From NCBI RefSeq assembly GCF_014196495.1, contig NZ_JACIDT010000002.1, positions 310,001-374,000 of the forward strand: a DNA stretch of 64,000 nt, given 5' to 3'. Shown here piece by piece: positions 1 to 64,000 of the stretch (its first letter is position 1; each line of letters starts with the position of its first letter). Source of the stretch: Sphingobium jiangsuense (GTDB taxonomy: Bacteria > Pseudomonadota > Alphaproteobacteria > Sphingomonadales > Sphingomonadaceae). The notes beneath the pieces are model-generated. The model made no database searches. It saw nothing but the letters and a program-made list of their open reading frames with translations, and had not been told where the DNA came from. A program made the position numbers and the translations under genes.

Positions 1-303
1 GCCGAGGCCGAAATCATAGGCGCCCTCAGGGTCATCGGGCACGCCTTCACCACGCGGCGAGGTGTCGGGCGCGACGAAGATGATCCCGGCGTCCGTGCAG
101 GCAGCGCGGAACTCGCCCTTTTCCGTCACATTGGCATGGGTGCAGGTGAGGCCGGACAGATACCAGAGCACCGGCAGCTTCGCCCCCGGCGCATGATCCG
201 GCACGAAGACGGAGAAGGTCATCTCCGTTCCCGTCGCGCTGGACGCATGCTTGTAGACGCCCTGCGTGCCGCTGAAGCTCCTGTTGGTGGAGATGGTTTC
301 CAT
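1..303 (-). CDS. fghA: S-formylglutathione hydrolase, N-terminal part (cut by window edge)
   Basis: Hydrolyses S-formylglutathione to formate and glutathione in the cytoplasm, the second step of glutathione-dependent formaldehyde oxidation. The 101 visible residues start METISTNRSF and run through the esterase-D-type N-terminus (GTQGVYKHAS, then MTFSVFVPDHAPG, then LPVLWYLSGLTCTHANV, with the oxyanion-hole region at LSGLTC) to the acidic stretch before the nucleophile. The catalytic serine lies outside the window. The gene follows the VOC gene by 5 bp and the class III alcohol dehydrogenase upstream, which supports the pathway role. The ATG at 301-303 is the only start consistent with family N-termini. 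Confidence 0.88.
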   Translation of the reverse strand, partial: METISTNRSFSGTQGVYKHASSATGTEMTFSVFVPDHAPGAKLPVLWYLSGLTCTHANVTEKGEFRAACTDAGIIFVAPDTSPRGEGVPDDPEGAYDFGLG

Positions 304-308
304 GCCGC

Positions 309-692
309 TCATTCCCTGGGGCCGACATTGGGGGCGAAGGCGCAGATCTTGTTGCCGTCGGGATCGCGCAGATAGGCGCCGTACATATTGCCCGGCGATT
401 TCGGGCGGAAGCCCGGCTCGCCCTCCGACGTGCCGCCCGCCGCGACGCCGCCTGCGTGGAACGCATCCACCTCCGCATAGCTTCTCGCCTTCAGGCCGAG
501 CGTGTGGCCGTTGCCGAAGCTGGCCGCCTCGCCATTGGCGGGCGGGGCGATGATGATCGCCCCGCTTTCGGAAGGATAGATCACGCCCGTGGGATAGGGC
601 GCCGCGGCATAGCCGAGCGCGCCCAGCGCCGCGTCGTAGAATTTCTTCGACTTCTCGATATCGTTGGAGCCGAAATAGACATGGCTGAACAT
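309..692 (-). CDS. VOC (glyoxalase/bleomycin-resistance) family protein
   Basis: A 127-residue single-domain vicinal-oxygen-chelate protein beginning MFSHVYFGSNDIEKSKKFYD, the usual first beta-alpha unit of the fold, and ending with DPDGNKICAFAP, the usual metal-ligand-bearing last strand. It lies between the formaldehyde dehydrogenase and S-formylglutathione hydrolase genes and is surely co-transcribed with them (24 bp and 5 bp gaps). A VOC protein at this position is common in proteobacterial formaldehyde operons. A role in handling glutathione adducts is a guess from context; the actual substrate cannot be read from the sequence. Confidence 0.85.
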   Translation of the reverse strand: MFSHVYFGSNDIEKSKKFYDAALGALGYAAAPYPTGVIYPSESGAIIIAPPANGEAASFGNGHTLGLKARSYAEVDAFHAGGVAAGGTSEGEPGFRPKSPGNMYGAYLRDPDGNKICAFAPNVGPRE

Positions 693-716
693 GGGGCGTC
701 CCCTTCCTGTTTCCGA

Positions 717-1829
<1,113 letters not shown>

Positions 1830-1924
1830 GATCTGTGTGACTCCTCTTTGCGGCTGTCTTTACGAGAGGGGGCCGAGTGCAATAAAGACGCGTACAGGCA
1901 ATTCACTGTTGCGGAAATGGAATA

Positions 1925-2815
1925 ATGTCCAATCGCTGGCATGGTATAGACGAATTCGTGGCGGTGGCCACTACCGGCAGCTTCGCCAACGCGGCCAAGA
2001 TGCTGCAAATGCCGACCTCCACCGTCAGCCGCGCCGTCGCCCGGCTGGAGGCGCAGGTGCGCGCGCAGCTGTTCTACCGCACCACGCGCAAGGTGGTGCT
2101 GACCGAGAATGGCCGCGTGTTCGTCGACCATTGCCGCCGCATCATCGCCGAGCGGGAGGAAGCGTTCGCGGCGCTGAGCGCCACCGGCGAGCCGGGCGGC
2201 GAGCTGCGCATCACCTGCTCGACCGCGCTGGGCGAGGGCTTCGTCGCGCCGATCGTGCAGGATTTCTGCCTCGCTTGGCCGCAGCTGAGCGTGACGCTGG
2301 ACCTCAGCAACCGCATCGTGGATCTGATCGCGGAGGGCTATGACCTCGCGATCCGCACCGGCGACCTCAGCGATTCCCGCATGGTCCGCACCCGCATCGC
2401 GGCCCGGCGCCTCTACAGCTGCGCCTCGCCGGGCTATCTCGCCGCATCGGGCACCCCGCAGGAGATCGAGGATCTGGAGGGGCATAACTGCCTGATCGGC
2501 AGCTCGGCCAACTGGCATTTCGAGGTCGGCGGCGCGGATCGGGTGTTCCGGCCCAAGGGGCGCTGGCGCTGCAACAGCGGCGAGGCGGTGGCGCGGGCGG
2601 CGCTGGCGGGCATCGGCATCTGCCAACTGCCGGAATTCTATGTGCTGCGCCATCTCGCCTCAGGCGCGCTGGTCGAGGTGCTGCCCGATTATCGCCGCCG
2701 CGAGGAGCCGATCTGGGCGGTCTACCCCGAACGGCGGCACCTGATGCCCAAGGTGCGCCTGCTGGTGGATAGCCTCAAGGAGCGGCTGGGCCCGGCATTG
2801 GTCGCTATAAGTTGA
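1925..2815 (+). CDS. LysR-family transcriptional regulator
   Basis: A 296-residue LysR-type protein. Residues 1-65 hold the winged helix-turn-helix (FVAVATTGSFANAAKMLQMPTSTVSRAVARLE), followed by a linker helix and a periplasmic-binding-protein-like effector domain of the substrate_bd_8 type. It is transcribed away from the formaldehyde dehydrogenase operon and shares a 95-bp intergenic region with it, the classic LysR arrangement, so control of frmA is the simplest inference. The ATG overlaps no other gene and is preceded by GGAA. The effector is unknown. Confidence 0.92.
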   Translation: MSNRWHGIDEFVAVATTGSFANAAKMLQMPTSTVSRAVARLEAQVRAQLFYRTTRKVVLTENGRVFVDHCRRIIAEREEAFAALSATGEPGGELRITCSTALGEGFVAPIVQDFCLAWPQLSVTLDLSNRIVDLIAEGYDLAIRTGDLSDSRMVRTRIAARRLYSCASPGYLAASGTPQEIEDLEGHNCLIGSSANWHFEVGGADRVFRPKGRWRCNSGEAVARAALAGIGICQLPEFYVLRHLASGALVEVLPDYRRREEPIWAVYPERRHLMPKVRLLVDSLKERLGPALVAIS

Positions 2816-2852
2816 CTGGACGGGCCGACCGGCCTAGCCGCTGAAGACAGGC

Positions 2853-4937
2853 ATGATGCGGATTTTCTCTTTCTTCCTGACGATCATCGCGGCGGCACTG
2901 CTGGCTGGCGGCACGGGTGCGCGGGCCCAGTCCCCATCCCAGCTCCTGCTGCCGGGCGGCGGCCCGCATATGGCCGGGCATCTGGAAGCGGAAAATCCGA
3001 CCCCCGCGCCGGGCGGGACGGTGACGCTCGCCCTCGTGATGCAGCCGGAGGCGGGCTGGCACGGCTATTGGGAAAACCCCGGCGATGCGGGCGTGCCGAC
3101 CGAGCTGAAATGGACCCTGCCGCCGGGCGTTTCCGTGGGGCCGATGCGCTATCCGGTGCCCGATGTGCTGCTGGTGTCCGGGCTGATGAACCATGTCTAC
3201 AAGGGGCGCTATGCGATCCTGATGGACCTGAAGCTGCCCGCGACGCTGAAGCCCGGCGCGACGCTGCCGATCCGGGCGCGGGGCAGCTGGCTGGTCTGCT
3301 CCGATACGGTGTGCGTGCCGGAACAGGGTGATCTGGCGCTCGACCTGACGGTGGGCAGGCCGGGGCAGGAAGAGGCCGTGCACCGGGCGGCGTTCGATGC
3401 GTATCGCCGCGCCCTGCCGCGTCCGCTGGGCGGAGAGGCCCGGTTCGAGGGCGACGGCGCGGGTGGCCTGCGCCTGGGCATCCCTTTTCCGCGCGACGCG
3501 GCGGTGAAGGACGCGCATTTCTTCCCGCTGACCAGCGGCGCGCAAAGCTATGCCGCGCCGCAGAGGATCGGGCGGGAGGGTGATCGCCTCGTGATCGCGC
3601 TCGACGGTTTCGCGGCGCCCAAGGCGGCGCTGGAAGGCGTGCTGCGCATCGGCGCGGATCAGGGCATCGCGATCCGCGCCACGCCGGGACCGGTTCCCGC
3701 AATTGCCGGGAGCGATGGCGGCGTCTGGCGGCTGGCGCTGCTCGCCTTTGGCGGCGCGGTGCTGGGTGGGCTGCTGCTCAACATCATGCCCTGTGTGTTT
3801 CCGATATTGAGCCTCAAGGCGATGAGCCTGCTGCGCAGCGGCGCGTCGCCCGCCCATGCCCGGCGCGAGGCATGGGCCTATACGGCTGGCGTGGCGCTGA
3901 CCTGCGTGGCGCTGGGCGTGGCGGTGCTGGCGTTGCGGGCGAGCGGCGAGAGCGTCGGCTGGGCGTTCCAGCTGCAAAGCCCGGCGGTGATCGTCGCGCT
4001 GCTGGCGCTGTGCGTGGCGATCGCGCTCAACCTTGCCGGACTGTTCGAGCTGGCGCCGGTGCAGGTCGACGGCGCGCTGACGACCCGGCGCGGCCTGACG
4101 GGCGATTTCTGGAGCGGCGTGCTGGTCGCTTTCGTCGCGACGCCCTGCACCGGCCCGTTCATGGCGACGGCGCTGGGGACGGCGCTGGTGCTGCCCGCCG
4201 GGGTGGCGATGGCGGTCTTTGCCGGGCTGGGCCTCGGCATCGCGCTGCCCTTCCTGCTGCTCGCCTATATTCCGGCGTTGCGCGCGCGCCTGCCGCGCCC
4301 CGGCCCGTGGATGAAGCGGGTGCAGCGCTGGCTTTCCATCCCGATGTTCGCGACCGCCCTCGCGCTGCTCTGGCTGCTCTGGCGGCAGGCGGGCGGGGCC
4401 GGGCTGGCGCTGGGCGTGGTGCCGGCGGCGCTGGTGGCGGCGCTGCTCTGGTGGCTGGGGCGGCGGCAGCGGGGCGGGCGCCACACCAGTGGCCTGGCGA
4501 TCGCCGCCGCCTGCGCGCTGGCGGTCGTCGCGGGCAGCGGCGCGGTCGGCCTGCTCGCGCGCGAAGGGCTTGCCCGTCCGGACGGCGACGTGCCGGGCGA
4601 TGCGTTCAGCGCCGAGGCGCTGCGGCAGGCACGGGCGGGCGGCGGGCCGGTGTTCCTCTATTTCACCGCCGACTGGTGCCTCAGCTGCAAGGTCAACGAA
4701 GCCGCCGCGATCGACCGCGCCGAGGTGCGCCGGGCGTTCGACAAGGCGGGCGTGCGCCTGATCGTCGGCGACTGGACCAGAGGCGACCCTGCGATCACCC
4801 GCTTTCTGGAGCAGCATGGCCGCTCCGGCGTGCCGCTCTATCTCTGGTATCCGGCGGGCGGCGGGGAAGCGCGCGAGCTGCCGCAGATATTGACGCCCGC
4901 GCTGCTCACCGGGCTGGCCGAAGGGGCGGGCGCATGA
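2853..4937 (+). CDS. dsbD: DsbD/ScsB-type thiol:disulfide interchange protein
   Basis: Passes electrons from cytoplasmic thioredoxin across the inner membrane to periplasmic thiol partners. The 694-residue protein has a signal peptide (residues 1-25, ending GARAQ). A periplasmic domain follows with a Cys pair in VCSDTVCVPEQ, the ScsB-like version rather than the E. coli alpha domain. The central DsbD membrane domain carries cysteines C314 (IMPCVFPILSLK) and C432 (TPCTGPFMATALG). A C-terminal thioredoxin-like domain has WCLSCK with C609 and C612. All six redox cysteines are present. An alternative ATG lies three bases downstream. The stop overlaps the start of tlyA (ATGA), so the two genes are translationally coupled. 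Confidence 0.93.
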   Translation: MMRIFSFFLTIIAAALLAGGTGARAQSPSQLLLPGGGPHMAGHLEAENPTPAPGGTVTLALVMQPEAGWHGYWENPGDAGVPTELKWTLPPGVSVGPMRYPVPDVLLVSGLMNHVYKGRYAILMDLKLPATLKPGATLPIRARGSWLVCSDTVCVPEQGDLALDLTVGRPGQEEAVHRAAFDAYRRALPRPLGGEARFEGDGAGGLRLGIPFPRDAAVKDAHFFPLTSGAQSYAAPQRIGREGDRLVIALDGFAAPKAALEGVLRIGADQGIAIRATPGPVPAIAGSDGGVWRLALLAFGGAVLGGLLLNIMPCVFPILSLKAMSLLRSGASPAHARREAWAYTAGVALTCVALGVAVLALRASGESVGWAFQLQSPAVIVALLALCVAIALNLAGLFELAPVQVDGALTTRRGLTGDFWSGVLVAFVATPCTGPFMATALGTALVLPAGVAMAVFAGLGLGIALPFLLLAYIPALRARLPRPGPWMKRVQRWLSIPMFATALALLWLLWRQAGGAGLALGVVPAALVAALLWWLGRRQRGGRHTSGLAIAAACALAVVAGSGAVGLLAREGLARPDGDVPGDAFSAEALRQARAGGGPVFLYFTADWCLSCKVNEAAAIDRAEVRRAFDKAGVRLIVGDWTRGDPAITRFLEQHGRSGVPLYLWYPAGGGEARELPQILTPALLTGLAEGAGA

Positions 4938-5677
4938 GCAGGAAGGCGCGGGCGGACCAGTTGCTGGTGGATCGCGGCCTTGCCGAAAGCCGCACCAGAG
5001 CGCAGGCGCTGATCCTCGCCGGGCTGGTGTTCAGCGGCGAGCGCAAGATCGACAAGGCGGGGCAGCAGCTCGCCGCCGACAGTGCGCTGGAGGTGCGCGG
5101 GCGCGACCATCCCTGGGTGTCGCGCGGCGGCATCAAGCTCGCCCATGGCCTCGACCATTTCGGCTGGGACGTAGCCGGCGCGGTGGCGATGGACGTGGGC
5201 AGCTCTACCGGCGGCTTCACCGACGTGCTGCTGACCAAGGGCGCGGCGCGGGTCTATGCGGTCGACAGCGGCACCAACCAGATCGCCTGGAAGCTGCGTA
5301 CCGACCCGCGCGTTATCGTGCACGAGCAGACCAGCGCGCGCATCCTGACGGCGGAGCATATCCCCGAACCGATCGGCCTGATCGTCTGCGACGCGAGCTT
5401 TATCGCGCTGGCCAAGGTGCTGGAGCGCCCGATGCACTTCGCCGCGCCCGGCGCGCGGCTGATGGCGCTGATCAAGCCGCAGTTCGAGGCGGGCCGCGAG
5501 GAAGTGGGCAAGGGCGGCGTGGTACGCGATTCTGCCGTGCACGAACGGGTCTGCGCGCAGGTGCGCGGCTGGCTGGAAGGGCAGGGCTGGGCGGTGGAAG
5601 GCGTAGCGCCCAGCCCGATCACCGGGCCGGAGGGCAATGTCGAATTCCTGATCGCGGCGCACCGCCCCGGCGCTTGA
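4934..5677 (+). CDS. tlyA: TlyA-family 2'-O-ribose RNA methyltransferase (haemolysin A family)
   Basis: A 247-residue protein of the TlyA family, which methylates 2'-OH groups of rRNA. An N-terminal S4 RNA-binding domain (residues 3-60, ADQLLVDRGLAESRTRAQALILAG) is followed by an FtsJ-type Rossmann methyltransferase fold with SAM motif MDVGSSTGGFTDVLL around residue 90, the acidic DASFI strand, and IKPQFEAGREEVGKGGVV near 190. It starts inside the dsbD stop codon. A GC hairpin lies shortly downstream and may end the transcript. Confidence 0.92.
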   Translation: MSRKARADQLLVDRGLAESRTRAQALILAGLVFSGERKIDKAGQQLAADSALEVRGRDHPWVSRGGIKLAHGLDHFGWDVAGAVAMDVGSSTGGFTDVLLTKGAARVYAVDSGTNQIAWKLRTDPRVIVHEQTSARILTAEHIPEPIGLIVCDASFIALAKVLERPMHFAAPGARLMALIKPQFEAGREEVGKGGVVRDSAVHERVCAQVRGWLEGQGWAVEGVAPSPITGPEGNVEFLIAAHRPGA

Positions 5678-5697
5678 GGTGGTTCACCCTTACCGTC

Positions 5698-5767
5698 ACC
5701 CCGGCGCAGGCCGGGGTCTCAGGCCTTGTCGCGCGCCATCTCCACAGATGCCAGCCTTCGCTGGCAT
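5698..5767. repeat. Two-hairpin intergenic repeat, copy 1
   Basis: Two hairpins sit in the 268-bp gap between tlyA and tspO. The first has 8-bp arms ACCCCGGC/GCCGGGGT (5698-5705 and 5710-5717) around GCAG. The second has 7-bp arms ATGCCAG/CTGGCAT (5748-5754 and 5761-5767). A related copy occurs at 23892-23963 and a partial one at 7456-7487. It is probably a dispersed REP-like element that may also terminate tlyA transcription. The rest of the gap shows no gene. Confidence 0.75.
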
Positions 5768-5945
5768 GACGAGATAAGCATGGCCACAACCGCGCCTTTC
5801 CTGTCTCTTTGCGGGATCCGACAAATATCTTGCGGTGCAACGCGAATCTGCCCACATTCGTAACAGGTGATGGGGATTCGAGGCACTGCGCGGCAGTTGC
5901 GGCGCTTTCCTTTCCCCGGCGGCACCGGCGAGCGGAAGGGCAGGA

Positions 5946-6494
5946 ATGAATGAAATCGCGTCGCAGGCCCAGTTGCGCATGTCCTATGTGCGATGGGCGC
6001 TGTTCACGGTTCCGGCGATCGTGTTTCTGGGGATGCTGTCCGGCAGGATAGCGGACAGCGGCTACGGCAATCGCTGGTTCGCCTCGCTCGCGAAGCCCGA
6101 TTTCATGCCGCCCGGCTGGGCGTTCGGTGTGGCGTGGACGCTGCTCTACATACTGATGGGGCTGGCGCTGGCGGTCATCCTGCATGCGCGCGGCGCGCGG
6201 CTGCGCGGCGCGGCGATCGGCACCTTCCTGGTCCAGCTTGCCGCCAACTATGCCTGGTCGCCGCTCTTCTTCCGCGCCCATATGGTGACGGAGGCCTTCT
6301 GGCTGCTGCTCTTCATTCTTGCGCTGTCCATCGTCACGACGGCCCTGTTCGCGCGCATTCGCACGATCGCCGCCGTGCTGATGCTGCCCTATCTCGCCTG
6401 GCTGGTGTTCGCCGGCGTGCTGAACCATTCGATCGACAGGTTGAACCCCGACGCGTCGAGTTTTGTTGTTCCCGCCCTCAAAACCCGTATATGA
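5946..6494 (+). CDS. tspO: TspO/MBR family membrane protein
   Basis: An integral membrane protein of the tryptophan-rich sensory protein / translocator protein family, which binds porphyrins and related ligands. The 182 residues carry a short N-terminal extension and five predicted membrane helices. Family hallmarks visible are KPDFMPPGWAFGVAWTLLYILMG (residues 49-71), NYAWSPLFF (about 101-109) and the LMLPYLAWLVFAGVLN helix near 145-160. It stands alone between the tlyA-side repeat and ubiK. The physiological role in this organism cannot be told from the sequence. Confidence 0.93.
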   Translation: MNEIASQAQLRMSYVRWALFTVPAIVFLGMLSGRIADSGYGNRWFASLAKPDFMPPGWAFGVAWTLLYILMGLALAVILHARGARLRGAAIGTFLVQLAANYAWSPLFFRAHMVTEAFWLLLFILALSIVTTALFARIRTIAAVLMLPYLAWLVFAGVLNHSIDRLNPDASSFVVPALKTRI

Positions 6495-6526
6495 TGGCCG
6501 CTTAACCGCATTTTTCCGAGGCTGTC

Positions 6527-6778
6527 ATGCAAAGCGAGAACCGTTTCTTCGACGATTTGGGCCGGGTGATCAACGGCGCCGCCGGGACGCTGGCCGGGAT
6601 GGGCCGCGAGATCGAGGCCAATGCCCGCGAAAAGGCGAAGCATTGGGTGGCCGGACTCGATTTCGTCAGCCGCGAGGAATTCGACGCGGTCAAGGCGATG
6701 GCCGCCGCCGCGCGTGAGGAGGTGGAGGCGCTGAAGGCCCGCCTCGACGCGCTGGAGGCGAAGGGCAAGGGCGACTGA
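6527..6778 (+). CDS. ubiK: UbiK-type accessory factor (BMFP domain)
   Basis: An 83-residue BMFP-domain protein. In E. coli UbiK helps assemble the ubiquinone-biosynthesis complex and has membrane-fusogenic activity. The N-terminus MQSENRFFDDLGRVINGAAGTL and the C-terminal coiled coil (REEFDAVKAMAAAAREEVEALKARLDALEAK) match the family, whose usual length is 80-100 residues. It starts 33 bp after tspO and precedes ybjN. Confidence 0.9.
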   Translation: MQSENRFFDDLGRVINGAAGTLAGMGREIEANAREKAKHWVAGLDFVSREEFDAVKAMAAAAREEVEALKARLDALEAKGKGD

Positions 6779-6826
6779 GACTGCCCGCCCCCATCTGCCG
6801 TGGCGCCCGGCTACGGCGCGTGCGAC

Positions 6827-6858
6827 TTATCGACAGACTATCCACAGGTTTTTCCACC
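6827..6858. promoter_or_regulatory. Cluster of DnaA-box-like 9-mers
   Basis: Two 9-mers each one mismatch from the DnaA box TTATCCACA (TTATCGACA at 6827-6835 and CTATCCACA at 6838-6846) are followed by a weaker TTTTCCACC-like match. They lie in the gap between ubiK and ybjN. No AT-rich unwinding region or origin-linked genes are seen, so a regulatory role or chance is likelier than an origin. Confidence 0.3.
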
Positions 6859-6939
6859 TTTTTGCGGTATCAACGGGCATCGCAAGATGATAGATGATGC
6901 GCCGGACACCGCGACAAGGCGCAGAAAAACAGAAATTGC

Positions 6940-7446
6940 ATGATGGGGAACGACGAATTCGAGCAGGATGGCCAGGAGGCCGAGCCGCTGGACATGCTTG
7001 CCAGCTATTTCGAGGCGAACGGCTGGACCTTCCAGCAAAATGGCGAAGACGAGATTTCCGCCAAGATTCCGGGCAGCTGGGCGCAATATGAAATCCGCGC
7101 CATCTGGCGGCAGGAAGATCAGGTGCTCCAGCTTCTCGCCATGCCCGACATCCGGGTGCCGGAAGACAAGCGCGGCACGATCTACGAGACGATCGGCCTG
7201 ATCAACGAACAGCTCTGGCTGGGGCATTTCGAGTTGTGGTCGTCCACCGGCGTCGTCCTGTTCCGTCACGGCGCGCTGCTCGGCAGCAGCGAGACGCTGA
7301 CGCTCGATCAGGCGCAATTGCTGGTCGAGGCGGCGCTGGACGAATGCGAACGCTTCTACCCGGTGTTCCAGTTCGTGCTGTGGGGCGGGAAAACCCCGGC
7401 CGAAGCGATCATCGCGAGCATGATCGAGACGCGCGGGGAGGCGTAG
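6940..7446 (+). CDS. YbjN domain-containing protein
   Basis: A 168-residue cytoplasmic protein of the YbjN family, which has a type III secretion chaperone-like fold. Visible blocks are PLDMLASYFEANGWTFQQNG, the conserved DIRVPEDKRGTIYETIGLINEQLWLGHFELW and the C-terminal CERFYPVFQFVLWGGKTPAEAI. The family occurs next to proC in many sphingomonads. Its biochemical function is not established. Two ATG codons (6940, 6943) are possible starts. Confidence 0.88.
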   Translation: MMGNDEFEQDGQEAEPLDMLASYFEANGWTFQQNGEDEISAKIPGSWAQYEIRAIWRQEDQVLQLLAMPDIRVPEDKRGTIYETIGLINEQLWLGHFELWSSTGVVLFRHGALLGSSETLTLDQAQLLVEAALDECERFYPVFQFVLWGGKTPAEAIIASMIETRGEA

Positions 7447-7455
7447 GGGCGCTCC

Positions 7456-7487
7456 CGTCATCCCGGCGCAGGCCGGGGGGGGGGGGG
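7456..7487. repeat. Partial copy of intergenic repeat ending in a 13-G run
   Basis: The stretch CGTCATCCCGGCGCAGGCC matches the first half of the repeat at 5694-5717 and then runs into thirteen consecutive G residues (7475-7487), 48 bp before the proC start. The homopolymer is either a hypermutable tract or an assembly artefact at a hairpin. Confidence 0.7.
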
Positions 7488-7535
7488 CTCCGTCGCGTGC
7501 TGCCCAAGACGCCCGAAAGCAGAAAGGTTGCAACG

Positions 7536-8354
7536 ATGCTCGAACGCTTTGATCGGCCGCTGTTTCTGGTCGGATGCGGCAATATGGCCGGGTCCATGCT
7601 GTCCCGCTGGCTGGAAAGCGGCCTTGCGCCCGCCCATGTCACGGTACTGCGGCCCAGCGGCAAGCCGGTGGGCAACGGCGTCCGCGTGATCTCCTCCTTT
7701 CCCGACCGCCTGCCCGAAGAGGCGCTGGTGGTGCTGGGGATGAAGCCGCAGCAACTGGCGGCCGTCGCGCCGGACCTGAAGGCGCGCTGGCGCGAGGACC
7801 TGATTCTGGTGTCGCTGCTGGCGGGGGTATCGGTGGGGCGCCTGGCGGAGGCCGTCGCCCCGCGCGAGGCGGTCGTGCGGGTGATGCCCAACACGCCGGT
7901 GGCGCTGGGCAAGGGAGTGTGCGCGCTCTACGCCGACCCGGCGCTCGATGCCGCGCGGCGGGAGGCGGTGCAGGCGTTGATGGTGCCGCTGGGGCTGGCC
8001 GAATGGATCGCCGGGGAAGAGCAGTTCAATCTGGTGACGGCGCTGACCGGCTGCGGCCCGGCCTTCCTCTTCCGCTTCATCGACGCGCTGGCGAGGGGCG
8101 CCCGCGATCTGGGGCTGGAAGAGGGGCAGGCGCTGCGTTTCGCCACCGCGATGGTGGAAGGCGCGTCGGCGCTGGCGGCGCAGGCCGACACGGACCCCGG
8201 CACGCTGGCGGACCGTGTCGCCAGCAAGGGCGGCATGACGCGCGAGGGGCTGGACGTGATGGACAAGGACCGCCGCCTCGACGCGCTCATCCGCGACACG
8301 CTGAGCGCCGCGCGCGACCGGGGCGAGGAACTGGAGCGGCTTTCGGCGGGCTGA
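7536..8354 (+). CDS. proC: Pyrroline-5-carboxylate reductase
   Basis: Last step of proline synthesis, reducing 1-pyrroline-5-carboxylate with NAD(P)H. The 272-residue protein begins MLERFDRPLFLVGCGNMAGSML, the Rossmann nucleotide-binding motif. It has VVRVMPNTPVALGKG near residue 115-130 and the family signature TALTGCGPAFLFRFIDALARGA near 170, then DRVASKGGMTREGLDVM. The ATG at 7536 follows AGAAAGG by 9 bp and matches the family N-terminus; longer in-frame extensions would read through the upstream repeat and are rejected. Confidence 0.95.
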   Translation: MLERFDRPLFLVGCGNMAGSMLSRWLESGLAPAHVTVLRPSGKPVGNGVRVISSFPDRLPEEALVVLGMKPQQLAAVAPDLKARWREDLILVSLLAGVSVGRLAEAVAPREAVVRVMPNTPVALGKGVCALYADPALDAARREAVQALMVPLGLAEWIAGEEQFNLVTALTGCGPAFLFRFIDALARGARDLGLEEGQALRFATAMVEGASALAAQADTDPGTLADRVASKGGMTREGLDVMDKDRRLDALIRDTLSAARDRGEELERLSAG

Positions 8355-8367
8355 TATATTTCAGGAT

Positions 8368-8501
8368 CGGTCTACAGTCAGTTCAGGCGGAGCCGAGAAA
8401 CATGCTATCCGAGCTACCGGAGCGCAGCGACCTAAAGGGTCGTGAGCACCGACGCGCAGGATAGCGCGGTTTGCAGGCCCGCATGGGCTGAACAGAGACC
8501 G
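8368..8501. ncRNA. Structured repeat element, copy 1 (candidate RNA)
   Basis: A 134-nt intergenic element related to 19399-19567. Nested pairings can be drawn: outer CGGTCT/AGACCG (8368-8373, 8496-8501), GTTCAG/CTGAAC (8381-8386, 8488-8493), GCTATCC/GGATAGC (8404-8410, 8459-8465), and an apical hairpin CGACC-TAAAG-GGTCG (8428-8442). The other copy has different bases in several of these stems but still pairs. Strand and transcription are unknown; it could equally be a hairpin-forming DNA repeat. Confidence 0.55.
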
Positions 8502-8510
8502 CTCCTAGAC

Positions 8511-8539
8511 TCTGTCCTGTTCAGATTGAACCGGACAGA
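8511..8539. terminator. Hairpin between convergent proC and marR
   Basis: Arms TCTGTCC and GGACAGA (8511-8517 and 8533-8539), with an inner GTTCA/TGAAC pairing after one mismatch and a 3-nt loop. It lies between convergent genes, so a bidirectional terminator is plausible, although no clear T tract follows on the plus strand. Confidence 0.5.
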
Positions 8540-8605
8540 AACTGGAAATTCCTTGTTTCCCACGTTTTCCGAGCCGTCAGATGTGCCATCTGACTTGAAA
8601 ACGCT

Positions 8606-9097
8606 TTAGTGGTCGCGCAGGGCGGCGACCATCTGCCTGTCCTGTTCGGGGATCAGGCCTTCCAGCACATGCCAGAAGCCGGACACCGACCCTTGCCCCG
8701 CCTGCACATAGGCGGAGGCCATTTTTGCGCGCAGCGCCTCGAACAGGCGGGCTTCCAGCTTCGCGCCCTCGATGGTGAGGTGCAGCAGCTTCTGCCGCCG
8801 GTCCTGCTTGCCGGGGCGGGTTTCGACAAGCTGGCGCTCCACCAGCTCATTGAGCACGCGGCCCAGCGATTGCTTGGTGATGGCGAGCAGCGCCAGCAAT
8901 TCGCTGACCATCAGGTCGGGCTGGCGCGCGATGAAATAGAGCGCGCGCTGGTGCGCCCGTCCCAGATCCTGTTCGGCAAGGATGGCATCGACCGAGCGCG
9001 TCAGATGGCTATGCCCGAAATAGAGCAATTCTATCCCGCGGCGGATTTCATCCTCGCGCAGAAAGAGGGGGGATGCTGTCGAACCGGTGCCAGTCAT
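8606..9097 (-). CDS. MarR-family transcriptional regulator
   Basis: A 163-residue winged-helix regulator. Helix 1 is around IRRGIELLYFGHSHLTRSVDAIL, the recognition region is ISELLALLAITKQSLGRVLNELVERQLVETRPGKQDRRQKLLHLT (sequence reads MVSELL at the first position), and C-terminal helices follow. The DxRxxxL wing motif (DRRQKLL) is intact. I chose the ATG at 9097 because it gives a normal MarR N-terminus; in-frame ATGs at 9157 and 9172 would add 20 or 25 residues and no start has a strong ribosome site. It points toward proC and has no obvious partner gene, so its target is unknown. Confidence 0.87.
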   Translation of the reverse strand: MTGTGSTASPLFLREDEIRRGIELLYFGHSHLTRSVDAILAEQDLGRAHQRALYFIARQPDLMVSELLALLAITKQSLGRVLNELVERQLVETRPGKQDRRQKLLHLTIEGAKLEARLFEALRAKMASAYVQAGQGSVSGFWHVLEGLIPEQDRQMVAALRDH

Positions 9098-9349
9098 GGG
9101 AGGTTGTTGTTGGCCGCTTTCGCCGGAATTGGCAAGCGGGAAGGCGGCGCGAACCATGCCGGGGCGGGACATGGCCCTGCGAATGCTTGCCGATCATCCG
9201 CTTTCCGCGAAAAAGCGGGCCGGGGAAGGGAGCGAACAGCGAGGGCAGAATATTGCAAAACCCATATTCCCTTTCGCGCGATAGCCGCTATATGCGCTGG
9301 CAGACATAGGGTCGGGCAAGGGCGGACGGCGCCGGTCCGGCACCCATAT

Positions 9350-9424
9350 TGGGGCGTAGCCAAGCGGTAAGGCAGCGGTTTTTGGTACCGCCATGCGCAG
9401 GTTCGAATCCTGCCGCCCCAGCCA
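9350..9424 (+). tRNA. tRNA-Gln (anticodon TTG), CCA encoded
   Basis: A 75-nt cloverleaf. The acceptor stem is TGGGGCG (9350-9356) with CGCCCCA (9414-9420), discriminator G and encoded CCA (9422-9424). The D arm contains AGCCAAGCGGTAAGGC, the anticodon stem GCGGT/ACCGC encloses TTTTGGT giving anticodon TTG, and the T arm reads GCAGGTTCGAATCCTGC. It is the only tRNA in the window. Confidence 0.97.
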
Positions 9425-9616
9425 CATTTCAGCCAGGAAAGTGACACTGCCGGCCATCGGTTGCCGCGATGCTGCGTCATCGCGGCACGCCCCGCACGCA
9501 TCGTTTCGAGAAGGCGCGGCAACGGGATGCGAATAATTCTCAATTTACGGCGAGCCGCGCAATGTGCGCCTGACATTGCGCTACGGGTTCTGACCCCGGC
9601 TCCGCGCGTGCCGGGA

Positions 9617-9730
9617 TCAGCGGCCCTGCCAGTCCTGCCGGATGAGTTCGGCGGCGCGCCAGCCGATCACCATCGCGGCGGCGCAGATGGACGGCATAGT
9701 GACCACCGCAGGGATGAGGAGGCCCGCATT
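9617..9730 (-). pseudogene. Possible C-terminal remnant of a GMC-family oxidoreductase
   Basis: The minus-strand reading contains LLIPAVVTMPSICAAAMVIGWRAAELIRQDW before a stop. This resembles the C-terminus of glucose-methanol-choline oxidoreductases (MPxI, GNTNxAAMxIGxRAAxLI) with the conserved GNTN apparently deleted. Nothing upstream in this frame continues the family. It is short, so the call is tentative. Confidence 0.35.
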
Positions 9731-9828
9731 GGGTAGATGGTCAAATGTCGCGAACAGGTTAGGGACTACGGGAAACAGCCTGCCGCTGCAAAACCAATGA
9801 TAACTAATCAACGATTAGATAGGTTGCC

Positions 9829-10059
9829 CAGCGCAAGGGCTATGAGCTTATCCGCCAGGCCGTGGTGGAGTACCGGGGAGGGCGGAAGGATGAGGATATC
9901 GGGGTGATGATCGCCACCCTCTGGTCCGCCATATACGGGTTCGCGCTGCTGCGCTCCCGCGCGATGATCCAGCCCGACAACGAGATCATCGATCCGGCCT
10001 CCGAGGATCTGGCCGACGCTATCGTGCGAAACGCGATAAGATTGGTGCGGGATCTTTAG
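9829..10059 (+). pseudogene. C-terminal remnant of a TetR-family regulator
   Basis: The frame reads KGYELIRQAVVEYRGG, then DEDIGVMIATLWSAIYGFALLRSRAMI and ends with a normal stop. The TLWSAIYGFALL helix matches the TetR C-terminal ligand-binding domain (usual form LWxxxHGxxxL). No helix-turn-helix is encoded upstream in any frame, so only about 75 residues of the regulator survive. A GTG at 9862 could start a 65-residue peptide, but I regard the region as decayed. Confidence 0.45.
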
Positions 10060-10132
10060 GGGCCGGGGACGCGAGGCCCGACCGTCCGTCGCCCTTGTGT
10101 CCCGCAGGCGCACTGCTAAAGAATGCGGCCCG

Positions 10133-10993
10133 ATGCCGCAGATAAAGCCTTTCCCCTACGCTTTCGCCTTGCCCCTACTGCTGGCGGGTGCTCCGCCGGC
10201 GGCGATGCTGGCCCATGGCCGGGCCATGCCCGCCGCGCGGGCGGAAGAGCCGCCGCGCAGGATCGTGTCGCTCAACCTGTGCGCCGACCAGTATCTGCTG
10301 GCGCTGGCCGATCGCGGGCAGATTGCCGGTCTCACCCACAATGCGGACAAGCCCGAAATGTCGGCGGCGGCGGCGCAGGCGCGGGGCCTGCGGATACTCG
10401 GCCAGTCCGCCGAGGAAGTTCTGGCGATCGACCCCGATCTGGTCGTCGGCATGCCCGCCCGGCGCAGCGCGGTGATGGTTCCGCTGCGCAACCGGGGCTA
10501 TCGCTCGCTCGACCTGCGGACGGCGGAAAGCTTCGCGGATATTGTCGAGCAGACCCGCAAGGTCGCCGCCGCCGTCGGAAATCCCGCGCGCGGCGAGGCG
10601 CTGGTCGCGCATATGCAGCGCGAACTGGATGCCTTGCCCGCGCCCGGCAAGGGGCGGGTCGCCGCCTATTATCAGCGGCGCGGTTTCCTGACCGGCACCG
10701 GTACGCTGATCGACGACCTGATGCGGCGCGCGGGGCTGGTCAATCTGGCGGGCAGGCTGGGCAAGCCGCCGCTTTCCCGCCTGTCGATAGAGGAACTGGT
10801 CGCCGCGCGGCCCGATTTCATCATCGTCGACAGCGCGACCGACCAGGTGGGCGACCAGGGCACAGAGATGCTGCACCATCCCGCGTTGAAGGATATTCCG
10901 CGCATCCGCCTGCCGCAGGCGTGGACGGTCTGCGGCGGCCCCGCCTATGTGCAGGCGGCGCGCAGCCTTGTCGCGCAGGTCGGGCGCTACTGA
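10133..10993 (+). CDS. BtuF-like ABC transporter substrate-binding protein
   Basis: A 286-residue periplasmic protein of the helical-backbone metal/cobalamin/haem receptor family. It has a signal peptide (residues 1-37, ending MPAARAEE), then RIVSLNLCADQYLLALADRGQIAGLTH, the usual first strand and helix. EEVLAIDPDLVVGMPARR and the C-terminal lobe with ARPDFIIVDSATDQVGDQG and LPQAWTVCGGPAYVQAARSL follow. No permease or ATPase gene is adjacent, so it may serve a transporter encoded elsewhere. The ATG at 10133 gives a clean signal peptide; an upstream GTG at 10097 is in frame but adds a charged leader. Confidence 0.88.
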   Translation: MPQIKPFPYAFALPLLLAGAPPAAMLAHGRAMPAARAEEPPRRIVSLNLCADQYLLALADRGQIAGLTHNADKPEMSAAAAQARGLRILGQSAEEVLAIDPDLVVGMPARRSAVMVPLRNRGYRSLDLRTAESFADIVEQTRKVAAAVGNPARGEALVAHMQRELDALPAPGKGRVAAYYQRRGFLTGTGTLIDDLMRRAGLVNLAGRLGKPPLSRLSIEELVAARPDFIIVDSATDQVGDQGTEMLHHPALKDIPRIRLPQAWTVCGGPAYVQAARSLVAQVGRY

Positions 10994-11264
10994 GAGGGCC
11001 GGGGCAAGCTCGATCCTGCCTGCGCCTGAGCGGAAGGGACTTCATCCTCATCATCCCGGTAGCGGGAGACGGACCGCGAAAGGGATAGATCCCGCCGCGC
11101 CGATGCGCCTTTTCCGGTGCCGCGATTGGCCTGAGCCGAATGAATTACGGCGGCCGGTTTTTTGCCGCGCGGATGCGCATCATTGAGGTTTACTTCAAAT
11201 TAACCAGACTATTCTAACAGATCCTTGAATTTGGGTGAAAACCCGAAGACGGGGGGTGGTTCGT

Positions 11265-13223
11265 ATGTTCTCGAAAGAGAGAGGAAATATCAGCCTCAGG
11301 CGGCTGGCGCGGGATCAGGCGGGCAATACCATGGTGATGGCCGCCGCCGCCATGCTGCCGATCATCGGTATTCTGGGCGGCGGGCTGGATATCGGGCGCG
11401 TCTATATCGCCAAGTCCCGCATGCAGCAGGCCTGCGACGCCGCCGTGCTCGCCGCGCGCGGTTCCATGAGCGGCATCCAGTGGAAGACGGAGAACCAGCA
11501 GAAGGGGCTGGAATTCTTCCATACCAATTTCCCTTCCGGCAAATATGGCACGCAGAATATCGATGTCGCACTGAACGGGCAGAGCGACGGCAGCGTCGTC
11601 GCCACCGCCAGCGGATCGATCCCGATGACGCTGATGCGCGTCTTCGGCTTTACCCAGATGCCGCTGAACGTCACCTGCAAGGCGGAGCTGCAACTGCCCA
11701 ATACGGACGTGATGTTCGTGCTGGACACCACCGGCTCCATGGCCGACCCCAATCCCGGCGACGCGGACAGCCGCATCGTCGCCATGCGCGCGGCGGTGCT
11801 CTCCTTCTTCGATACGCTGGAAAATGCGCGAACGTCCGGTGCCGTCGTGCGCTATGGCTTCGTGCCCTATTCGGAAAGCGTGAATGTCGGCCTGCTGCTG
11901 AAGCGGGACTGGATGGTCGATTATTGGACCTACCAGTCCCGCGAACCCGACGGCACCACCATCACGCCGGGCAAGAGCACCACCAGCCCGACGCAGACAT
12001 ACAACACGGCCGTGGTCTGGCAATCCGGCACGATCGAGACGATCAAGAGCAATTTGCCGCTGGAGGATTGCGTTGCGCCGGCCAATGCGATGACGATCAA
12101 CACCACCGTCAATGTCGGCTCGGTCCGTAAAACGCCCTACACCAATTCGCAGGGCGTGACCGGCGAGCAGACGGAGCAGGACAAGAAGCGCACGCGCAAC
12201 GGCAGCACCTATTCCGTTTCCATATCCGGCGGCAAATGCGTGCTGACCGAAACCCGATACAATATGTACATCGATACGTGGACGGTCGTTACCATCCCGG
12301 AACCGGTGACGACCACCACCGGCGACACCACCAACTATTGGTGGAAGTACAAGCCGGTTACGTTCGATGTCCGGCCGCTGAAGGGCGATCTTGCCAACGG
12401 CCTCATGAAAGGCGGCAGCATCACGGCCACCCTCAACAACAATCACGCCTCGCGGACGGTGGCCTGGACGGGCTGCATCGAGGAGCGGGACACGGTGACG
12501 GGCACGGATTATACCGGCGCGCTCGACATGGATATCGATCTGGTGCCGAACCCGAGCGATCCCCGCACCCAGTGGCGCCCGGCCATGCCGAAGCTGGTGT
12601 ATGCGCGTACCTCGATGACCGCCTACTCGCTGCCGGAGGTCCGCACGACATCCAACTATCAGAATGTCGGCGATTATATGTCCGGTACCTACGGCGTCTG
12701 CCCCTGGACCGCCTCCAAGCTGGGCACCATCACGACGCGGAGCGCGCTGAACACCTATCTGGGCAAGCTGACTCCGTCGGGCCAGACCTATCACGACATC
12801 GGCCTGATCTGGGGCGCGCGGCTGCTTTCGCCGACCGGCATCTTCGCGAGCGAGAACGCGGTCGCCAGCAATGGCGGGAGCATCTCGCGCCATATGATCT
12901 TCATGACCGACGGGCAGACCGACACCGAGGTCAACCATTATGACGCCTATGGCTGGCCCGCGCTGGACCGGCGGCGTTCGGCGGGCTTGCAGACCAAGGA
13001 CCAGCAGGATGCGACGGTGGCGGCCCGGACCGAGGCGATCTGCACGGCGGCGAAGAGCAAGGGCATCACCCTGTGGGTCATCGCCTTCGGCACCGAACTG
13101 ACCGAAATGCTGAGCGATTGCGCCACGCCCGGCCGCGCCTATGAAGCGACCAACGCGGCGGAGCTCAACGCCACCTTCGCGCAGATCGCCAGCAAGATCG
13201 CGCAGCTGCGGATCACCGACTGA
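11265..13223 (+). CDS. tadG: TadG-like pilus assembly protein with von Willebrand A domain
   Basis: A 652-residue envelope protein. The N-terminus carries the Flp/Tad segment (RDQAGNTMVMAAAAMLPIIGILGGGLDIGRVY, residues 17-48), a single membrane helix. A vWA domain follows with the MIDAS motif DTTGS beginning at D154 and a later IFMTDGQTDTEV strand near residue 545, with a long Thr/Ser-rich insertion between. The ATG at 11265 follows GGGGGGTGG; a GTG 30 bp upstream is the alternative. The stop overlaps the next tad-type gene, so the three genes form one operon. Confidence 0.9.
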   Translation: MFSKERGNISLRRLARDQAGNTMVMAAAAMLPIIGILGGGLDIGRVYIAKSRMQQACDAAVLAARGSMSGIQWKTENQQKGLEFFHTNFPSGKYGTQNIDVALNGQSDGSVVATASGSIPMTLMRVFGFTQMPLNVTCKAELQLPNTDVMFVLDTTGSMADPNPGDADSRIVAMRAAVLSFFDTLENARTSGAVVRYGFVPYSESVNVGLLLKRDWMVDYWTYQSREPDGTTITPGKSTTSPTQTYNTAVVWQSGTIETIKSNLPLEDCVAPANAMTINTTVNVGSVRKTPYTNSQGVTGEQTEQDKKRTRNGSTYSVSISGGKCVLTETRYNMYIDTWTVVTIPEPVTTTTGDTTNYWWKYKPVTFDVRPLKGDLANGLMKGGSITATLNNNHASRTVAWTGCIEERDTVTGTDYTGALDMDIDLVPNPSDPRTQWRPAMPKLVYARTSMTAYSLPEVRTTSNYQNVGDYMSGTYGVCPWTASKLGTITTRSALNTYLGKLTPSGQTYHDIGLIWGARLLSPTGIFASENAVASNGGSISRHMIFMTDGQTDTEVNHYDAYGWPALDRRRSAGLQTKDQQDATVAARTEAICTAAKSKGITLWVIAFGTELTEMLSDCATPGRAYEATNAAELNATFAQIASKIAQLRITD

Positions 13224-13825
13224 TGGTGGCGCGGGCTTTCCACGGGCGCCTGCGCGCCGACGAACGCGGGGCGGCGCTCATCGAGTTCGCGGCCGTCGCG
13301 CCGGTGCTGCTGCTGCTGTTGATGGGTGTGTTCGACATCGGCCACCGCCTATATATCCAGTCGGTTCTGGACGGCGAGATGCAGCGCGCCGGGCGGTCCT
13401 CCACGCTGGAAAGCGCCGCGATAGCGACGAAACAGGCGGTGATCGACCAGCGGGTCCGCAGCCAGGTGCTGAATGTGGGGACCGGCGGCACGGTGCACTT
13501 CACCCGGCGGGCGTTCCGTTCCTACGATCAGGTGCAGGCCGCGGAGGAGCCTTATATCGACGCCAATGACAATGGCGTGTGCGACAATGGCGAAACCTAT
13601 GACGACTGGAACGGCAACCACGTGCAGGATGAGGATGGTGCGCGCAACAGCCAGGGCAATGCGCGCGACGTGGTGGTCTATACCGCGCATGTCAGCGTGC
13701 CGCGCCTGTTCCCGATGGCGCCGCTGCTGGGTTGGCCCGCAACGATGGAGGTGCAGTCCAGAACGACGCTGCGCAACCAGCCCTTCGCCGACCAGCCGGC
13801 CTCCGTCCTGAGGACCTGTCCATGA
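13223..13825 (+). CDS. TadE-like pseudopilin (TadE/G family)
   Basis: A 200-residue TadE-type protein. A short cytoplasmic N-terminus (LRADERGAALIEFAAVAPVLLLLLMGVFDIGHRLY, residues 10-44) has the conserved Glu in the hydrophobic helix, typical of pseudopilins processed by a Tad prepilin peptidase. The rest is extracytoplasmic and contains an acidic, Asn-rich loop (DANDNGVCDNGETYDDWNGN) resembling a calcium-binding dockerin/EF-hand-like motif. Its ATG shares one base with the tadG stop. Confidence 0.87.
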   Translation: MVARAFHGRLRADERGAALIEFAAVAPVLLLLLMGVFDIGHRLYIQSVLDGEMQRAGRSSTLESAAIATKQAVIDQRVRSQVLNVGTGGTVHFTRRAFRSYDQVQAAEEPYIDANDNGVCDNGETYDDWNGNHVQDEDGARNSQGNARDVVVYTAHVSVPRLFPMAPLLGWPATMEVQSRTTLRNQPFADQPASVLRTCP

Positions 13826-14466
13826 TCAGGCGGCGCTCCCTTCGCGCGCTGTGCCGCGACCGGGCGGGGGTGGCGGCGGTGGAGTTCGCGCTTTCGCTGC
13901 CTTTGCTGCTTCTGCTGATGACGCTGGGCATCGAATATACCAATTATGTCCTCACCCGGAAGAAGATCAGCGAGATCGCCGCGCTGCTGGCGGATAACGC
14001 CTCGCGCATGGGCGACCAGTCCGTGCTCAGCAACAAGCCGATCACCGAGGCGGAGATTCAGGACCTGTTCGAAGGCGCGGTGTTGCAGGCGGGGAACCAG
14101 ATCGACCTGCCGCAGAGCAGCCGCATCATCCTGTCGAGCCTGGAACGCAAGAGCGACGGGCACCAGTGGATCCACTGGCAACGCTGCTTCGGCACAAAGG
14201 CGCATGATCCGGTGTTCGGCCGGGAAGGCGATGGCAATAACGGCACGACCATCACCGGCATGGGGCCGCCCAGCTGGCGGGTCACGGCGGACGCGGGCAG
14301 CGCGGTGATGTTCGTCGAGATATCCTATCGCTACCGCCCGATCATCGGCCTGTTGCCGCTGTCCTTGCAGGATGTGACAGAGTTCGCGGCGTTCCGCGTG
14401 CGCGACGAGCGCGACCTGAGCGGCATCCATTCGGCAAACGGCGTGACGCCGGCCACCTGCGCCTGA
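13822..14466 (+). CDS. TadE-like pseudopilin (TadE/G family)
   Basis: A 214-residue TadE-type protein with the N-terminal block CRDRAGVAAVEFALSLPLLLLLMTLGIEYTNYVL (residues 10-43), again with Glu in the helix. The extracytoplasmic part includes a Gly-rich loop (GREGDGNNGTTITGMGPP). It begins inside the preceding stop (ATGA). No secretion ATPase, secretin or prepilin peptidase of the Tad system is in the window, so the machine must be encoded elsewhere. Confidence 0.87.
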   Translation: MIRRRSLRALCRDRAGVAAVEFALSLPLLLLLMTLGIEYTNYVLTRKKISEIAALLADNASRMGDQSVLSNKPITEAEIQDLFEGAVLQAGNQIDLPQSSRIILSSLERKSDGHQWIHWQRCFGTKAHDPVFGREGDGNNGTTITGMGPPSWRVTADAGSAVMFVEISYRYRPIIGLLPLSLQDVTEFAAFRVRDERDLSGIHSANGVTPATCA

Positions 14467-14484
14467 GCCGCGTCGCCGGCTGCT

Positions 14485-14540
14485 GTTCGTGGCGCCCGCT
14501 ATTCGTGGCGCCCGCTATTCGTGGCGCCCGCTATTCGTGG
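14485..14540. repeat. 16-bp tandem repeat, 3.5 copies
   Basis: Units of ATTCGTGGCGCCCGCT at 14485-14500, 14501-14516 and 14517-14532, then a partial fourth unit. The last units contain the final codons and stop of the macB-like permease, so the repeat looks like serial duplication of the 3' end of that gene. Confidence 0.9.
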
Positions 14541-15739
14541 CGCAGCGCGTCGATCGGGTTGAGGCTGGCCGCCCGGCGCGCCGGGAAATAGCCGAACACG
14601 ATGCCGATCAGGCCGGATATCAGGAAGGCGACGAGGTTGATCTGGAGGTCGAAGGTCCACGGCACCTGCATCAGCGGCGTGGCGATGGCGATCGCGACCT
14701 GCGCCAGCAGCAGGCCGATGATGCCGCCGAGGCAGGACAACACCACCGATTCGACCAGAAACTGCATCAGCACCTCGCGCGCGACCGCGCCGATGGCGAG
14801 GCGGATGCCGATTTCCCGCGTGCGCTCCGTCACCGACACCAGCATGATGTTCATGATGCCGATGCCGCCCACGACGAGGCTGATCGCCGCCACCGCCGCG
14901 ACGATCCGCGTCAGCAACGTGGTGGTGCCGGTCAGCGTCTCGGAAATCTGCTTGGTGTCGAAGATGTTGAAATCATCTTCCTTGCTGCCGCCGATCCGCC
15001 GCCTTTCGCGCAGCAAATTGGTGAGCGCGCTTTGCACCTGCTCGGTCGAATAGGCTTCGTCCACGCCGACCAGGATCATGCGGATGTCGGTCGATCCGGT
15101 GAAGCGCCGCTGCACCGCCTTGATCGGCATGATGACGACATCGTCCTGATCGCCGCCGAAACCGGCCTGCCCGCGCGAGGTGAGGGTGCCGATCACGTCG
15201 CAGCTGACCTCGCCGATGCGGAAGCGCCTGCCGAGCGCGGGGGCGCTGCGGAAGAGGTTCCTCTCCACCGTCGATCCGATGATGCAGACGGACTTGCCCG
15301 CCTCTTCCTCCGCCGGGGTGAACAGCCGCCCGGAGGCGAGCGGCCAGGGCTGCACCTGAAAATAGGCGGAGGTCGTGCCGTTGATCGTGGTGGACCAGTT
15401 CGCGCCCTCATAGATCGCCGTCGCGGTGGACTGGGCCTGCGGGGCGACGGCCAGCACGCCCGCGATCTGCTGTTCTATCGCGGTGATGTCGGCCGGGTCG
15501 AAATCCTTGGGGCGCGGCCCGCCGCCGCCGCGGCCGAAGCCCTGACCGGGCCGGATCTGGAGGATGTTGGTGCCCAGCGCGGCGATCTGCTGCTGCACCG
15601 CCGCCGTGGTCGCCTTGCCCAGCGTCACCATGGTGACGACCGCGCCGACGCCGATGACGATGCCCAATATGGTGAGGAAGGAGCGCAGCACATGCCGCCG
15701 GATCGACCGCAGCGCGAGGAGGAGGATGGTGCCGAACAT
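14531..15739 (-). CDS. macB: MacB-type ABC transporter permease
   Basis: A 402-residue inner-membrane protein with the MacB architecture: one N-terminal helix (LLALRSIRRHVLRSFLTILGIVIGVGAVVTMVTLG), a MacB_PCD periplasmic domain (about residues 45-240) and three C-terminal helices of the FtsX fold (IVAAVAAISLVVGGIGIMNIMLVSVTERTREIGIRLAIGA). In this family the permease and ATPase are separate chains. It couples ATP hydrolysis to tripartite efflux or to lipoprotein/peptide export. It starts at the stop of the ATPase gene. Its C-terminus (LRHE) lies in the 16-bp repeat. Confidence 0.92.
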   Translation of the reverse strand: MFGTILLLALRSIRRHVLRSFLTILGIVIGVGAVVTMVTLGKATTAAVQQQIAALGTNILQIRPGQGFGRGGGGPRPKDFDPADITAIEQQIAGVLAVAPQAQSTATAIYEGANWSTTINGTTSAYFQVQPWPLASGRLFTPAEEEAGKSVCIIGSTVERNLFRSAPALGRRFRIGEVSCDVIGTLTSRGQAGFGGDQDDVVIMPIKAVQRRFTGSTDIRMILVGVDEAYSTEQVQSALTNLLRERRRIGGSKEDDFNIFDTKQISETLTGTTTLLTRIVAAVAAISLVVGGIGIMNIMLVSVTERTREIGIRLAIGAVAREVLMQFLVESVVLSCLGGIIGLLLAQVAIAIATPLMQVPWTFDLQINLVAFLISGLIGIVFGYFPARRAASLNPIDALRHE

Positions 15740-16452
15740 CAGCCTGCCGCCACCGCCGCGCCGCCCGTTTCCACCCGATCGATCAGGCCGTCGCGGAAAT
15801 GGACGATGGTGCGCGCGAACCGGGCCATTTCCGGCTCGTGCGTCACCATCAAGATGGTCACGCCGGACGTGCGGTTGAGGTCGGCGAGCAGCTCCATGAT
15901 CTCGATCGACCGCTCGGTGTCGAGATTGCCCGTGGGCTCGTCGGCCAGCAGCACCTCCGGATTGGTGACGATCGCGCGGGCGATCGCGACGCGCTGCTGC
16001 TGGCCGCCGGAAAGCTCGCCGGGCGTGTGGTGGTGCCAGTCCGCCAGCCCGACCTTGCCCAGCGCGGCCATCGCCGCGTCCCGCCGCGCCGCCTTCGCAT
16101 CGCCGCGATAGAGCAGCGGCAGCTCCACATTTTCCAGCGCCGAGGTGCGGGCGAGCAGGTTGAACCCCTGAAAGACGAAGCCGAAATATTTCCGCCGCAG
16201 CAGCGCGCGCTGGTCGCGGTCCAGATTTTCGACATGGACGCCGCGAAACAGGAACGCGCCCGCCGACGGCACGTCGAGACAGCCGAGGATGTTCATCATC
16301 GTCGACTTGCCCGACCCGGATGGTCCCATCACCGCGACGAAATCGCCCTTCTCGATATCGAGGTCGATGCCCTTGAGCGCCTGAAAGGCGGTCGGGTCCT
16401 CGCCATAGACCTTGGTGATCCCGCGCAGGCTGATGAGCGCCGGATCAGCCAC
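15739..16452 (-). CDS. MacB-type ABC transporter ATP-binding protein
   Basis: A 237-residue ATPase of the LolD/MacB class. Walker A is GPSGSGKST (residues 43-51), followed by Q-loop FQGFNLL, signature LSGGQQQRVAIARAI, Walker B VLLADEPTGNLD and H-loop THE. It powers the adjacent permease. Its start overlaps the end of the membrane-fusion protein gene by 8 bp, consistent with one leftward operon: outer membrane factor, fusion protein, ATPase, permease. Confidence 0.95.
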   Translation of the reverse strand: MADPALISLRGITKVYGEDPTAFQALKGIDLDIEKGDFVAVMGPSGSGKSTMMNILGCLDVPSAGAFLFRGVHVENLDRDQRALLRRKYFGFVFQGFNLLARTSALENVELPLLYRGDAKAARRDAAMAALGKVGLADWHHHTPGELSGGQQQRVAIARAIVTNPEVLLADEPTGNLDTERSIEIMELLADLNRTSGVTILMVTHEPEMARFARTIVHFRDGLIDRVETGGAAVAAG

Positions 16453-17809
16453 CGCGCCGGTTCCCCTGGCTCGCGGGCGTTTCCGACCCTTCGAGCTGGC
16501 CGGTGATGACCTCCATGCCGGGCTTGAGATTGTCCGACAGCACCTCGGTCTGCGATCCGTTGGTATCGCCGGTGACGATTTCCAGCGCCTGCGGCTTGCC
16601 GTCCGCCCCCTTGATCCACACCGTCTGGGTCGCGCCCCGGCCGATCGTCGCGCTGCGCGTGCCCCGGTTGCCCCGGCGCGGCGGGCGGAAGCTGATCGCG
16701 TCGGTGATGCCGCCCGAACTCTGCGGCGCGGCGGCGTCCCCTTCCTGCGGGGTGAAGCGCAGGGCGGCGTTGGGGATGAGGAGCGTCGCCTTCTTGTCGG
16801 ACGTCACGATGTCCGCCGTGGCGGTCATCCCCGGCCGCAATTGCAGCTCAGGATTGGCGACCGAAAGGTCGGCGGCGTAGGACACGACCTGCCCGGTGCT
16901 GGACGAGGTGCCGCTGGTCGAGGAGGAAGAGGAGGACGCCGCCTGCGCCGACAGGTTCGACCCTATCTCGACGCGGGTGATGGTCGCCGGGAAGGTGCGG
17001 CCGGGAAAGGCGTCGACGGTGAAGGTCGCATTCTGCCCTTCCTTCACCGCGCCGACATCGGCCTCGTCGATCGCGACCTCCAGCTTCATCTTGCTGAGAT
17101 CCTCGGCGATGACGAAGAGGGTGGGGGTGTTGAACGAGGCCGCGACGGTCTGGCCGGGGTCGACCTGCCGCGCCAGAACGACGCCGGATACGGGCGAGCG
17201 GATGATCGCGCGCGACCGCTGCGTCTGGTTCTGCGAGAGGGACGCCTGACTGGCGAGCACATTGGCCTGCGCCACCTTCAGCGCGGCATTGGCGCGCTGC
17301 ACATCGGCGCGCCCGGCCTGCAATTCGGTGTCGGACGGCACGCGTCCGCCCGACAGCTTGCGCACCTCCTCCAGCCGGGCGAGCTGGGCCTGCGCCTCGG
17401 CCAGCGTGGCGCGGGCCTGCTCCACCTGCGCCTGATTGGCGGCGAGCTGCGCGCGGCTCTGGCGGATCTGGTCCTCGATCTGTTCCGGGTCGATTTCGGC
17501 AAGGGCCTGCCCCGCGACGACGCGATCATTCACATCGACCAGCACTCGCGTCACGAGGCCGGAAAGCTGCGAGCCGACCGTGACCTGGCTGGTCGGCGCC
17601 AGCTTGCCGGTGGCCGAAACCGTGGTGACGAGCTGCCCGCGCTCCACCTTCGCGGTCGCGTAATTGGGCGTTCCCGACCCACCGAAATAGCGCATCAGCA
17701 GGACCAGCAGCAGGATGAGGACGAGCGCCGCTATTCCCCATTTGAGGTAGCGACGCCATGCGGGCTGAGGCTTCACGCCCAGAAATTCTTCGATGTCCTG
17801 ATCTGCCAT
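16445..17809 (-). CDS. macA: MacA/HlyD-type periplasmic adaptor
   Basis: A 454-residue membrane-fusion protein linking inner-membrane pump and outer-membrane channel. It has an N-terminal anchor helix (WGIAALVLILLLVLLMRYFG, residues 26-45) and a biotinyl-lipoyl-like half (GQLVTTVSATGKLAPTSQVTVGSQLSGLVTRVLVDVNDRV). A coiled-coil hairpin rich in Gln/Ala (about residues 110-190), the second lipoyl half and a beta-barrel follow. A Ser/Thr-rich linker (residues near 295-305, SSSSSTSGTSSSTG) interrupts the barrel domain. It lies 18 bp after the NodT gene. Confidence 0.93.
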   Translation of the reverse strand: MADQDIEEFLGVKPQPAWRRYLKWGIAALVLILLLVLLMRYFGGSGTPNYATAKVERGQLVTTVSATGKLAPTSQVTVGSQLSGLVTRVLVDVNDRVVAGQALAEIDPEQIEDQIRQSRAQLAANQAQVEQARATLAEAQAQLARLEEVRKLSGGRVPSDTELQAGRADVQRANAALKVAQANVLASQASLSQNQTQRSRAIIRSPVSGVVLARQVDPGQTVAASFNTPTLFVIAEDLSKMKLEVAIDEADVGAVKEGQNATFTVDAFPGRTFPATITRVEIGSNLSAQAASSSSSSTSGTSSSTGQVVSYAADLSVANPELQLRPGMTATADIVTSDKKATLLIPNAALRFTPQEGDAAAPQSSGGITDAISFRPPRRGNRGTRSATIGRGATQTVWIKGADGKPQALEIVTGDTNGSQTEVLSDNLKPGMEVITGQLEGSETPASQGNRRGG

Positions 17810-17827
17810 GGTCGGCCTGTTCCTGTG

Positions 17828-19279
17828 TCAATCGTCTCTGGGCGGCGCGGTGGGGGTGACGGAGGCATCCCAGCCGCCGCCCAATGCGGCATAAAGGGCG
17901 ATCAGCGCCGCCGCCTTGTCCGCGCGCGCCTGGACAAGGCCGTTGCGCGCGGAGACGAGCGCCGCTTCCTGCGTGTTGAGCGTGGTGAAATCGGTAAGGC
18001 CGGAGCGATACTGGCTGCGGGCGAGCAACGCGGAATTGAGCGCGGCGTCATAGGCGATGGCGAACAGCGCCTCCCGCTGCGTCGCGGCGCGCAACGCGAC
18101 GCTGGCGTTCTCGGTGTCCTCCAGAGCGGTCAGGATAGCGGACCGATAGGCGGCGAACGCGCCGTCGGCGGCCGCCCGGCTCGACCGCACCTGCGCGCTC
18201 AGGCGCCCGGCGTTGAAGATCGTCTGGCTGATGCCCGCGAACAGGCCGCCGGTGATGGTGTCGAACAGCGAATTGAAATCGGAGGAATTGGCGTCGAGGC
18301 TGCCGCTGATCGTCAGGCGGGGGAAAAGCTGCGCCTTCGATACGCCGATCTGCGCGGTCGCCGCCGCCAGCGCGCGCTCGGCCGCGCGGATATCCGGGCG
18401 GCGGCGCAGCAGGTCGGCGGGGATGCCGATGCCGACGGCCTGCGGGCCGGTGGGGATCGGACGCGCCTCTGCCAGCGCCGGCTTCAGCGCGCCTGGCGCC
18501 TGCCCGGTCAGCACCGCGATGCGCGATACGGCGGCGTTATATTGCTGCTCGATCTGGGGAATGTTCGCCGCGCTCTGCGCCCGGCTGGCGCGCGCCTGTT
18601 CCTGATCGACCGAGGAGACGAGGCCCGCCTGCACGCGAAAGCCCGCTATCTCCAGATTGTCGTCCTGAATGGCGAGGCTGGCCCGCGCATTGTCGAGCTG
18701 GGCCTGATAGGCGCGGGCGAGCACATAGTTGCGCGCGACCTCGCCCTGCACCGACAGCAGGACGGTGGCGTAATCGAAGCCGCTCGCCTCATATTGCGCG
18801 CGGCTGGCCTCGACCGAGCGGCGCACCTCGCCGAACAGGTCGAGCTGATAGCTGGCGTCGAGGCCCGCCGAGAAGCTGTCCCGCCCCTGGCCGCCGGTGG
18901 TGGTTACGGTGCCGTCCGGCAGGGTGACGGTGGCGCCGCCGCCCCGTACGGGCTCCGTCCGGTTATAGCCCGCAGAGCCGCTGAGCGAGGGGAACAGGTC
19001 CGCCCGGCTGGCGACGAGCGCCTCGCGCGCCTGCCGCAGCCGGGCTATGGCCTGCGCGATATCCAGATTGGCCCTGGCGGCCTGCTCGACCAGCTGGCTG
19101 AGCAGCGGATCGTCGAAGCGGGTCCACCAGCGGTTGAGGTCCTCCGCCTCCGTCTCCGCCGTGACGGACCATGTATCCGGCACCCCCAGCTCCGCCGCGC
19201 TTTTGGGACGATAATCGGGACCGACGCTGCATGCCGTCATCGTCATCAGGCCCAGCAGCAGAAAAGGGGTACGCGCCAT
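17828..19279 (-). CDS. NodT-family efflux outer-membrane lipoprotein
   Basis: A 483-residue TolC-like outer-membrane factor. The lipobox is LMTMTAC, with Cys near residue 17, followed by SVGPDYRPP-type sequence (SVGPDYRPKSAAELGVP), the family's usual mature N-terminus. Two repeats of long helices follow, including RRRPDIRAAERALAAATAQIGVSKAQLFPRLTISGSL, the standard NodT signature. I take the ATG at 19279; an in-frame TTG at 19288 would add three residues. It is the first gene of the exporter operon. The substrate (drug, peptide or metabolite) is unknown. Confidence 0.93.
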   Translation of the reverse strand: MARTPFLLLGLMTMTACSVGPDYRPKSAAELGVPDTWSVTAETEAEDLNRWWTRFDDPLLSQLVEQAARANLDIAQAIARLRQAREALVASRADLFPSLSGSAGYNRTEPVRGGGATVTLPDGTVTTTGGQGRDSFSAGLDASYQLDLFGEVRRSVEASRAQYEASGFDYATVLLSVQGEVARNYVLARAYQAQLDNARASLAIQDDNLEIAGFRVQAGLVSSVDQEQARASRAQSAANIPQIEQQYNAAVSRIAVLTGQAPGALKPALAEARPIPTGPQAVGIGIPADLLRRRPDIRAAERALAAATAQIGVSKAQLFPRLTISGSLDANSSDFNSLFDTITGGLFAGISQTIFNAGRLSAQVRSSRAAADGAFAAYRSAILTALEDTENASVALRAATQREALFAIAYDAALNSALLARSQYRSGLTDFTTLNTQEAALVSARNGLVQARADKAAALIALYAALGGGWDASVTPTAPPRDD

Positions 19280-19398
19280 GGGCGGCAAACTGTCATAGAG
19301 CCGCTGCCGCGTCCAGCCGCAAAATCGGGGCGATTATATCCGGTGCAAATGTGGGCCTTAACCGGTTGGATGCCCAGGAATATGCGGGCTGGCAGAAA

Positions 19399-19567
19399 CT
19401 AGGGTCGATCGATATTTAGTTCAGGTGGAGCCGAAACCGAAGGCGACCGTAGGTCAAAATCGTGATTTTCGAGCATCGGAGCGCAGCGGACTTAAGGTCC
19501 GTGAGCACCGAAGCGCAGAAAAGCGCGATTTGCAGGCCCGCATGGGCTGAATATCGATCGACCCTAG
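19399..19567. ncRNA. Structured repeat element, copy 2 (candidate RNA)
   Basis: A 169-nt element closed by a perfect 17-bp inverted repeat (19399-19415 with 19551-19567). Inside it GATTTTC/GAAAAGC (19464-19470, 19518-19524, one mismatch) and an apical hairpin CGGAC-TTAAG-GTCCG (19487-19501) correspond to stems of copy 1 at 8368-8501 with compensatory changes. Conserved unpaired blocks are GCGCAG, TGAGCACCG and GCAGGCCCGCATGGGCTGA. The right end covers the stop codon of nsrR. Confidence 0.6.
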
Positions 19568-20007
19568 GCCGCCTGCCCCGGCGGGGCGGACCAGCTGGCC
19601 AGCAGGCTTTCCATCATGTCGCGCTTGTCGAGCAGGTCAGCGAGGCTGTAGTCGTCCAGCACCGCCAGAAAGGCCGCCAGCGCCTTGTGCAGCGCGGCGG
19701 TGAGGCCGCAGGCCGGGGCGATGACGCAGGACCCGCAATCGACGAGGTCGAATCCGTCCTCGGTATGGCGGACGACCTGCCCCACATTGATGTCCTGCGG
19801 CGGACGGGAAAGGGCGATGCCGCCATTGCGGCCGCGCACGCTGTGCAGATAGCCCGCGTTCACCAGATCGTTGACGACCTTCATCAGATGGTTCTGCGAT
19901 ATGTCGTAGGACCGGGCGATTTCGGCGATGGAGCACAGCCGCCCCGGCCGCGCGCCCAGATAGAGCAGCACACGCATCGCATAATCAGTATAGCGCGTGA
20001 GGCGCAT
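19564..20007 (-). CDS. nsrR: NsrR-type Rrf2-family nitric oxide-sensing repressor
   Basis: A 147-residue Rrf2 protein: MRLTRYTDYAMRVLLYLGA, winged helix (IAEIARSYDISQNHLMKVVNDLVNAGYLHSVRGRNGG) and three cysteines C91, C94 and C100 in DCGSCVIAPACGL. These match the iron-sulfur ligands of NsrR, which is inactivated when NO attacks the cluster. It is divergent from a truncated globin and near a flavohaemoprotein, the expected NsrR regulon. Two dyads in the intergenic region are probable operators, so the gene may also control itself. Confidence 0.93.
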   Translation of the reverse strand: MRLTRYTDYAMRVLLYLGARPGRLCSIAEIARSYDISQNHLMKVVNDLVNAGYLHSVRGRNGGIALSRPPQDINVGQVVRHTEDGFDLVDCGSCVIAPACGLTAALHKALAAFLAVLDDYSLADLLDKRDMMESLLASWSAPPGQAA

Positions 20008-20037
20008 TCCGTTTCCTGTCTCACCTATGCCCGTTTA

Positions 20038-20054
20038 AATCATGTATAATGATT
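20038..20054. promoter_or_regulatory. Inverted repeat, candidate NsrR operator
   Basis: AATCAT-GTATA-ATGATT (20038-20054) is a perfect 6-bp dyad with a 5-bp centre, 31 bp upstream of the nsrR start. Its spacing and AT-rich half sites resemble NsrR/Rrf2 sites. Autoregulation is inferred. Confidence 0.55.
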
Positions 20055-20078
20055 GCATGTTTTTGTCCATGCGTATAG

Positions 20079-20095
20079 ATGTATCCGTAATACAT
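20079..20095. promoter_or_regulatory. Inverted repeat, candidate NsrR operator for the globin operon
   Basis: ATGTAT-CCGTA-ATACAT (20079-20095) lies 17 bp upstream of the globin start and resembles the NsrR half site GATGYAT seen in other Gram-negative bacteria. Binding by NsrR would repress the globin in the absence of NO. Confidence 0.6.
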
Positions 20096-20112
20096 GATTT
20101 GGAGTCGCGGCG

Positions 20113-20586
20113 ATGGCCGGCTTGGGGATGACGGAAGAGGGGTTGGGAAGGCTGGTCGATGCCTTCTACGCCCGCGTGCGCGCCGACGCCGAACTGGGGC
20201 CGATCTTCAACGACGCCATAGCCGACTGGCCGGAGCATCTGGACAAGCTGACCGCCTTCTGGTCCTCCGTCATGCTGACCAGCGGCCGCTACAAGGGGCA
20301 GCCGGTGCCCGCCCATCTCAAGCATCGCGACCGCATCACGCCGCAGCTGTTCGACCGCTGGCTGGCGCTGTGGCAGGCCACCACCGACGAGATGATGGCG
20401 CCTGATGTCGCCGCGGCGTTGCAGGCCAAGGCGGCGCGGATCGCCGAGAGCCTGCAACTGGCGATGTTCTTCCGCCTCGGCCCCGCGCCGGGGCGCTGTC
20501 CCGTCCCCCATGCCGTATCCGCGAAGGCCCATGTCGTTTCCGCGAAGGCCCATGTCGTTTCCGCGAAGGAGAGTGCGCGGCAATGA
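20113..20586 (+). CDS. Group III truncated haemoglobin with repeat-extended C-terminus
   Basis: A 157-residue protein. Residues 1-120 are a group III (Ctb/P-type) truncated globin: LVDAFYARVRADAELGPIFNDAI, then WPEHLDKLTAFWSSVMLTSGRYKGQPVPAHL, with the proximal His in LKHRDRI region or just after it. It probably binds NO or oxygen in nitrosative stress. The C-terminal ~30 residues contain SAKAHVVSAKAHVVSAKE, encoded by 21-bp tandem repeats and absent from the globin fold, so this tail looks like acquired intergenic sequence. The stop overlaps the next gene (ATGA). Confidence 0.88.
   Translation: MAGLGMTEEGLGRLVDAFYARVRADAELGPIFNDAIADWPEHLDKLTAFWSSVMLTSGRYKGQPVPAHLKHRDRITPQLFDRWLALWQATTDEMMAPDVAAALQAKAARIAESLQLAMFFRLGPAPGRCPVPHAVSAKAHVVSAKAHVVSAKESARQ
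20507..20569. repeat. 21-bp tandem repeat inside the globin gene, 3 copies
   Basis: Copies at 20507-20527 (degenerate), 20528-20548 and 20549-20569. The unit is CCCATGTCGTTTCCGCGAAG plus G. Being a multiple of three it preserves frame and adds heptads to the protein. The TTCCGCGAAGG core resembles intergenic repeats of sphingomonads. Confidence 0.9.
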
Positions 20587-20858
20587 CCCGGCCGGTTCCC
20601 TATCGCTCCACCCCGATATTCGATCAGGACAGCCTTCCGCAAGCGCTCCGCAACCGCCATTCGACCAAGGACGGCGTCTGGGGCGTGATCCGGGTGGTGG
20701 AGGGGCGGTTGCGCTATACCTGTCTGGAGCCGTTTTCCGAAACGCTCCTCGACCCCGGATGCCCGATGGTGATCCAGCCCCGGCAACCCCATTTCGTCAC
20801 CCCGGTCGGCGCCATGACGATGCAGGTCGATTTCTACAACCAGCCCCCGGACGGCTGA
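20583..20858 (+). CDS. DUF1971 (cupin-like) protein
   Basis: A 91-residue protein of the DUF1971 family, also found fused to the TehB methyltransferase in enterobacteria. Features are PVPYRSTPIFDQDSLPQALRNRHSTKDGVWGVIRVVEGRLRYTCLE and IQPRQPHFVTPVGAMTMQVDFY, a small cupin with His residues that may bind metal. It is co-transcribed with the globin and precedes the flavohaemoprotein, so it belongs to the NO-response group. Its function is not established. Confidence 0.88.
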   Translation: MTRPVPYRSTPIFDQDSLPQALRNRHSTKDGVWGVIRVVEGRLRYTCLEPFSETLLDPGCPMVIQPRQPHFVTPVGAMTMQVDFYNQPPDG

Positions 20859-20919
20859 GCGCCGGACGGCTTCCAACCATCTGATTCCTTTCTATTTCGT
20901 TCACCTACAGGAGAAGTTG

Positions 20920-22131
20920 ATGTCACAGACACTCAGCGAGCAGACCATTACGCTCGTCAAAGCCACGGTGCCCGCGCTGGAAGCGCACGGGCTGGACATC
21001 GTGCGGGAAATGTATTCGCGCATGTTCCAGAACCCGGAGATCCGCGACCTGTTCAACCAGTCGCACCACGGCGACGCGGGGTCGCAGCCGCGCGCGTTGA
21101 CGGCGGCGATCCTCGCCTATGCCAGCAATATCGACAATCTGGGCGCGCTGGCCCCGGCGGTGGAGCGGATCGCGCAGAAGCATGTCGGCCTGCAGATCCT
21201 GCCCGAACATTATCCCTATGTCGCCGACGCGCTGCTCGGCGCGATCAAGGCCGTGCTGGGCGACGCGGCGACGGACGAGATACTGGGTGCCTGGGGGGAG
21301 GCCTACTGGTTCCTCGCCAACATCCTGATCGCCCGCGAAGAGCGTATCTATGACGAGCAGAAGGACGCGACCGGCGGCTGGAACGGCTGGCGCGATTTCC
21401 GCATCGAGGAAGTGGTCGAGGAAAGCAGCGTCATCAAGTCCTTCGTGCTGCGTCCGGTCGACGGGCAGGGCGTGATGGATCACAAGCCGGGCCAGTATCT
21501 GACGTTCTGGCTCGAAATATCCGGCCACCCGCCGATCAAGCGCAACTATTCGATCTCCGCCGCCGCCAACGGCCAGACCTACCGCATCTCCGTCAAGCGC
21601 GAGCCGCAGGGGCTGGTTTCGGGCTGGCTGCACGAGCAGGCCGGTGTCGGCACGGTGCTGAAGGTCGCCCCGCCCGCCGGCGAATTCTTCCTGCACGAGC
21701 ACCCGGAGCGCCCGGTCGTGCTGCTGTCCGGCGGCGTCGGCCTGACCCCGATGGTCGCGATGCTGGAAACCATCGCCGCGCGGCACCCGGACCTGCCGAC
21801 CTGGTATGTCCACGGCACCCACGACCGCCATACCCACGCGATGCGCGACCATGTGCGGGCGCAGGCGGCGCGCGGCAAGGCGATCACCGTCGTCGATTTC
21901 CACCAGACGCCGCTCGCCGACGAGGTGGCCGGGCAGGATTACGACCATGCGGGCATCATCACCGACGGCTGGCTGATCGACAATACGCCGGTGGCGCAGG
22001 CGGATTATTATATCTGCGGCCCGCGCCCGTTCCTGCGCGCCGCGGTTTCCAGCCTGTCGCTGGCGGGCGTGCCGTCCGACCGGATCCATTATGAATTCTT
22101 CGGACCGGCCGATGAGCTGCTGGCGGCCTGA
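20920..22131 (+). CDS. hmp: Flavohaemoprotein, nitric oxide dioxygenase
   Basis: Converts NO and oxygen to nitrate using NAD(P)H and FAD. The 403 residues comprise an N-terminal globin domain (residues 1-145, proximal His about H88 in AQKHVGLQI), an FAD-binding barrel (DHKPGQYLTFWLEISG and IKRNYSISAA, the RxYS motif) and a NAD-binding domain (VVLLSGGVGLTPMVAMLE, then CGPRPFLRAAVSSL). It is preceded by AGGAGA and lies 61 bp after the DUF1971 gene, in the NsrR-associated group. The ATG at 20920 matches family N-termini. Confidence 0.96.
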   Translation: MSQTLSEQTITLVKATVPALEAHGLDIVREMYSRMFQNPEIRDLFNQSHHGDAGSQPRALTAAILAYASNIDNLGALAPAVERIAQKHVGLQILPEHYPYVADALLGAIKAVLGDAATDEILGAWGEAYWFLANILIAREERIYDEQKDATGGWNGWRDFRIEEVVEESSVIKSFVLRPVDGQGVMDHKPGQYLTFWLEISGHPPIKRNYSISAAANGQTYRISVKREPQGLVSGWLHEQAGVGTVLKVAPPAGEFFLHEHPERPVVLLSGGVGLTPMVAMLETIAARHPDLPTWYVHGTHDRHTHAMRDHVRAQAARGKAITVVDFHQTPLADEVAGQDYDHAGIITDGWLIDNTPVAQADYYICGPRPFLRAAVSSLSLAGVPSDRIHYEFFGPADELLAA

Positions 22132-22155
22132 CGCCGCGCCGCGCTGAATGAATCG

Positions 22156-22196
22156 CCCGGCCATGGGGGCGCCCCTGCGCGCTTCCCATGGCCGGG
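22156..22196. terminator. Strong hairpin downstream of hmp
   Basis: A perfect 12-bp stem CCCGGCCATGGG/CCCATGGCCGGG (22156-22167 and 22185-22196) begins 25 bp after the hmp stop. No T tract follows, so termination may be weak or Rho-assisted; mRNA protection is also possible. Confidence 0.5.
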
Positions 22197-22334
22197 ATGC
22201 GCATTTGGGGCAGGGCGGGAAACGGCCCTTACCCAAGGCGCGCAACAGGGCTATGGTGCCTGCGCCGGATTTGGGGGGAGGCGGCGACGGACAGACGAAC
22301 GACAAAAGGCGAACAGCAAAAGGAGTGTGACCGC

Positions 22335-23501
22335 GTGAGCGAGCAGGACAGGACAGGTCTGGAACCCCAAAGCATCGCAGCCGCCCATGGGGTCGCGAGC
22401 GATCCTGCCTTCGGCGCGGTGGCGCCCCCGCTCTACATGTCGAGCACCTATGAATTCGCGGGATATGAGCAGCCGCGCGCCTATGATTATGGCCGCCTCG
22501 CCAACCCGACCCGCGACCTGCTGGTCGAGGCGCTGGCGCAGCTGGAAGGCGGGGCGGGGGCGGTCGTCACCTCCAGCGGCATGGCGGCGATCGACCTGCT
22601 GGTCGGGCGGCTGCGCCCCACCGACCTCGTGGTCGCACCGCATGACTGCTATGGCGGCACGATGCGCCTGCTGAAGGCGCGGGCGGAGCGCGGGCATATC
22701 CGCCTGCGCCTCGTCGATCAGGGGGATGAGGCCGCCTATGCCGCCGCGCTGGCCGAGGGAGCGGCGCTGGTGCTGATCGAAACGCCCAGCAACCCACTGA
22801 TGCGGGTCGTCGATATCGCCGCGCTGGCCGCGCGGGCTAAGGCCGCCGGGGCTGCCGTCGCGGTGGACAACACCTTCCTGTCGCCCGCCTTGCAGCAGCC
22901 GCTGGCGCTGGGGGCCGATCATGTGATCCATTCGACCACCAAATATATCAACGGCCATTCCGACGTGATCGGCGGCGCGGTGATCTCCGCCGATGCGGAT
23001 CAGGCGGCGCAGCTGCGCCAGTGGGCCAATGTCGTCGGCTGCGGCGGCGCGCCGTTCGATGCGTGGCTCACGCTGCGCGGCTTGCGCACGCTGTTCGCGC
23101 GGATGGAGATGCAGCAGGCCAATGCGATGGCGATCGCGCGGCATCTGGAGGCGCATCCGGCGGTCGCCGCCGTCCATTATCCGGGCCTGCCTTCCCATGC
23201 GGGGCATGCGGTCGCCGCCCGCCAGCAGCGCGGCTTCGGCGCGATGCTGAGCTTCGACCTTGTCGGAGGGGCCGAGGCCGCGAAGCGCTTCATCGCCGCG
23301 GTGCGGGTGTTCACGCTGGCCGAGTCGCTGGGCGGGGTCGAAAGCCTCGTCGCGCATCCCGCGACCATGACCCATGCGGACATGGGGGAAGAGGCGCGGG
23401 CGGTCGCCGGGATCGGCGACGGGCTGCTGCGCCTGTCGGTCGGGCTGGAGGCGGAGCGGGATCTGATCGCCGGGCTGGAAAGCGGCCTTTCGGCCTGCTG
23501 A
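22335..23501 (+). CDS. metB: Cystathionine gamma-synthase / PLP-dependent trans-sulfuration enzyme
   Basis: A 388-residue Cys/Met-metabolism PLP enzyme. Family blocks are YDYGRLANPTRDLLVEALAQLEGGAGAVVTSSGMAAI (residues 45-80), LVLIETPSNPLMRVVDI, VDNTFLSPALQQPLALGADHVIHSTTKYINGHSDVIGG with the PLP lysine near residue 203, and the C-terminal TLAESLGGVESLVAHPATMTHADM. The GTG at 22335 follows AAAGGAGTG; earlier in-frame starts lack a site. Whether the acyl donor is succinyl- or acetylhomoserine, or the enzyme is a gamma-lyase, cannot be fixed from sequence. It is a single gene. Confidence 0.88.
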   Translation: MSEQDRTGLEPQSIAAAHGVASDPAFGAVAPPLYMSSTYEFAGYEQPRAYDYGRLANPTRDLLVEALAQLEGGAGAVVTSSGMAAIDLLVGRLRPTDLVVAPHDCYGGTMRLLKARAERGHIRLRLVDQGDEAAYAAALAEGAALVLIETPSNPLMRVVDIAALAARAKAAGAAVAVDNTFLSPALQQPLALGADHVIHSTTKYINGHSDVIGGAVISADADQAAQLRQWANVVGCGGAPFDAWLTLRGLRTLFARMEMQQANAMAIARHLEAHPAVAAVHYPGLPSHAGHAVAARQQRGFGAMLSFDLVGGAEAAKRFIAAVRVFTLAESLGGVESLVAHPATMTHADMGEEARAVAGIGDGLLRLSVGLEAERDLIAGLESGLSAC

Positions 23502-23660
23502 AGGCGGGCGGGGGCGTTGCGTGCTTCCGGTCGGGCAGGGGTGCGGGACGGCGGGCGCGGATCGTCTCCATCGCCTGCATTTCTCTTCTTTATCTTGCGC
23601 GGGATGGTGATAGGATCATCCCCATAACACTTCGCAAAAGCGGGGGAGAGGAGAAGAGAT

Positions 23661-23855
23661 ATGCTGTCCTCCGGGTGGCTGTTCGAATGGCTGAGCCGGT
23701 ATTTCGCGCCCGCCGGCTATTATGATCCGCTGTTCTACCAGTGCGCCGACCTGATGCCGCCGGATCGCGTCGAGGGAGATGCGAAGGCGATGCCGCCTTT
23801 CCCGGTGCAGTCGGATGCGCAGAGGACAGGGACGCCATCGGGGATGGCCCACTAG
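23661..23855 (+). CDS. Possible small protein, unknown function
   Basis: A 64-codon frame starting MLSSGWLFEWLSRYFAPAGYYDPLFYQCADLMPPDR, preceded by a strong purine-rich ribosome site (GGAGAGGAGAAGAG). The first half is aromatic and amphipathic; the second is low-complexity and may be read-through toward the repeat. I recognise no family. The case for translation rests only on the ribosome site. Confidence 0.35.
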   Translation: MLSSGWLFEWLSRYFAPAGYYDPLFYQCADLMPPDRVEGDAKAMPPFPVQSDAQRTGTPSGMAH

Positions 23856-23891
23856 GCGCCAGTGATGGTCAGGCGACCTTCACCTCTGCCG

Positions 23892-23963
23892 TTCACTCCA
23901 GCGCAGGCCGGGTCACGGGCAATGTCGCGCATCGCCTCCTGAGATGCCAGCCTGCGCTGGCAT
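23892..23963. repeat. Two-hairpin intergenic repeat, copy 3
   Basis: GCGCAGGCCGGGTC matches the first half of the repeat at 5694-5717 and ATGCCAG/CTGGCAT (23944-23950, 23957-23963) repeats the second hairpin. The spacing is similar to copy 1. The first hairpin is degenerate here (CTCCAGC in place of CCCCGGC). Confidence 0.7.
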
Positions 23964-24017
23964 GACGCGACAGGAATGGATGGATTGGCCGAGAACGCAA
24001 ACCCTAAAGACCACCGC

Positions 24018-24635
24018 TCAGCACCCCCGCAGCAGGATCACATGCAGGAAGCGCGGGCCGTGGGCGCCGCGCACATAGGTGCCCTCGATATCGGTGGTGC
24101 CCGACACGCCGGTGATCCAGTAATGCGCGCGCGGCTGTGGCCCGGCGAGCGGCGCGTCCTCCAGATAAGGGTGGATCGCCTCGACCGGCAGCAGCACGAT
24201 ATGATGCAGCGCGAGGAAATTGGGCAGCATCGGGGCCTGCGGACCCGTCTCGAATATCAGCGATCCGGTTTCGGCGATGCCGCGCCGGGCGACGGCGAGG
24301 ACGGCGGCTCCGTCGGACGCGGGCCGCTCGTGCAGCGTGAAGCCGCTCCAGTCGCAGGCCGCGAGGCGCGGGTCGGGCGGCAGGCAGAGCGCGGGAGGCT
24401 CGTCCTGTGCGGCGAGATAGCGGGCGACGGCATCGGGCAGGGCGGACAGGTCCTCGATCGCGTCATGGGTGGCGCTGACGCTCGGCAATGCGAGCCGGGC
24501 GAGGAACTCCGCCTCCAGCGCGGCGGCATCGACGGCGGGGCGCTCCGGCGCGACCAGCAGCGCGTCCGCCTCCGCGCGCAGCGAGGGGGAGGACGCGCCC
24601 TTCAGCCGGGCAAGAATCGCGTCCCGCGCGCTCAT
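24018..24635 (-). CDS. lutC: Lactate utilisation protein C (LUD domain)
   Basis: A 205-residue LUD-domain protein, third subunit of the LutABC iron-sulfur L-lactate oxidation system. Visible blocks are MSARDAILARLKGA, AAQDEPPALCLPPDPRLAACDWSG and the conserved GIAETGSLIFETGPQAPMLPNFLALHHIVLLPVEAI, then SGTTDIEGTYVRGAHGPRFLHVILL. It begins inside the lutB stop (ATGA) and ends the leftward rhamnose-lactate operon. The two-hairpin repeat lies downstream. Confidence 0.92.
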   Translation of the reverse strand: MSARDAILARLKGASSPSLRAEADALLVAPERPAVDAAALEAEFLARLALPSVSATHDAIEDLSALPDAVARYLAAQDEPPALCLPPDPRLAACDWSGFTLHERPASDGAAVLAVARRGIAETGSLIFETGPQAPMLPNFLALHHIVLLPVEAIHPYLEDAPLAGPQPRAHYWITGVSGTTDIEGTYVRGAHGPRFLHVILLRGC

Positions 24636-26026
24636 CGGCGCTTCTCCTTGCGATATTGGGCCATGAAGGTGCGGCCTTCCGGGCGGGGCATGTCGCGATG
24701 GCGCGTCCAGCCGCCGCCCAGCGGCAGGCGGGCGATCCAGCCCCGATTACCGAGCAGGCGCAGCGACCCCGCCGCCAGCGCCGCCACTACGCGATAGAGG
24801 CGCGGCCGCCGCGCGATAGAGGCCCACAGCCCCACGCCCCAGCGGGCCGACACGGGCTCCAGCCCCTCGCGCCAGCTTCTCTCCCGCCAGCCGCGCAGCA
24901 GCGTGGGCAGCGGGATGCGCACCGGGCAGACCTCCTGGCATTTGCCGTTGAGCGTGCAGGCATGGGGCAGGTCGCGGCTGCGTTCCAGCCCGTCGAGCGC
25001 CGGTGTCAGTACCGCACCCATCGGCCCCGGATAGGTGCCGCCATAGGCATGGCCGCCGATCTGGCGAAAGACGACGCAATGGTTCATGCACGCGCCGCAG
25101 CGGATGCAGCGCAGCATCTCCGCCAGCCCTTCCTCGCGCATCGCGGTGCGGCCATTGTCCACCAGCACGATATGCATCTCCTCCGGCCCGTCGCGGTCGC
25201 CGGGGCGCTTCGGGCCGGTGTAGAAGGTCGTATATTGGGTCAGCGCCGCCCCGGTGGCGGAGCGCGCCAGCAGGCGCAGCAGCGGGATCGCATGGCCCAT
25301 GGAGGGCACGATCTTCTCTATTCCCGCCGTCACGACATGCACGCGCGGCGGCACCAGCGAGAGCTCGGCATTGCCTTCATTGGTGACGGTGCAGACGGCG
25401 CCGGTGTCGGCGATCAGGAAATTCGCGCCGGATATGCCGACATCCGCGCCCAGCATGCGGGATCGCAGCTCGCGCCGGGCGCTTTCGGCCATGGCGGCGA
25501 TGCTCTCTTCCTCATGCGGCGCGCGATGCTTCGCCCGGAACAGCGCGGAGACCTGCTCGCGCGTCTTGTGCATCGCGGGCCAGATGATGTGCGAGGGGCG
25601 CTCGTCGGCCAGCTGGATGATATGCTCGGCAAGGTCGGTTTCGATCCGGCCGATCCCGGCCTCGGCCAGCGCATGGGGCAGGCCGATCTCCTCGCCCAGC
25701 ATCGATTTGGAACGGGCGACGGTCCTTGCACCGGCCGCCTTGCAGATGCCGATGACGATCCTGCACGCCTCGTCCGCCGTGCGCGCCCAATGCACCTGCG
25801 CCCCGGCGGCGATCGCATTGGCTTCGAACCGTTCGAGATAATGGCCCAGATGGGTGATCACATGATCCTTGATCGCCGCCGCCCGGTCGCGCGCGCGCTC
25901 GAAATCGGGGAAAGCCTCGACGGCGAGCGCGCGCTTCGCCTCCGCCGTGCCCGCGGTGCGCTCGACCGCCAGCTTGAGCACGGGGTCGGCCAGCGCGGCG
26001 TCGGCGCGGGTCTTGAAGCCGGTCAT
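24632..26026 (-). CDS. lutB: Lactate utilisation protein B, ferredoxin-type
   Basis: A 464-residue LutB: an N-terminal LUD domain (ANAIAAGAQVHWARTADEACRIV, then GADVGISGANFLIADTGAVCTVTNEGN) and a C-terminal bacterial ferredoxin region with CIRCGACMNHCVVFRQIGGHAYGGTYPGPMG and CTLNGKCQEVCPVRIP, two 4Fe-4S sites. A hydrophobic C-terminal helix region ends the protein. It oxidises L-lactate to pyruvate with LutA and LutC. The ATG at 26026 overlaps the lutA stop; longer readings through lutA are rejected. Confidence 0.93.
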   Translation of the reverse strand: MTGFKTRADAALADPVLKLAVERTAGTAEAKRALAVEAFPDFERARDRAAAIKDHVITHLGHYLERFEANAIAAGAQVHWARTADEACRIVIGICKAAGARTVARSKSMLGEEIGLPHALAEAGIGRIETDLAEHIIQLADERPSHIIWPAMHKTREQVSALFRAKHRAPHEEESIAAMAESARRELRSRMLGADVGISGANFLIADTGAVCTVTNEGNAELSLVPPRVHVVTAGIEKIVPSMGHAIPLLRLLARSATGAALTQYTTFYTGPKRPGDRDGPEEMHIVLVDNGRTAMREEGLAEMLRCIRCGACMNHCVVFRQIGGHAYGGTYPGPMGAVLTPALDGLERSRDLPHACTLNGKCQEVCPVRIPLPTLLRGWRERSWREGLEPVSARWGVGLWASIARRPRLYRVVAALAAGSLRLLGNRGWIARLPLGGGWTRHRDMPRPEGRTFMAQYRKEKRR

Positions 26027-26793
26027 GCATCCTCCCCGATGGCGGGGCCGTCGCCCATGCCCGCGATCAGCTCTATCGCGTGGAAGGCGCGCACCTTCGA
26101 TCCGTCGCGGTGGAGCTTGCCCGCCATGTTCATCAGGCAACCGAGGTCGCCCGCCAGCAGCAGCCCGGCTCCGGTCGCCTCGATGGCGGCGGCTTTCTCC
26201 GCCACGATGGCGTTGGAGATGGCGGGATATTTGACGCAGAAGGTGCCGCCGAAGCCGCAGCATGTCTCCTCGCCCGCAAGCGGGGTGAGGGTGAGGCCCT
26301 CGACGGCCTTGAGCAGGCGGCGCGGCTGCGCCTTCACCCCCAGTTCGCGCAGGCCGGAGCAGCTGTCATGATAGGTCGCGTGGCCCTCGCACCGTGCCGC
26401 TTCGGGCCGCCAGCCGCAGACCTCGTCGAGAAAGGCCATGATCTCCCATGTCCGCTCCGCGACGGCTTGCGCGCGGGGCAACCAATGCGCGTCATCCGCC
26501 AATATCTCCGGATAATGGCAGCGGATCGTCCCCGCGCAGGAGCCGGAAGGGATGACGATATGGTCATAGCCCTCCAGCGCTTCGATGGTCCGCCGGGCGA
26601 GGGCGGCGGCATGGTCGCGATCGCCGCTGTTGAGCGCCGGCTGGCCGCAGCAGGTCTGTCCTTCCGGCACGATCACCTCGCACCCGGCTGCCTCCAGCGC
26701 GCGGATCGCGGCGAAGCCGATGCGCGGGCGCATCAGGTCGACGAGGCAGGTCACGAACAGCGCGACGCGGCGGGAAGGGGTGCTTTCGTTCAT
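26023..26793 (-). CDS. lutA: Lactate utilisation protein A (CCG-domain iron-sulfur subunit)
   Basis: A 256-residue protein with two cysteine-rich CCG domains: VALFVTCLVDLMRPRIGFAAI then GQTCCGQPALNSG near residue 45, and YHDSCSGLRELGV then GEETCCGFGGTFCVKYP near 190. These domains bind iron-sulfur clusters and pass electrons in LutABC and related GlpC/HdrB proteins. It follows the rhamnose dehydrogenase gene by 4 bp, so lactate oxidation is co-expressed with rhamnose breakdown, which yields L-lactate in this pathway type. Confidence 0.94.
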   Translation of the reverse strand: MNESTPSRRVALFVTCLVDLMRPRIGFAAIRALEAAGCEVIVPEGQTCCGQPALNSGDRDHAAALARRTIEALEGYDHIVIPSGSCAGTIRCHYPEILADDAHWLPRAQAVAERTWEIMAFLDEVCGWRPEAARCEGHATYHDSCSGLRELGVKAQPRRLLKAVEGLTLTPLAGEETCCGFGGTFCVKYPAISNAIVAEKAAAIEATGAGLLLAGDLGCLMNMAGKLHRDGSKVRAFHAIELIAGMGDGPAIGEDA

Positions 26794-26797
26794 GGCG

Positions 26798-27562
26798 CTA
26801 TTGCAGGTTCACATACATGCCGCCATCGACCAGCAGCGCCGCGCCGGTGACATAGGCGGCCATGTCGGAAGCGAGGAAGACGATCGGCCCGGCCAGATCC
26901 TCCGGCTGGCCGAGGCGCCCCAGCGGCGTGCGCGCCTCCATATAGCGACGCTTTTCAACGTCGGCGAGATCGTCCCTGTTGATCTCGGTCAGGATGGTGC
27001 CGGGCAGCACGCTGTTGCAGCGAATGCCATATTTCCCTAGCGCTATCGCCGTCGACTGCATCAGCGAATGCACGCCCGCCTTGGTCGGCGTGTAATGGGT
27101 CTGAAACTCTCCGCCCACCAGCGCGGAGATGGACGACACCGCGACGATCGCGCCGCCATGGCCCTGCTCCACCATCTGCCGGGCGGCGGCCTGCACCATA
27201 TAATAGGCCCCGTGCAGGTTGACGCGGAAGGTGCGCTCGACCACCTCTGCCGGCATGTCGAGGAAGCTGTGGAACGGGCAGATGCCTGCATTGCTGACCA
27301 TCACATCGACCTTGCCGAACGCGTCCACCGCCTTCGCCACGAAATCCCGCGCGGTTTCCGGATCGGCGACGTCCCCCTTCACCGCCAGCGCGCGCCGGCC
27401 CAGCGCCTCTATCTCCGCGACACAGCTTTGCGCCGGGCCGTCGCTATGGGCGTAGTTGAGGGCGACATCGGCGCCGTGGCGGGCCGCGCCGATGGCGGCG
27501 GCGCGGCCGATGCCGGTCGATGCGCCGGTGATGAGGACGGTCTTGCCTTCAAGCAGCTTCAC
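26798..27562 (-). CDS. SDR-family dehydrogenase, probable L-rhamnose 1-dehydrogenase
   Basis: A 254-residue classical short-chain dehydrogenase: TGASTGIG cofactor motif (residues 12-19), NAG near 92 (SNAGICPFHSF), catalytic Ser and YxxxK in SSISALVGGEFQTHYTPTKAG, and a C-terminal VDGGMYVN. It probably oxidises L-rhamnose to L-rhamnono-lactone, the first step of the non-phosphorylative pathway; L-rhamnose 1-dehydrogenases of this family are known. The exact substrate is inferred from its neighbours (rhamnonate dehydratase, RhaT). It lies between the IclR regulator (23 bp) and lutA (4 bp). Confidence 0.85.
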   Translation of the reverse strand: MKLLEGKTVLITGASTGIGRAAAIGAARHGADVALNYAHSDGPAQSCVAEIEALGRRALAVKGDVADPETARDFVAKAVDAFGKVDVMVSNAGICPFHSFLDMPAEVVERTFRVNLHGAYYMVQAAARQMVEQGHGGAIVAVSSISALVGGEFQTHYTPTKAGVHSLMQSTAIALGKYGIRCNSVLPGTILTEINRDDLADVEKRRYMEARTPLGRLGQPEDLAGPIVFLASDMAAYVTGAALLVDGGMYVNLQ

Positions 27563-27585
27563 GCGGGTTCCTTTCGATGGGGAGG

Positions 27586-28413
27586 CTATCGCCGCGCGGG
27601 GCGGCGGGGTGGTCTGGCGCCGGGCGTCCAGCCCAGGTCGGCGCTGATCTTGCGCGCGGTGTCGCGCACATCGTCGCTGAGCGCGTTCATGCGCGCATCG
27701 TCCATATATTGCGCCGCGCTCGACAGGCTGATCGCCGCGACGATCGCGCCGGAGGCATCGCGCACCGGCGCGGCGACGCAGCGTATCTGATCCTCGTTTT
27801 CCTCAAGGTCGAATGCGCGGCCCTGCGCGGCATAATCCTTCATCCGCGCCAGCCAGACATCATAGTCGACGGGATGGGTGCCCGCCGCCTGATCGATATC
27901 GAACAGCCGCCGCCAGTTGCTTTCCGCATCGTCCAGCAGCAGCGCCTTGCCGAGGCCGGTCGAGGTCAGCGGCTGCCGGTCGCCGATGCGGCTCGATATC
28001 TCGACGCGGCGGCGGCCCGGTATCTTGTCGAGATAGAGCGCGGAATCATGATCGAGCCGCCCCAGATGCACCACATCCTCGCTCGCGGCGGCCAGCGCCT
28101 CCAGATACGGGCGGGCGATCTGCACCACGTCCGCCTGGCTCTGCGCGAGGAAGCCGAGTTGCAGCAGCTTGGGCCCCAGCTGATAGCCCTCGCGCGGCAG
28201 GAAGACGAGGAAACCCCGCTCCACCAATGCATTGGCGAGGCGGTGGGTGGTCGACCGGGTGAGGCCCATGCGCCCGGTCAGTTCGGCCAGCTTGACCGGC
28301 CCGTCCACGACCTGATCGAGCATGTCCAGCCCGCGCTGCAATGTCTGGCTGCCCTGCACCTTGGACTTTTCCTCGCGGTCGGTCGATTCCGGGTTTGACG
28401 AATTATGTCTCAT
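27586..28413 (-). CDS. IclR-family regulator of the rhamnose genes
   Basis: A 275-residue IclR protein with an N-terminal winged helix (QTLQRGLDMLDQVVDGPVKLAELTGRMGLTRSTTHRLANALVERGFLV) and the effector domain (LYLDKIPGRRRVEISSRIGDRQPLTSTGLGKALLL, later ENEDQIRCVAAPVRDASGAIVAAISLS). It is first in the leftward operon and divergent from the rhamnonate dehydratase operon, so it very likely controls both. The effector is probably rhamnose or a pathway intermediate, by inference. Confidence 0.92.
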   Translation of the reverse strand: MRHNSSNPESTDREEKSKVQGSQTLQRGLDMLDQVVDGPVKLAELTGRMGLTRSTTHRLANALVERGFLVFLPREGYQLGPKLLQLGFLAQSQADVVQIARPYLEALAAASEDVVHLGRLDHDSALYLDKIPGRRRVEISSRIGDRQPLTSTGLGKALLLDDAESNWRRLFDIDQAAGTHPVDYDVWLARMKDYAAQGRAFDLEENEDQIRCVAAPVRDASGAIVAAISLSSAAQYMDDARMNALSDDVRDTARKISADLGWTPGARPPRRPARR

Positions 28414-28591
28414 CTACTAATACTCTATCCCACAAAATGAGAAAAACAAGGGTGAAGAGGGCCAGCCGTGATTCTTTGCGATGCTGCCGATCCTTTGTCC
28501 GTCCGACATTATGCGCGAATAGACCATATTGTGAAAGTTTTTGCTTCCTGGTCCCACATATTGGGCGGAGGCGAGAAGAGGGAGTTTCTGC
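28414..28591. promoter_or_regulatory. Divergent promoter region of the rhamnose operons
   Basis: A 178-bp region, AT-richer than its surroundings, between iclR and the rhamnonate dehydratase gene. It must hold the promoters of both operons and the IclR operator. A repeated TCCCACA (near 28429 and 28553) and the small dyad CCCA-CATAT-TGGG near 28554 are visible, but no operator can be assigned firmly. Confidence 0.5.
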
Positions 28592-29785
28592 GTGCCGATC
28601 GTCACTCTGCCGAAAATCAAGCATGTCCGCGCCTTCACGCTTCGCGGCGGCGGCGCCGACTATCATGATCAGGGCGAGGGCCACTGGATCGACGATCACA
28701 TCGCGACGCCAATGGCGCGCTATCCCGAATATCGCCGGTCGCGCCAGAGCTTCGGCATCAACGTGCTCGGCACGCTGGTGGTGGAGATTGAGGCGGAGGA
28801 CGGCACCATCGGCTTTGCGGTGACGACCGGCGGCGAACCGGCCGCGTTCATCGTCGAAAAGCATCTGGCCCGCTTCCTCGAAGGGCGCAGCCCCACCGAT
28901 TATGAGAAAATCTGGGACCAGATGTATTTCTCGACGCAATATTATGGCCGCAAGGGCCTCGTCGTGAACGCCATTTCCGGCGTCGACCTCGCGCTGTGGG
29001 ACCTGCTCGGCAAGCTGCGGCAGGAGCCGGTCTATCATCTGCTCGGCGGCGCGGTGCGCGACGAACTGCATTTCTACGCGACCGGCGCGCGGCCCGATGT
29101 GGCGAAGGAACTGGGCTTCATCGGCGGCAAGCTGCCGCTGCATCATGGCCCGGCGGAAGGGCCGGAGGGCTTTCGCAGGAATATCGAGGAACTGGCCGAG
29201 ATGCGGTCACGCGTCGGGCCGGATTTCTGGCTGATGTGGGATTGCTGGATGGCGCTCGACGTCGATTATGCGACCCGCCTCGCCATCGCCGCGCACGACC
29301 TCGGCCTCAAATGGATCGAGGAGGCGATCAGCCCCGACGATTATTGGGGCTATGCCGCGCTCAAGCGCAACGTGCCCAAGGGCATGCTGGTGACGACCGG
29401 CGAGCATGAGGCGACCCGCTGGGGCTTTCGCATGCTGCTGGAAATGGAGTGCTGCGACATCATTCAGCCCGACGTCGGCTGGTGCGGCGGCGTCACGGAA
29501 CTCCTCAAGATCAGCGCGCTGGCCGACGCGCACGGCAAGATGGTCGTGCCGCATGGCTCGTCAGTCTACAGCTATCATTTCGTCATCACCCGCCACAACT
29601 CGCCCTTCGCCGAATTCCTGATGATGCACCCCGGCCCGACCGAGGTGGTGCCGATGTTCCACCCGCAGCTGATCGGCGAGCCGGTGCCGGAAAAGGGCCG
29701 TATCAAGGCGAGCGCGCTCGATGCGCCCGGCTTCGGCGTCGAACTCAACCGCGATATCGCGATGCATCGCCCTTATACCCATTGA
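28592..29785 (+). CDS. L-rhamnonate dehydratase
   Basis: A 397-residue enolase-superfamily dehydratase that converts L-rhamnonate to 2-keto-3-deoxy-L-rhamnonate. The start [26 protein letters not shown] and [18 protein letters not shown] are characteristic of this subgroup. Metal ligands lie in [20 protein letters not shown] and [11 protein letters not shown], and the catalytic His in [14 protein letters not shown]. The GTG at 28592 follows AGAGGGAG by 6 bp. It heads the rightward operon. Confidence 0.94.
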
Positions 29786-29808
29786 TCTGAAGAAGAGAGA
29801 GCATCCCC

Positions 29809-30666
29809 ATGAAATTATGTCGTTTTGGCCCGCGGGGGCAGGAAAGGCCCGGCCTTGTCGATGCGGACGGCACTATCCGCGACCTGTCGGGCGTCGTCGC
29901 CGACCTCAGCATCGAGACGCTGCCCGCCGCCCTTGCCGCGGACGCCGCCGCGCTGCCGGTGGTGGAGGGCGCGCCGCGCCGTGGCGTGCCGCTGAAGGGC
30001 ATCGGCAAGATCGTCGCCATCGGCCTCAACTATGAGGATCATGCGATCGAATCCAACCTGCCGATCCCGACCGAGCCGGTGATGTTCATGAAGGCGCTGT
30101 CCTCGCTGACCGGCCCGGATGACGAGGTGATGCTGCCCAAGGGCTCCACCCATGGCGACTGGGAGGTCGAGCTGGGCGTGATCATCGGCAAGACCTGCCG
30201 CAACGTCTCCGAGGAAGAGGCGCTGTCGAAGGTCGCGGGCTATGTGCTGGTCAACGACGTGTCGGAGCGCTTCAACCAGAAGCAGCGCGGCACCCAGTGG
30301 AGCAAGGGCAAGGGGCATGACACCTTCTGCCCGGTCGGCCCCTGGCTGGTGACGCCCGATGAGGTGGGCGACCCGCAGGATCTCGACATGCATCTCGACC
30401 TCAACGGCGAGCGGATGCAGACCGGCAACACCCGGACGATGATCTTCACCGTCGCGCAGCTCATTTCCTATGTCAGCGATTATGTGACGCTTTACCCCGG
30501 CGACCTGTTGATCACCGGCACGCCGCCGGGCGTGGGCGAGGGCAAGAAACCCGACCCGATCTTCCTGAAAGCCGGCGACGTGATGCAGCTGGGCATCGAA
30601 AAGCTCGGCACCCAGCGGCAGCAGGTGGTGGAATGGCGGCACCTCGGCGATGAGGTGCTGGGATGA
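29809..30666 (+). CDS. FAH-family hydrolase, probable 2,4-diketo-3-deoxy-L-rhamnonate hydrolase
   Basis: A 285-residue fumarylacetoacetate-hydrolase-family protein: IVAIGLNYEDHAIESNLPIP, the metal-binding GDWEVELGVIIGKTCRNVSEEEAL, VLVNDVSERFNQKQRGTQWSKGKGHDTFCPVGPWLV and LITGTPPGVGEGKKP. In the Sphingomonas-type rhamnose pathway an FAH enzyme cleaves 2,4-diketo-3-deoxyrhamnonate to pyruvate and L-lactate. The position between dehydratase and dehydrogenase, and linked lutABC, fit this. The stop overlaps the next start. Confidence 0.9.
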   Translation: MKLCRFGPRGQERPGLVDADGTIRDLSGVVADLSIETLPAALAADAAALPVVEGAPRRGVPLKGIGKIVAIGLNYEDHAIESNLPIPTEPVMFMKALSSLTGPDDEVMLPKGSTHGDWEVELGVIIGKTCRNVSEEEALSKVAGYVLVNDVSERFNQKQRGTQWSKGKGHDTFCPVGPWLVTPDEVGDPQDLDMHLDLNGERMQTGNTRTMIFTVAQLISYVSDYVTLYPGDLLITGTPPGVGEGKKPDPIFLKAGDVMQLGIEKLGTQRQQVVEWRHLGDEVLG

Positions 30667-31412
30667 GCCTGTTCGCGGGTCGCTATGCCGGGCGCTGCGC
30701 GGTCATCACCGGCGGCGCGTCCGGGCTGGGCAAGGAGGTCGCGCGGCGCGTCGTCGCGGAGGGCGGCACGGTGGCGCTGTGGGATCTCAACGCCGAAGCG
30801 CTGGCCGAGGCGGTGCGGGAAACCGGCGCGGCGCACAGCGTCGCGCTCGACGTGTCCGACCCGGCAGCGGTTGAGGCCGCCGCGCAGGAAACGCATGCAA
30901 GGCTTGGAAAGATAGATATTCTTGTCTGCTCGGCGGGCATCACCGGCGCGACCGTGCCGGTGCAGGATTTCCCGATCGACAGCTGGCAGCGGGTGATCGA
31001 CATCAACCTCAACGGCCTGTTTTACTGCAATCGCGCGATCGTGCCGCTGTTGCTGGCCAACGGCTATGGCCGTATCGTCAACGTGGCGTCGGTCGCAGGC
31101 AAGGAGGGCAACCCCAATGCGTCCGCCTATTCGGCGAGCAAGGCCGGGGTGATCGGCTTCACCAAGAGCCTCGGCAAGGAACTGGCGGGCAGGGGCGTGA
31201 TCGCCAACGCGCTGACCCCCGCGACGTTCGAAAGCCCGATCCTCAACCAGCTGCCGCAGAGCCAGGTCGATTATATGCGGTCGAAAATCCCGATGGGGCG
31301 GCTGGGGCTGGTCGAGGAATCGGCGGCGATGATCTGCTTCATGGCGTCGGAGGAATGCAGTTTCACCACCGCGTCCACCTTCGACACATCGGGCGGGCGC
31401 ACCACCTTCTGA
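30663..31412 (+). CDS. SDR dehydrogenase, probable 2-keto-3-deoxy-L-rhamnonate 4-dehydrogenase
   Basis: A 249-residue short-chain dehydrogenase: TGGASGLGKEVARR (residues 14-27), VCSAGITGATVPVQDF, VASVAGKEGNPNASAYSASKAGVIGFTKSLGKELA with catalytic Ser, Tyr and Lys, and C-terminal FTTASTFDTSGGRTTF. It would oxidise the 4-OH of 2-keto-3-deoxy-L-rhamnonate to the diketo acid cleaved by the preceding FAH enzyme. Function is inferred from the ordered operon. It overlaps the FAH gene by 4 bp. Confidence 0.88.
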   Translation: MSLFAGRYAGRCAVITGGASGLGKEVARRVVAEGGTVALWDLNAEALAEAVRETGAAHSVALDVSDPAAVEAAAQETHARLGKIDILVCSAGITGATVPVQDFPIDSWQRVIDINLNGLFYCNRAIVPLLLANGYGRIVNVASVAGKEGNPNASAYSASKAGVIGFTKSLGKELAGRGVIANALTPATFESPILNQLPQSQVDYMRSKIPMGRLGLVEESAAMICFMASEECSFTTASTFDTSGGRTTF

Positions 31413-31426
31413 TCGTCACGGGCTTG

Positions 31427-31452
31427 CGGGACCGGCCCTCAGAGCCGGCCCG
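31427..31452. terminator. Hairpin within the rhamnose operon
   Basis: Arms CGGG-A-CCGGC and GCCGG-CCCG (31427-31436 and 31444-31452, one bulged A) enclose a 7-nt loop, between the SDR and amidohydrolase genes. There is no T tract; it may be an attenuator or a stability element reducing expression of the lactonase and transporter. Confidence 0.45.
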
Positions 31453-31475
31453 CGCCCCATCTTGCGGAGAGGACC

Positions 31476-32378
31476 ATGATCCCCTTTGTCGATGCCCATA
31501 TCCATCTGTGGGATCTTGCACGCCTGCGCTATGACTGGCTGACGCCGCCCTTTTCCGACGCCGGGCCGAACGGCAATGTCGAGGCCATCGCCCGCGATTA
31601 TGGCGTGGCGGACTATCGCGCGGACCTTGCGCGCTGGAATGTCGTGGGCGCGGTGCATGTCGATGCGGGCGCGGCGGCGGCGAGCGCGCTGGAGGAAACG
31701 GTGTGGCTCGACGGCCTTGCCGAGGCGGAGGGGCTGCCCACCGGCTTCGTCGCCTTCGCCGCGCTCAACGATCCCGATGTCGATACGCTGCTGGGCAGGC
31801 AGGCAGCGCACAGCCGGGTGAAGGGCATCCGCCATATCGTCAACTGGCATCGCGACCCAAACCGCACCTATGGGCCGGTCGACCTGACCGTCGATCCGCA
31901 ATGGCGCAAGGGCTATGGGCTGCTCGCGAAGCACGGCCTCTCCTTCGACCTGCAATGCTATCCCGCGCAGATGCCGGGGTTGGCCGGGCTGATCGCCGCC
32001 CACCCCGATATTCCGGTCATCGTCAACCATATGGGCATGCCGGTGCCGGGCGATGCCGACGGGCTGGGCGACTGGCGCCGGGGCATGAAGGCGCTGGCGG
32101 CGATCCCGCATGTCGCGGTCAAGCTGTCGGGCATGGGCTTCATACGCCGCGACTGGACGCGCGAGACGATCGAGCCGCTGGTGCGCGAGACGATCGACCT
32201 GTTCGGCGTCGACCGCTGCCTGTTCGCCAGCGACGCGCCGACCGACAAGCTGTTCGGCCCGATCGACCGCTATATGGAAGCCTATCACGCGATCACCGCC
32301 GATTTCCCCGAAGCCGACCGCCGCGCGCTGTTCGCCGGCAACGCCAACCGCCTCTATCGTCTGGGACTTGCGCTATGA
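31476..32378 (+). CDS. Amidohydrolase-2 family protein, probable L-rhamnono-gamma-lactonase
   Basis: A 300-residue TIM-barrel metal hydrolase (COG3618 type): FVDAHIHLWDLARLRYDWL with the HxH metal motif at residues 8-10, GIRHIVNWHRDP, VIVNHMGMPVPGD and CLFASDAPTDKLFG with the final metal Asp. L-rhamnono-lactonases of other rhamnose pathways belong to this family, so it likely opens the lactone made by the dehydrogenase. It overlaps rhaT by 4 bp. Confidence 0.9.
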   Translation: MIPFVDAHIHLWDLARLRYDWLTPPFSDAGPNGNVEAIARDYGVADYRADLARWNVVGAVHVDAGAAAASALEETVWLDGLAEAEGLPTGFVAFAALNDPDVDTLLGRQAAHSRVKGIRHIVNWHRDPNRTYGPVDLTVDPQWRKGYGLLAKHGLSFDLQCYPAQMPGLAGLIAAHPDIPVIVNHMGMPVPGDADGLGDWRRGMKALAAIPHVAVKLSGMGFIRRDWTRETIEPLVRETIDLFGVDRCLFASDAPTDKLFGPIDRYMEAYHAITADFPEADRRALFAGNANRLYRLGLAL

Positions 32379-33442
32379 CCCCCAATCCCCTGCTCGGCGT
32401 CTTCTATCACTGGCTCGGCGGCCTCGCCTCGGCCAGCTTCTACGTTCCCTATCGCGGCGTGAAGCGCTGGAACTGGGAGATTTTCTGGCTGACCGGCGGC
32501 ATCTTCTCCTGGCTGCTGGCGCCGTGGTTCTTCGCCTGGGTGCAGACGGAGGACCTGCCCGGCGTGATGGCGCGGGTGCCGGTCGGCACCGTTGGCCTGT
32601 GCATGCTGTTCGGCTTCCTCTGGGGCTTTGGCGGGCTGACCTACGGCCTTACCATGCGCTATCTCGGCCTCTCGCTCGGCATGGCGGTGGTGCTGGGGCT
32701 CAGCACCCTGTTCGGCACGCTGATCCCGCCCATCGTGCAGGGGCATTTCGCCAGCGACATCCTCGCCGCCACATCCGGGCGGATCGTGCTGCTGGGCCTT
32801 GCGATCACGCTGGCGGGCATCGTTACCGTCGCGGTCGCGGGCGCGCGCAAGGACGCGATGCTCTCGCCCGAACAGAAGGCGCAGAGCGTGGCGGAATTCG
32901 ATTTCCGCAAGGGGCTGGTGGTCGCGATCTTCTCCGGCATCATGTCCTCCTGCTTCGCCTATGGCCTTGCCGCGGGTGAGCCGATCAAGGCGCTGAGCGC
33001 GGCGGCGGGCACCGGGCCGCTGTGGACGGGCCTGCCCACGCTCTGCCTCGTGATGTTCGGCGGGCTCGTCACCAACGGCGTGTGGTGCCTGTGGCTGATC
33101 CGGCGCAACAAATCCGCCGCGCAATGGCTGGGCCGGGCGGACCCGCAGACCGGCGAACGTCCGCCGATGCTGGTCAACTATCTGCTCTGCGCGCTGGCGG
33201 GGATCAGCTGGTATTTCCAGTTCTTCTTCTACACCATGGGCGAAAGCCAGATGGGCCGCTTCGGCTTTTCGAGCTGGACGCTGCACATGGCCTCGATCAT
33301 CATCTTCGGCACGCTATGGGGCTTCGCCTTCCGCGAATGGAAGGATGCCGGACGGTCGGTGCGCGCGACGGTGTGGAGCGGCATCGCCCTGCTGGTGCTG
33401 GCGACGGTGGTGATAGGCTATGGCAACAGCCTGGCCAACTGA
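32375..33442 (+). CDS. rhaT: L-rhamnose/proton symporter RhaT
   Basis: A 355-residue inner-membrane transporter of the RhaT family with about ten hydrophobic helices. Recognisable blocks are FYHWLGGLASASFYVPYRGVKRWNWEIFWLTGGIFSWLLAPW, FGFLWGFGGLTYGLTMRYLGLSLGMAVVLGL, KGLVVAIFSGIMSSCFAYGLAAGEPI and ISWYFQFFFYTMGESQMGRFGFSSWTLHMASIIIFGTLWG. It imports L-rhamnose and is the last gene of the rightward rhamnose operon, starting in the lactonase stop. Confidence 0.96.
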   Translation: MTPNPLLGVFYHWLGGLASASFYVPYRGVKRWNWEIFWLTGGIFSWLLAPWFFAWVQTEDLPGVMARVPVGTVGLCMLFGFLWGFGGLTYGLTMRYLGLSLGMAVVLGLSTLFGTLIPPIVQGHFASDILAATSGRIVLLGLAITLAGIVTVAVAGARKDAMLSPEQKAQSVAEFDFRKGLVVAIFSGIMSSCFAYGLAAGEPIKALSAAAGTGPLWTGLPTLCLVMFGGLVTNGVWCLWLIRRNKSAAQWLGRADPQTGERPPMLVNYLLCALAGISWYFQFFFYTMGESQMGRFGFSSWTLHMASIIIFGTLWGFAFREWKDAGRSVRATVWSGIALLVLATVVIGYGNSLAN

Positions 33443-33490
33443 ACGCCGTCGGATGTTTCCTCCCGCGCCAAATCGCTTTAGGCAGGGGGC

Positions 33491-34387
33491 ATGATCGACC
33501 CCAGAGCGCTGAAGACCTTCCTCGCCGTGTGCCGCGCCAACTCCATCAGCGGCGGCGCGCGACTGCTCAACATCTCGCAGCCGTCGGTGTCCAACGCCAT
33601 CGCGCAGCTGGAGCAGTCGCTGGGCGTGCATCTGTTCGAACGGTCGCGCACCGGCATCGCGCTGACGGCGGAAGGGCAGGTGCTGTTCCGCCGCGCCGAG
33701 GCGATGGACGGCCTGCTGCGCGATACGGAGGAGGAACTGCGCCTCGCCCGCAACGGGCTGGCCGGGCCGCTGCGCGTCGGCGGCACGCCGGGCGCGCTGG
33801 TCAGCCTGTTGCCCCGCACCATCCGCCTGCTGGAGGAGAAGGTCGGGCGGTTCGCGCTGCATGTGGTGGAAAAGCCCGACCATGAACTGGCCGCGCTGCT
33901 GCTGCGCGGGGAGATAGAGCTTGCCTTCGTCACCACCGGGCTGGAGGAGCCGCCGGAGGAGCTGGAAGAGCATATGTTCTCCCGCGATGCGTTCGCGCTG
34001 ATCGTCGGGCGCGCCAACGACCATCTGCCCGCCGAAGTGTCGCTGCGCGACGTGATGGCGATGCAATGGGTGCTGCCCGAGGCCATCGGTGCCTTCCGGC
34101 GGCAGATCGACGCGCTGTTCATGGCGGCGGGCGTGGCCGTGCCGCAGGATTGCATCCGTTGCGATTCCCTGCTGACGACAAAGGCGATCGTGCGCGGCAG
34201 CAACCGCATGACGATCCTGCCGATGCAGGTCGCGGCGGCCGAGCTTTCCATCGGCGTGTTGCGCGCCGTCTCCATCCGCGAGGCGGTTTTCCAGCGCAGC
34301 GTCGGCGTGCGCAAGGTGAAGGGCGCGCGACTTTCGCGCCTCGGCCAGCAGCTTTTCGACATTCTTGTCCATAGCTCCAAGCTATGA
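33491..34387 (+). CDS. LysR-family transcriptional regulator
   Basis: A 298-residue LysR-type protein: MIDPRALKTFLAVCRANSISGGARLLNISQPSVSNAIAQLEQSLGVHLFERS (winged helix, residues 1-60) and an effector domain. It lies immediately upstream of the amidohydrolase/monooxygenase operon in the same direction, 82 bp before its first gene, so control of that block is likely. Its ligand is unknown. Confidence 0.92.
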   Translation: MIDPRALKTFLAVCRANSISGGARLLNISQPSVSNAIAQLEQSLGVHLFERSRTGIALTAEGQVLFRRAEAMDGLLRDTEEELRLARNGLAGPLRVGGTPGALVSLLPRTIRLLEEKVGRFALHVVEKPDHELAALLLRGEIELAFVTTGLEEPPEELEEHMFSRDAFALIVGRANDHLPAEVSLRDVMAMQWVLPEAIGAFRRQIDALFMAAGVAVPQDCIRCDSLLTTKAIVRGSNRMTILPMQVAAAELSIGVLRAVSIREAVFQRSVGVRKVKGARLSRLGQQLFDILVHSSKL

Positions 34388-34469
34388 CGTTGCCAAAAAT
34401 CATTATTTTTCTTTCATCGCTAACGGAGGCATACCATCCCCACAACAGCATGACCGGGGAGAGACTGAA

Positions 34470-35705
34470 GTGCGCGTCCTTATCCGCAACGTGACGATAT
34501 TCGACGGCACCGGGGCGCCCTCCGTTCCCGGCGCGGTGCTGGTCGAAGGCGACCGGATCGCCGCGGTGCTGCATGACGAAACCGCCATCGCGCAGGTCGC
34601 GGCCGACCGGGTGATCGACGGCGAGGGCGGCACACTGATGCCCGGCATGGTCGATTCCCATACCCATCTGACCTGGGGCTCTTCGGTCGAGAAAATCTAT
34701 CATCAGTTCATCCTGCCGCCTGAGGAACTGAAGGTCGCGGCGTGGCGCAATGCCCGCGTGCTGCTGGACCATGGCTTTACCAGCGCCTATTCGGCGGGCG
34801 CGCTCGGCGACCGGATCGAGCCGGAACTGGCGCGTGTGATCGAGGCGGGGGAAACGCCGGGTCCGCGCCTCGTCCCCTCCACGCTGGAGCGCAGCCCCGA
34901 AGGGGCCGAGGGCGTCGAGACCGGCGACGTGTTCAACGGCCGGGGGCCGGAGGCGATCCGCGCCTTCATGGCCTATTGCAAGGACGAGGGCGTCCGCTCG
35001 GTGAAGCTGGTCGTGTCCGGCGAGGATGCGCTGAAGCCCGGTTCCGCGCAGGACATTCTCTACACCGACGAGGAAATGATCGCGGCGGGCGAGGCCGCGC
35101 GGGAGCAGGGGCTGTGGATCGCCACCCATGCCTATAGCCCCCGCGCCATCGCCCTCGCGCTGGAGGCGGGCGCGCGCATCCTCTATCATTGCTCCTTCGC
35201 CGACGAAGCCGCGATCGAGGCGATGGCGGCGAAGAAGGACGAGATTTTCTACGCGCCCGGCCCCGGCGTGTCGGTCGGCGCGCTGGAGGCCAATCCGCCG
35301 CCGCACATCGACATGAGCGCGATGAAGGCGAGCGCCGCCGAACGGCTGGAGCTGGAGGCGAAGCTGGTGCCGGAGCTGAAGCGGCGCGGCGTGCGCGTGC
35401 TGATCGGCGGCGATTATGGCTTCCCGTTCAACCCCAATGGCCGCAACGCCCGCGATCTGGAGCATTTCGTCGCCCATTACGGCTACACCCCCGCCGAGGC
35501 GCTGCATGCGGCGACCGGGCTGGGCGGCGAGCTGATGGGCATCGATGTCGGGCAGGTGCGCGAGGGCTGGCTCGCCGACCTGCTACTGATCGACGGCGAC
35601 CCGGTGCAGGATATCGCAATCCTTCAGGACAAGGACCGCATCCGAATGATCATGAAGGGCGGCGATCTTTACAAGGCGCCTGCATATCAAGGCGTAATCG
35701 CCTGA
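34470..35705 (+). CDS. Amidohydrolase family protein (imidazolonepropionase/prolidase-like)
   Basis: A 411-residue metal-dependent amidohydrolase: VRNVTIF-type opening (LIRNVTIFDGTGAP), MPGMVDSHTHLTWG with the HxH metal pair near residue 63, GFTSAYSAGALGDRIEPELARVIEAG, VKLVVSGEDAL, IATHAYSPRAI, ILYHCSFADEAAIEAM and the C-terminal LADLLLIDGDPVQD. This is the class that hydrolyses cyclic amides, dipeptides or other C-N bonds. The GTG at 34470 follows GGGGAGAG; in-frame readings further upstream run into the lysR end. First gene of the catabolic operon; the substrate is unknown. Confidence 0.88.
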   Translation: MRVLIRNVTIFDGTGAPSVPGAVLVEGDRIAAVLHDETAIAQVAADRVIDGEGGTLMPGMVDSHTHLTWGSSVEKIYHQFILPPEELKVAAWRNARVLLDHGFTSAYSAGALGDRIEPELARVIEAGETPGPRLVPSTLERSPEGAEGVETGDVFNGRGPEAIRAFMAYCKDEGVRSVKLVVSGEDALKPGSAQDILYTDEEMIAAGEAAREQGLWIATHAYSPRAIALALEAGARILYHCSFADEAAIEAMAAKKDEIFYAPGPGVSVGALEANPPPHIDMSAMKASAAERLELEAKLVPELKRRGVRVLIGGDYGFPFNPNGRNARDLEHFVAHYGYTPAEALHAATGLGGELMGIDVGQVREGWLADLLLIDGDPVQDIAILQDKDRIRMIMKGGDLYKAPAYQGVIA

Positions 35706-35730
35706 AAATCATAGAATAAAGAGCCAGAAA

Positions 35731-37254
35731 ATGTTTGATGTAGCGATTATCGGCTGCGGGCCGGTAGGGGCCTTTGCGGCCAATCTTCTTGGCAAGACCG
35801 GCCTTTCGGTGCTGGTGATCGAAAAGGAGGCGCGCCCCTATCCGCTGCCGCGCGCGGTCCATCTCGACCATGAGATGATGCGCCTATTCCAGTCGGCGGG
35901 CGTGATCGACCGGGTCGCGCCGGACATGCGAGACACCGAAGGGCATCTGCATGTCGGCGCCGATCATGGCGTGATCCGCTATATGGGCACGGCGGGCCGC
36001 CCGCGCCCCTATAGCTGGGCGAACGATTATTTCTTCTATCAGCCGGAACTGGAGGATCATCTGCGCGATGCGCTGGCGGTCTATCCCAATGTGACGCTGC
36101 GGCTGGGCGCCGCGTTCGAAGGGCTGGAGCAGGACCGGGAGGGCGTGACGTTGCGCCTGGAGACGGACGCGGGGACGGAGCAGGTTCGTGCCCGCTATGC
36201 GATCGCCTGCGACGGATCGCGCAGCGCCGTGCGCAAGGCGCTGGATATCCGCCTCGACGACCTCGATTTCGAGGAGCCGTGGCTGGTGGTGGACGTGGAG
36301 GCCGACGGGCCGATCCGGGTGCCGGACCTGTGGGGCGTGCCCGAAGGCACCGATCTGCAAAAGCTCTCCATCATGATGTGCGACCCGAAGCGGCCCGCGA
36401 CCGCCGTACCGGGGCGCGGCAACCATCGCCGCTGGGAATTCATGCTGCTGCCCGGCGAGGACGATCAGGCGATGATGGCGCCCGAAGCGGTGGCGGCGCT
36501 GGTCGAGCCATGGCTGGAAGGCGTGCCGCACCGGATCGTGCGCGCGGCGACCTACCGCTTCCACGGGTTGATCGCCGAGCAATGGCGGATCGGCAACATG
36601 TTCCTGGCGGGCGACGCCGCGCACCAGACGCCGCCCTTTTTCGGGCAGGGCATGTGCCACGGCCTGCGCGACATCGCCAATCTGGCGTGGAAGCTGGAGT
36701 TGGTGCTGAAGGGCCGCGCGCCCGACGCGCTGCTCGACAGCTATCAGCCGGAGCGCGATCCCCATGTCCGCGCCGTCATCTCGGCGGCGGTCGAGGTGGG
36801 GCGCTATATCTGCATGCTCGACCCGGAGGAAGCCGCCCGGCGCGACGCGCGGATGCGCGAGGCGGCGAAGGACAGCGAGCATGGCACGGCGGCGGACCTC
36901 ATCCCCGCCATTTCGACCGGCATCGTCGCTGTGGGGACGCCGGGCGCGGGCGAGCGCTTCATCCAACCGCGCGTCGGCGGCCGGCTGCTCGACGATGTGA
37001 CCGGGGGCGGCTGGCGGCTGTTCGCGCGTCGGCCCGCGGTCGAGGGTGCAGGCGGCGTGACCGCCGTGGTGCTCGACCGGCTGGAGGATGGCGGCGCGAT
37101 CGCCGCATGGCTCGACGCCCATGGCGCCGAGGCGGTGCTGGTGCGGCCCGATCATTATGTGTTCGGCACGGCGAAGGGGGACGGCGCCGGCCTGATCCGC
37201 CAGCGCGACGCGCTGATCGCCCGCACGTCGCTGGATCAGGAGATCGCCGCATGA
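35731..37254 (+). CDS. FAD-dependent aromatic monooxygenase (MhpA-like)
   Basis: A 507-residue class A flavin hydroxylase: FDVAIIGCGPVGAFAANLLGKTGLSVLVIEKE (GxGxxG, residues 2-33), the NAD(P)H/FAD motif YAIACDGSRSAVRKALDI near 160, and GDAAHQTPPFFGQGMCHGLRDIANLAWKLELVLKG near 290-325. It most resembles 3-(3-hydroxyphenyl)propionate hydroxylases and would ortho-hydroxylate a phenolic substrate before ring cleavage by the dioxygenase two genes downstream. The C-terminus includes the thioredoxin-like domain of the family. Confidence 0.92.
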   Translation: MFDVAIIGCGPVGAFAANLLGKTGLSVLVIEKEARPYPLPRAVHLDHEMMRLFQSAGVIDRVAPDMRDTEGHLHVGADHGVIRYMGTAGRPRPYSWANDYFFYQPELEDHLRDALAVYPNVTLRLGAAFEGLEQDREGVTLRLETDAGTEQVRARYAIACDGSRSAVRKALDIRLDDLDFEEPWLVVDVEADGPIRVPDLWGVPEGTDLQKLSIMMCDPKRPATAVPGRGNHRRWEFMLLPGEDDQAMMAPEAVAALVEPWLEGVPHRIVRAATYRFHGLIAEQWRIGNMFLAGDAAHQTPPFFGQGMCHGLRDIANLAWKLELVLKGRAPDALLDSYQPERDPHVRAVISAAVEVGRYICMLDPEEAARRDARMREAAKDSEHGTAADLIPAISTGIVAVGTPGAGERFIQPRVGGRLLDDVTGGGWRLFARRPAVEGAGGVTAVVLDRLEDGGAIAAWLDAHGAEAVLVRPDHYVFGTAKGDGAGLIRQRDALIARTSLDQEIAA

Positions 37255-37682
37255 CATTGACGCTTGCTCAGGCCCGCACCATCATCGACGCCGCGCTCGC
37301 CAAGGGCCGGGAAGAGGGCGCGCAGCCGCTCGCCGTCGTCGTGCTCGACGCGGGCGGCCATCCGGTCGCCTTCGCCCGCGAGGACGGCGCCAGCCTGTTC
37401 CGCTTCGATATCGCGCGGGCCAAGGCGACGGGCGCGCTCGGCATGGGCGCCGACACCTGCGTCATCGCCCAGCGCGCGGCCAACAATCCCGCTTTCTTTC
37501 AGAGCGTCGTTGCCGTCACCGGCGGTCAGCTCGCTCTGTCCCCCGGCGGCGTCCTCATTCGTATCTCGGGAGGAACGGTGATCGGCGCCGTCGGGATCAG
37601 CGGCGACACCGGCGAGATGGACGAAGCCTGCGCCTGCGCGGGCATCGCCGCCGCCGGTCTTTCCCATGGAGTGCAGTCATGA
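37251..37682 (+). CDS. HbpS/GlcG-family haem-binding-like protein
   Basis: A 143-residue protein of the GlcG/HbpS family (DUF336): LTLAQARTIIDAALAKGREEGAQPLAVVVLDAGGHPVAFARED, then GGVLIRISGGTVIGAVGISGDTGEMDEACACAGIAAAG. Members bind haem or small molecules and occur in many aromatic-degradation operons with unclear roles. It overlaps both neighbours by 4 bp, so it is expressed with the monooxygenase and dioxygenase. Confidence 0.92.
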   Translation: MTLTLAQARTIIDAALAKGREEGAQPLAVVVLDAGGHPVAFAREDGASLFRFDIARAKATGALGMGADTCVIAQRAANNPAFFQSVVAVTGGQLALSPGGVLIRISGGTVIGAVGISGDTGEMDEACACAGIAAAGLSHGVQS

Positions 37683-38569
37683 AGCTACGCAGCGTCGAAC
37701 TCGCGCTGACCGGCGCGGCGGAGGCCGCCGCCTTCCTCACCGACATATGGGGCATGGCCCCGGCGGAGGTGCGCGGCGGCACCCATTATCTGCGCGGGTC
37801 AGGCGGTTTTCCCTATCTCGTCGCGCTGGAGGAAGCGGCCGAGCCGTTCCTGCGCTCGACCACCTTCGTCTGTTCGGGCGAGCGGCTGGAGGAACTGAAG
37901 CGCTCGGTCGCGGCGGCGGGCCTCGCCGCGCGGCCGGTCCTCTCCAACGATCCGGGTGGCGGCGAGGGTATCCTTGTCGAGCTGGCCGAGGGCGAGGTGC
38001 TGCGCTTCCTCGCCGGGGCGGAGGAGGTCGAACCGATCGAGGGCCGCGACCTGCCGGTCAAGCTGACCCATGTGGTGTTCAATTCCGCCGATGCCGAGGC
38101 GACCGGCCATCTGGTCGAGCAGGCGCTGGGCTTTCGCGTGTCCGACCGCACGAAGGGCATGGTGTTCGTGCGCTGCAACGAATCCCATCATTCGACCGCC
38201 TTCGCCCGCGCGGGCTTTTCCTCGCTCAACCATATCGCGTTCGAGATGGAGGATATGGATGCGGTGATGCGCGGCATCGGGCGGCTGCGCGACCATGGCA
38301 TGGTCCCGGCCTGGGGGCCGGGCCGCCATGGGCCGGGCGCCAATGTCTTCGCCTATTTCATCGCCCCCTTCGGCCCGGTGATCGAGTTTTCCACCGCCGT
38401 CGAGAAGGTGCCGGAGGATTATGCGCCCGGCGCGCCGGAGGACTGGACCTGGCCGCCGAACCGCATCGACCAGTGGGGCATGTCGGACAAGGATTTCGAC
38501 GGTCTGCGCAAGGCCGAGGAGATGTTCCGCCATCGCCGGGACTGGGAAGCCGCTTCCCTTGAAGTTTGA
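37679..38569 (+). CDS. VOC-family extradiol-type ring-cleavage dioxygenase
   Basis: A 296-residue two-domain VOC protein of the size of 2,3-dihydroxybiphenyl/catechol 2,3-dioxygenases. The catalytic C-terminal domain has the iron-ligand triad His in LTHVVFNSADAE (near residue 127), His in LNHIAFEMEDMDAV (near 184) and Glu in GPVIEFSTAVEKV (near 238), with H in ESHHSTAF as the usual second-shell catalytic site. It would meta-cleave the catechol made by the upstream hydroxylase. The true substrate is unknown. Confidence 0.87.
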   Translation: MKLRSVELALTGAAEAAAFLTDIWGMAPAEVRGGTHYLRGSGGFPYLVALEEAAEPFLRSTTFVCSGERLEELKRSVAAAGLAARPVLSNDPGGGEGILVELAEGEVLRFLAGAEEVEPIEGRDLPVKLTHVVFNSADAEATGHLVEQALGFRVSDRTKGMVFVRCNESHHSTAFARAGFSSLNHIAFEMEDMDAVMRGIGRLRDHGMVPAWGPGRHGPGANVFAYFIAPFGPVIEFSTAVEKVPEDYAPGAPEDWTWPPNRIDQWGMSDKDFDGLRKAEEMFRHRRDWEAASLEV

Positions 38570-39497
38570 TCGCCGCACGGCGCTTGCCGCCATGGGGGCG
38601 GGCGCGCTGCTTGGACCATCGGAAAGTACCGCCGCAAAGCGCGGCGCAGGAGACAGGATCGTGACGAAATATGTAAGCTTCCGCCGCCCGGATGGCGCCC
38701 CCGGCTTCGGGCGCCTCGATGGCGGGGAGATTGTCGAGCTGGCGGCTGCGGGCGGCCCGCAAAGCCTGAAGGCCGCGCTGGCCGAGGGCACTCTGGCGGC
38801 GTTGAAGGACGGCGCGCGCTTCGCTGCTGCTGATATCGTACTGCTGCCCGTCATTCCCGACCCGGCGAAAATCCTCTGCGTCGGCCTCAACTATGCCGAC
38901 CATGTGAAGGAAACCGGGCGCGAGCAGAAGGAGCATCCGGCGATCTTCGTGCGCTATGCCGACAGCCTCGTCGCCCATGGCCAGCCGCTGGTGAAGCCCG
39001 CCGTTACCGATCGTTTCGATTATGAAGGCGAACTGGCGGTCGTCATCGGCAAGCCCTGCCACAAGGTCAAGCGCGCCGATGCGCACGCCTATATCGCGGG
39101 TTACGCCCCGTTCAACGACGGTTCGGCGCGCGACTGGCAGCGGCACAATATCCAGTTCACGCCCGGCAAGACCTTTCCCGGCACCGGCGGCTTCGGCCCC
39201 GCGCTGGTGACGCCGGATGAGATCGGGGATCTGGGCGCGCTGCGCGTCCAGACCCGCCTCAACGGCCAGCTGGTGCAGGACCAGCCGATCGCGGACATGA
39301 TCTGGGATATCGGCACCGTCATCGAATATATCTCCGCCTTCACCCCGCTCGCCCCCGGCGACGTCATCGCCACCGGCACGCCCGGCGGCGTCGGCGATAA
39401 GCGCACGCCGCCGCTCTACATGAAGGCGGGCGACAAGGTCGAAGTCGAGATCGGCAATATCGGCATTCTGACGAACCGAGTGATAGATGAACAGTAA
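38559..39497 (+). CDS. FAH-family hydrolase with a possible Tat leader
   Basis: An FAH-fold hydrolase: ILCVGLNYADHVKETGREQKEHPAIFVRYADSLV, FDYEGELAVVIGKPCHKVKRADAHAYIAGYAPFNDGSARDWQ and VIATGTPGGVGDKRTPPLYMKAGDKVEVEIGNIGIL. It should process a ring-cleavage product or hydrate/decarboxylate it. Start is uncertain. From TTG 38559 the protein has 312 residues and begins with a twin-arginine-like leader (FDRRTALAAMGAGALLG), overlapping the dioxygenase gene by 11 bp. From GTG 38661, which follows AGGAGA by 8 bp, it is a normal 278-residue cytoplasmic enzyme. I show the longer form. Confidence 0.8.
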   Translation: MKFDRRTALAAMGAGALLGPSESTAAKRGAGDRIVTKYVSFRRPDGAPGFGRLDGGEIVELAAAGGPQSLKAALAEGTLAALKDGARFAAADIVLLPVIPDPAKILCVGLNYADHVKETGREQKEHPAIFVRYADSLVAHGQPLVKPAVTDRFDYEGELAVVIGKPCHKVKRADAHAYIAGYAPFNDGSARDWQRHNIQFTPGKTFPGTGGFGPALVTPDEIGDLGALRVQTRLNGQLVQDQPIADMIWDIGTVIEYISAFTPLAPGDVIATGTPGGVGDKRTPPLYMKAGDKVEVEIGNIGILTNRVIDEQ

Positions 39498-39534
39498 TAT
39501 CCTGATTTCACGGTATAATAAGGGGAGGAAAATC

Positions 39535-41856
39535 ATGCGTGTTTCCAGTCTTTCCATCGCCATGCTGACGGGCGTCGGCATCATCGCGCTCTCCGCGCCC
39601 GCATTGGCGCAGAGCGGCGGGGCGCAGGTGCCGCAGGCCGATGCGTCGTCCGACGGCGTGGACATCATCGTCACCGCCACCCGCCGCGCGGAGCGGTTGC
39701 AGGATGTTCCGATCGCGGTGTCCGCCGTCAGCGGCGAGCAGCTGGCCGAGGGCGGCTTCCAGAAGCTGGCCGACATCCAGTATCAGTTTTCGGGCGTCCA
39801 GTTCGGTTCCTCACCCAATGACTCCGGCTTCCGCCTGCGTGGTGTGGGCAGCGCGGGGGGCTTCACCAGCTCGTCGGAGCAGAATGTCGGCACGGTCGTC
39901 GACAATGTCGTCGTCCCCTTCGGCAACCCGGTCAACAGCCTGGGCGATCTGGAGCGGGTCGAGGTGCTGAAGGGGCCGCAGGGCACCCAGTTCGGCAAGA
40001 ACGCCTCTTCGGGCGTGGTAAACATCACCACCAAAAAGCCGGATATCGGCGCGTTCAGCGGCAAGGCCTTCGCCAGCTATGGCGAGCTGGACGAATGGAA
40101 CGTCAACGGCAGCGTCAACCTGCCGGTCAGCCAGAACAGCGCGCTGGCGGTGTTCGGCTTCTATCGCAGCAATGACGGTTTCCTGAAGAATGTCGTGCTC
40201 GACAAGAAGTGGGGCGGGGAAAAGAGCTATGGCGCGCGCGCCAAATATCTGCTGGAAGCGAGCGACGGCCTCAGCATCTACCTGATCGGCGACTATTCGA
40301 AGATCAAGCGCACCGGCCCCGGCCAGCTCTGGACGCTCAACCGCCTGCCGAGCTTCGCCAATCCGCTGATGGCCGCCCGCTTCGGCAATCTCGCCGCGCT
40401 GGGCGTGACGCCGGGCATCGACAATATGCAGTCGGTCGAGGATTATGACGGCTATACCTCGGAAGAGAATTACGGCGCGTCGCTGGAGGTCAATATCGGC
40501 CTGGGCGAATATCAGCTGACCTCGATCACCGCCTGGCGCCGCCTCAACGAAGGCGATCAGGTCTTCGCCATCGACGGCAGCAGCACCAGCGTGTTCACTG
40601 CGCAGCAGGAAGGCGTCGACCAGTCCTTCCTGTCGCAGGAACTGCGCCTCAGCTCCCCCTCCGGCAGCGCGCTGGAATTCACCGCAGGCGTTTACGGCTC
40701 CAAGCGCAAGGTGGGCGACGGCAATGACTATAGCCGCGCCCAACTCCGTCCCGGCGCGCCCTTCGGCGGCCCGATCGTCAGCATTTCCGGCGGCCAGAGC
40801 AACACGCAGACCCGCTCGGACTCGCTTGCCGCCTTCTTCGACGGCAAATACCGGCTGAGCGAGCAGTTCAGCCTGATCGGCGGCTTCCGCTATCAATATG
40901 ACTGGGTGAAGGCGTCCTTCTTCTCGATCGAGGATCCCAATTATCCGTCGGGCACGGTCGTCGGGGGCAGCTTCGTCGCGCCCTACACTCCGACCGCGAC
41001 GCAATATGGCGACGTGAAGAAGGGCGACTGGTCCGGCCGCGCGGGTGCGGAGTTCAAGGTCAATCCCGACCTCATGTTCTTCGGCACCATCGCGCGCGGC
41101 TATCTGGGGCCGACGGTCACCTTCACCGGCCTGACCGGGCGGCGGACGCAGGTGGCGCCGCAGACGGTGCGCGACATCACCATCGGCATGAAGTCGCAGA
41201 TGTTCGACCGCGCGGTGACGTTCAACGCCAACATCTTCTTCGACAAGTATAACAACCTCCAGACCTCGGTGTTCGACGGCGTGGAGTTCGTGACGGAGAA
41301 TGCGGGCGGCTTCACCGCCAAGGGCTTCGAAACCGATCTGGCGTGGAAGGTCAGCCCCGAGCTGACTCTGACCGGCGGCTTCACCTATTCGAAGACGAAA
41401 TTCACCGATTATGTGACCGCCTGCCCGAAGGTCGTGAAGGCCGGGTACAGCTGCTACCTCGCCGCCGACGGCGTGACCTCGCTATTGCAGGCCGCCGGAG
41501 AGCCGCTGTCGGGCGCGCCCAAATACAGCGCGACGGCCGGGGCCGACGTGCGCCTGCCGATCAATGACAGGCTGATGGTCGACTGGTCCGCCAACTTCTA
41601 TTACCGCAGCCGGGTGCAATATGCGGTGGCGGAAGCCTATGCCTATCAGAAGGGCTATGGCACAATCGGCCTCAACGCCGGGATCGGCCACCCGGACGGC
41701 AACTGGCGGATCGGCGCGTTCGTGCGCAACCTGCTGGACCAGCGCTTCCACGCCGCCGTCATCACGCTGCCCTTCTCGGACGCAGGCGGTTATGTGAACT
41801 GGTTGACGCGCGAAGGCCGCCGCACCGTGGGCGTGTCGGCGCAGCTGCAATTCTGA
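39535..41856 (+). CDS. TonB-dependent outer-membrane receptor
   Basis: A 773-residue receptor: signal peptide (residues 1-26, ALSAPALAQ), a TonB-box-like DIIVTATRRAERLQDVPIAVSAVSGEQLAEGG, plug domain (VEVLKGPQGTQFGKNASSGVVNITTKKP) and a 22-strand barrel ending RTVGVSAQLQF with a terminal Phe. Sphingomonads use such receptors to import plant and aromatic compounds. The ATG at 39535 follows AGGGGAGGAA; an ATG 48 bp upstream lacks a signal peptide at its start. A terminator hairpin follows the stop. Substrate is probably the glycoside or aromatic metabolised by this block. Confidence 0.94.
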   Translation: MRVSSLSIAMLTGVGIIALSAPALAQSGGAQVPQADASSDGVDIIVTATRRAERLQDVPIAVSAVSGEQLAEGGFQKLADIQYQFSGVQFGSSPNDSGFRLRGVGSAGGFTSSSEQNVGTVVDNVVVPFGNPVNSLGDLERVEVLKGPQGTQFGKNASSGVVNITTKKPDIGAFSGKAFASYGELDEWNVNGSVNLPVSQNSALAVFGFYRSNDGFLKNVVLDKKWGGEKSYGARAKYLLEASDGLSIYLIGDYSKIKRTGPGQLWTLNRLPSFANPLMAARFGNLAALGVTPGIDNMQSVEDYDGYTSEENYGASLEVNIGLGEYQLTSITAWRRLNEGDQVFAIDGSSTSVFTAQQEGVDQSFLSQELRLSSPSGSALEFTAGVYGSKRKVGDGNDYSRAQLRPGAPFGGPIVSISGGQSNTQTRSDSLAAFFDGKYRLSEQFSLIGGFRYQYDWVKASFFSIEDPNYPSGTVVGGSFVAPYTPTATQYGDVKKGDWSGRAGAEFKVNPDLMFFGTIARGYLGPTVTFTGLTGRRTQVAPQTVRDITIGMKSQMFDRAVTFNANIFFDKYNNLQTSVFDGVEFVTENAGGFTAKGFETDLAWKVSPELTLTGGFTYSKTKFTDYVTACPKVVKAGYSCYLAADGVTSLLQAAGEPLSGAPKYSATAGADVRLPINDRLMVDWSANFYYRSRVQYAVAEAYAYQKGYGTIGLNAGIGHPDGNWRIGAFVRNLLDQRFHAAVITLPFSDAGGYVNWLTREGRRTVGVSAQLQF

Positions 41857-41862
41857 TCCGGC

Positions 41863-41894
41863 GGGGCCGGGCGGCGAATGGCTTGCCCGGCCCC
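41863..41894 (+). terminator. Rho-independent-type terminator after the TonB receptor gene
   Basis: A perfect 10-bp GC stem GGGGCCGGGC/GCCCGGCCCC (41863-41872, 41885-41894) with a 12-nt loop, followed by TTATTC, begins 7 bp after the receptor stop. It separates the receptor operon from the metallo-hydrolase operon. Confidence 0.75.
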
Positions 41895-41966
41895 TTATTC
41901 CCGTGCAGGGAAGGCGAAGGGACAGCCAATGCCCCCGCCGTCAACAACCGACAGGAGGAGGATCGG

Positions 41967-42971
41967 ATGAAAGCATGGCCTGCCCGATATGCGGGGCCGA
42001 TGATCGCCGTGGCGGCGCTGCTGGCGATAGCGCCGGTCGCTGCCCCTGCCCAGACGGGCGACCGGTGCCCGGCGCTGCGCTGGACGACGCTGGGCACGGC
42101 GGGCGGCCCGGTGCCGACGCCGGACCGCTCGGAACCCGCCAACCTGCTGCTCGCGGGGAATCGGCCGATATTGGTCGATACCGGGGACGGCACGGTCGGC
42201 CAGCTGGCGCGGATCGGGCTGGACATGCGGACGATCCGCACCGTTTTCATCAGCCATCTGCATCTCGACCATAGCGGCGGACTGGCCGCCGTCATCGGCC
42301 TGCGCTGGATGAACCAGTTTCCGGGGCAGCTCACCGTCTACGGCCCGCCCGGCATCAAGGCCGTGGTGGACGGCATCGTCGCCTCCATGGCGCCGCCCGC
42401 GCGCATCGGCTTCGGGCTGGGCGTGCCGCCGCCCGACCCCGCCGGTTCGGTGCGCGCGGTCGAGATAAGCGACGGGCAGGTGCTGAATCTGGACGGCGGC
42501 CTGCGCGTGCACGCCGTGGCCAACAGCCATTTCGACCATGACGGCAAGGCGGACCGGGCGAATATCTCGCTCAGCTACCGTTTCTCGCTGGGGCGGCGCA
42601 GCATCACCTATACCGGCGACACCGGCCCCAGCCCGGCGGTGACGCGTCTGGCCGAGGGAAGCGACATGCTGGTGAGCGAGGTGATCGATCTCGACCGGCT
42701 GGTGCGGGATATCGCCGCGCGGCGCGTCGATGCGTCGGCCGACATGCTGGCCTCGATGCAGAAGCATCTCGCCACCCATCACCTGCCGCCGTCCGACATC
42801 GGCGCCATGGCGGCGAGCGCGAAGGTGGGCCGCGTCGTGCTGACCCATTTCGCGGTGCCGGGCGCGCTGTCCGACTCCGAACCGGCGTTGCGGGAAGGAA
42901 TCGGGCGGCATTTTGCCGGGCCGGTCGATCTGGCGCGCGATCTGCAAAGCTTTGACGTGGGGTGCCGATGA
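41967..42971 (+). CDS. Exported MBL-fold metallo-hydrolase
   Basis: A 334-residue metallo-beta-lactamase-fold hydrolase with a signal peptide (residues 1-29, PVAAPAQ). The zinc motif FISHLHLDHSGGL is near residue 95-107, with further ligand positions in VANSHFDHDG and ITYTGDTGPS and a terminal VLTHFAVPG. It resembles periplasmic arylsulfatase/lactonase-like members. ATG 41967 follows AGGAGGAGGATC. It starts a new operon with an alpha/beta hydrolase and the beta-glucosidase. Confidence 0.9.
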   Translation: MKAWPARYAGPMIAVAALLAIAPVAAPAQTGDRCPALRWTTLGTAGGPVPTPDRSEPANLLLAGNRPILVDTGDGTVGQLARIGLDMRTIRTVFISHLHLDHSGGLAAVIGLRWMNQFPGQLTVYGPPGIKAVVDGIVASMAPPARIGFGLGVPPPDPAGSVRAVEISDGQVLNLDGGLRVHAVANSHFDHDGKADRANISLSYRFSLGRRSITYTGDTGPSPAVTRLAEGSDMLVSEVIDLDRLVRDIAARRVDASADMLASMQKHLATHHLPPSDIGAMAASAKVGRVVLTHFAVPGALSDSEPALREGIGRHFAGPVDLARDLQSFDVGCR

Positions 42972-43852
42972 TGACGACGCAGGACCATATTCTTCCCGAT
43001 GCCCGGCGCGAGGCGATCGCCGCGCTGGGGACGGTGCTCAACCCCGGCGTGCTGGATGCCGTTCGCCGCCTGTATGAGGAAGAGCAGCAGGCGCTCGCCG
43101 CCGCCACGTCGCCCCATGCGGTCGATATCGCCTATGGCGCGCATGAGCGTCACCGGCTGGACCTCTACCGCCCGGAAGGTGCCGACGCTCCGCTACCGGT
43201 GCTGGTGTTCGTCCATGGGGGTGGCTTCCTGATGGGGGACAAGGGCGGCGCGGAAAGCTGGATCAATGCCCATGTCGGGCGCTGGGCCGCCGCCTCCGGT
43301 TTCATGGGCTGCGTCATCAACTATCGCCTCGCGCCCGACAATATCTGGCCCTCGGGTTCGGAGGACGTCGCGGCGGTCGTGGACTGGCTGAAGGCGAATG
43401 TGGCGGCCCATGGCGGCGACCCGGATCGGATCGTGCTGATGGGCACGTCCGCCGGGGCGGTGCATGTCGCGGGCTATCTCCGGCTCGCGGGGGAGAGGGC
43501 GGCGCGCGACCTTCGCGGGGCCGTGCTGCTTTCCGGCCTCTATGGCTACACGCCGCTCGATGAGCGGGATACGCTCTATTACGGGGACCGGGCGGACTAT
43601 GCGGACCGCAAGCCGCTGGAGGCGGTGGCGGGAACGGCGCTGCCGCTGTTCGTCGCCTGCGCGGAATATGACCCGCCGCGCTTTCAGGCGGAATTTCTCG
43701 GCCTGATGCGGGACAGGCTGGAGCGTCACGGCACCATGCCGCGCGGCGCCATAATGTCCGGCCACAACCATTACAGCATGGCCACGCATCTGGGCACCCG
43801 CGATCGGCGGCTGGCCGACGAAATCCGCGCTTTCCTGCGCGATCACGTATAA
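42968..43852 (+). CDS. Alpha/beta hydrolase, HSL-type carboxylesterase
   Basis: A 294-residue esterase: oxyanion-hole motif VHGGGFLMGDKGG near residue 82, nucleophile elbow LMGTSAGAVHVAG near 158, acid in CAEYDPPRF and His in SGHNHYSMATHLG. The long helical N-terminus (LPDARREAIAALGTVLNPGVLDAVRRLYEEEQQ) is seen in some sphingomonad esterases. No signal peptide. It likely hydrolyses an ester or a ring-cleavage product. It starts within the preceding stop codon. Confidence 0.88.
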   Translation: MMTTQDHILPDARREAIAALGTVLNPGVLDAVRRLYEEEQQALAAATSPHAVDIAYGAHERHRLDLYRPEGADAPLPVLVFVHGGGFLMGDKGGAESWINAHVGRWAAASGFMGCVINYRLAPDNIWPSGSEDVAAVVDWLKANVAAHGGDPDRIVLMGTSAGAVHVAGYLRLAGERAARDLRGAVLLSGLYGYTPLDERDTLYYGDRADYADRKPLEAVAGTALPLFVACAEYDPPRFQAEFLGLMRDRLERHGTMPRGAIMSGHNHYSMATHLGTRDRRLADEIRAFLRDHV

Positions 43853-43869
43853 AACCGAGGGAGGAACAA

Positions 43870-45183
43870 ATGCTCGATCGAAGGACCTTGCTTGCCGCGA
43901 GCGCGGCGATGATGGCCGCCCCCGCGCTGGCGGCGAAGGGGAAAGCGGCCGCCGCGAGCCCGGATTTTCCGAAGGGCTTCCTCTGGGGCGTCGCCACCGC
44001 GCCGCACCAGATCGAGGGCAATAATATCGCAAGCGACCTCTGGTTTCTGGAAAACCAGCAGCCGACCGTGTTCGCCGAACCGTCGCGCGATGCGTGCAAC
44101 AGCTTCGACCTGTGGGAAACCGACCTCGATCTGGTGAAGGCACTGGGCCTCAACGCCTATCGCTTCGGCATCGAATGGGCGCGGATCGAGCCGGAAAAGG
44201 GGCTGTTCTCGCAGGCGATGCTCGATCATTACCGGCGCATCGTCGATGGCTGCCATGCGCGCGGGCTCCAGCCGGTCGCGACCTTCAGCCATTTCACCGC
44301 GCCGCGCTGGTTCAGCGCGCAGGGGGGATGGACCAGTGCGGAAGCGCCCGACCTGTTCGCCCGCTTTTGCGACAAGGCCGCCCGCGCGCTGGCGCCGGGC
44401 CTTCACAGCGCGATTACCTTCAACGAGCCGAACATCCTGCTGCTGCTGAAGCCGATGCTGCCGCCCAAGGTGTGGGACCTTCAGCGCCTGACGCTGGAAA
44501 CGGCGGCGAAGCGGCTGGGCGTGCCGCGCTTCGTCAGCGCCAATGTCGCGGGCGTCGAGGACCTGCCCGATATCCAGCGCGGCATGCTGGCCGCGCATCC
44601 GCTGGCCAGGGCGGCGATCAAGGCGGCGCGCGGCGACCTGCCGGTCGGCCTGTCGCTGGCGATGATGGACGATCAGGCGGTGGGCCGCAACTCGCTGCGC
44701 GATGCGATGCGACGGGACATGTACGGGGCGTGGCTGGATGTCGCCAGGTCCGACGATTTCCTGGGCGTGCAGAATTATGAACGCGCATTGTGGACGGACA
44801 AGGGCCGCCTGCCCGCGCCCAAGGGATCTGTGGTCAACTGGGGCGGCACCGAGGTGTGGGCGCCCTCGCTCGCCGGGGCGGTGCGCTATGCGCATGAGGC
44901 GACCGGCGTGCCCATCCTCGTGTCCGAACATGGCGTGGGCACCGATGACGACGCCATCCGCGCGAAGTTCATCCCCGCCGCGCTGGCCGAGCTCAAGCAG
45001 GCGATGGACGACGGCGTGCCGGTGCTCGGCTATTGCCACTGGTCGCTACTCGACAATTTCGAGTGGATCTTCGGCTACAAGGTGCGCTTCGGCCTGCACA
45101 GCGTCGACCCCGCAACCTTCGCGCGCAAGGCGAAGCCCAGCGCGGAGGTCTATGCCGCGATCGCCCGCCGCAACGCGCTGTAG
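43870..45183 (+). CDS. Glycoside hydrolase family 1 beta-glucosidase, Tat-exported
   Basis: A 437-residue GH1 enzyme. Residues 1-25 are a twin-arginine-type leader (LDRRTLLAASAAMMAAPALAAKG). The catalytic acid/base is E186 in TFNEPN and the nucleophile E353 in VSEHGVG (family consensus TENG, so His replaces Asn). Other GH1 blocks are FPKGFLWGVATAPHQIEG and CHWSLLDNFEWIFGYKVRFGLHSVD. It would release glucose from aryl or plant glucosides in the periplasm. A decayed copy of its 3' end lies at 46598-46687. Confidence 0.93.
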   Translation: MLDRRTLLAASAAMMAAPALAAKGKAAAASPDFPKGFLWGVATAPHQIEGNNIASDLWFLENQQPTVFAEPSRDACNSFDLWETDLDLVKALGLNAYRFGIEWARIEPEKGLFSQAMLDHYRRIVDGCHARGLQPVATFSHFTAPRWFSAQGGWTSAEAPDLFARFCDKAARALAPGLHSAITFNEPNILLLLKPMLPPKVWDLQRLTLETAAKRLGVPRFVSANVAGVEDLPDIQRGMLAAHPLARAAIKAARGDLPVGLSLAMMDDQAVGRNSLRDAMRRDMYGAWLDVARSDDFLGVQNYERALWTDKGRLPAPKGSVVNWGGTEVWAPSLAGAVRYAHEATGVPILVSEHGVGTDDDAIRAKFIPAALAELKQAMDDGVPVLGYCHWSLLDNFEWIFGYKVRFGLHSVDPATFARKAKPSAEVYAAIARRNAL

Positions 45184-45196
45184 GGGAGGGTTTGCC

Positions 45197-46105
45197 ATGA
45201 CACGCTTCGTTCTTGCCGCCGCGCTGCTGATGGCCGCTCCGGCGGCTGCGCAGATGCCCGTCCCGGTCCCCGCCCAGGCGCCGGCCGAACCCGATGCCAT
45301 TCCGCTCTATCCGAAGATGAAGGTGCCCAGGGAATCGACCGAAAAATGGGTGCGCTTCGGCAAGGATCTGGCTGTCCGCAACGTCACGGTGCCGACCGTC
45401 ACCCCGGTTCTGCCCGATCCCGCCAGGGCGACCGGCGCGGCGGTCGTCGTCGCGCCCGGCGGTGCCTTCATGCTGCTGGCGATGGATCATGAGGGCTGGA
45501 ACGTCGCGCGCTGGCTGGCGGATCATGGCGTTGCCGCCTTCGTCCTCAAATATCGGCTGAACCCGACCCCGGCCGATACCGCCGAAGCTTCCGCCTATAT
45601 GGGCAAGCGCATGGCGGAGTCGCTGCGCGATCCGGCCGCCGCGCCGGGCATCACCGAACCGCGCGCCACGCTCGACGCGCTGGCCGCGCTCAAGCTGGTG
45701 CGCGACGGCGCGGGCAAATGGGGCGTCGATCCGCGGCGGGTCGGCATGATCGGCTTTTCCGCCGGCGCGATGACCACGCTCAATGCAGCGCTGGAAGGCA
45801 AGGGGGCCGATCGCCCGTCCTTTATCGGCTATGTCTATGGCCCGATGCTGGCGCGCGAGGTGCCGTCCGACGCGCCGCCGATGTTCGCCGCCATCGCCAA
45901 TGACGACAGCCTGTTCGCCGCTCCCTCCTACGCGCTGGTCGAAAGCTGGCGGCGGGCGCATGTGCCGGTGGAGCTCCATGCCTATGAGCGCGGCGACCAC
46001 GGCTTCGGCATGGGCAAGCCCGGCACCACGACCATGGGCCTGCTGCCGCAATTCCTGTCCTGGATGGAGATGCGCGGGCTTTTGGGCAAGGGTTCGGCGC
46101 AATGA
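45197..46105 (+). CDS. Exported alpha/beta hydrolase (acetyl-xylan-esterase/BD-FAE-like)
   Basis: A 302-residue secreted esterase: signal peptide residues 1-19 (LLMAAPAAAQ), oxyanion-hole region VVVAPGGAFMLLAMDHEGWNVARWLADHG, elbow GMIGFSAGAMTTLNA near residue 180, acid in AIANDDSLFA and His in YERGDHGFG. This class deacetylates xylan or cleaves acylated sugars, so it may strip acyl groups from the same glycoside. It lies 13 bp after the beta-glucosidase and overlaps the next gene by 4 bp. Confidence 0.88.
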   Translation: MTRFVLAAALLMAAPAAAQMPVPVPAQAPAEPDAIPLYPKMKVPRESTEKWVRFGKDLAVRNVTVPTVTPVLPDPARATGAAVVVAPGGAFMLLAMDHEGWNVARWLADHGVAAFVLKYRLNPTPADTAEASAYMGKRMAESLRDPAAAPGITEPRATLDALAALKLVRDGAGKWGVDPRRVGMIGFSAGAMTTLNAALEGKGADRPSFIGYVYGPMLAREVPSDAPPMFAAIANDDSLFAAPSYALVESWRRAHVPVELHAYERGDHGFGMGKPGTTTMGLLPQFLSWMEMRGLLGKGSAQ

Positions 46106-46542
46106 CCCCGGCTGTTTCCATCCGTCGGGAAGCGGCTATCAGTTTCGTCATCAACGGCGTGCTGAGCCTGGCCTTCTTCCTCGGCGTCTTCGGAACCGCG
46201 CCGCGTCCGCTCGGCTGGATGGCGCCCGACAATCTGGCGCTGGATTTCGTGCCGCAGAGTATCGCGGTCGCGCTGATGAGCGCGCTGGTCCCGGCGCTGA
46301 TTGCGCGCAAGCGGCTCGGTAATGCGCCGGCGCTGCGGCCTATCCTGATCCGTGCCGCATTATTCGCTCTGGCTGGCGCCGTTCTGGGCGGCTTCCTCGC
46401 CTTTTCGATCGGCATGGCTGCCTTTCCGGCCATCGGCTGGGCCATGGCCCTCATGATGAAGATTGTCTATGGCGGTGCGCTCGGCGTGCTGGTCGCCACC
46501 CTGGCGCTGCGGCAGCTGGTGTCGTCCGTCCGCACCGCCTGA
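46102..46542 (+). CDS. Small four-helix membrane protein, unknown function
   Basis: A 146-residue protein with four predicted membrane helices (about residues 13-33, 50-70, 84-108 and 115-140) and short charged loops. I do not recognise a family. It is translationally coupled to the esterase gene, the last gene of the beta-glucosidase operon. Confidence 0.75.
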   Translation: MTPAVSIRREAAISFVINGVLSLAFFLGVFGTAPRPLGWMAPDNLALDFVPQSIAVALMSALVPALIARKRLGNAPALRPILIRAALFALAGAVLGGFLAFSIGMAAFPAIGWAMALMMKIVYGGALGVLVATLALRQLVSSVRTA

Positions 46543-46597
46543 TAAAGGAGGACCCGCGCCTGTCGGTCGGGTAACGCTTCCACAATTTGCAGGACCA

Positions 46598-46687
46598 GCC
46601 TTGCAGCGTCGATCCTGCCCCCTTCAGGCAAGGCGAAGCCCCGCCCCGCGCGGAGGTCTAGCCGCGATCGCCCGCCGCAACCGGCTC
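46598..46687 (+). pseudogene. Decayed duplicate of the GH1 3' end
   Basis: This stretch matches 45091-45180 (last 30 codons of the beta-glucosidase) with a few substitutions and small indels. The most similar part is GCGCGGAGGTCTA and GCCGCGATCGCCCGCCGCAAC. Frame is lost. It implies an old duplication of the glucosidase gene, or of its end, followed by deletion. Confidence 0.75.
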
Positions 46688-46691
46688 CGAC

Positions 46692-47102
46692 CTATTTCGG
46701 GGCCTTGGCCTTGCGATAGGGGATGAACTCGCCCAGCCCGACGAAGCCGGTCTGCATGCGCGAGGCGGAATCGTACATCCGCACGATATCGATGCTGCAC
46801 AGGTCGGGCGAGCGGGTATCCGTCACCATCACGTCGCCCCGGCGCAGGGAGCTTTCCCCGCTGCTGGGGCGGTTGAGATAGCGCAGGCCGCCGCCCATGT
46901 CGTAGACGATGGCGGTGCGGTCGAAAATCTGGCTGGAACGGATATTGCGCAGCGGGATGCACCGGGTCGGTGGCCCCGACGGCTCATATCCCTTGAGATG
47001 CTCGGCCAGCCGCGCCTCCGGCGTGCGGTCCGCCGCGCCGGCATTGGCGGGGGTCAGGGCAAGGGCCAGGGGCAGGGCGAGAAGGGCGAATCTTGGTTTC
47101 AT
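46692..47102 (-). CDS. Exported small protein, unknown function
   Basis: A 136-residue protein with a signal peptide (MKPRFALLALPLALALTPANAGAAD, cleaved near residue 23). The mature part, EARLAEHLKGYEPSGPPTRCIPLRNIRSSQIFDRTAIVYDMGGGLRYLNRP, then DVMVTDTRSPDLCSIDIVRMYD, is a pattern I have seen in sphingomonad periplasmic proteins without known function. Two cysteines may form a disulfide. ATG 47102 is chosen because it starts the signal peptide; an upstream in-frame ATG adds 13 residues. It stands alone. Confidence 0.8.
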   Translation of the reverse strand: MKPRFALLALPLALALTPANAGAADRTPEARLAEHLKGYEPSGPPTRCIPLRNIRSSQIFDRTAIVYDMGGGLRYLNRPSSGESSLRRGDVMVTDTRSPDLCSIDIVRMYDSASRMQTGFVGLGEFIPYRKAKAPK

Positions 47103-47189
47103 GGTCGTCACCGGAAATGGGGATGGGATCCTTTCCCCCATAGCATGGCGATGGTGAACCTGCGCTGAAAACGAGGTCGGGCCGTTCCG

Positions 47190-48344
47190 CTACCGGGTGG
47201 CAGCACTGGCGGCGGCGGAGGAGAGGCCGGAGCGCACCTCTTCCCCATCGGCATCGGGCAAGGGCAGGGCCGAAGCGCGGGCGACGAGTTGGCCGTCGAA
47301 CGCGATCGGCACGGTCGGCAGCCGGGTGACGCGCCCGTCCGGCAGGGTCACCGGCTCCAGTGCGCCGATGGCGTTGAGGTGCGGGTCGTCGAACATGTCC
47401 TCCGGCTTGCCGATCGGCGCGAAGGGAAGGCCGCTGCCTTCCAGCCGCTCGATCACCTCGGCGCGGCTGAACCCGGCAATCAGGTCGCGGATGCGCGGCA
47501 GAATCCGGTCGCGTTGCAGCACCCGCTCATTGTTCCGGCGCAGGCTTTCGTCGGCCCACAATTCGTCCAGCCCGAAGATTGCGCAGAATTTCTCCCACAG
47601 CGAGTCGGTGACGACGCCGATGAACACCGGATGGTCCTTCGTTTCGAACACGTCGTAGATCGCCCATGCGGAAATGCGCGCGGGCATCGGGCTGGCCGCC
47701 TGACCCGTCACCGCCAACTGGGCCATATGCTGGCCCACAAGATAGACGGTCGTTTCGAACAGCGACGCCTGCACCAGCCTGCCCCGCCCGGTGCGATGGC
47801 GTTCCTCCAGCGCGGCGAGGATGCCGATCACCCCGAACATGCCGCCGGTCACGTCGATGACGCTCGACCCGGCGCGCAGCGGGCGGCCGGGCGGGCCGGT
47901 CATATAGGCAAGCCCGCCCATCATCTGCGCCACCTCGTCGAGCGCCGTGCGCTTCTCATAGGGGCCGGGCAGGAATCCCTTGGCCGAGCAATAGATGAGG
48001 CGCGGGTTCGCCTCCGCCAGTGCCTCATAGCCGAGGCCGAGCTTGTCCAGCGCGCCGGGGCGGAAATTCTCGACCACTATGTCGGCCTCCGCCGCCAGCG
48101 CCCTGGCCGTCGCCAGCCCCTCGTCGGACTTGAGGTCGAGGCTGATGCTTTTCTTGTGGCGGTTGTACATCGGGAAATAGCCCGCGCCCGATCCCAGCAG
48201 GGTGCGGGTCTTGTCCCCCTCTGCCGGTTCGACGCGCACCACCTCCGCCCCCAGCGAGGCGAGGATCGCGCCCGCCGCCGGACCCATCACCATATGGGTG
48301 AACTCGACGACCTTGAGGCCTGCCAGCGGCGCGGGCGCGTTCAT
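47190..48344 (-). CDS. Class III (CaiB/BaiF) CoA-transferase
   Basis: A 384-residue family III CoA-transferase: LKVVEFTHMVMGPAAGAILASLGAEVVRVEPAEGDKTR, YNRHKKSISLDLKSDEGLATARALAAEADIVVENFRPGALDKLGLGYEAL, and RTALDEVAQMMGGLAYMTGPPGRPLRAG with the catalytic Asp near residue 160. It moves CoA from a donor such as succinyl-CoA to a carboxylic acid. It directly follows the lyase gene (4-bp overlap), so it likely activates the lyase's substrate, as the succinyl-CoA:citramalate CoA-transferase and citramalyl-CoA lyase of Chloroflexus do. Last gene of the leftward operon. Confidence 0.93.
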   Translation of the reverse strand: MNAPAPLAGLKVVEFTHMVMGPAAGAILASLGAEVVRVEPAEGDKTRTLLGSGAGYFPMYNRHKKSISLDLKSDEGLATARALAAEADIVVENFRPGALDKLGLGYEALAEANPRLIYCSAKGFLPGPYEKRTALDEVAQMMGGLAYMTGPPGRPLRAGSSVIDVTGGMFGVIGILAALEERHRTGRGRLVQASLFETTVYLVGQHMAQLAVTGQAASPMPARISAWAIYDVFETKDHPVFIGVVTDSLWEKFCAIFGLDELWADESLRRNNERVLQRDRILPRIRDLIAGFSRAEVIERLEGSGLPFAPIGKPEDMFDDPHLNAIGALEPVTLPDGRVTRLPTVPIAFDGQLVARASALPLPDADGEEVRSGLSSAAASAATR

Positions 48345-49270
48345 GCCGCCACCTGTGCGAAGCCGAGCGGCAGGCCCGCATCGGGGACGAAGCCGTAAAG
48401 CGGTTCCCCCGGCAGCGCGCCGGCGATGATCGCGCGCACCTGCATCAGTTTTTCGAGATCGATGCCCGTTTCATATCCCATGGCTTCCAGCATGAAGACC
48501 AGATCCTCCGTGACGATGTTGCCGGACGCCCCCGGCGCGAAGGGGCAGCCGCCGAGGCCACCCAGCGATGCGTCCAGCGTGGTGATGCCCTCCTCCAGCC
48601 CCGCGAGCGCATTGGCGAGGCCGAGGCCCCGTGTGTTGTGAAGGTGCAACGTGTTGAGCCGGTCCGCGCCGATTTCCGCCTTCACCCGGCGGACGAGGCG
48701 CTTGACCTGCGTCGGGTTGGCATAGCCGGTGGTGTCGGACAGGCCGACCTCCGCCGCGCCGGCCTCGATCGCGGCGGCGGCGAGACGGACGACCTTGTCC
48801 TCGTCCACCGGCCCTTCGATCGTGCAGCCGAAGGCGGTGGCGAGGCCGACCTCGAAATGCGGCCGCGCCGCTTCCGGCCGGGCCGCGACCAGATCGGCGA
48901 TAGCGCCGATCTCGGCGATCATCGCCGCATGATCCTTGCGCACATTTTTCAGGCTGTGCGTTTCCGACATGGAAAAGGGCAGCGACATTTTCTGCGCCCC
49001 GGCCGCGATCGCGCGCTCCGCGCCCTTGAGGTTGGGCACCAGCACGGCGACGGCAAGTCCTTCTATCTGCCGGGCGAAGGCGACCAGTTCCGCCGTGTCC
49101 GCCATCTGCGGCAACAGGGAAGGGGGCACGAAGCTGCCTACCTCTATTTCCGGCACGCCCGCCGCCGCTTCCGCCGCGATCCACGCCTTCTTGGCCTCGA
49201 GCGGCGCGACCCGGCCGATGCTCTGCAAGCCGTCGCGGGGGCCGACCTCGCTGATGTGGATGCGCGTCAT
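48341..49270 (-). CDS. HMG-CoA lyase family acyl-CoA lyase
   Basis: A 309-residue TIM-barrel lyase: ISEVGPRDGLQSIGRVAPLEAKKAWI (DGLQ metal Asp), IEVGSFVPPSLLPQMADTAEL, HLHNTRGLGLANALAGLEEGITTLDASLGGLGGCPFAPGASGNIVTED with the HxH metal ligands and the catalytic Cys of the GGCP loop near residue 235. It cleaves 3-hydroxy-3-methylglutaryl-CoA or a similar branched hydroxyacyl-CoA such as citramalyl-CoA. No leucine-degradation genes accompany it; with LeuCD-like subunits and a CoA-transferase, citramalyl-CoA is the better guess. Confidence 0.9.
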   Translation of the reverse strand: MTRIHISEVGPRDGLQSIGRVAPLEAKKAWIAAEAAAGVPEIEVGSFVPPSLLPQMADTAELVAFARQIEGLAVAVLVPNLKGAERAIAAGAQKMSLPFSMSETHSLKNVRKDHAAMIAEIGAIADLVAARPEAARPHFEVGLATAFGCTIEGPVDEDKVVRLAAAAIEAGAAEVGLSDTTGYANPTQVKRLVRRVKAEIGADRLNTLHLHNTRGLGLANALAGLEEGITTLDASLGGLGGCPFAPGASGNIVTEDLVFMLEAMGYETGIDLEKLMQVRAIIAGALPGEPLYGFVPDAGLPLGFAQVAA

Positions 49271-49884
49271 TGTCCGATGTCTCCAAGGTAGATCCACGGT
49301 CGGCTGGCCTGGTCCGCCTGCTGGAAGGCCGCTATCTCCGCCCGGTTCTTGAGGGTGAGGTCGATAGCGTCCAGCCCTTCCAGCAGCATCGCTTTGGCCT
49401 CCGCGCCGATGTCGAACGGCCAGCAGGCGCCGCCCTCCTGACGGACGGTCTGCGCGGCGAGGTCGATCGTCACCGGCGCATGCGAGGCGGCGATTTCCTC
49501 GATCGTCGCGCGATCGAGCGTGACGGGGACGATGCCGTTCCGGGTGCAGTTGCTGGCGAAGATCGGCGCGAAGCCGGGCGCGATGATCGCGCGGATGCCA
49601 TATTCGGCCAGCGCCCATACCGCATGTTCGCGGCTCGACCCGCAGCCGAAATTGCCGCCGCCCAGCAGGATTTGCGCATCCGCATGATCGGGGCGGTTGA
49701 GCACGAAGTCCGGGTCCGGATCGCGCCCGCCCGGCGTGCGATAGCGCCACGGCGCGAACAGCCCGCCGGCCAGCCCCGTCTTGCCGGTGCTCTTCATCTC
49801 GCGCGAGGGGATGATCGTGTCGGTGTCGATATTGTCGAGCAACAGCGGCGCGGGCAATGCGGTCAGCGTGGTGAAGGGCTTCAT
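49267..49884 (-). CDS. LeuD-type small subunit of an aconitase-family hydro-lyase
   Basis: A 205-residue swivel-domain protein: ALPAPLLLDNIDTDTIIPSREMKSTGKTGLAGGLFAPWRY, then LLGGGNFGCGSSREHAVWALAEYGIRAIIAPGFAPIFASNCTRNGIVPV, and the C-terminal DLTLKNRAEIAAFQQ. The GCGSSREHA loop is conserved. Length fits LeuD of the two-chain isopropylmalate isomerases and maleate/citraconate hydratases. It pairs with the adjacent large subunit (4-bp overlaps on both sides). Confidence 0.92.
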   Translation of the reverse strand: MKPFTTLTALPAPLLLDNIDTDTIIPSREMKSTGKTGLAGGLFAPWRYRTPGGRDPDPDFVLNRPDHADAQILLGGGNFGCGSSREHAVWALAEYGIRAIIAPGFAPIFASNCTRNGIVPVTLDRATIEEIAASHAPVTIDLAAQTVRQEGGACWPFDIGAEAKAMLLEGLDAIDLTLKNRAEIAAFQQADQASRPWIYLGDIGQ

Positions 49885-51263
49885 TGCGCCAACTCCCTCG
49901 GATCGGCGATGTGCCCGGCGATGGCGCTGGCGGCGACGGTTTCCGGGCTGGCGATATGGGTGCGGATAGCGGGTCCCTGCCGCCCCTCGAAATTGCGGTT
50001 GGTCGAGGAGATGACCCGCGATCCCGCCGGGAAGCTTTCCCCGCCCGCATAGAAGCACATCGAGCAGCCGCTCATCCGCCATTCGAAGCCCGCATCGGTG
50101 AAGATAGCGTCCAGCCCTTCCGCCTCGGCGGCGCGGCGCACCGCCATGGAGCCGGGAACGGCCAGCGCCCTGACGCCCGGCGCGACATGACGGCCCTTCA
50201 GCAGCGCGGCGGCGCGGCGCAGGTCGGACAGGCGGCCATTGGTGCAGCTGCCGATGAAGGCGGCGTCGATCGGTATCCCTGCGAGTTTCTGGCCCGGCTG
50301 TACGCCCATATAGCGGATCGGCCGTTCGGGCGGATCGTCCGGCACCTGTCCGGAAATGCCGACGCTATGTTCGGGCGAGGTGCCCCAGCTCACCATCGGC
50401 TCGATGGTGGCCGCGTCGATCTCCACCTCGCTGTCGAACCGGGCGCCGGGGTCGGATGCCAGCGTCCTCCAGTCGGCCAGCGCGCGTTCCAGCATTGCGC
50501 CGCGCGGGGCGTAACGGCGGCCGCGCAGCCACCGGAAAGTCTTTTCGTCGGGCGCGATCATGCCGGTCATCGCCGAAAATTCGGTCGCCATGTTGCAGAG
50601 CGTCATCCGCCCCTCCATGTCGAGCGCGTCGATCGCCTCGCCGGTGAATTCCACCGCATAGCCCTTGCCGCCGCCCGCGCCGTAACGGGCGATCAGCGTC
50701 AGGATCATGTCCTTGGGCGTGACGCCCGGACCCGGCATGCCGGTGAAGCGCACGCGCATCGTCCGGGGGCGGACCATGCGCAGCGTGCCGGTCGCCATCG
50801 CATGCTCCGCCTCGGACGAGCCTATGCCCCATGCCAGCGCGCCGAACGCGCCCTGCGTGCAGCTGTGGCTGTCCGGCGCGATCAGCGTGCAGCCGGGCAG
50901 GACGATGCCGAGTTCCGGCGATATCACATGGACAATGCCCTGATCGGGATCGGTGACGTCGAACAGGGTGATGCCCGCTTCCCGCGCGGCGCTGCGCGTT
51001 TCGGTGATGAACGCCTGTCCGCCCGGCATCAGCGTCTGGTCGCCCCGGCCGGGTCGGGTGTCGACGATATGATCCATCACGCAGAATGTCCGCGCCGGAT
51101 CGGCGACCGGACGGCCCGCCGCCCTCAGGCTGTTGAGAGCGGCGGCGCCGGTGCGCTCGTGCAGGAAAATCCGGTCGATGGCGAGCAGGTCCGACCCGCC
51201 GGGCAGCGTCGCGACGACGTGCCTGTCCCAGATCTTCCCGAACAGGGTCTGTGGTTCAGACAG
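49881..51263 (-). CDS. LeuC-type large subunit of an aconitase-family hydro-lyase
   Basis: About 460 residues with the three 4Fe-4S cysteines in FIGSCTNGRLSDL and SGCSMCFYAGG. Other family blocks are TLFGKIWDRHVVATLPGGSDLLAIDRIFLHERT, VMDHIVDTRPGR and DSHSCTQGAFGALAWGIGSSE. LeuC proper has GCSMCLAMNPD, so the FYAGGES loop suggests a different substrate, for example citraconate or maleate. No ATG, GTG or TTG occurs near the expected start. The family N-terminus begins at CTG 51263 (reading LSEPQTLFGKIWD), overlapping the upstream stop by 8 bp, so a CTG start is likely. Confidence 0.88.
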   Translation of the reverse strand: MSEPQTLFGKIWDRHVVATLPGGSDLLAIDRIFLHERTGAAALNSLRAAGRPVADPARTFCVMDHIVDTRPGRGDQTLMPGGQAFITETRSAAREAGITLFDVTDPDQGIVHVISPELGIVLPGCTLIAPDSHSCTQGAFGALAWGIGSSEAEHAMATGTLRMVRPRTMRVRFTGMPGPGVTPKDMILTLIARYGAGGGKGYAVEFTGEAIDALDMEGRMTLCNMATEFSAMTGMIAPDEKTFRWLRGRRYAPRGAMLERALADWRTLASDPGARFDSEVEIDAATIEPMVSWGTSPEHSVGISGQVPDDPPERPIRYMGVQPGQKLAGIPIDAAFIGSCTNGRLSDLRRAAALLKGRHVAPGVRALAVPGSMAVRRAAEAEGLDAIFTDAGFEWRMSGCSMCFYAGGESFPAGSRVISSTNRNFEGRQGPAIRTHIASPETVAASAIAGHIADPRELAQ

Positions 51264-51756
51264 GCGTGGCCTCCATGTCCTTTTCGACCGCCGCCCAGTC
51301 GCGGCTGACCAGCTTTTCCTGAATCGCGGTGCGCGTTTCGAGCTGCCCGTCGCGAATCCAGTGCCATGTCCGGCAGCGTGACCGGCCATCGTCCGACAGC
51401 TGGATCATCTCGTAGAGATAGAGGCTGGGGTCGCCCTGACGCTGCCAGTAGAGCATCACGGTGCGGTTATATTCGTCCAGCCCGACCTCGGCGGCCCAGC
51501 CCTTGATCAGATCATTGTCCCACCAGACGCGATTGTCGCGATAGCTGGCCGGGAAGTCGCGCACTTCGGTGCGGCCGTCGGCCCAGGTGTAATGGTTGGT
51601 CTGGTGATAGGGAAATTCCCCGCCTTCGGGAAAGCGGCAGAAGAGGCGCGACTTGTGCTCGTCGATCTTCTCGCCCGCCGCATTGTAATAGCTGTAGACG
51701 CCGTCCCACACGCCTTCATGGCGGGCCAGCAGCGGCATTTCCTCGCGAATACCCAT
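51256..51756 (-). CDS. DUF3598-like lipocalin-type protein
   Basis: A 166-residue protein with N-terminal LLARHEGVWDGVYSYYNAAGEKIDEHKSRLFCRFP and YHQTNHYTWADGRTEVRDFPASYRDNRVWWDNDLIKGWAAEV, resembling the DUF3598 family, a lipocalin-like beta-barrel. No signal peptide is seen. It is rich in Trp and Tyr, which suggests a hydrophobic ligand pocket. Its position between an alpha/beta hydrolase and the LeuC gene suggests a binding or accessory role in the same pathway. The family assignment is from memory and moderate. Confidence 0.75.
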   Translation of the reverse strand: MGIREEMPLLARHEGVWDGVYSYYNAAGEKIDEHKSRLFCRFPEGGEFPYHQTNHYTWADGRTEVRDFPASYRDNRVWWDNDLIKGWAAEVGLDEYNRTVMLYWQRQGDPSLYLYEMIQLSDDGRSRCRTWHWIRDGQLETRTAIQEKLVSRDWAAVEKDMEATPV

Positions 51757-51757
51757 A

Positions 51758-53323
51758 TCATTCTCCTTCCTGAATATTTTTCGGGGACCAGATGTCGCTC
51801 CGCTTCCTCGCCCATTCGGCCCGGTGCCATCGGGTCAGTGGAGGGGCGGCGGCGATCAGCGCGTCGCGGTCTGCCGCGGCCAGCGTGCCGAGCAGCGCGC
51901 GGCCGGCGCGGGCGCGGATCAGGCTGCGATGCTCCCTGGCGAGCGCTTCGGGTGCGGCCGCCGATGGCGTGAAGGGAATGGCGTTGGCGGCCTTCGCCTC
52001 GAACCATGGCCAGAAGAAATGGCCCGCCCGCACTGCGCCCCATGCGGCGTTGAGATGGCTGCCGTGCCGGTCGGGCGTCAGGTCGGGGATCGCGCGTTCC
52101 GCCCAGTGCCGGTCCTGTCCGGGCAGGGGCAGGTGGGCATCGACCGCCCCCCAGCCGGAGGCCCCGGCCTGCCGGGCGACGGCGGCGGCGAGCAGCGCGC
52201 AATGGCCTTCCCCGATGATGGCCGGCGCATGTGCGCCGCAAAGTCCGGCGATCGCCGCCGTGACGATCGCGCACCAGTCGTCCAGACCGGGGGTGAAGTC
52301 TTGGCGCCAATCATCCGAAAGACCATGGCCGGGCAGGTCGATCGCCAGCGCGTCCTCGATCCGCAGCAGTTCCGCCGAGCGACCGGGGGCGTGGATCAGG
52401 ACGGTGTCGGCATTCCTGTTGCCCTGCCAGTGGATCAGCCCGTCGAAGCCGTTGCCGGTGACGGGAAGGAAACCGCCGTCGCCGCTCTCCGCAATTGGCG
52501 GGCAGGGCAGGGCCGGGGCCGCGAGCAGATGGGTGAGGCTCGCTTCTTCCAGATCGGCGGGGGTCGCCACCGCCTCCGCGCGCCAGCTCGGCGGCAGTGG
52601 GCCGAGGCGGGCGATATGCGCTTGCAGCGGGTCGCCGTCATAGGCGGCGATCAGCACCGGCACGGTCGGCGCGTCGGCCGGCGGGATGTCGCGCGGCGCC
52701 CGCAGCACCGCGCCATAGCCGGCGCGATAGGCGTCTCCGCTGTCGAGCATTTCGCGCACGACCGCATCGACCCTTGCCGGATCGTCATGGGCCACGCTGA
52801 TCCGCGCGCCGTCGCGCACATCGAACCACGGGAAGAACCATGTCTGCTCCAATATGCGGTTCCACAGCCAGGTCAGATGCTCGCCATAGGCGCTCGGCCG
52901 GAACGGGGGCAGATAGTCCTTGTCGAAGATCGCCCGTTCCTCCGGCGTCCAGACGGCATAGCCGCCTGTCGCCAGCGCGGTGAAGCGGTCCGGGTGCCGT
53001 TTCACCGCGCCGACCAATATGATGCCACCCGAATGAAAGCCGTAGGCGGCCGTCCGCTCGATGCCCAGCGCGTCCATCAACTCGATCAGCGCGGTGGAGA
53101 AAGCCTCTATGTCCGGGTCGCCGGGCAGCGGGTCGGATTGGCCGAAACCGGGCGTATCCGGCGCGATGCAGGTGAAATGCGGCGCCCATTTGCGCATCAG
53201 CGGCTCATATTCGGCGGAGCTGCGCGGGCTCTGGTGCACCATCAGCAGGGTCGGTCCCGCACCGGCCTTGCGGTAATGGACACGGCGCTTGCCGACGCGG
53301 ATGAAGTGGCGGGTGATCGTCAT
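51758..53323 (-). CDS. Tandem alpha/beta-hydrolase protein with degenerate second domain
   Basis: A 521-residue protein. Residues 1-265 form a complete alpha/beta hydrolase (MVHQSPRSSAEYE, APDTPGFGQSDP, elbow YGFHSGGII with S98). Residues 290-520 look like a second copy (DTVLIHAPGRSAELLRIEDALAIDLPGHGLSDDWRQ) in which the elbow reads IIGEGHCALL, lacking the serine, so this half is probably non-catalytic. Typical hydrolases of this family are near 280 residues. The ATG at 53323 is 7 bp from a perfect palindrome that may be its operator. First gene of the leftward operon. Confidence 0.85.
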   Translation of the reverse strand: MTITRHFIRVGKRRVHYRKAGAGPTLLMVHQSPRSSAEYEPLMRKWAPHFTCIAPDTPGFGQSDPLPGDPDIEAFSTALIELMDALGIERTAAYGFHSGGIILVGAVKRHPDRFTALATGGYAVWTPEERAIFDKDYLPPFRPSAYGEHLTWLWNRILEQTWFFPWFDVRDGARISVAHDDPARVDAVVREMLDSGDAYRAGYGAVLRAPRDIPPADAPTVPVLIAAYDGDPLQAHIARLGPLPPSWRAEAVATPADLEEASLTHLLAAPALPCPPIAESGDGGFLPVTGNGFDGLIHWQGNRNADTVLIHAPGRSAELLRIEDALAIDLPGHGLSDDWRQDFTPGLDDWCAIVTAAIAGLCGAHAPAIIGEGHCALLAAAVARQAGASGWGAVDAHLPLPGQDRHWAERAIPDLTPDRHGSHLNAAWGAVRAGHFFWPWFEAKAANAIPFTPSAAAPEALAREHRSLIRARAGRALLGTLAAADRDALIAAAPPLTRWHRAEWARKRSDIWSPKNIQEGE

Positions 53324-53330
53324 GCTTTCT

Positions 53331-53348
53331 AATTTGTCCGGACAAATT
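53331..53348. promoter_or_regulatory. Perfect 18-bp palindrome, candidate operator
   Basis: AATTTGTCCGGACAAATT is fully self-complementary. It lies between the divergent hydrolase and isochorismatase genes, 7 bp from one start codon and 58 bp from the other. The TTGTCCGGACAA core is of a type bound by GntR-family dimers. No regulator gene is adjacent, so its protein must be encoded outside this divergent region. Confidence 0.7.
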
Positions 53349-53406
53349 GATCTCGACAAGTCTTTTTTGCGCATTAGTGTGGGAATCGCGATTTTATGGG
53401 AGCTTG

Positions 53407-54090
53407 ATGATGACGACGATCGGAACGCAAATGGTCTGCGATGGGCGTACCGCGCGCCAGATTTTCGAGGAAGTCATGGCGAATCCGGCGCGCAACAAAT
53501 TCGGATTCGGGGAGAAGCTGGCGATCGTGAACGTCGATTTCCAGCAGGCCTATACGCGGATCGACCTGTTCAGGACCGCCTATGAGACGGACCCGCGCCA
53601 GATCGACCATGTGAACCATATTTCCCGGCTGGCGCGGGCGAAGGGCATGCCGGTGATCTGGAGCCGGGTCGGCTACAAGGAGGATGCAGGGGATGCGGGC
53701 GTGTGGGGCACGCGCACCGATACGCCCGATTCGCTCCAGAACATCAAATATGGCAGCGATCGGCACGCCTTCGACCCGCGTTGCGAGATCGATCCGAATG
53801 ACCTGCACTATACCAAGCGGATGCCGTCGGCCTTTTTCGAAACACCGCTGAACAGCTATCTGCGCTGGCACAAGGTCGACACCGTGGTGGTGACCGGCGG
53901 CAGCACGTCGGGCTGCGTGCGCGCCACGGCCGTCGATGCGCTGTCCTACGGCTTCCGCACCATCGTGCCGATCGAGACCTGCGCGGACAAGCATGAAAGC
54001 TATCATTTCGCCAATCTCACCGACCTGCAGCTCAAATATGCCGATGTCGAGCCGGTGCAGGCGGTGATCGACTGGCTGGAGGCGCGCTGA
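53407..54090 (+). CDS. Isochorismatase-family amidohydrolase (maleamate amidase-like)
   Basis: A 227-residue cysteine hydrolase with the full triad: D44 in IVNVDFQQAY, K137 in YTKRMPSAFF and C170 in GGSTSGCVRATAVDALSYGF. The SGCVRATA loop and the length resemble N-carbamoylsarcosine amidase and maleamate amidase (NicF) more than isochorismatase proper. It would hydrolyse a carbamoyl or half-amide to ammonia and acid. Two ATGs (53407, 53410) are possible. It heads the rightward operon. Confidence 0.9.
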   Translation: MMTTIGTQMVCDGRTARQIFEEVMANPARNKFGFGEKLAIVNVDFQQAYTRIDLFRTAYETDPRQIDHVNHISRLARAKGMPVIWSRVGYKEDAGDAGVWGTRTDTPDSLQNIKYGSDRHAFDPRCEIDPNDLHYTKRMPSAFFETPLNSYLRWHKVDTVVVTGGSTSGCVRATAVDALSYGFRTIVPIETCADKHESYHFANLTDLQLKYADVEPVQAVIDWLEAR

Positions 54091-54995
54091 TGGGCGACAT
54101 TCAGAAAGCCGACCCCGGCCTTTACGATTTCGCCCCTTATCGCGACCGGCCGAAGATCGTCTGGCCTGGCGGCAGGAAGGTCGCGGTGTGGGTGGCGCCC
54201 AATCTCGAATATTATGAGATCGACCCGCCGGCCAATCCGCATCGCAAGAGCTGGACGAAGCCGCATCCGGACGTGGTCGGATACAGCCACCGCGATCACA
54301 GCAACCGCGTGTCCCATTGGAGGATGGCGGAGATGATGTCGAAATACGGCTTTCCCGGCTCGGTTTCGCTGTCGGTTGCGCTGTGCCAGCATCATCCCGA
54401 AGTGGTGCGCGACGCCAATGAGCGCGGCTGGGAGTTCTTCAGCCACGGCATCTACAACACCCGCTACGCCTACGGCATGGACGAGGCGCAGGAACGCGCG
54501 ATCATCGAGGATTCGATCCGCACCGTGCGCGAGGCGACCGGGCAGACCATTCGCGGCTGGCTCGCGCCCGCGCTGACCCACACGCCACGCACGCTCGACC
54601 TGATCGCCGAATATGGCCTCGACTATACCTGCGACCTCTATCATGACGACCAGCCGCAGCCGGTGAAGGTGAAGAGCGGCAGGCTGATCTCCATGCCCTA
54701 CAGCCTGGAGGTGAACGACCATTACGGCTTCTTCGTCTACAACATGTCGCCGCGCGACTATGCCGACACGCTGATCCGCCAATATGAGCGGCTGGCGGAG
54801 GAGGGCGAGACGTCCGGCACCGTCATGTGCATTCCGCTGCACGCCTATCTGATCGGCCAGCCGCACCGCATCGGCCCGTTCGGTGAGGTGCTGCGCCATA
54901 TCGCGCAGGACGGGCGCGCATGGATCGCGCGCGCGGGCGAAATCGCCGATCATTATTACCAGCATCATTATGCGGAGGCCGCCCATGGCGCTTGA
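54090..54995 (+). CDS. PuuE-type polysaccharide-deacetylase-family hydrolase 1
   Basis: A 301-residue NodB-fold protein of the PuuE (allantoinase-like) subgroup: KIVWPGGRKVAVWVAPNLEYYEIDPP, SHRDHSNRVSHWRMAEMMSKYGFPGSVSLSVALCQHHPEVVRDANERGWEFFSHGIYNTRYAYGMDEAQERAII, and GWLAPALTHTPRTLDLIAEYGLDYTCDLYHDDQP. Members of this subgroup hydrolyse cyclic amides and imides such as allantoin, not polysaccharides. It shares one base with the preceding stop and is followed by a paralogue. Confidence 0.9.
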   Translation: MGDIQKADPGLYDFAPYRDRPKIVWPGGRKVAVWVAPNLEYYEIDPPANPHRKSWTKPHPDVVGYSHRDHSNRVSHWRMAEMMSKYGFPGSVSLSVALCQHHPEVVRDANERGWEFFSHGIYNTRYAYGMDEAQERAIIEDSIRTVREATGQTIRGWLAPALTHTPRTLDLIAEYGLDYTCDLYHDDQPQPVKVKSGRLISMPYSLEVNDHYGFFVYNMSPRDYADTLIRQYERLAEEGETSGTVMCIPLHAYLIGQPHRIGPFGEVLRHIAQDGRAWIARAGEIADHYYQHHYAEAAHGA

Positions 54996-55899
54996 TCCCG
55001 CCTATCTCGACTATCCTCGCCGCCGCGAGGGCTATGACCATGATCTCTACCCATGGTCGTCGATCTTCGACCGCAAGCTGGTGCGCTGGCCGGATGGGAA
55101 ATCCGTCGCGGTCTGGCTGTGCGTCAGTCTCGAATGGTTCCCGATGACGCCATCCGACACGCCGTTCCGCGCGCCGGGGCATATGCAGACGAGCTATCCC
55201 GATTATCGCCACTATACGGCGCGGGAATATGGCACGCGCGTGGGCTTCTATCGGCTGCTCGACGCGTTCCGGAAAGCGGGGGTGAAGGCGTCGGTCGCGA
55301 CCAACGGCGCGATAGCCGAGCGCTATCCCTCGGTCATCGCGGATATCCTTGCCGAGGGGCATGAGATCATCGCCCATTCGACCGACATGAACGGCACCAT
55401 AGACAGCAACCTGCCGGAAGAGGAGGAGCGGGCGCTGATCGCGCGGTCGCTGGAGGCGCTGGAAAGCGTTTCGGGGCGGCGTCCGGCGGGGTGGCTCTCG
55501 ATCGCGCGTTCGCAAAGCTGGAACACGCCGAAGCTGCTCGCCGAGGCCGGGCTGCGCTATTGCTGCGACTGGGTGAACGACGAACTGCCGTGGCGCTTCG
55601 CCAACGGCCTCGTCAACCTGCCGCTCAACCATGAGCTGTCCGACCGGCAGATCATCACCGTGCAGCAGCAGTCGGCGGACAGCTATGCCGAACAGATGAT
55701 CGACGCGTTCGACTGGCTCGCCGCCGAAGCCGCCGATCATGGCGGGCGCGTGCTGCCGCTGCATATCACGCCCTATATCATGGCGCTGCCCTATCGCATC
55801 GGTGCGTTCGAGGGGCTGTTGCGCGCGCTTGCCGCCCGGCCCGAGGCATGGTTCGCGACAGGCGAGGAAATCATATCCGCCTGGGAGGGGCAGCAATGA
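54985..55899 (+). CDS. PuuE-type polysaccharide-deacetylase-family hydrolase 2
   Basis: A 304-residue paralogue of the preceding gene: KLVRWPDGKSVAVWLCVSLEWFPMTP, HYTAREYGTRVGFYRLLDAFRKAGVKASVATNGAIAERYPSVIADILAEGHEIIAHSTDMNGTIDSNLPEEEERALIARSLEALESVSGRRPAGWLSIARSQSWNTPKLLAEAGLRYCCDW. It overlaps the first copy by 11 bp and the aldehyde dehydrogenase gene by 4 bp. The two copies are diverged, so they may form a hetero-oligomer or act on successive substrates. Confidence 0.9.
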   Translation: MALDPAYLDYPRRREGYDHDLYPWSSIFDRKLVRWPDGKSVAVWLCVSLEWFPMTPSDTPFRAPGHMQTSYPDYRHYTAREYGTRVGFYRLLDAFRKAGVKASVATNGAIAERYPSVIADILAEGHEIIAHSTDMNGTIDSNLPEEEERALIARSLEALESVSGRRPAGWLSIARSQSWNTPKLLAEAGLRYCCDWVNDELPWRFANGLVNLPLNHELSDRQIITVQQQSADSYAEQMIDAFDWLAAEAADHGGRVLPLHITPYIMALPYRIGAFEGLLRALAARPEAWFATGEEIISAWEGQQ

Positions 55900-57329
55900 G
55901 GCTGGATGTCGTCAACCCCCGCACCGGCGAGGCGGATTACAGCATAGAGCCGCTCGACGGGGCGGCGGTGGGACGGCTTGCCGCGACCTTGCGCCGGGGG
56001 CAGGCCGGTTGGGGCGCCTGCCCGCCCGAAGCCCGCGCGGAGGCGCTGCGGGCGCTCGCCGGGGCGATGGAGCGGCACAAGGCGGCGCTGACCGACGCGC
56101 TGGCCGCCGATACCGGCCGCGCGGCGATCTCCCGTATCGAGGTCGATGCGATGACGAAGACGCTGCTCCGCTGGGCCGACAGCGCCCCGGCGATCATCGC
56201 GAGGGCGCAGGTGAAGGACCAGCCGACCGGCATTCCGTCCATCACCACCTCCACCCGGCTGGTGCCCTATGCGCTGGTCGGCGTCATCAGCCCGTGGAAT
56301 TTCCCGCTGACGCTGGCGCTGATCGACGCAATTCCGGCGCTCGCCGCCGGATGCGCGGTCGTCATCAAGCCGTCGGAGGTGACGCCGCGCTTCATCCGCC
56401 CGCTGATGGCGGCGATCGCCGAAGTGCCGGAACTGGCCGCGGTTCTGGCCCTGATCGAAGGCGACGGCGCCACCGGCGCGGCGCTGATCGAGCATGTCGA
56501 TTTCGTGGCCTTCACCGGATCGGTGGCGACCGGACGCAAGGTGGGGGAGGCCGCCGCGCGCGCCTTCATCCCGGCCAGCCTCGAACTGGGCGGCAAGGAC
56601 CCGATGATCGTCCTTGCCAGCGCCGATCCGGAAAAGGCGGCGGACACCGCGCTGCGCGCCTCGGTGCTCAACACCGGGCAGGCATGCCAGTCGATCGAGC
56701 GCATCTATGTCGCCCGCGCGATCGCCGGGCCGTTTCTCGAAGCGCTGGTCCGTAAGGCGGGGCAAGCGCGGCTCAACTATCCCGATATCCATGTGGGGGA
56801 TATCGGACCGTTCATCTTCGCGCGGCAGGCGCAGATCGTGCAGGCGCAGATCGACGAGGCGGTGGCGAAGGGTGCGCGCCTGCTCGCGGGCGGGCAGGTG
56901 GAGGTGCTGGGCGGCGGCTATTATCTGCGGCCCACGGTGCTGGTCGACGTGACGCCGGACATGGCGATCATGACCGAGGAGAGCTTCGGCCCCGTGCTGC
57001 CGGTGACACCGTTCGACACGGTCGATGAGGCGGTGGAGCAGGCGAACAGCGGCATTTTCGGCCTGTCCGCCGCCGTGCTGGCAGGCAGTGCCGCGGAAGC
57101 CGAGGCTGTGGCGGTGCGTCTGAATGCCGGCGGCGTGTCGATCAACGACGGGTCGCTGACCGGCCTTGTGTGGGAAGCGGAGAAATCGAGCTTCGGCAAA
57201 AGCGGCCTGGGCCCCTCGCGCATGGGCGAGAGTGGCCTGCTGCGCTTCTTCCGCAAGCAGGCGATCATCCGCCAGAGCGGAAACGCATTGCCGCTCGCCG
57301 CCTATTCGGAGGAAGCGCTGGGTGGCTAG
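55896..57329 (+). CDS. Aldehyde dehydrogenase
   Basis: A 477-residue NAD(P)+-dependent aldehyde dehydrogenase: VGVISPWNFPLTLALIDAIPALAAGCAVVIKPSEVTPRF, FTGSVATGRKV, catalytic Glu in ASLELGGKDPMIVL near residue 230, catalytic Cys in LNTGQACQSIERIYV near 264, and EESFGPVLPVTPFDTVDEAV. It would oxidise an aldehyde intermediate or side chain of the cluster's substrate. It is coupled to the hydrolase genes before it and overlaps the VOC gene after it. Confidence 0.94.
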   Translation: MRLDVVNPRTGEADYSIEPLDGAAVGRLAATLRRGQAGWGACPPEARAEALRALAGAMERHKAALTDALAADTGRAAISRIEVDAMTKTLLRWADSAPAIIARAQVKDQPTGIPSITTSTRLVPYALVGVISPWNFPLTLALIDAIPALAAGCAVVIKPSEVTPRFIRPLMAAIAEVPELAAVLALIEGDGATGAALIEHVDFVAFTGSVATGRKVGEAAARAFIPASLELGGKDPMIVLASADPEKAADTALRASVLNTGQACQSIERIYVARAIAGPFLEALVRKAGQARLNYPDIHVGDIGPFIFARQAQIVQAQIDEAVAKGARLLAGGQVEVLGGGYYLRPTVLVDVTPDMAIMTEESFGPVLPVTPFDTVDEAVEQANSGIFGLSAAVLAGSAAEAEAVAVRLNAGGVSINDGSLTGLVWEAEKSSFGKSGLGPSRMGESGLLRFFRKQAIIRQSGNALPLAAYSEEALGG

Positions 57330-57903
57330 GGTCTGGCCGTGGGCCATTGCGCTGGCGCTGGTGCTGGCCGCTACGCCCGCTGCCGCCCGGACGGCGAACA
57401 CATCGCCGGGCGTGGCCGCGCCCGCTGAGCCGGTGCCGACCGATGTGCGCCGCGTCACCCTGATCGTCCGCGATATCGAGGCGTCGCTCCGCCTCTATCG
57501 CGACGTTGCCGGGCTGAAGGTCAATTATGACGCCATCGTCGAGACATCGGGCGTTGCGCTACCCGCAGGGGAGCCGGGCGCGAAGGCGCGGCTGGTGCTG
57601 CTCAACGGCAATGATGCGTGGATGGGATGGATCGGGCTGATGCAGTGGATTGATCCGCCGCTGGCCGATCCGGGGCCTTATCCCCGGCGCATGGGGATTG
57701 GCGGGCATGTCATCGTGATGAATACCGACGATGTCGAGGGGCGCTGCGCGGCGGCGGCGAAACTGCAGGGCGTCACCATGACCGCGCCGCCCCGCATGCA
57801 GATCTATCCCGGCCGCAACGGCGCGCCGCCAATCCGCCTCAAGGGCTGCAACTTCTTCGACCCGGACGGCACGCTGATCGAGATGAACCAGTTGCTCGAA
57901 TAA
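57322..57903 (+). CDS. Exported VOC-family protein
   Basis: A 193-residue protein with a signal peptide (WAIALALVLAATPAAARTA, cleaved near residue 24) followed by one VOC module: DVRRVTLIVRDIEASLRLYRDVAGLKVNYDAIV, then GIGGHVIVMNTDDVEGRCAAAAKLQGV and the closing strand GCNFFDPDGTLIEMNQLLE with a Glu ligand. An exported VOC protein is unusual; it might bind or modify the compound in the periplasm. The GTG start overlaps the aldehyde dehydrogenase stop. Confidence 0.83.
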   Translation: MARVWPWAIALALVLAATPAAARTANTSPGVAAPAEPVPTDVRRVTLIVRDIEASLRLYRDVAGLKVNYDAIVETSGVALPAGEPGAKARLVLLNGNDAWMGWIGLMQWIDPPLADPGPYPRRMGIGGHVIVMNTDDVEGRCAAAAKLQGVTMTAPPRMQIYPGRNGAPPIRLKGCNFFDPDGTLIEMNQLLE

Positions 57904-57915
57904 GGCGGATGGCCG

Positions 57916-58647
57916 TCAGCGCTCCAGCTCGACCAGTTCGTACCATGTCTGCATATAGCCGCCGACGCCGCCCTGCACGAAGATCGAGTCCGCGTCGGCC
58001 GTCACCCACATGTCGTAATGCGGGTGGGGCATGCCGCCCATGCCGGGGCCTTCATCGTCGACGAAGCGGAAATGGCGGCAATCGAAACTGCCCGCCGCGA
58101 CCGTAACCCGTTCGTCCCCGACATATTCGAGGCCGATGCCGACCTCCGCGATCATCGGCGGCGTTGCGCCGCGATGGTCGGGGGAGGGCAGGAACACGCG
58201 GATCGGGCGGCGGTGCGGGCCCTTGGATATATCCATGCAGCGCGTCGTATAGCCGTCGCCCGCGATCGGATGCGTGCCGAAACCGTCGATCGCGCCGCTA
58301 TAGGGCATTTTCTGCGACAGCCGCCCGATCGAGGGGCCGAAGCTCTCGCATTCGATCAGCCCGCCTTGCTCGCCCGGACTGTGATGCATCCAGCCCGACC
58401 CCATATAGGCGTCGCCGACCGTCAGATGGACGTGCAGATCCCGTGGCCGCCCCTCGCTGTCCAGCGCATAGACGATATCGCGCAGCACGGTCGGCGCGGG
58501 TTCCTCTATCTCGCAGCGCGCGCGGAATATGGTGCTGCCGTCGCCATGATGGGTGAAGCTGAACCATTCCTGCCCGCGCGGCCGGTCCAGCATCTCCGGC
58601 TTTTTCGACGTATAGGCGATGCGGCCGCTGATCGTCCGGTGCCGCAT
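57916..58647 (-). CDS. Unknown protein of the convergent catabolic operon
   Basis: A 243-residue protein I cannot place in a named family. It begins MRHRTISGRIAYTSKKPEMLDRPRGQEWFSFTHHGDGSTIFRARCEIEEPAPTVLRDIVYALD and has many His residues (WMHHSPGEQGG, GMPHPHYDMW) and a beta-rich look. There is no signal peptide. It may be a ligand-binding beta-barrel protein. It is last in the leftward operon that starts with the MFS transporter; its start shares a base with the stop of the preceding gene. Confidence 0.8.
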   Translation of the reverse strand: MRHRTISGRIAYTSKKPEMLDRPRGQEWFSFTHHGDGSTIFRARCEIEEPAPTVLRDIVYALDSEGRPRDLHVHLTVGDAYMGSGWMHHSPGEQGGLIECESFGPSIGRLSQKMPYSGAIDGFGTHPIAGDGYTTRCMDISKGPHRRPIRVFLPSPDHRGATPPMIAEVGIGLEYVGDERVTVAAGSFDCRHFRFVDDEGPGMGGMPHPHYDMWVTADADSIFVQGGVGGYMQTWYELVELER

Positions 58648-59012
58648 CAGCTGTCCCTCAGTTCCGCGCTGATTTCCGCCATCGGCCGTTCCGGCGCGGC
58701 CTGCATCGCTTCCATTTCCTGCTGCATGCCGCGCATGATGCGGGCGACATATTCCTTCGTGGCCACGGCGCGTTCATAGGCGGCCTCGCCGGCCGGCTGA
58801 TAGGCTTCGATATCGGCGCGACTGATCGTCCCTTTCGTATCGAGCAGCCGCTCGACCGTGTCCAGCCGCTCCTTGAGGACGGACACCTCCGCCGCCACCG
58901 CGAGCAGGATCGAGAGCGTCCTTTCCGCATTATAATCGTGCAGCGTATCGGGGCGCCTGCCCTTGGCGCGCCTGCCCGCGCGGGCGATCCAGTCTATGCT
59001 TTCCTCGGTCAT
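58647..59012 (-). CDS. Small coiled-coil protein, unknown function
   Basis: A 121-residue, highly charged, helical protein (TLSILLAVAAEVSVLKERLDTVERLLDTKGTISRADIEAYQPAGEAAYERAVATKEYVARIMRGMQQEMEAMQ). The first heptads suggest a coiled coil. I recognise no family. ATG 59012 overlaps the methyltransferase stop (ATGA); an ATG 33 bp upstream is possible. It may be a partner or assembly subunit of an enzyme of this operon. Confidence 0.8.
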   Translation of the reverse strand: MTEESIDWIARAGRRAKGRRPDTLHDYNAERTLSILLAVAAEVSVLKERLDTVERLLDTKGTISRADIEAYQPAGEAAYERAVATKEYVARIMRGMQQEMEAMQAAPERPMAEISAELRDS

Positions 59013-60208
59013 GCTTCCGGCTTCCATGCTCCATAGGCGTTCCACGCGGCGGCGCGGCCATGATCTTCCTGCGCGCCTTCGGCGGCCTGCGGGAAGATGG
59101 TGCGGTCCACCACCGCCAGCACGCGGGCGGTGAACTGGCTGTCAGGCGGGAAGCCCGCTTCCTCCATCACCTTCTTCAGATCGAGCGCGTGCATCGCCGA
59201 CCAGAAAGGCTCGTTGTTGTTGAACGCGTCCCAATCCCGGATGAACTGTTCGTACAGCGGCATGTCGTCGCTATATTGCGGCTGTTCCAGATGGAACATC
59301 AGCCCGCCCGGCGCCAGCACGCGCGCGCTTTCGCGGATGACCTGCGGCAGCGCCTTGCCGGACAGCTCGTGCAGGAACATCGTCGTCTGCACCCAGTCGA
59401 AATGGCCGTCGGGAAAGCGGCTCATATCCTCCGCGTTCATCTGGATGAAGGTGATGTTGGTCGCGCCCAGCGCCTGCGCGCGCGCATGGGCATAGCGCAG
59501 CACGGCGGCGGCGGTGTCGATCGCGATCACCTCCGCATCGGGGAAGGCGAGGGCGAGCGGCACGATATTATGGCCGACCGTGCAGCCCAGATCGAGGATG
59601 CGACGGGGCGTCCAGCCGGGCCGCTCCCTGCGTATCCATTCGACCAGCGCCTGCCCGCCGCCGTCGGACAGCGCGCCCAGCCCGCCGCCGGTGGTGGCGA
59701 ACAGGCCGCTGTCGTAATTGGCGCCCGCAGACATGTCGCCGGGCCGTTCCTCGCCCTGATAGTTGCCGGGCATGCAATGGATGTCGGCCGCGTCCATATA
59801 ATGCGGTGCCGGCAGGCCGGGGTCGAGCTGGAGCGTGTCGCGCCCTTCGTTGAACTGGCGCACCTTCGCCGAAAGCTCGTCGATCTGGCGCAGCGTGATG
59901 GAGCGGCCGTTCTGCTGGCGCATCTCCATCGAATTGCGCTTGAGCGCCGACCAGTATCGGTGCCACGGGTCCTCGTTCATCGCGTCGCGGATTTCGAAGC
60001 GGTCGGCCGGGTCGCGGCCATGCTCCTCGCGAAAGGCCGGAAGGACGCGGCTGTCATAGGCGATTTTGTTGCCGATGCCGATCGTGCCCGCCAGATATTT
60101 GTTGAACGCGGTCAGGAAATTATAGCGCGCGGCCTCGTCATGGCTCGGCGTCGGAAACACCGCATGACGGGCGACGGCGGTATAGGGCGGGGGTACATCC
60201 TGTTTCAT
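59009..60208 (-). CDS. Class I SAM-dependent methyltransferase
   Basis: A 399-residue methyltransferase with an extra N-terminal helical region (residues 1-180) and a Rossmann domain: RRILDLGCTVGHNIVPLALAFPDAEVIAIDTAAAVLRYA (motif I near residue 205), FIQMNAEDMSRFPDGHFDWVQTTMFLHEL and VLAPGGLMFHLEQPQY. Methylation in a degradation operon could protect or tag an intermediate, or the fold could do other chemistry. The operon position makes a direct metabolic role likely; the acceptor is unknown. Confidence 0.9.
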   Translation of the reverse strand: MKQDVPPPYTAVARHAVFPTPSHDEAARYNFLTAFNKYLAGTIGIGNKIAYDSRVLPAFREEHGRDPADRFEIRDAMNEDPWHRYWSALKRNSMEMRQQNGRSITLRQIDELSAKVRQFNEGRDTLQLDPGLPAPHYMDAADIHCMPGNYQGEERPGDMSAGANYDSGLFATTGGGLGALSDGGGQALVEWIRRERPGWTPRRILDLGCTVGHNIVPLALAFPDAEVIAIDTAAAVLRYAHARAQALGATNITFIQMNAEDMSRFPDGHFDWVQTTMFLHELSGKALPQVIRESARVLAPGGLMFHLEQPQYSDDMPLYEQFIRDWDAFNNNEPFWSAMHALDLKKVMEEAGFPPDSQFTARVLAVVDRTIFPQAAEGAQEDHGRAAAWNAYGAWKPEA

Positions 60209-61260
60209 ATCAGTCCCTCCTTGGAAAGACGGTCGATCACCTGTTCCTGCACTCTGAGGAAATGGTCGCGATCCGGCGTGACGAGCGCCCCGTCGGCGAT
60301 CAGGCTGTCGGCCGGTTGGGGCGAGGGGCCGCCATAGACCGGCGCGAACAGTTCCAGCCGCTGGCGCGCGAGGAAATTGGTCATGCCCGGCTTGCGACGC
60401 TGCGCCCGCAAGGCGCTGACGTCAAGATCGGCGAAGGCGGTGAAGGTCTCGCCGGGGCCGGCCTCCGCCAGTGGAACGCCCTTATAGTCGATCACCACCG
60501 AATGGCCGTCCGCCGAGGCGAGCGGCATCGCCGTGCCCTCTATCCCCGCGGTGTTGGCGGAGACGACATAGGCGATATTCTCGAACGCGCGGGCGCGCCT
60601 GGCGATCTGCTTCGGCGTCGCGAGGGGCGATCCGATTTCCGAAGAGGAGTGGACGAATATCTCCGCCCCGCGCAGCGCGTGCGCCCGCGCGATCTCCGGA
60701 TAGAGGATCTCCTCCGAAGCGATGGCGGCCAGATTGCCGATCTCCGTCCGCGCCACCGGGAAAACGCCGTCCAGCCCGTAAATGTCCAGATATTTCGACC
60801 AGACGTCATGCGGCGTCGGCGCGAACATCGAATTCAGCCGGCGATAGCGCAGCACGACCTTGCCCGAAGGCGCGACGACGAAGCTCGTCTGGAAATAGAG
60901 GCGGGGAAAATGCGGGTCGCGCTCATAGGCATTGCCCGCCAGATAGAGATTCTGCGCGGCGGCGACCTCGCCCAGCGCCTCATATTCCGGCCCGTCCATG
61001 TCCAGCGCCGCCTTTTCGGCAAAATCGGGGATGGAGATGCGGCCGGGATAGCTGGTCAGGAAATATTCCGGCAGCACGGCGAGGCGCACCGGACTGCCTC
61101 CATATTGCTGGATGAAGATGGAGGATGCGCGCAGTTTCGGGCCGATCTCGCCGATCATCGCGAGCATCTGCGCGCTCGCCGCCGCGCGGTCGGGCAGGCT
61201 CTCCACCGATCGGGCGGCTATCTGGAGCGCGAGCGCGGCATAGGGCTTGATCGCGGTCAT
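60205..61260 (-). CDS. Nitrilase-fold protein lacking the catalytic cysteine and lysine
   Basis: A 351-residue protein of the carbon-nitrogen hydrolase fold. The Glu is kept (E65 in VLPEYF), but the Lys position is Arg (R141 in LRYRRLN) and the Cys position is Ser (S182 in AAIASEEILYPEIARAHALRGAEI, canonical form ICYDxxFPE). No cysteine occurs anywhere in the protein. The fold is otherwise intact. It is therefore either a non-catalytic partner or an enzyme with changed chemistry. It is coupled to the methyltransferase (4-bp overlap) and follows the FAD oxidase by 3 bp. Confidence 0.88.
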   Translation of the reverse strand: MTAIKPYAALALQIAARSVESLPDRAAASAQMLAMIGEIGPKLRASSIFIQQYGGSPVRLAVLPEYFLTSYPGRISIPDFAEKAALDMDGPEYEALGEVAAAQNLYLAGNAYERDPHFPRLYFQTSFVVAPSGKVVLRYRRLNSMFAPTPHDVWSKYLDIYGLDGVFPVARTEIGNLAAIASEEILYPEIARAHALRGAEIFVHSSSEIGSPLATPKQIARRARAFENIAYVVSANTAGIEGTAMPLASADGHSVVIDYKGVPLAEAGPGETFTAFADLDVSALRAQRRKPGMTNFLARQRLELFAPVYGGPSPQPADSLIADGALVTPDRDHFLRVQEQVIDRLSKEGLI

Positions 61261-61263
61261 CGC

Positions 61264-62823
61264 CTACAGCCCCAGGCTGCCGGGGTTCATCAGCCCCTTC
61301 GGATCGACCGCCCGCTTCACCGCCTGCAAGATCGCCCAGGCGCGCGGATCGCTCGCTTCCTTCAGCGGATAGGCGCGGGCGATCTGCAAATGGGTGGCGT
61401 CCAGATCGCGGAAGATGCGGATGATCTCGCCGCGCAGCCGGTCCACCACCGCGCGCGAGGCAGCATTGGCCGGGAAGCGGTTCAGTTTGGCGAGATGGTC
61501 GGCCTCCAGCGACCGGCAATGAATATCCTCCAGCGCGTCGGGCCAGAAAAACACCGGCTCGATCAGGCAGGTGGAACGGCTGACGGCGGCCAGCATCGCC
61601 CCGGCCGCGACGCCATGGGCCTCCATCTCTGCGCGATTGGCGTCGAACAGCGCCTGAATGCGGTTCCACCCCTCGACCAGGCGGCTGTGGGGCAGGAAGC
61701 CGTGGACCGGCACCCAGCGCTCGCCGTCCGGACCCACCATCGAATTGACCGGCGGGAAGGGGTTGGCGCGCAATATCTTGGGGATGCTGTTCTCGATCGT
61801 CTTGCCGCCATGCTTCACGGCGATCGCCTCTATCGCCTTCATGTCGGCATCCACCGCGCCCTGATGGCGCCCCTCGCAGATCAGGTGGAGGGAGAAGGGC
61901 ACATCATCGAGGAAGGACCGGCCCGCCGCGACCACCTTCGCGCCTTCCTTCAGCGCCTTGAAGACGGAGCCCTGCGCCTTCATCATGTTGACCAGCGACT
62001 TGGCGTCCTTCGTCAGGCTTTCCCGCTTCATCCGCTGCGCCTGAAGATAGGGATCGAAGCCGAAACTCTCGGTCGCCAGCCCTTCGCGCGCGATCTCGCT
62101 CATCGCGCCGAAATAGGCGGTGGCGTCGGGGAAGGAGAAGGAGCCGTAGGCAAAGGCCGTGCCTTCGCGCACCAGTTTCAGCGTGACCGTAGCCTTGACG
62201 CCCAGCGCGCCGCAATCGGCGGCGAACAGGCCGGTGATGTCGGGGCCGAACGGGCGGAAGAAATCGCTGCCCGTCGACAGGATCGAGCCGTCGGCCAGCA
62301 CCACCTCGAACCGCAGCGCGGCGTCCACCACCGTGCCGCCCGCCGCGCCCCAGAACACGCCGTTCTGGCTCATCCCCCCGCCCACGGTGGCGTTGATGCC
62401 CGACAACGTGCCCCATGCCAGCGCGCGCAGGCCCTTCGGTTTCAGCGCGCGCTGGAGCTTGTCCCAGGTGCAGCCGGCCTCGACCGTGGCGGTCATGTCC
62501 TCTTCGTTAATGGTGAGAATGCGGTTCATCGCGCCGGTGTCGATCAGCAGCGCGCCCGCCTCGCCCGGCAGATAGCCGCTGGTATAGCTCATGCCGCCGC
62601 CGCGCGGAACGATGGCGACGCCCGCGGCGGTGGCGGCGGCCACGCCGCGCGCCAGCATTTCCGTGTCGGACGGGCGGAACACCGCCAGCAGATCGGGACC
62701 GTTGCTGAAAACATCCTGCGCATAATAGCGCAGCTCGGCCGCGTCGGTGATCAGCGCGGCGGTGCCGACGGCCGCCGATATCGTGGAAAGCAGGGTATCG
62801 GGCGCGGAAGCAAGGGTGGTCAT
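61264..62823 (-). CDS. FAD-linked oxidoreductase (vanillyl-alcohol-oxidase/GlcD superfamily)
   Basis: A 519-residue PCMH-type flavoprotein: AVFRPSDTEMLARGVAAATAAGVAIVPRGGGMSYTSGYLPGEAGALLIDTGAMN (FAD pyrophosphate loop, near residue 75), EEDMTATVEAGCTWDKLQRALKPKGLRALAWGTLSGINATVGGGMSQNGVFWGAAGG and the C-terminal AVDPKGLMNPGSLGL typical of the family. It oxidises an alcohol, hydroxy acid or phenol side chain. It lies 1 bp after the transporter gene, so it probably acts early on the imported compound. Confidence 0.9.
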   Translation of the reverse strand: MTTLASAPDTLLSTISAAVGTAALITDAAELRYYAQDVFSNGPDLLAVFRPSDTEMLARGVAAATAAGVAIVPRGGGMSYTSGYLPGEAGALLIDTGAMNRILTINEEDMTATVEAGCTWDKLQRALKPKGLRALAWGTLSGINATVGGGMSQNGVFWGAAGGTVVDAALRFEVVLADGSILSTGSDFFRPFGPDITGLFAADCGALGVKATVTLKLVREGTAFAYGSFSFPDATAYFGAMSEIAREGLATESFGFDPYLQAQRMKRESLTKDAKSLVNMMKAQGSVFKALKEGAKVVAAGRSFLDDVPFSLHLICEGRHQGAVDADMKAIEAIAVKHGGKTIENSIPKILRANPFPPVNSMVGPDGERWVPVHGFLPHSRLVEGWNRIQALFDANRAEMEAHGVAAGAMLAAVSRSTCLIEPVFFWPDALEDIHCRSLEADHLAKLNRFPANAASRAVVDRLRGEIIRIFRDLDATHLQIARAYPLKEASDPRAWAILQAVKRAVDPKGLMNPGSLGL

Positions 62824-62824
62824 G

Positions 62825-64000
62825 TCAATTCCCTGAACGAAGTGCCTTGAGGTCGGGATAGCGGCCCAGCGCCAGCAGCAGCGCGCCGCCGGCCAGGAAC
62901 GTCACCATCGCGACGGAGAGGATGAGGTCGTAGTTGCCGGTCGAGTCGCGGACCATGCCGTAGATGATCGGCGAAATGGCCGAGCCGATGGCGAAGGGCA
63001 TATAGAGCACGCCATAGATGCGGCCATAATGCGCCATGCCGAAATATTTGGCGGCAAGATAAGCGATGACGTCCGATTCCGTGCCCGCTGCAAAGCCGAG
63101 CAGGAAGCCGCCGACGATAACGTGGCTCAAATCGGCCTGCGTGCCCATCAGCAGCCAGCAGGCCAGCGCGGGCAGCAGCAGTGCGGGAAAGGCGACGCCG
63201 GGTGCCCAGAAGCGGTCGAACAGGAAGCCGACGAGCAGCCGCCCGGTCAGGATGCCGATGGCGACCACGCCCAGCACGCTTGCCGCCACTTCCGCCGAAA
63301 AGCCGTGCATGCCGACGATCTGCGCGATGTGGATATGGGCACCGCCATAGGCGAAGGCGGTCAGCAGGATCGAGGAGAGCAGCACCCAGAAGCGATAGCC
63401 GCCGACCGCCTCCCGCAAGGTGATGCCGATGATTGCGCCGCTGGCGTCGGCCACGCCTTCGGGGCATTCGTCGGGGCGCGGCTCGCGGAACCAGAGGAAG
63501 CCGAGCGGAATCGCGATGAACAGCGGCAGCAGCGCCACCACCGGGAAGGCCATGCGCCAGCCGCCCGCCGAGATTGCCTTTTGCGCGATCTGCGGCACGA
63601 CCATCGCGGCGAGGCTGGTGCCCAGCAGCATGATGCCGAGCGCGAGCCCGCGATGGCGGTTGAACCACATGCTGATCGCCCGGCTCCACGTCACCGGGGT
63701 GGAACCGATGCCGATCGCGCCGAGCACCGCCCAGAACAGCAGATAGCCGATCTTGGATGCGGGCAGGAAATAGAAGGAGCCGAAGATCACGCCGAACAGG
63801 AACAGCGACCAGAGCGCGACCGGGCGCACGCCGAATCGGTCGGACAGGCCGCCATAGACCGGGGCGAGCAGCGCGGCGATGATGCCGAAGACAGTCACCC
63901 CCGCGCTGATGGCGGCGAAATCCCAGCCGAATTCCATGCTGATCGGGCCCATGACGAGGGGCAGGACGTTGAAGGGAATGGGCGAGGCCCCGCAGGCCAC
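62825..64000 (-). CDS. MFS transporter, N-terminus cut by window edge
   Basis: At least 391 residues of a major facilitator with about eleven visible membrane helices. The loop 2-3 motif is GGLSDRFGVRPVALWS, and MWFNRHRGLALGIMLLGTSLAAMVVPQI resembles monocarboxylate/oxalate-formate-type transporters. The C-terminal half has TGRLLVGFLFDRFW. The true start lies beyond position 64000. It leads the operon with the FAD oxidase and nitrilase-fold genes and is the probable inner-membrane importer of the substrate. Confidence 0.92.
   Translation of the reverse strand: MACGASPIPFNVLPLVMGPISMEFGWDFAAISAGVTVFGIIAALLAPVYGGLSDRFGVRPVALWSLFLFGVIFGSFYFLPASKIGYLLFWAVLGAIGIGSTPVTWSRAISMWFNRHRGLALGIMLLGTSLAAMVVPQIAQKAISAGGWRMAFPVVALLPLFIAIPLGFLWFREPRPDECPEGVADASGAIIGITLREAVGGYRFWVLLSSILLTAFAYGGAHIHIAQIVGMHGFSAEVAASVLGVVAIGILTGRLLVGFLFDRFWAPGVAFPALLLPALACWLLMGTQADLSHVIVGGFLLGFAAGTESDVIAYLAAKYFGMAHYGRIYGVLYMPFAIGSAISPIIYGMVRDSTGNYDLILSVAMVTFLAGGALLLALGRYPDLKALRSGN

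Follow-up and report, generated by a model that had tools for sequence, protein, structure and literature searches.

Several families of short, folded, intergenic repeats are known in bacteria, and the closest ones are described here as the available portions of the cited papers present them. The BOX element of S. pneumoniae is small, folded, intergenic and mobile and supplies stop codons; a stop codon at the extreme 3′ end was reported for 36 of 58 overlapping coding sequences, without strong evidence of truncation (PMC3049150). RUP, ERIC, NEMIS and similar miniature elements (MITEs) measure ∼100–200 bp, have TA termini and give long-stem transcripts (PMC2229807). Among alphaproteobacterial repeats, the CIR elements of Caulobacter and Brucella are intergenic, end in TA, and consist of two arms and a linker with GANTC at the loop (PMC2229807), and Bru-RS1 and Bru-RS2 of Brucella are intergenic palindromes of 103–106 bp (PMC3163539, PMC10800456, PMC2267715). 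IS711, of the IS5 family, inserts at YTAR with duplication of TA (PMC3163539) and has done so in one Bru-RS (PMC3163539, PMC10800456). As far as these excerpts go, MITEs with TA termini and folded transcripts, and the supply of stop codons by BOX, are already known (PMC2229807, PMC3049150).

The element studied here is present in two copies in a 64,000-nucleotide stretch of the Sphingobium jiangsuense genome (the window). It shares with BOX all the features listed above, whereas BOX, compared by description from the same partial text, is modular (boxA/B/C) and belongs to a different phylum (PMC3049150); our family is mostly alphaproteobacterial, and its covariation and strand asymmetry have been measured. 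It has the ∼100–200 bp length and terminal TA of RUP, ERIC and NEMIS (PMC2229807, in part), and set beside their descriptions it offers variable yet paired arms, a most-conserved inner core and polar anchoring at stop codons. Like CIR, as excerpted, it is an alphaproteobacterial intergenic repeat with TA termini (PMC2229807), but it forms one hairpin and GANTC occurs in 8 of 35 copies from the S. jiangsuense genome (own copies), so it does not fit the CIR description. The Bru-RS palindromes, also alphaproteobacterial, are shorter; compared by their partly available descriptions and not by sequence, they may be relatives. IS5-family insertion sequences (loci L362 and L357) likewise insert at YTAR and duplicate TA, but they encode a transposase and the element does not. 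The element family differs from the described systems in its widely shared core, covarying arms, measured strand preference and polarity at stops. No description of it was found in a literature search that largely left out subscription papers, so a printed account is possible. The motif CGGAGCGCAGCG did not occur in the literature text searched, and the literature on RIME1 yielded nothing relevant to the element.

Two long hairpins in the window

Both structured copies reported in an initial annotation of the window exist. Each forms a single long hairpin, of −76.2 kcal/mol (z −7.5) for copy 1 and −94.2 kcal/mol (z −10.2) for copy 2, and 0/200 shuffles of either folded as well. The annotation had the loci right, but the covariance model corrected their ends from 8368–8501 and 19399–19567 to 8363–8507 and 19401–19566 (Table 1). 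The apical hairpin (CGACC/GGTCG in copy 1, CGGAC/GTCCG in copy 2) and the middle stem (GCTATCC/GGATAGC versus GATTTTC/GAAAAGC) are as it described. Calling the closing arms unrelated in sequence was too strong: the 19-nt 5′ arms of the two copies are identical at 13 of 19 positions, and both fall within a single covarying family. The arms were also said to be complementary in each copy; the family's pairs do covary, but the outer arms of copy 1 pair imperfectly, with mismatches in part.

Table 1. Coordinates of the two element copies and adjoining genes in the window
Feature	Position	Strand	Remarks
Element copy 1	8363..8507	+	145 nt, sense orientation; ends by covariance model
5′ outer arm, copy 1	8363..8381	+	pairs with 8488–8506, with mismatches
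3′ outer arm, copy 1	8488..8506	+	partner of 8363–8381
Conserved apical core, copy 1	8410..8459	+	internal loops and apical hairpin; part common across orders
Element copy 2	19401..19566	+	166 nt; final CTA is the reverse complement of a TAG stop
Extra 22-nt module	19434..19455	+	in copy 2 and some other copies
Conserved apical core, copy 2	19470..19518	+	
Rrf2-family regulator gene	19564..20007	−	TAG stop 19564–19566 is the 3′ end of copy 2
proC-like gene	7380..8354	+	immediately upstream of copy 1

Copy 1 starts 8 nt past the stop of the proC-like gene, which scored 195.1 bits against the pyrroline-5-carboxylate reductase profile (cut-off 196.75), and the next stop is 98 nt away; it is among 8 own copies that are not anchored at a stop, and copy 2 ends on the stop of the Rrf2-family gene. 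Directly past copy 1 (8511–8539) lies another, separate inverted repeat of 13 nt (TCTGTCCTGTTCA/TGAACCGGACAGA). At the end of the nearest proC relative, in genome G017, there is an independent, reversed copy of the element (L214); the TAG stop of that proC-like gene is made by the element, and an adjoining remnant resembles, by reading, an IS5-type transposase. At the gathering score, Rfam matched neither element copy, its sole match in the window being a tRNA gene (9350–9421), and a search of the copy 1 region at E values up to 10 gave one chance-level match.

Copy number and distribution

A covariance-model search, as suggested in the initial annotation, found 40 places in the own genome and relatives mostly in Alphaproteobacteria. 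The model, built from 23 own copies (R1), gave 68 matches in this 4.8-Mb genome, 27 of which repeat a place already matched on the opposite strand; the count of 40 distinct places derives from these matches and leaves out one weak match of 69 nt (C1:37808). A blast search gave 42 matches, with two places each split in two. One best-strand match was kept per place, and second sightings in L006 and L030 were removed. Elsewhere, R1 matched 23 of 25 genomes of the genus, 50 of 199 sampled from the family, 18 of 385 from the class and 21 of 398 from the phylum (one of them outside the class), and none of 16 genomes belonging to other families of the order; these large searches were run under strict filters, so the counts are lower bounds. 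Copy number varies widely among related genomes.

The apical-core pattern occurred in at least 115 stretches of named genomes, in hosts that include Sphingobium, Novosphingobium, Mesorhizobium, Phyllobacterium, Devosia, Inquilinus, Bosea and Asticcacaulis. At E 0.001, 79 of the first 80 of these loci matched R1, and at E 0.01 so did 34 of the remaining 35; the first 80 were used for the folding, G-U and stop counts below, and the other 35 for the R1 match only. Three plasmid queries matched 12, 27 and 23 of 72,556 records, mostly large Sphingobium and Shinella replicons, and phage records held no element match. Two loci of the plasmid of NZ_CP084753.1 (Roseateles sp. XES5, flagged UNVERIFIED_ORG) are 85–87% identical to Shinella, and the organism name of this record looks wrong.

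Two Bacillus loci of 42–47% GC matched R1 (47.4 and 58.2 bits), and a Paenibacillus locus held the apical core without an R1 match. In these three loci (L096, L174 and L182) the GC content is low and host-like and the core sits in hairpins with other arms; both strands of the two Bacillus copies fold about equally well. The core may predate the alphaproteobacterial family or be the more mobile of the two. Typical alphaproteobacterial copies were also seen in two records named Mycobacterium sp. KBS0706 and one named Bacillus sp. 2B10 (L136, L158 and L173; the latter host's locus has 69% GC), records that are likely mislabelled or contaminated. It is safe to call the family mostly alphaproteobacterial, and not safe to call it only alphaproteobacterial.

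Paired positions covary among copies

The initial annotation proposed selection on secondary structure. Two copies are insufficient to prove this, so the proof is supplied by counts over 23 own copies with shuffled and slid controls. In these copies, 97.7% of the cells in 56 pairs are standard pairs, and 29 of the 56 pairs show compensatory changes on both sides. The covariation score was 0.371, compared with 0.150 for shuffled alignments and at most 0.092 when partners were slid by 1 to 3 columns, and 0/500 shuffles attained any of the observed covariation measures. Compensatory change, the general hallmark of an RNA family, is therefore present beyond both controls. Absence of covariation in other copies had been named in advance as the outcome that would count against selection; on checking, the opposite was found.

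The copies have the apical core CGGAGCGCAGCG ... GTGAGCACCG in common, and the inner core is their most conserved part. Their outer arms, of types that include AGGG..TCGACATTC and GAGACCGTTTGA, show numerous compensated differences from copy to copy, among them exchanges of C-G for G-C. In L013 (1444–1608) the extra module lies reverse complemented on the 3′ arm, instead of on the 5′ arm as in other copies, a hint of arm-to-arm copying.

The fold is specific to one strand

Copies were oriented by covariance-model score, which combines sequence and structure; in the named-genome loci, the strand of the plain core pattern was the model's strand in 80/80 cases, and six further matches lacked the pattern. 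For 170 of 173 distinct copies (matches of 121–201 bases, identical sequences merged), folding as RNA gave the sense strand (that of the initial annotation) greater stability than the complementary strand, the mean difference being 14–16 kcal/mol. In agreement, G-U exceeded A-C at paired positions by 537:47 in 99 copies from the own genome, relatives, and Sphingobium and Shinella plasmids, and by 422:55 in the 86-copy named-genome set. Among the variable outer-arm pairs alone the ratios were 177:22 and 90:24, respectively. As the structure behind these counts came from the sense strand, a control structure was derived from the antisense strand; with this, A-C exceeded G-U in the two large sets (128:45 and 107:44), and the 23-copy set gave G-U to A-C ratios of 40:16, against 147:13 with the sense-derived structure. 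The orthologous Shinella copies L273 and L274 have three stem differences, all paired on the sense strand through G-U; other copy comparisons (L377/L378 and L367/L371) include broken pairs. Copies within one genome, and the orthologues L273 and L274, are not independent of one another.

A DNA palindrome free of strand preference would not give this asymmetry. Single-stranded DNA could give it too, and RNA is therefore the likelier selected form but not the only reading. Together, the 23-copy covariation and the strand-specific G-U pairing bear out selection on secondary structure.

Insertion is precise at YTAR

Among Sphingobium chromids that are 92–97% identical at the loci concerned, three sites carry the element in some strains and lack it in others, and each shows a precise insertion at YTAR (CTAG, CTAG and CTAA) with TA duplicated. 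Site A is CTAG in the empty L373 and L374 and CTA[element]TAG in L368 and L375; in the depositors' annotation this CTAG forms the overlapping stops of two convergent genes, and both still have a stop after insertion. Site B is an empty CTAG in L376 and is filled with TA on both sides in L371 and L377; in a further filled strain, L378, CA takes the place of the left TA. Site C is an empty CTAA in L379 and filled in L367, and a second empty strain, L380, has TCAA, which is not YTAR. At the other two sites, B and C, the TA is part of the TAG with which the right-hand gene ends. A Shinella empty site (L343, compared with L275; stop TGA) fits insertion after T, the duplication being not clear. TA is retained on both sides in 11 of 31 stop-anchored own copies; in older own copies the gene-side TA, held by the stop codon, seems to have been retained and the far one lost. 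An exact TGA/TGA duplication was found, by reading, in 3 of 13 copies listed as anti (defined below) in G078.

With a length of ∼145 bp, paired terminal inverted repeats and no transposase gene, the element has the make-up of a bacterial MITE, and comparison with empty sites gives the corresponding target-site duplication, TA, at the three polymorphic sites. The initial annotation had offered an RNA family or a hairpin-based mobile repeat, and both halves of this reading hold: the first through covariation beyond controls and G-U pairs kept on one strand, the second through these precise polymorphic insertions.

At the same insertion site B, L377 and L378 differ from L371 by whole internal hairpin modules. 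At site A, L368 and L375 differ at 1 of 145 element positions and are 93.2% identical over the whole locus; strong constraint, homogenisation and independent insertion are alternative accounts of this near-identity.

The IS5 family includes subgroups named IS427 and IS1031. One full-length IS5-family insertion sequence (NCBIfam transpos_IS5_3; L362, in G008) is sited as CTA-GAGACTGTT...AACAGTCTC-TAG and follows the same target rule as the element; its first nine bases match element arms in another host, G078. Searches of G000, G008, G012 and G078 with 18–19-nt end patterns gave no IS-like facing end pair, save pairs spanning neighbouring elements. Solo ends in G012 and G008, some again at stops, were read as broken elements or chance sites. 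Most of the inverted repeats around 19 DUF4096 loci were weak and were set aside.

One element end usually lies on a stop codon

The placement of copies at stop codons had gone unnoticed in the initial annotation. In the own genome, 31 of 39 copies (the place C14:85577, outside the best 150 matches, was left out) have an end within 4 nt of the stop of a flanking gene. Of these, 29 are anti, i.e. the element 3′ end lies on the stop of an opposite-strand gene, none is sense alone and two are anchored at both ends. Of 99 copies (from the own genome, from six relatives and seven from plasmids), 73 are anchored (55 anti, 14 sense and 4 both); the orientation bias is absent in G012 (5 anti, 8 sense). 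In the named-genome loci, 46 of 71 copies are anchored at a tolerance of −6 to +2 (13 of 21 sphingomonad, 33 of 50 other), counting matches of at least 136 bases that lie at least 300 bases from the locus end; one copy is common to both sets (L119 = L335). Loci not named as sphingomonads have stops at 32 right and 2 left element ends, according to a gene caller whose calls in other orders are less certain because it was trained on the codon use of the window. When checked on L339, this caller recovered all 15 stops of the annotation and made one additional call.

Of the 12 plasmid copies retrieved initially, seven (L273, L274, L275, L278, L367, L368 and L371) have the right-hand stop on the last three element bases in the depositors' annotation. 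In L277 the element and the end of its gene overlap by a single base; no stop is annotated at the element ends of L276, of L370 or of the one site represented by L369 and L372. Ten anchored own proteins were scanned against family profiles: Kup reaches 622/622, one SDR protein reaches 252/252, and the remaining ones differ from the profile end by a few residues or by a short tail, apart from one without a family and one with a weak match only. The anchored genes that could be judged are full length, not truncated.

A preference for YTAR alone was rejected as the cause of this placement. Stops account for 4 of 19 YTAR sites in non-coding parts of the window and for 14 of 83 such sites in the own loci, compared with 31 of 39 observed, so that copies sit at stops with about four times the frequency expected from YTAR sites. 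With placement uniform over the gaps they occupy, 9.2 of 39 copies would be expected at a stop. A simple TA-target transposon does not explain the orientation bias or the excess of stops over other YTAR sites. In L274 (2496–2641) the 5′ CTAG is now CCAG and the left gene, as annotated, continues far inside the element, an instance in nature of an element-borne stop being lost.

Discussion

We consider the family to be a non-autonomous miniature element of IS5-like type, under selection for its RNA fold and inserting at stop codons, with a probability of roughly 0.7. The element would be one long hairpin of ∼145 bp, inserted precisely at YTAR with TA duplicated, as at the three polymorphic sites. 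The common target rule, together with the nine-base match between L362 and G078 arms, suggests that an IS5-family-like transposase moves it in trans. Since such an enzyme would require matching ends, the outer arms would stay complementary while they diversify, and any end pair may work if both ends match and suit the resident enzyme. The sense RNA (or sense single strand) probably has a task of its own, in the life of the element or in its tolerability to the host, and this job would explain why the inner fold and the strand-specific wobble pairs are kept. Stop codons would be a safe site because the first bases of the element complete TAG, TGA or TAA and the protein stays whole. Points against this reading are the end-pair searches of four genomes that gave no IS-like partner, the minority of anchored own copies with TA on both sides, the exceptions at sites B and C and at the Shinella site, the plasmid copies with no annotated stop at their ends, and the orientation bias and excess of stops, which go beyond a simple TA-target transposon.

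An unlikely alternative is that the element is a domesticated cis-acting RNA boundary at gene 3′ ends, which limits antisense or convergent transcription into the gene. The structured strand would then be made only by polymerase arriving from downstream, with mobility as the mode of spread. This agrees with the orientation of the 73 anchored copies (55 anti against 14 sense, 4 both), with the 32 right against 2 left ends at stops outside named sphingomonads, and with the convergent context of 48 of 99 copies; it sits poorly with the lost bias in G012 (5 anti, 8 sense), the widely different copy numbers of related genomes and the presence polymorphism between strains. We are similarly doubtful of a hairpin that homes to stop codons in a fixed orientation, its own structured RNA helping to recognise or copy into the site. 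Any stop (TGA, TAA or TAG) would in that case be rewritten by the element's first purines, leaving the protein undamaged.

Insertion templated by RNA is improbable. Here the gene strand at the stop would prime copying of the element RNA from its 3′ end, and this priming would account for the polarity and the precise junction of the element 3′ end with the gene strand, as well as suiting the orientation bias and the kept sense-strand pairing. However, TA duplication at the palindromic CTAG and full-length insertions resemble the work of a DDE transposase, and both orientations occur in G012 and G008.

Slightly less probable still is arm complementarity that arose without selection, by template switching or arm-to-arm copying in a DNA palindrome. 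The C-G to G-C swaps of the outer arms and the reverse-complemented module on the opposite arm of L013 speak for it, but such copying would erase the conserved internal mismatches and G-U pairs, and the strong strand asymmetry extends to the variable outer pairs (177 G-U, 22 A-C). As a sole cause it is contradicted, although it could contribute to the way the arms evolve. A trans-acting small RNA family repeated by chance would have the conserved single-strand blocks and the fold, but the tens of copies that some genomes hold, the duplicated target sites and the placement at stop codons make it a negligible candidate.

Bacterial miniature elements are usually viewed as decaying DNA, whereas here a fold is kept by compensatory change within single genomes. 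The family, read as a mobile IS5-like miniature element, occurs across much of a bacterial class, shows a strand preference that can be measured and sits on stops with base precision. Two questions become accessible to testing: what maintains folding in a mobile hairpin, and by what means a transposable element locates the harmless spot at the end of a gene. In a number of alphaproteobacterial genes, the stop codon is supplied by a mobile element.
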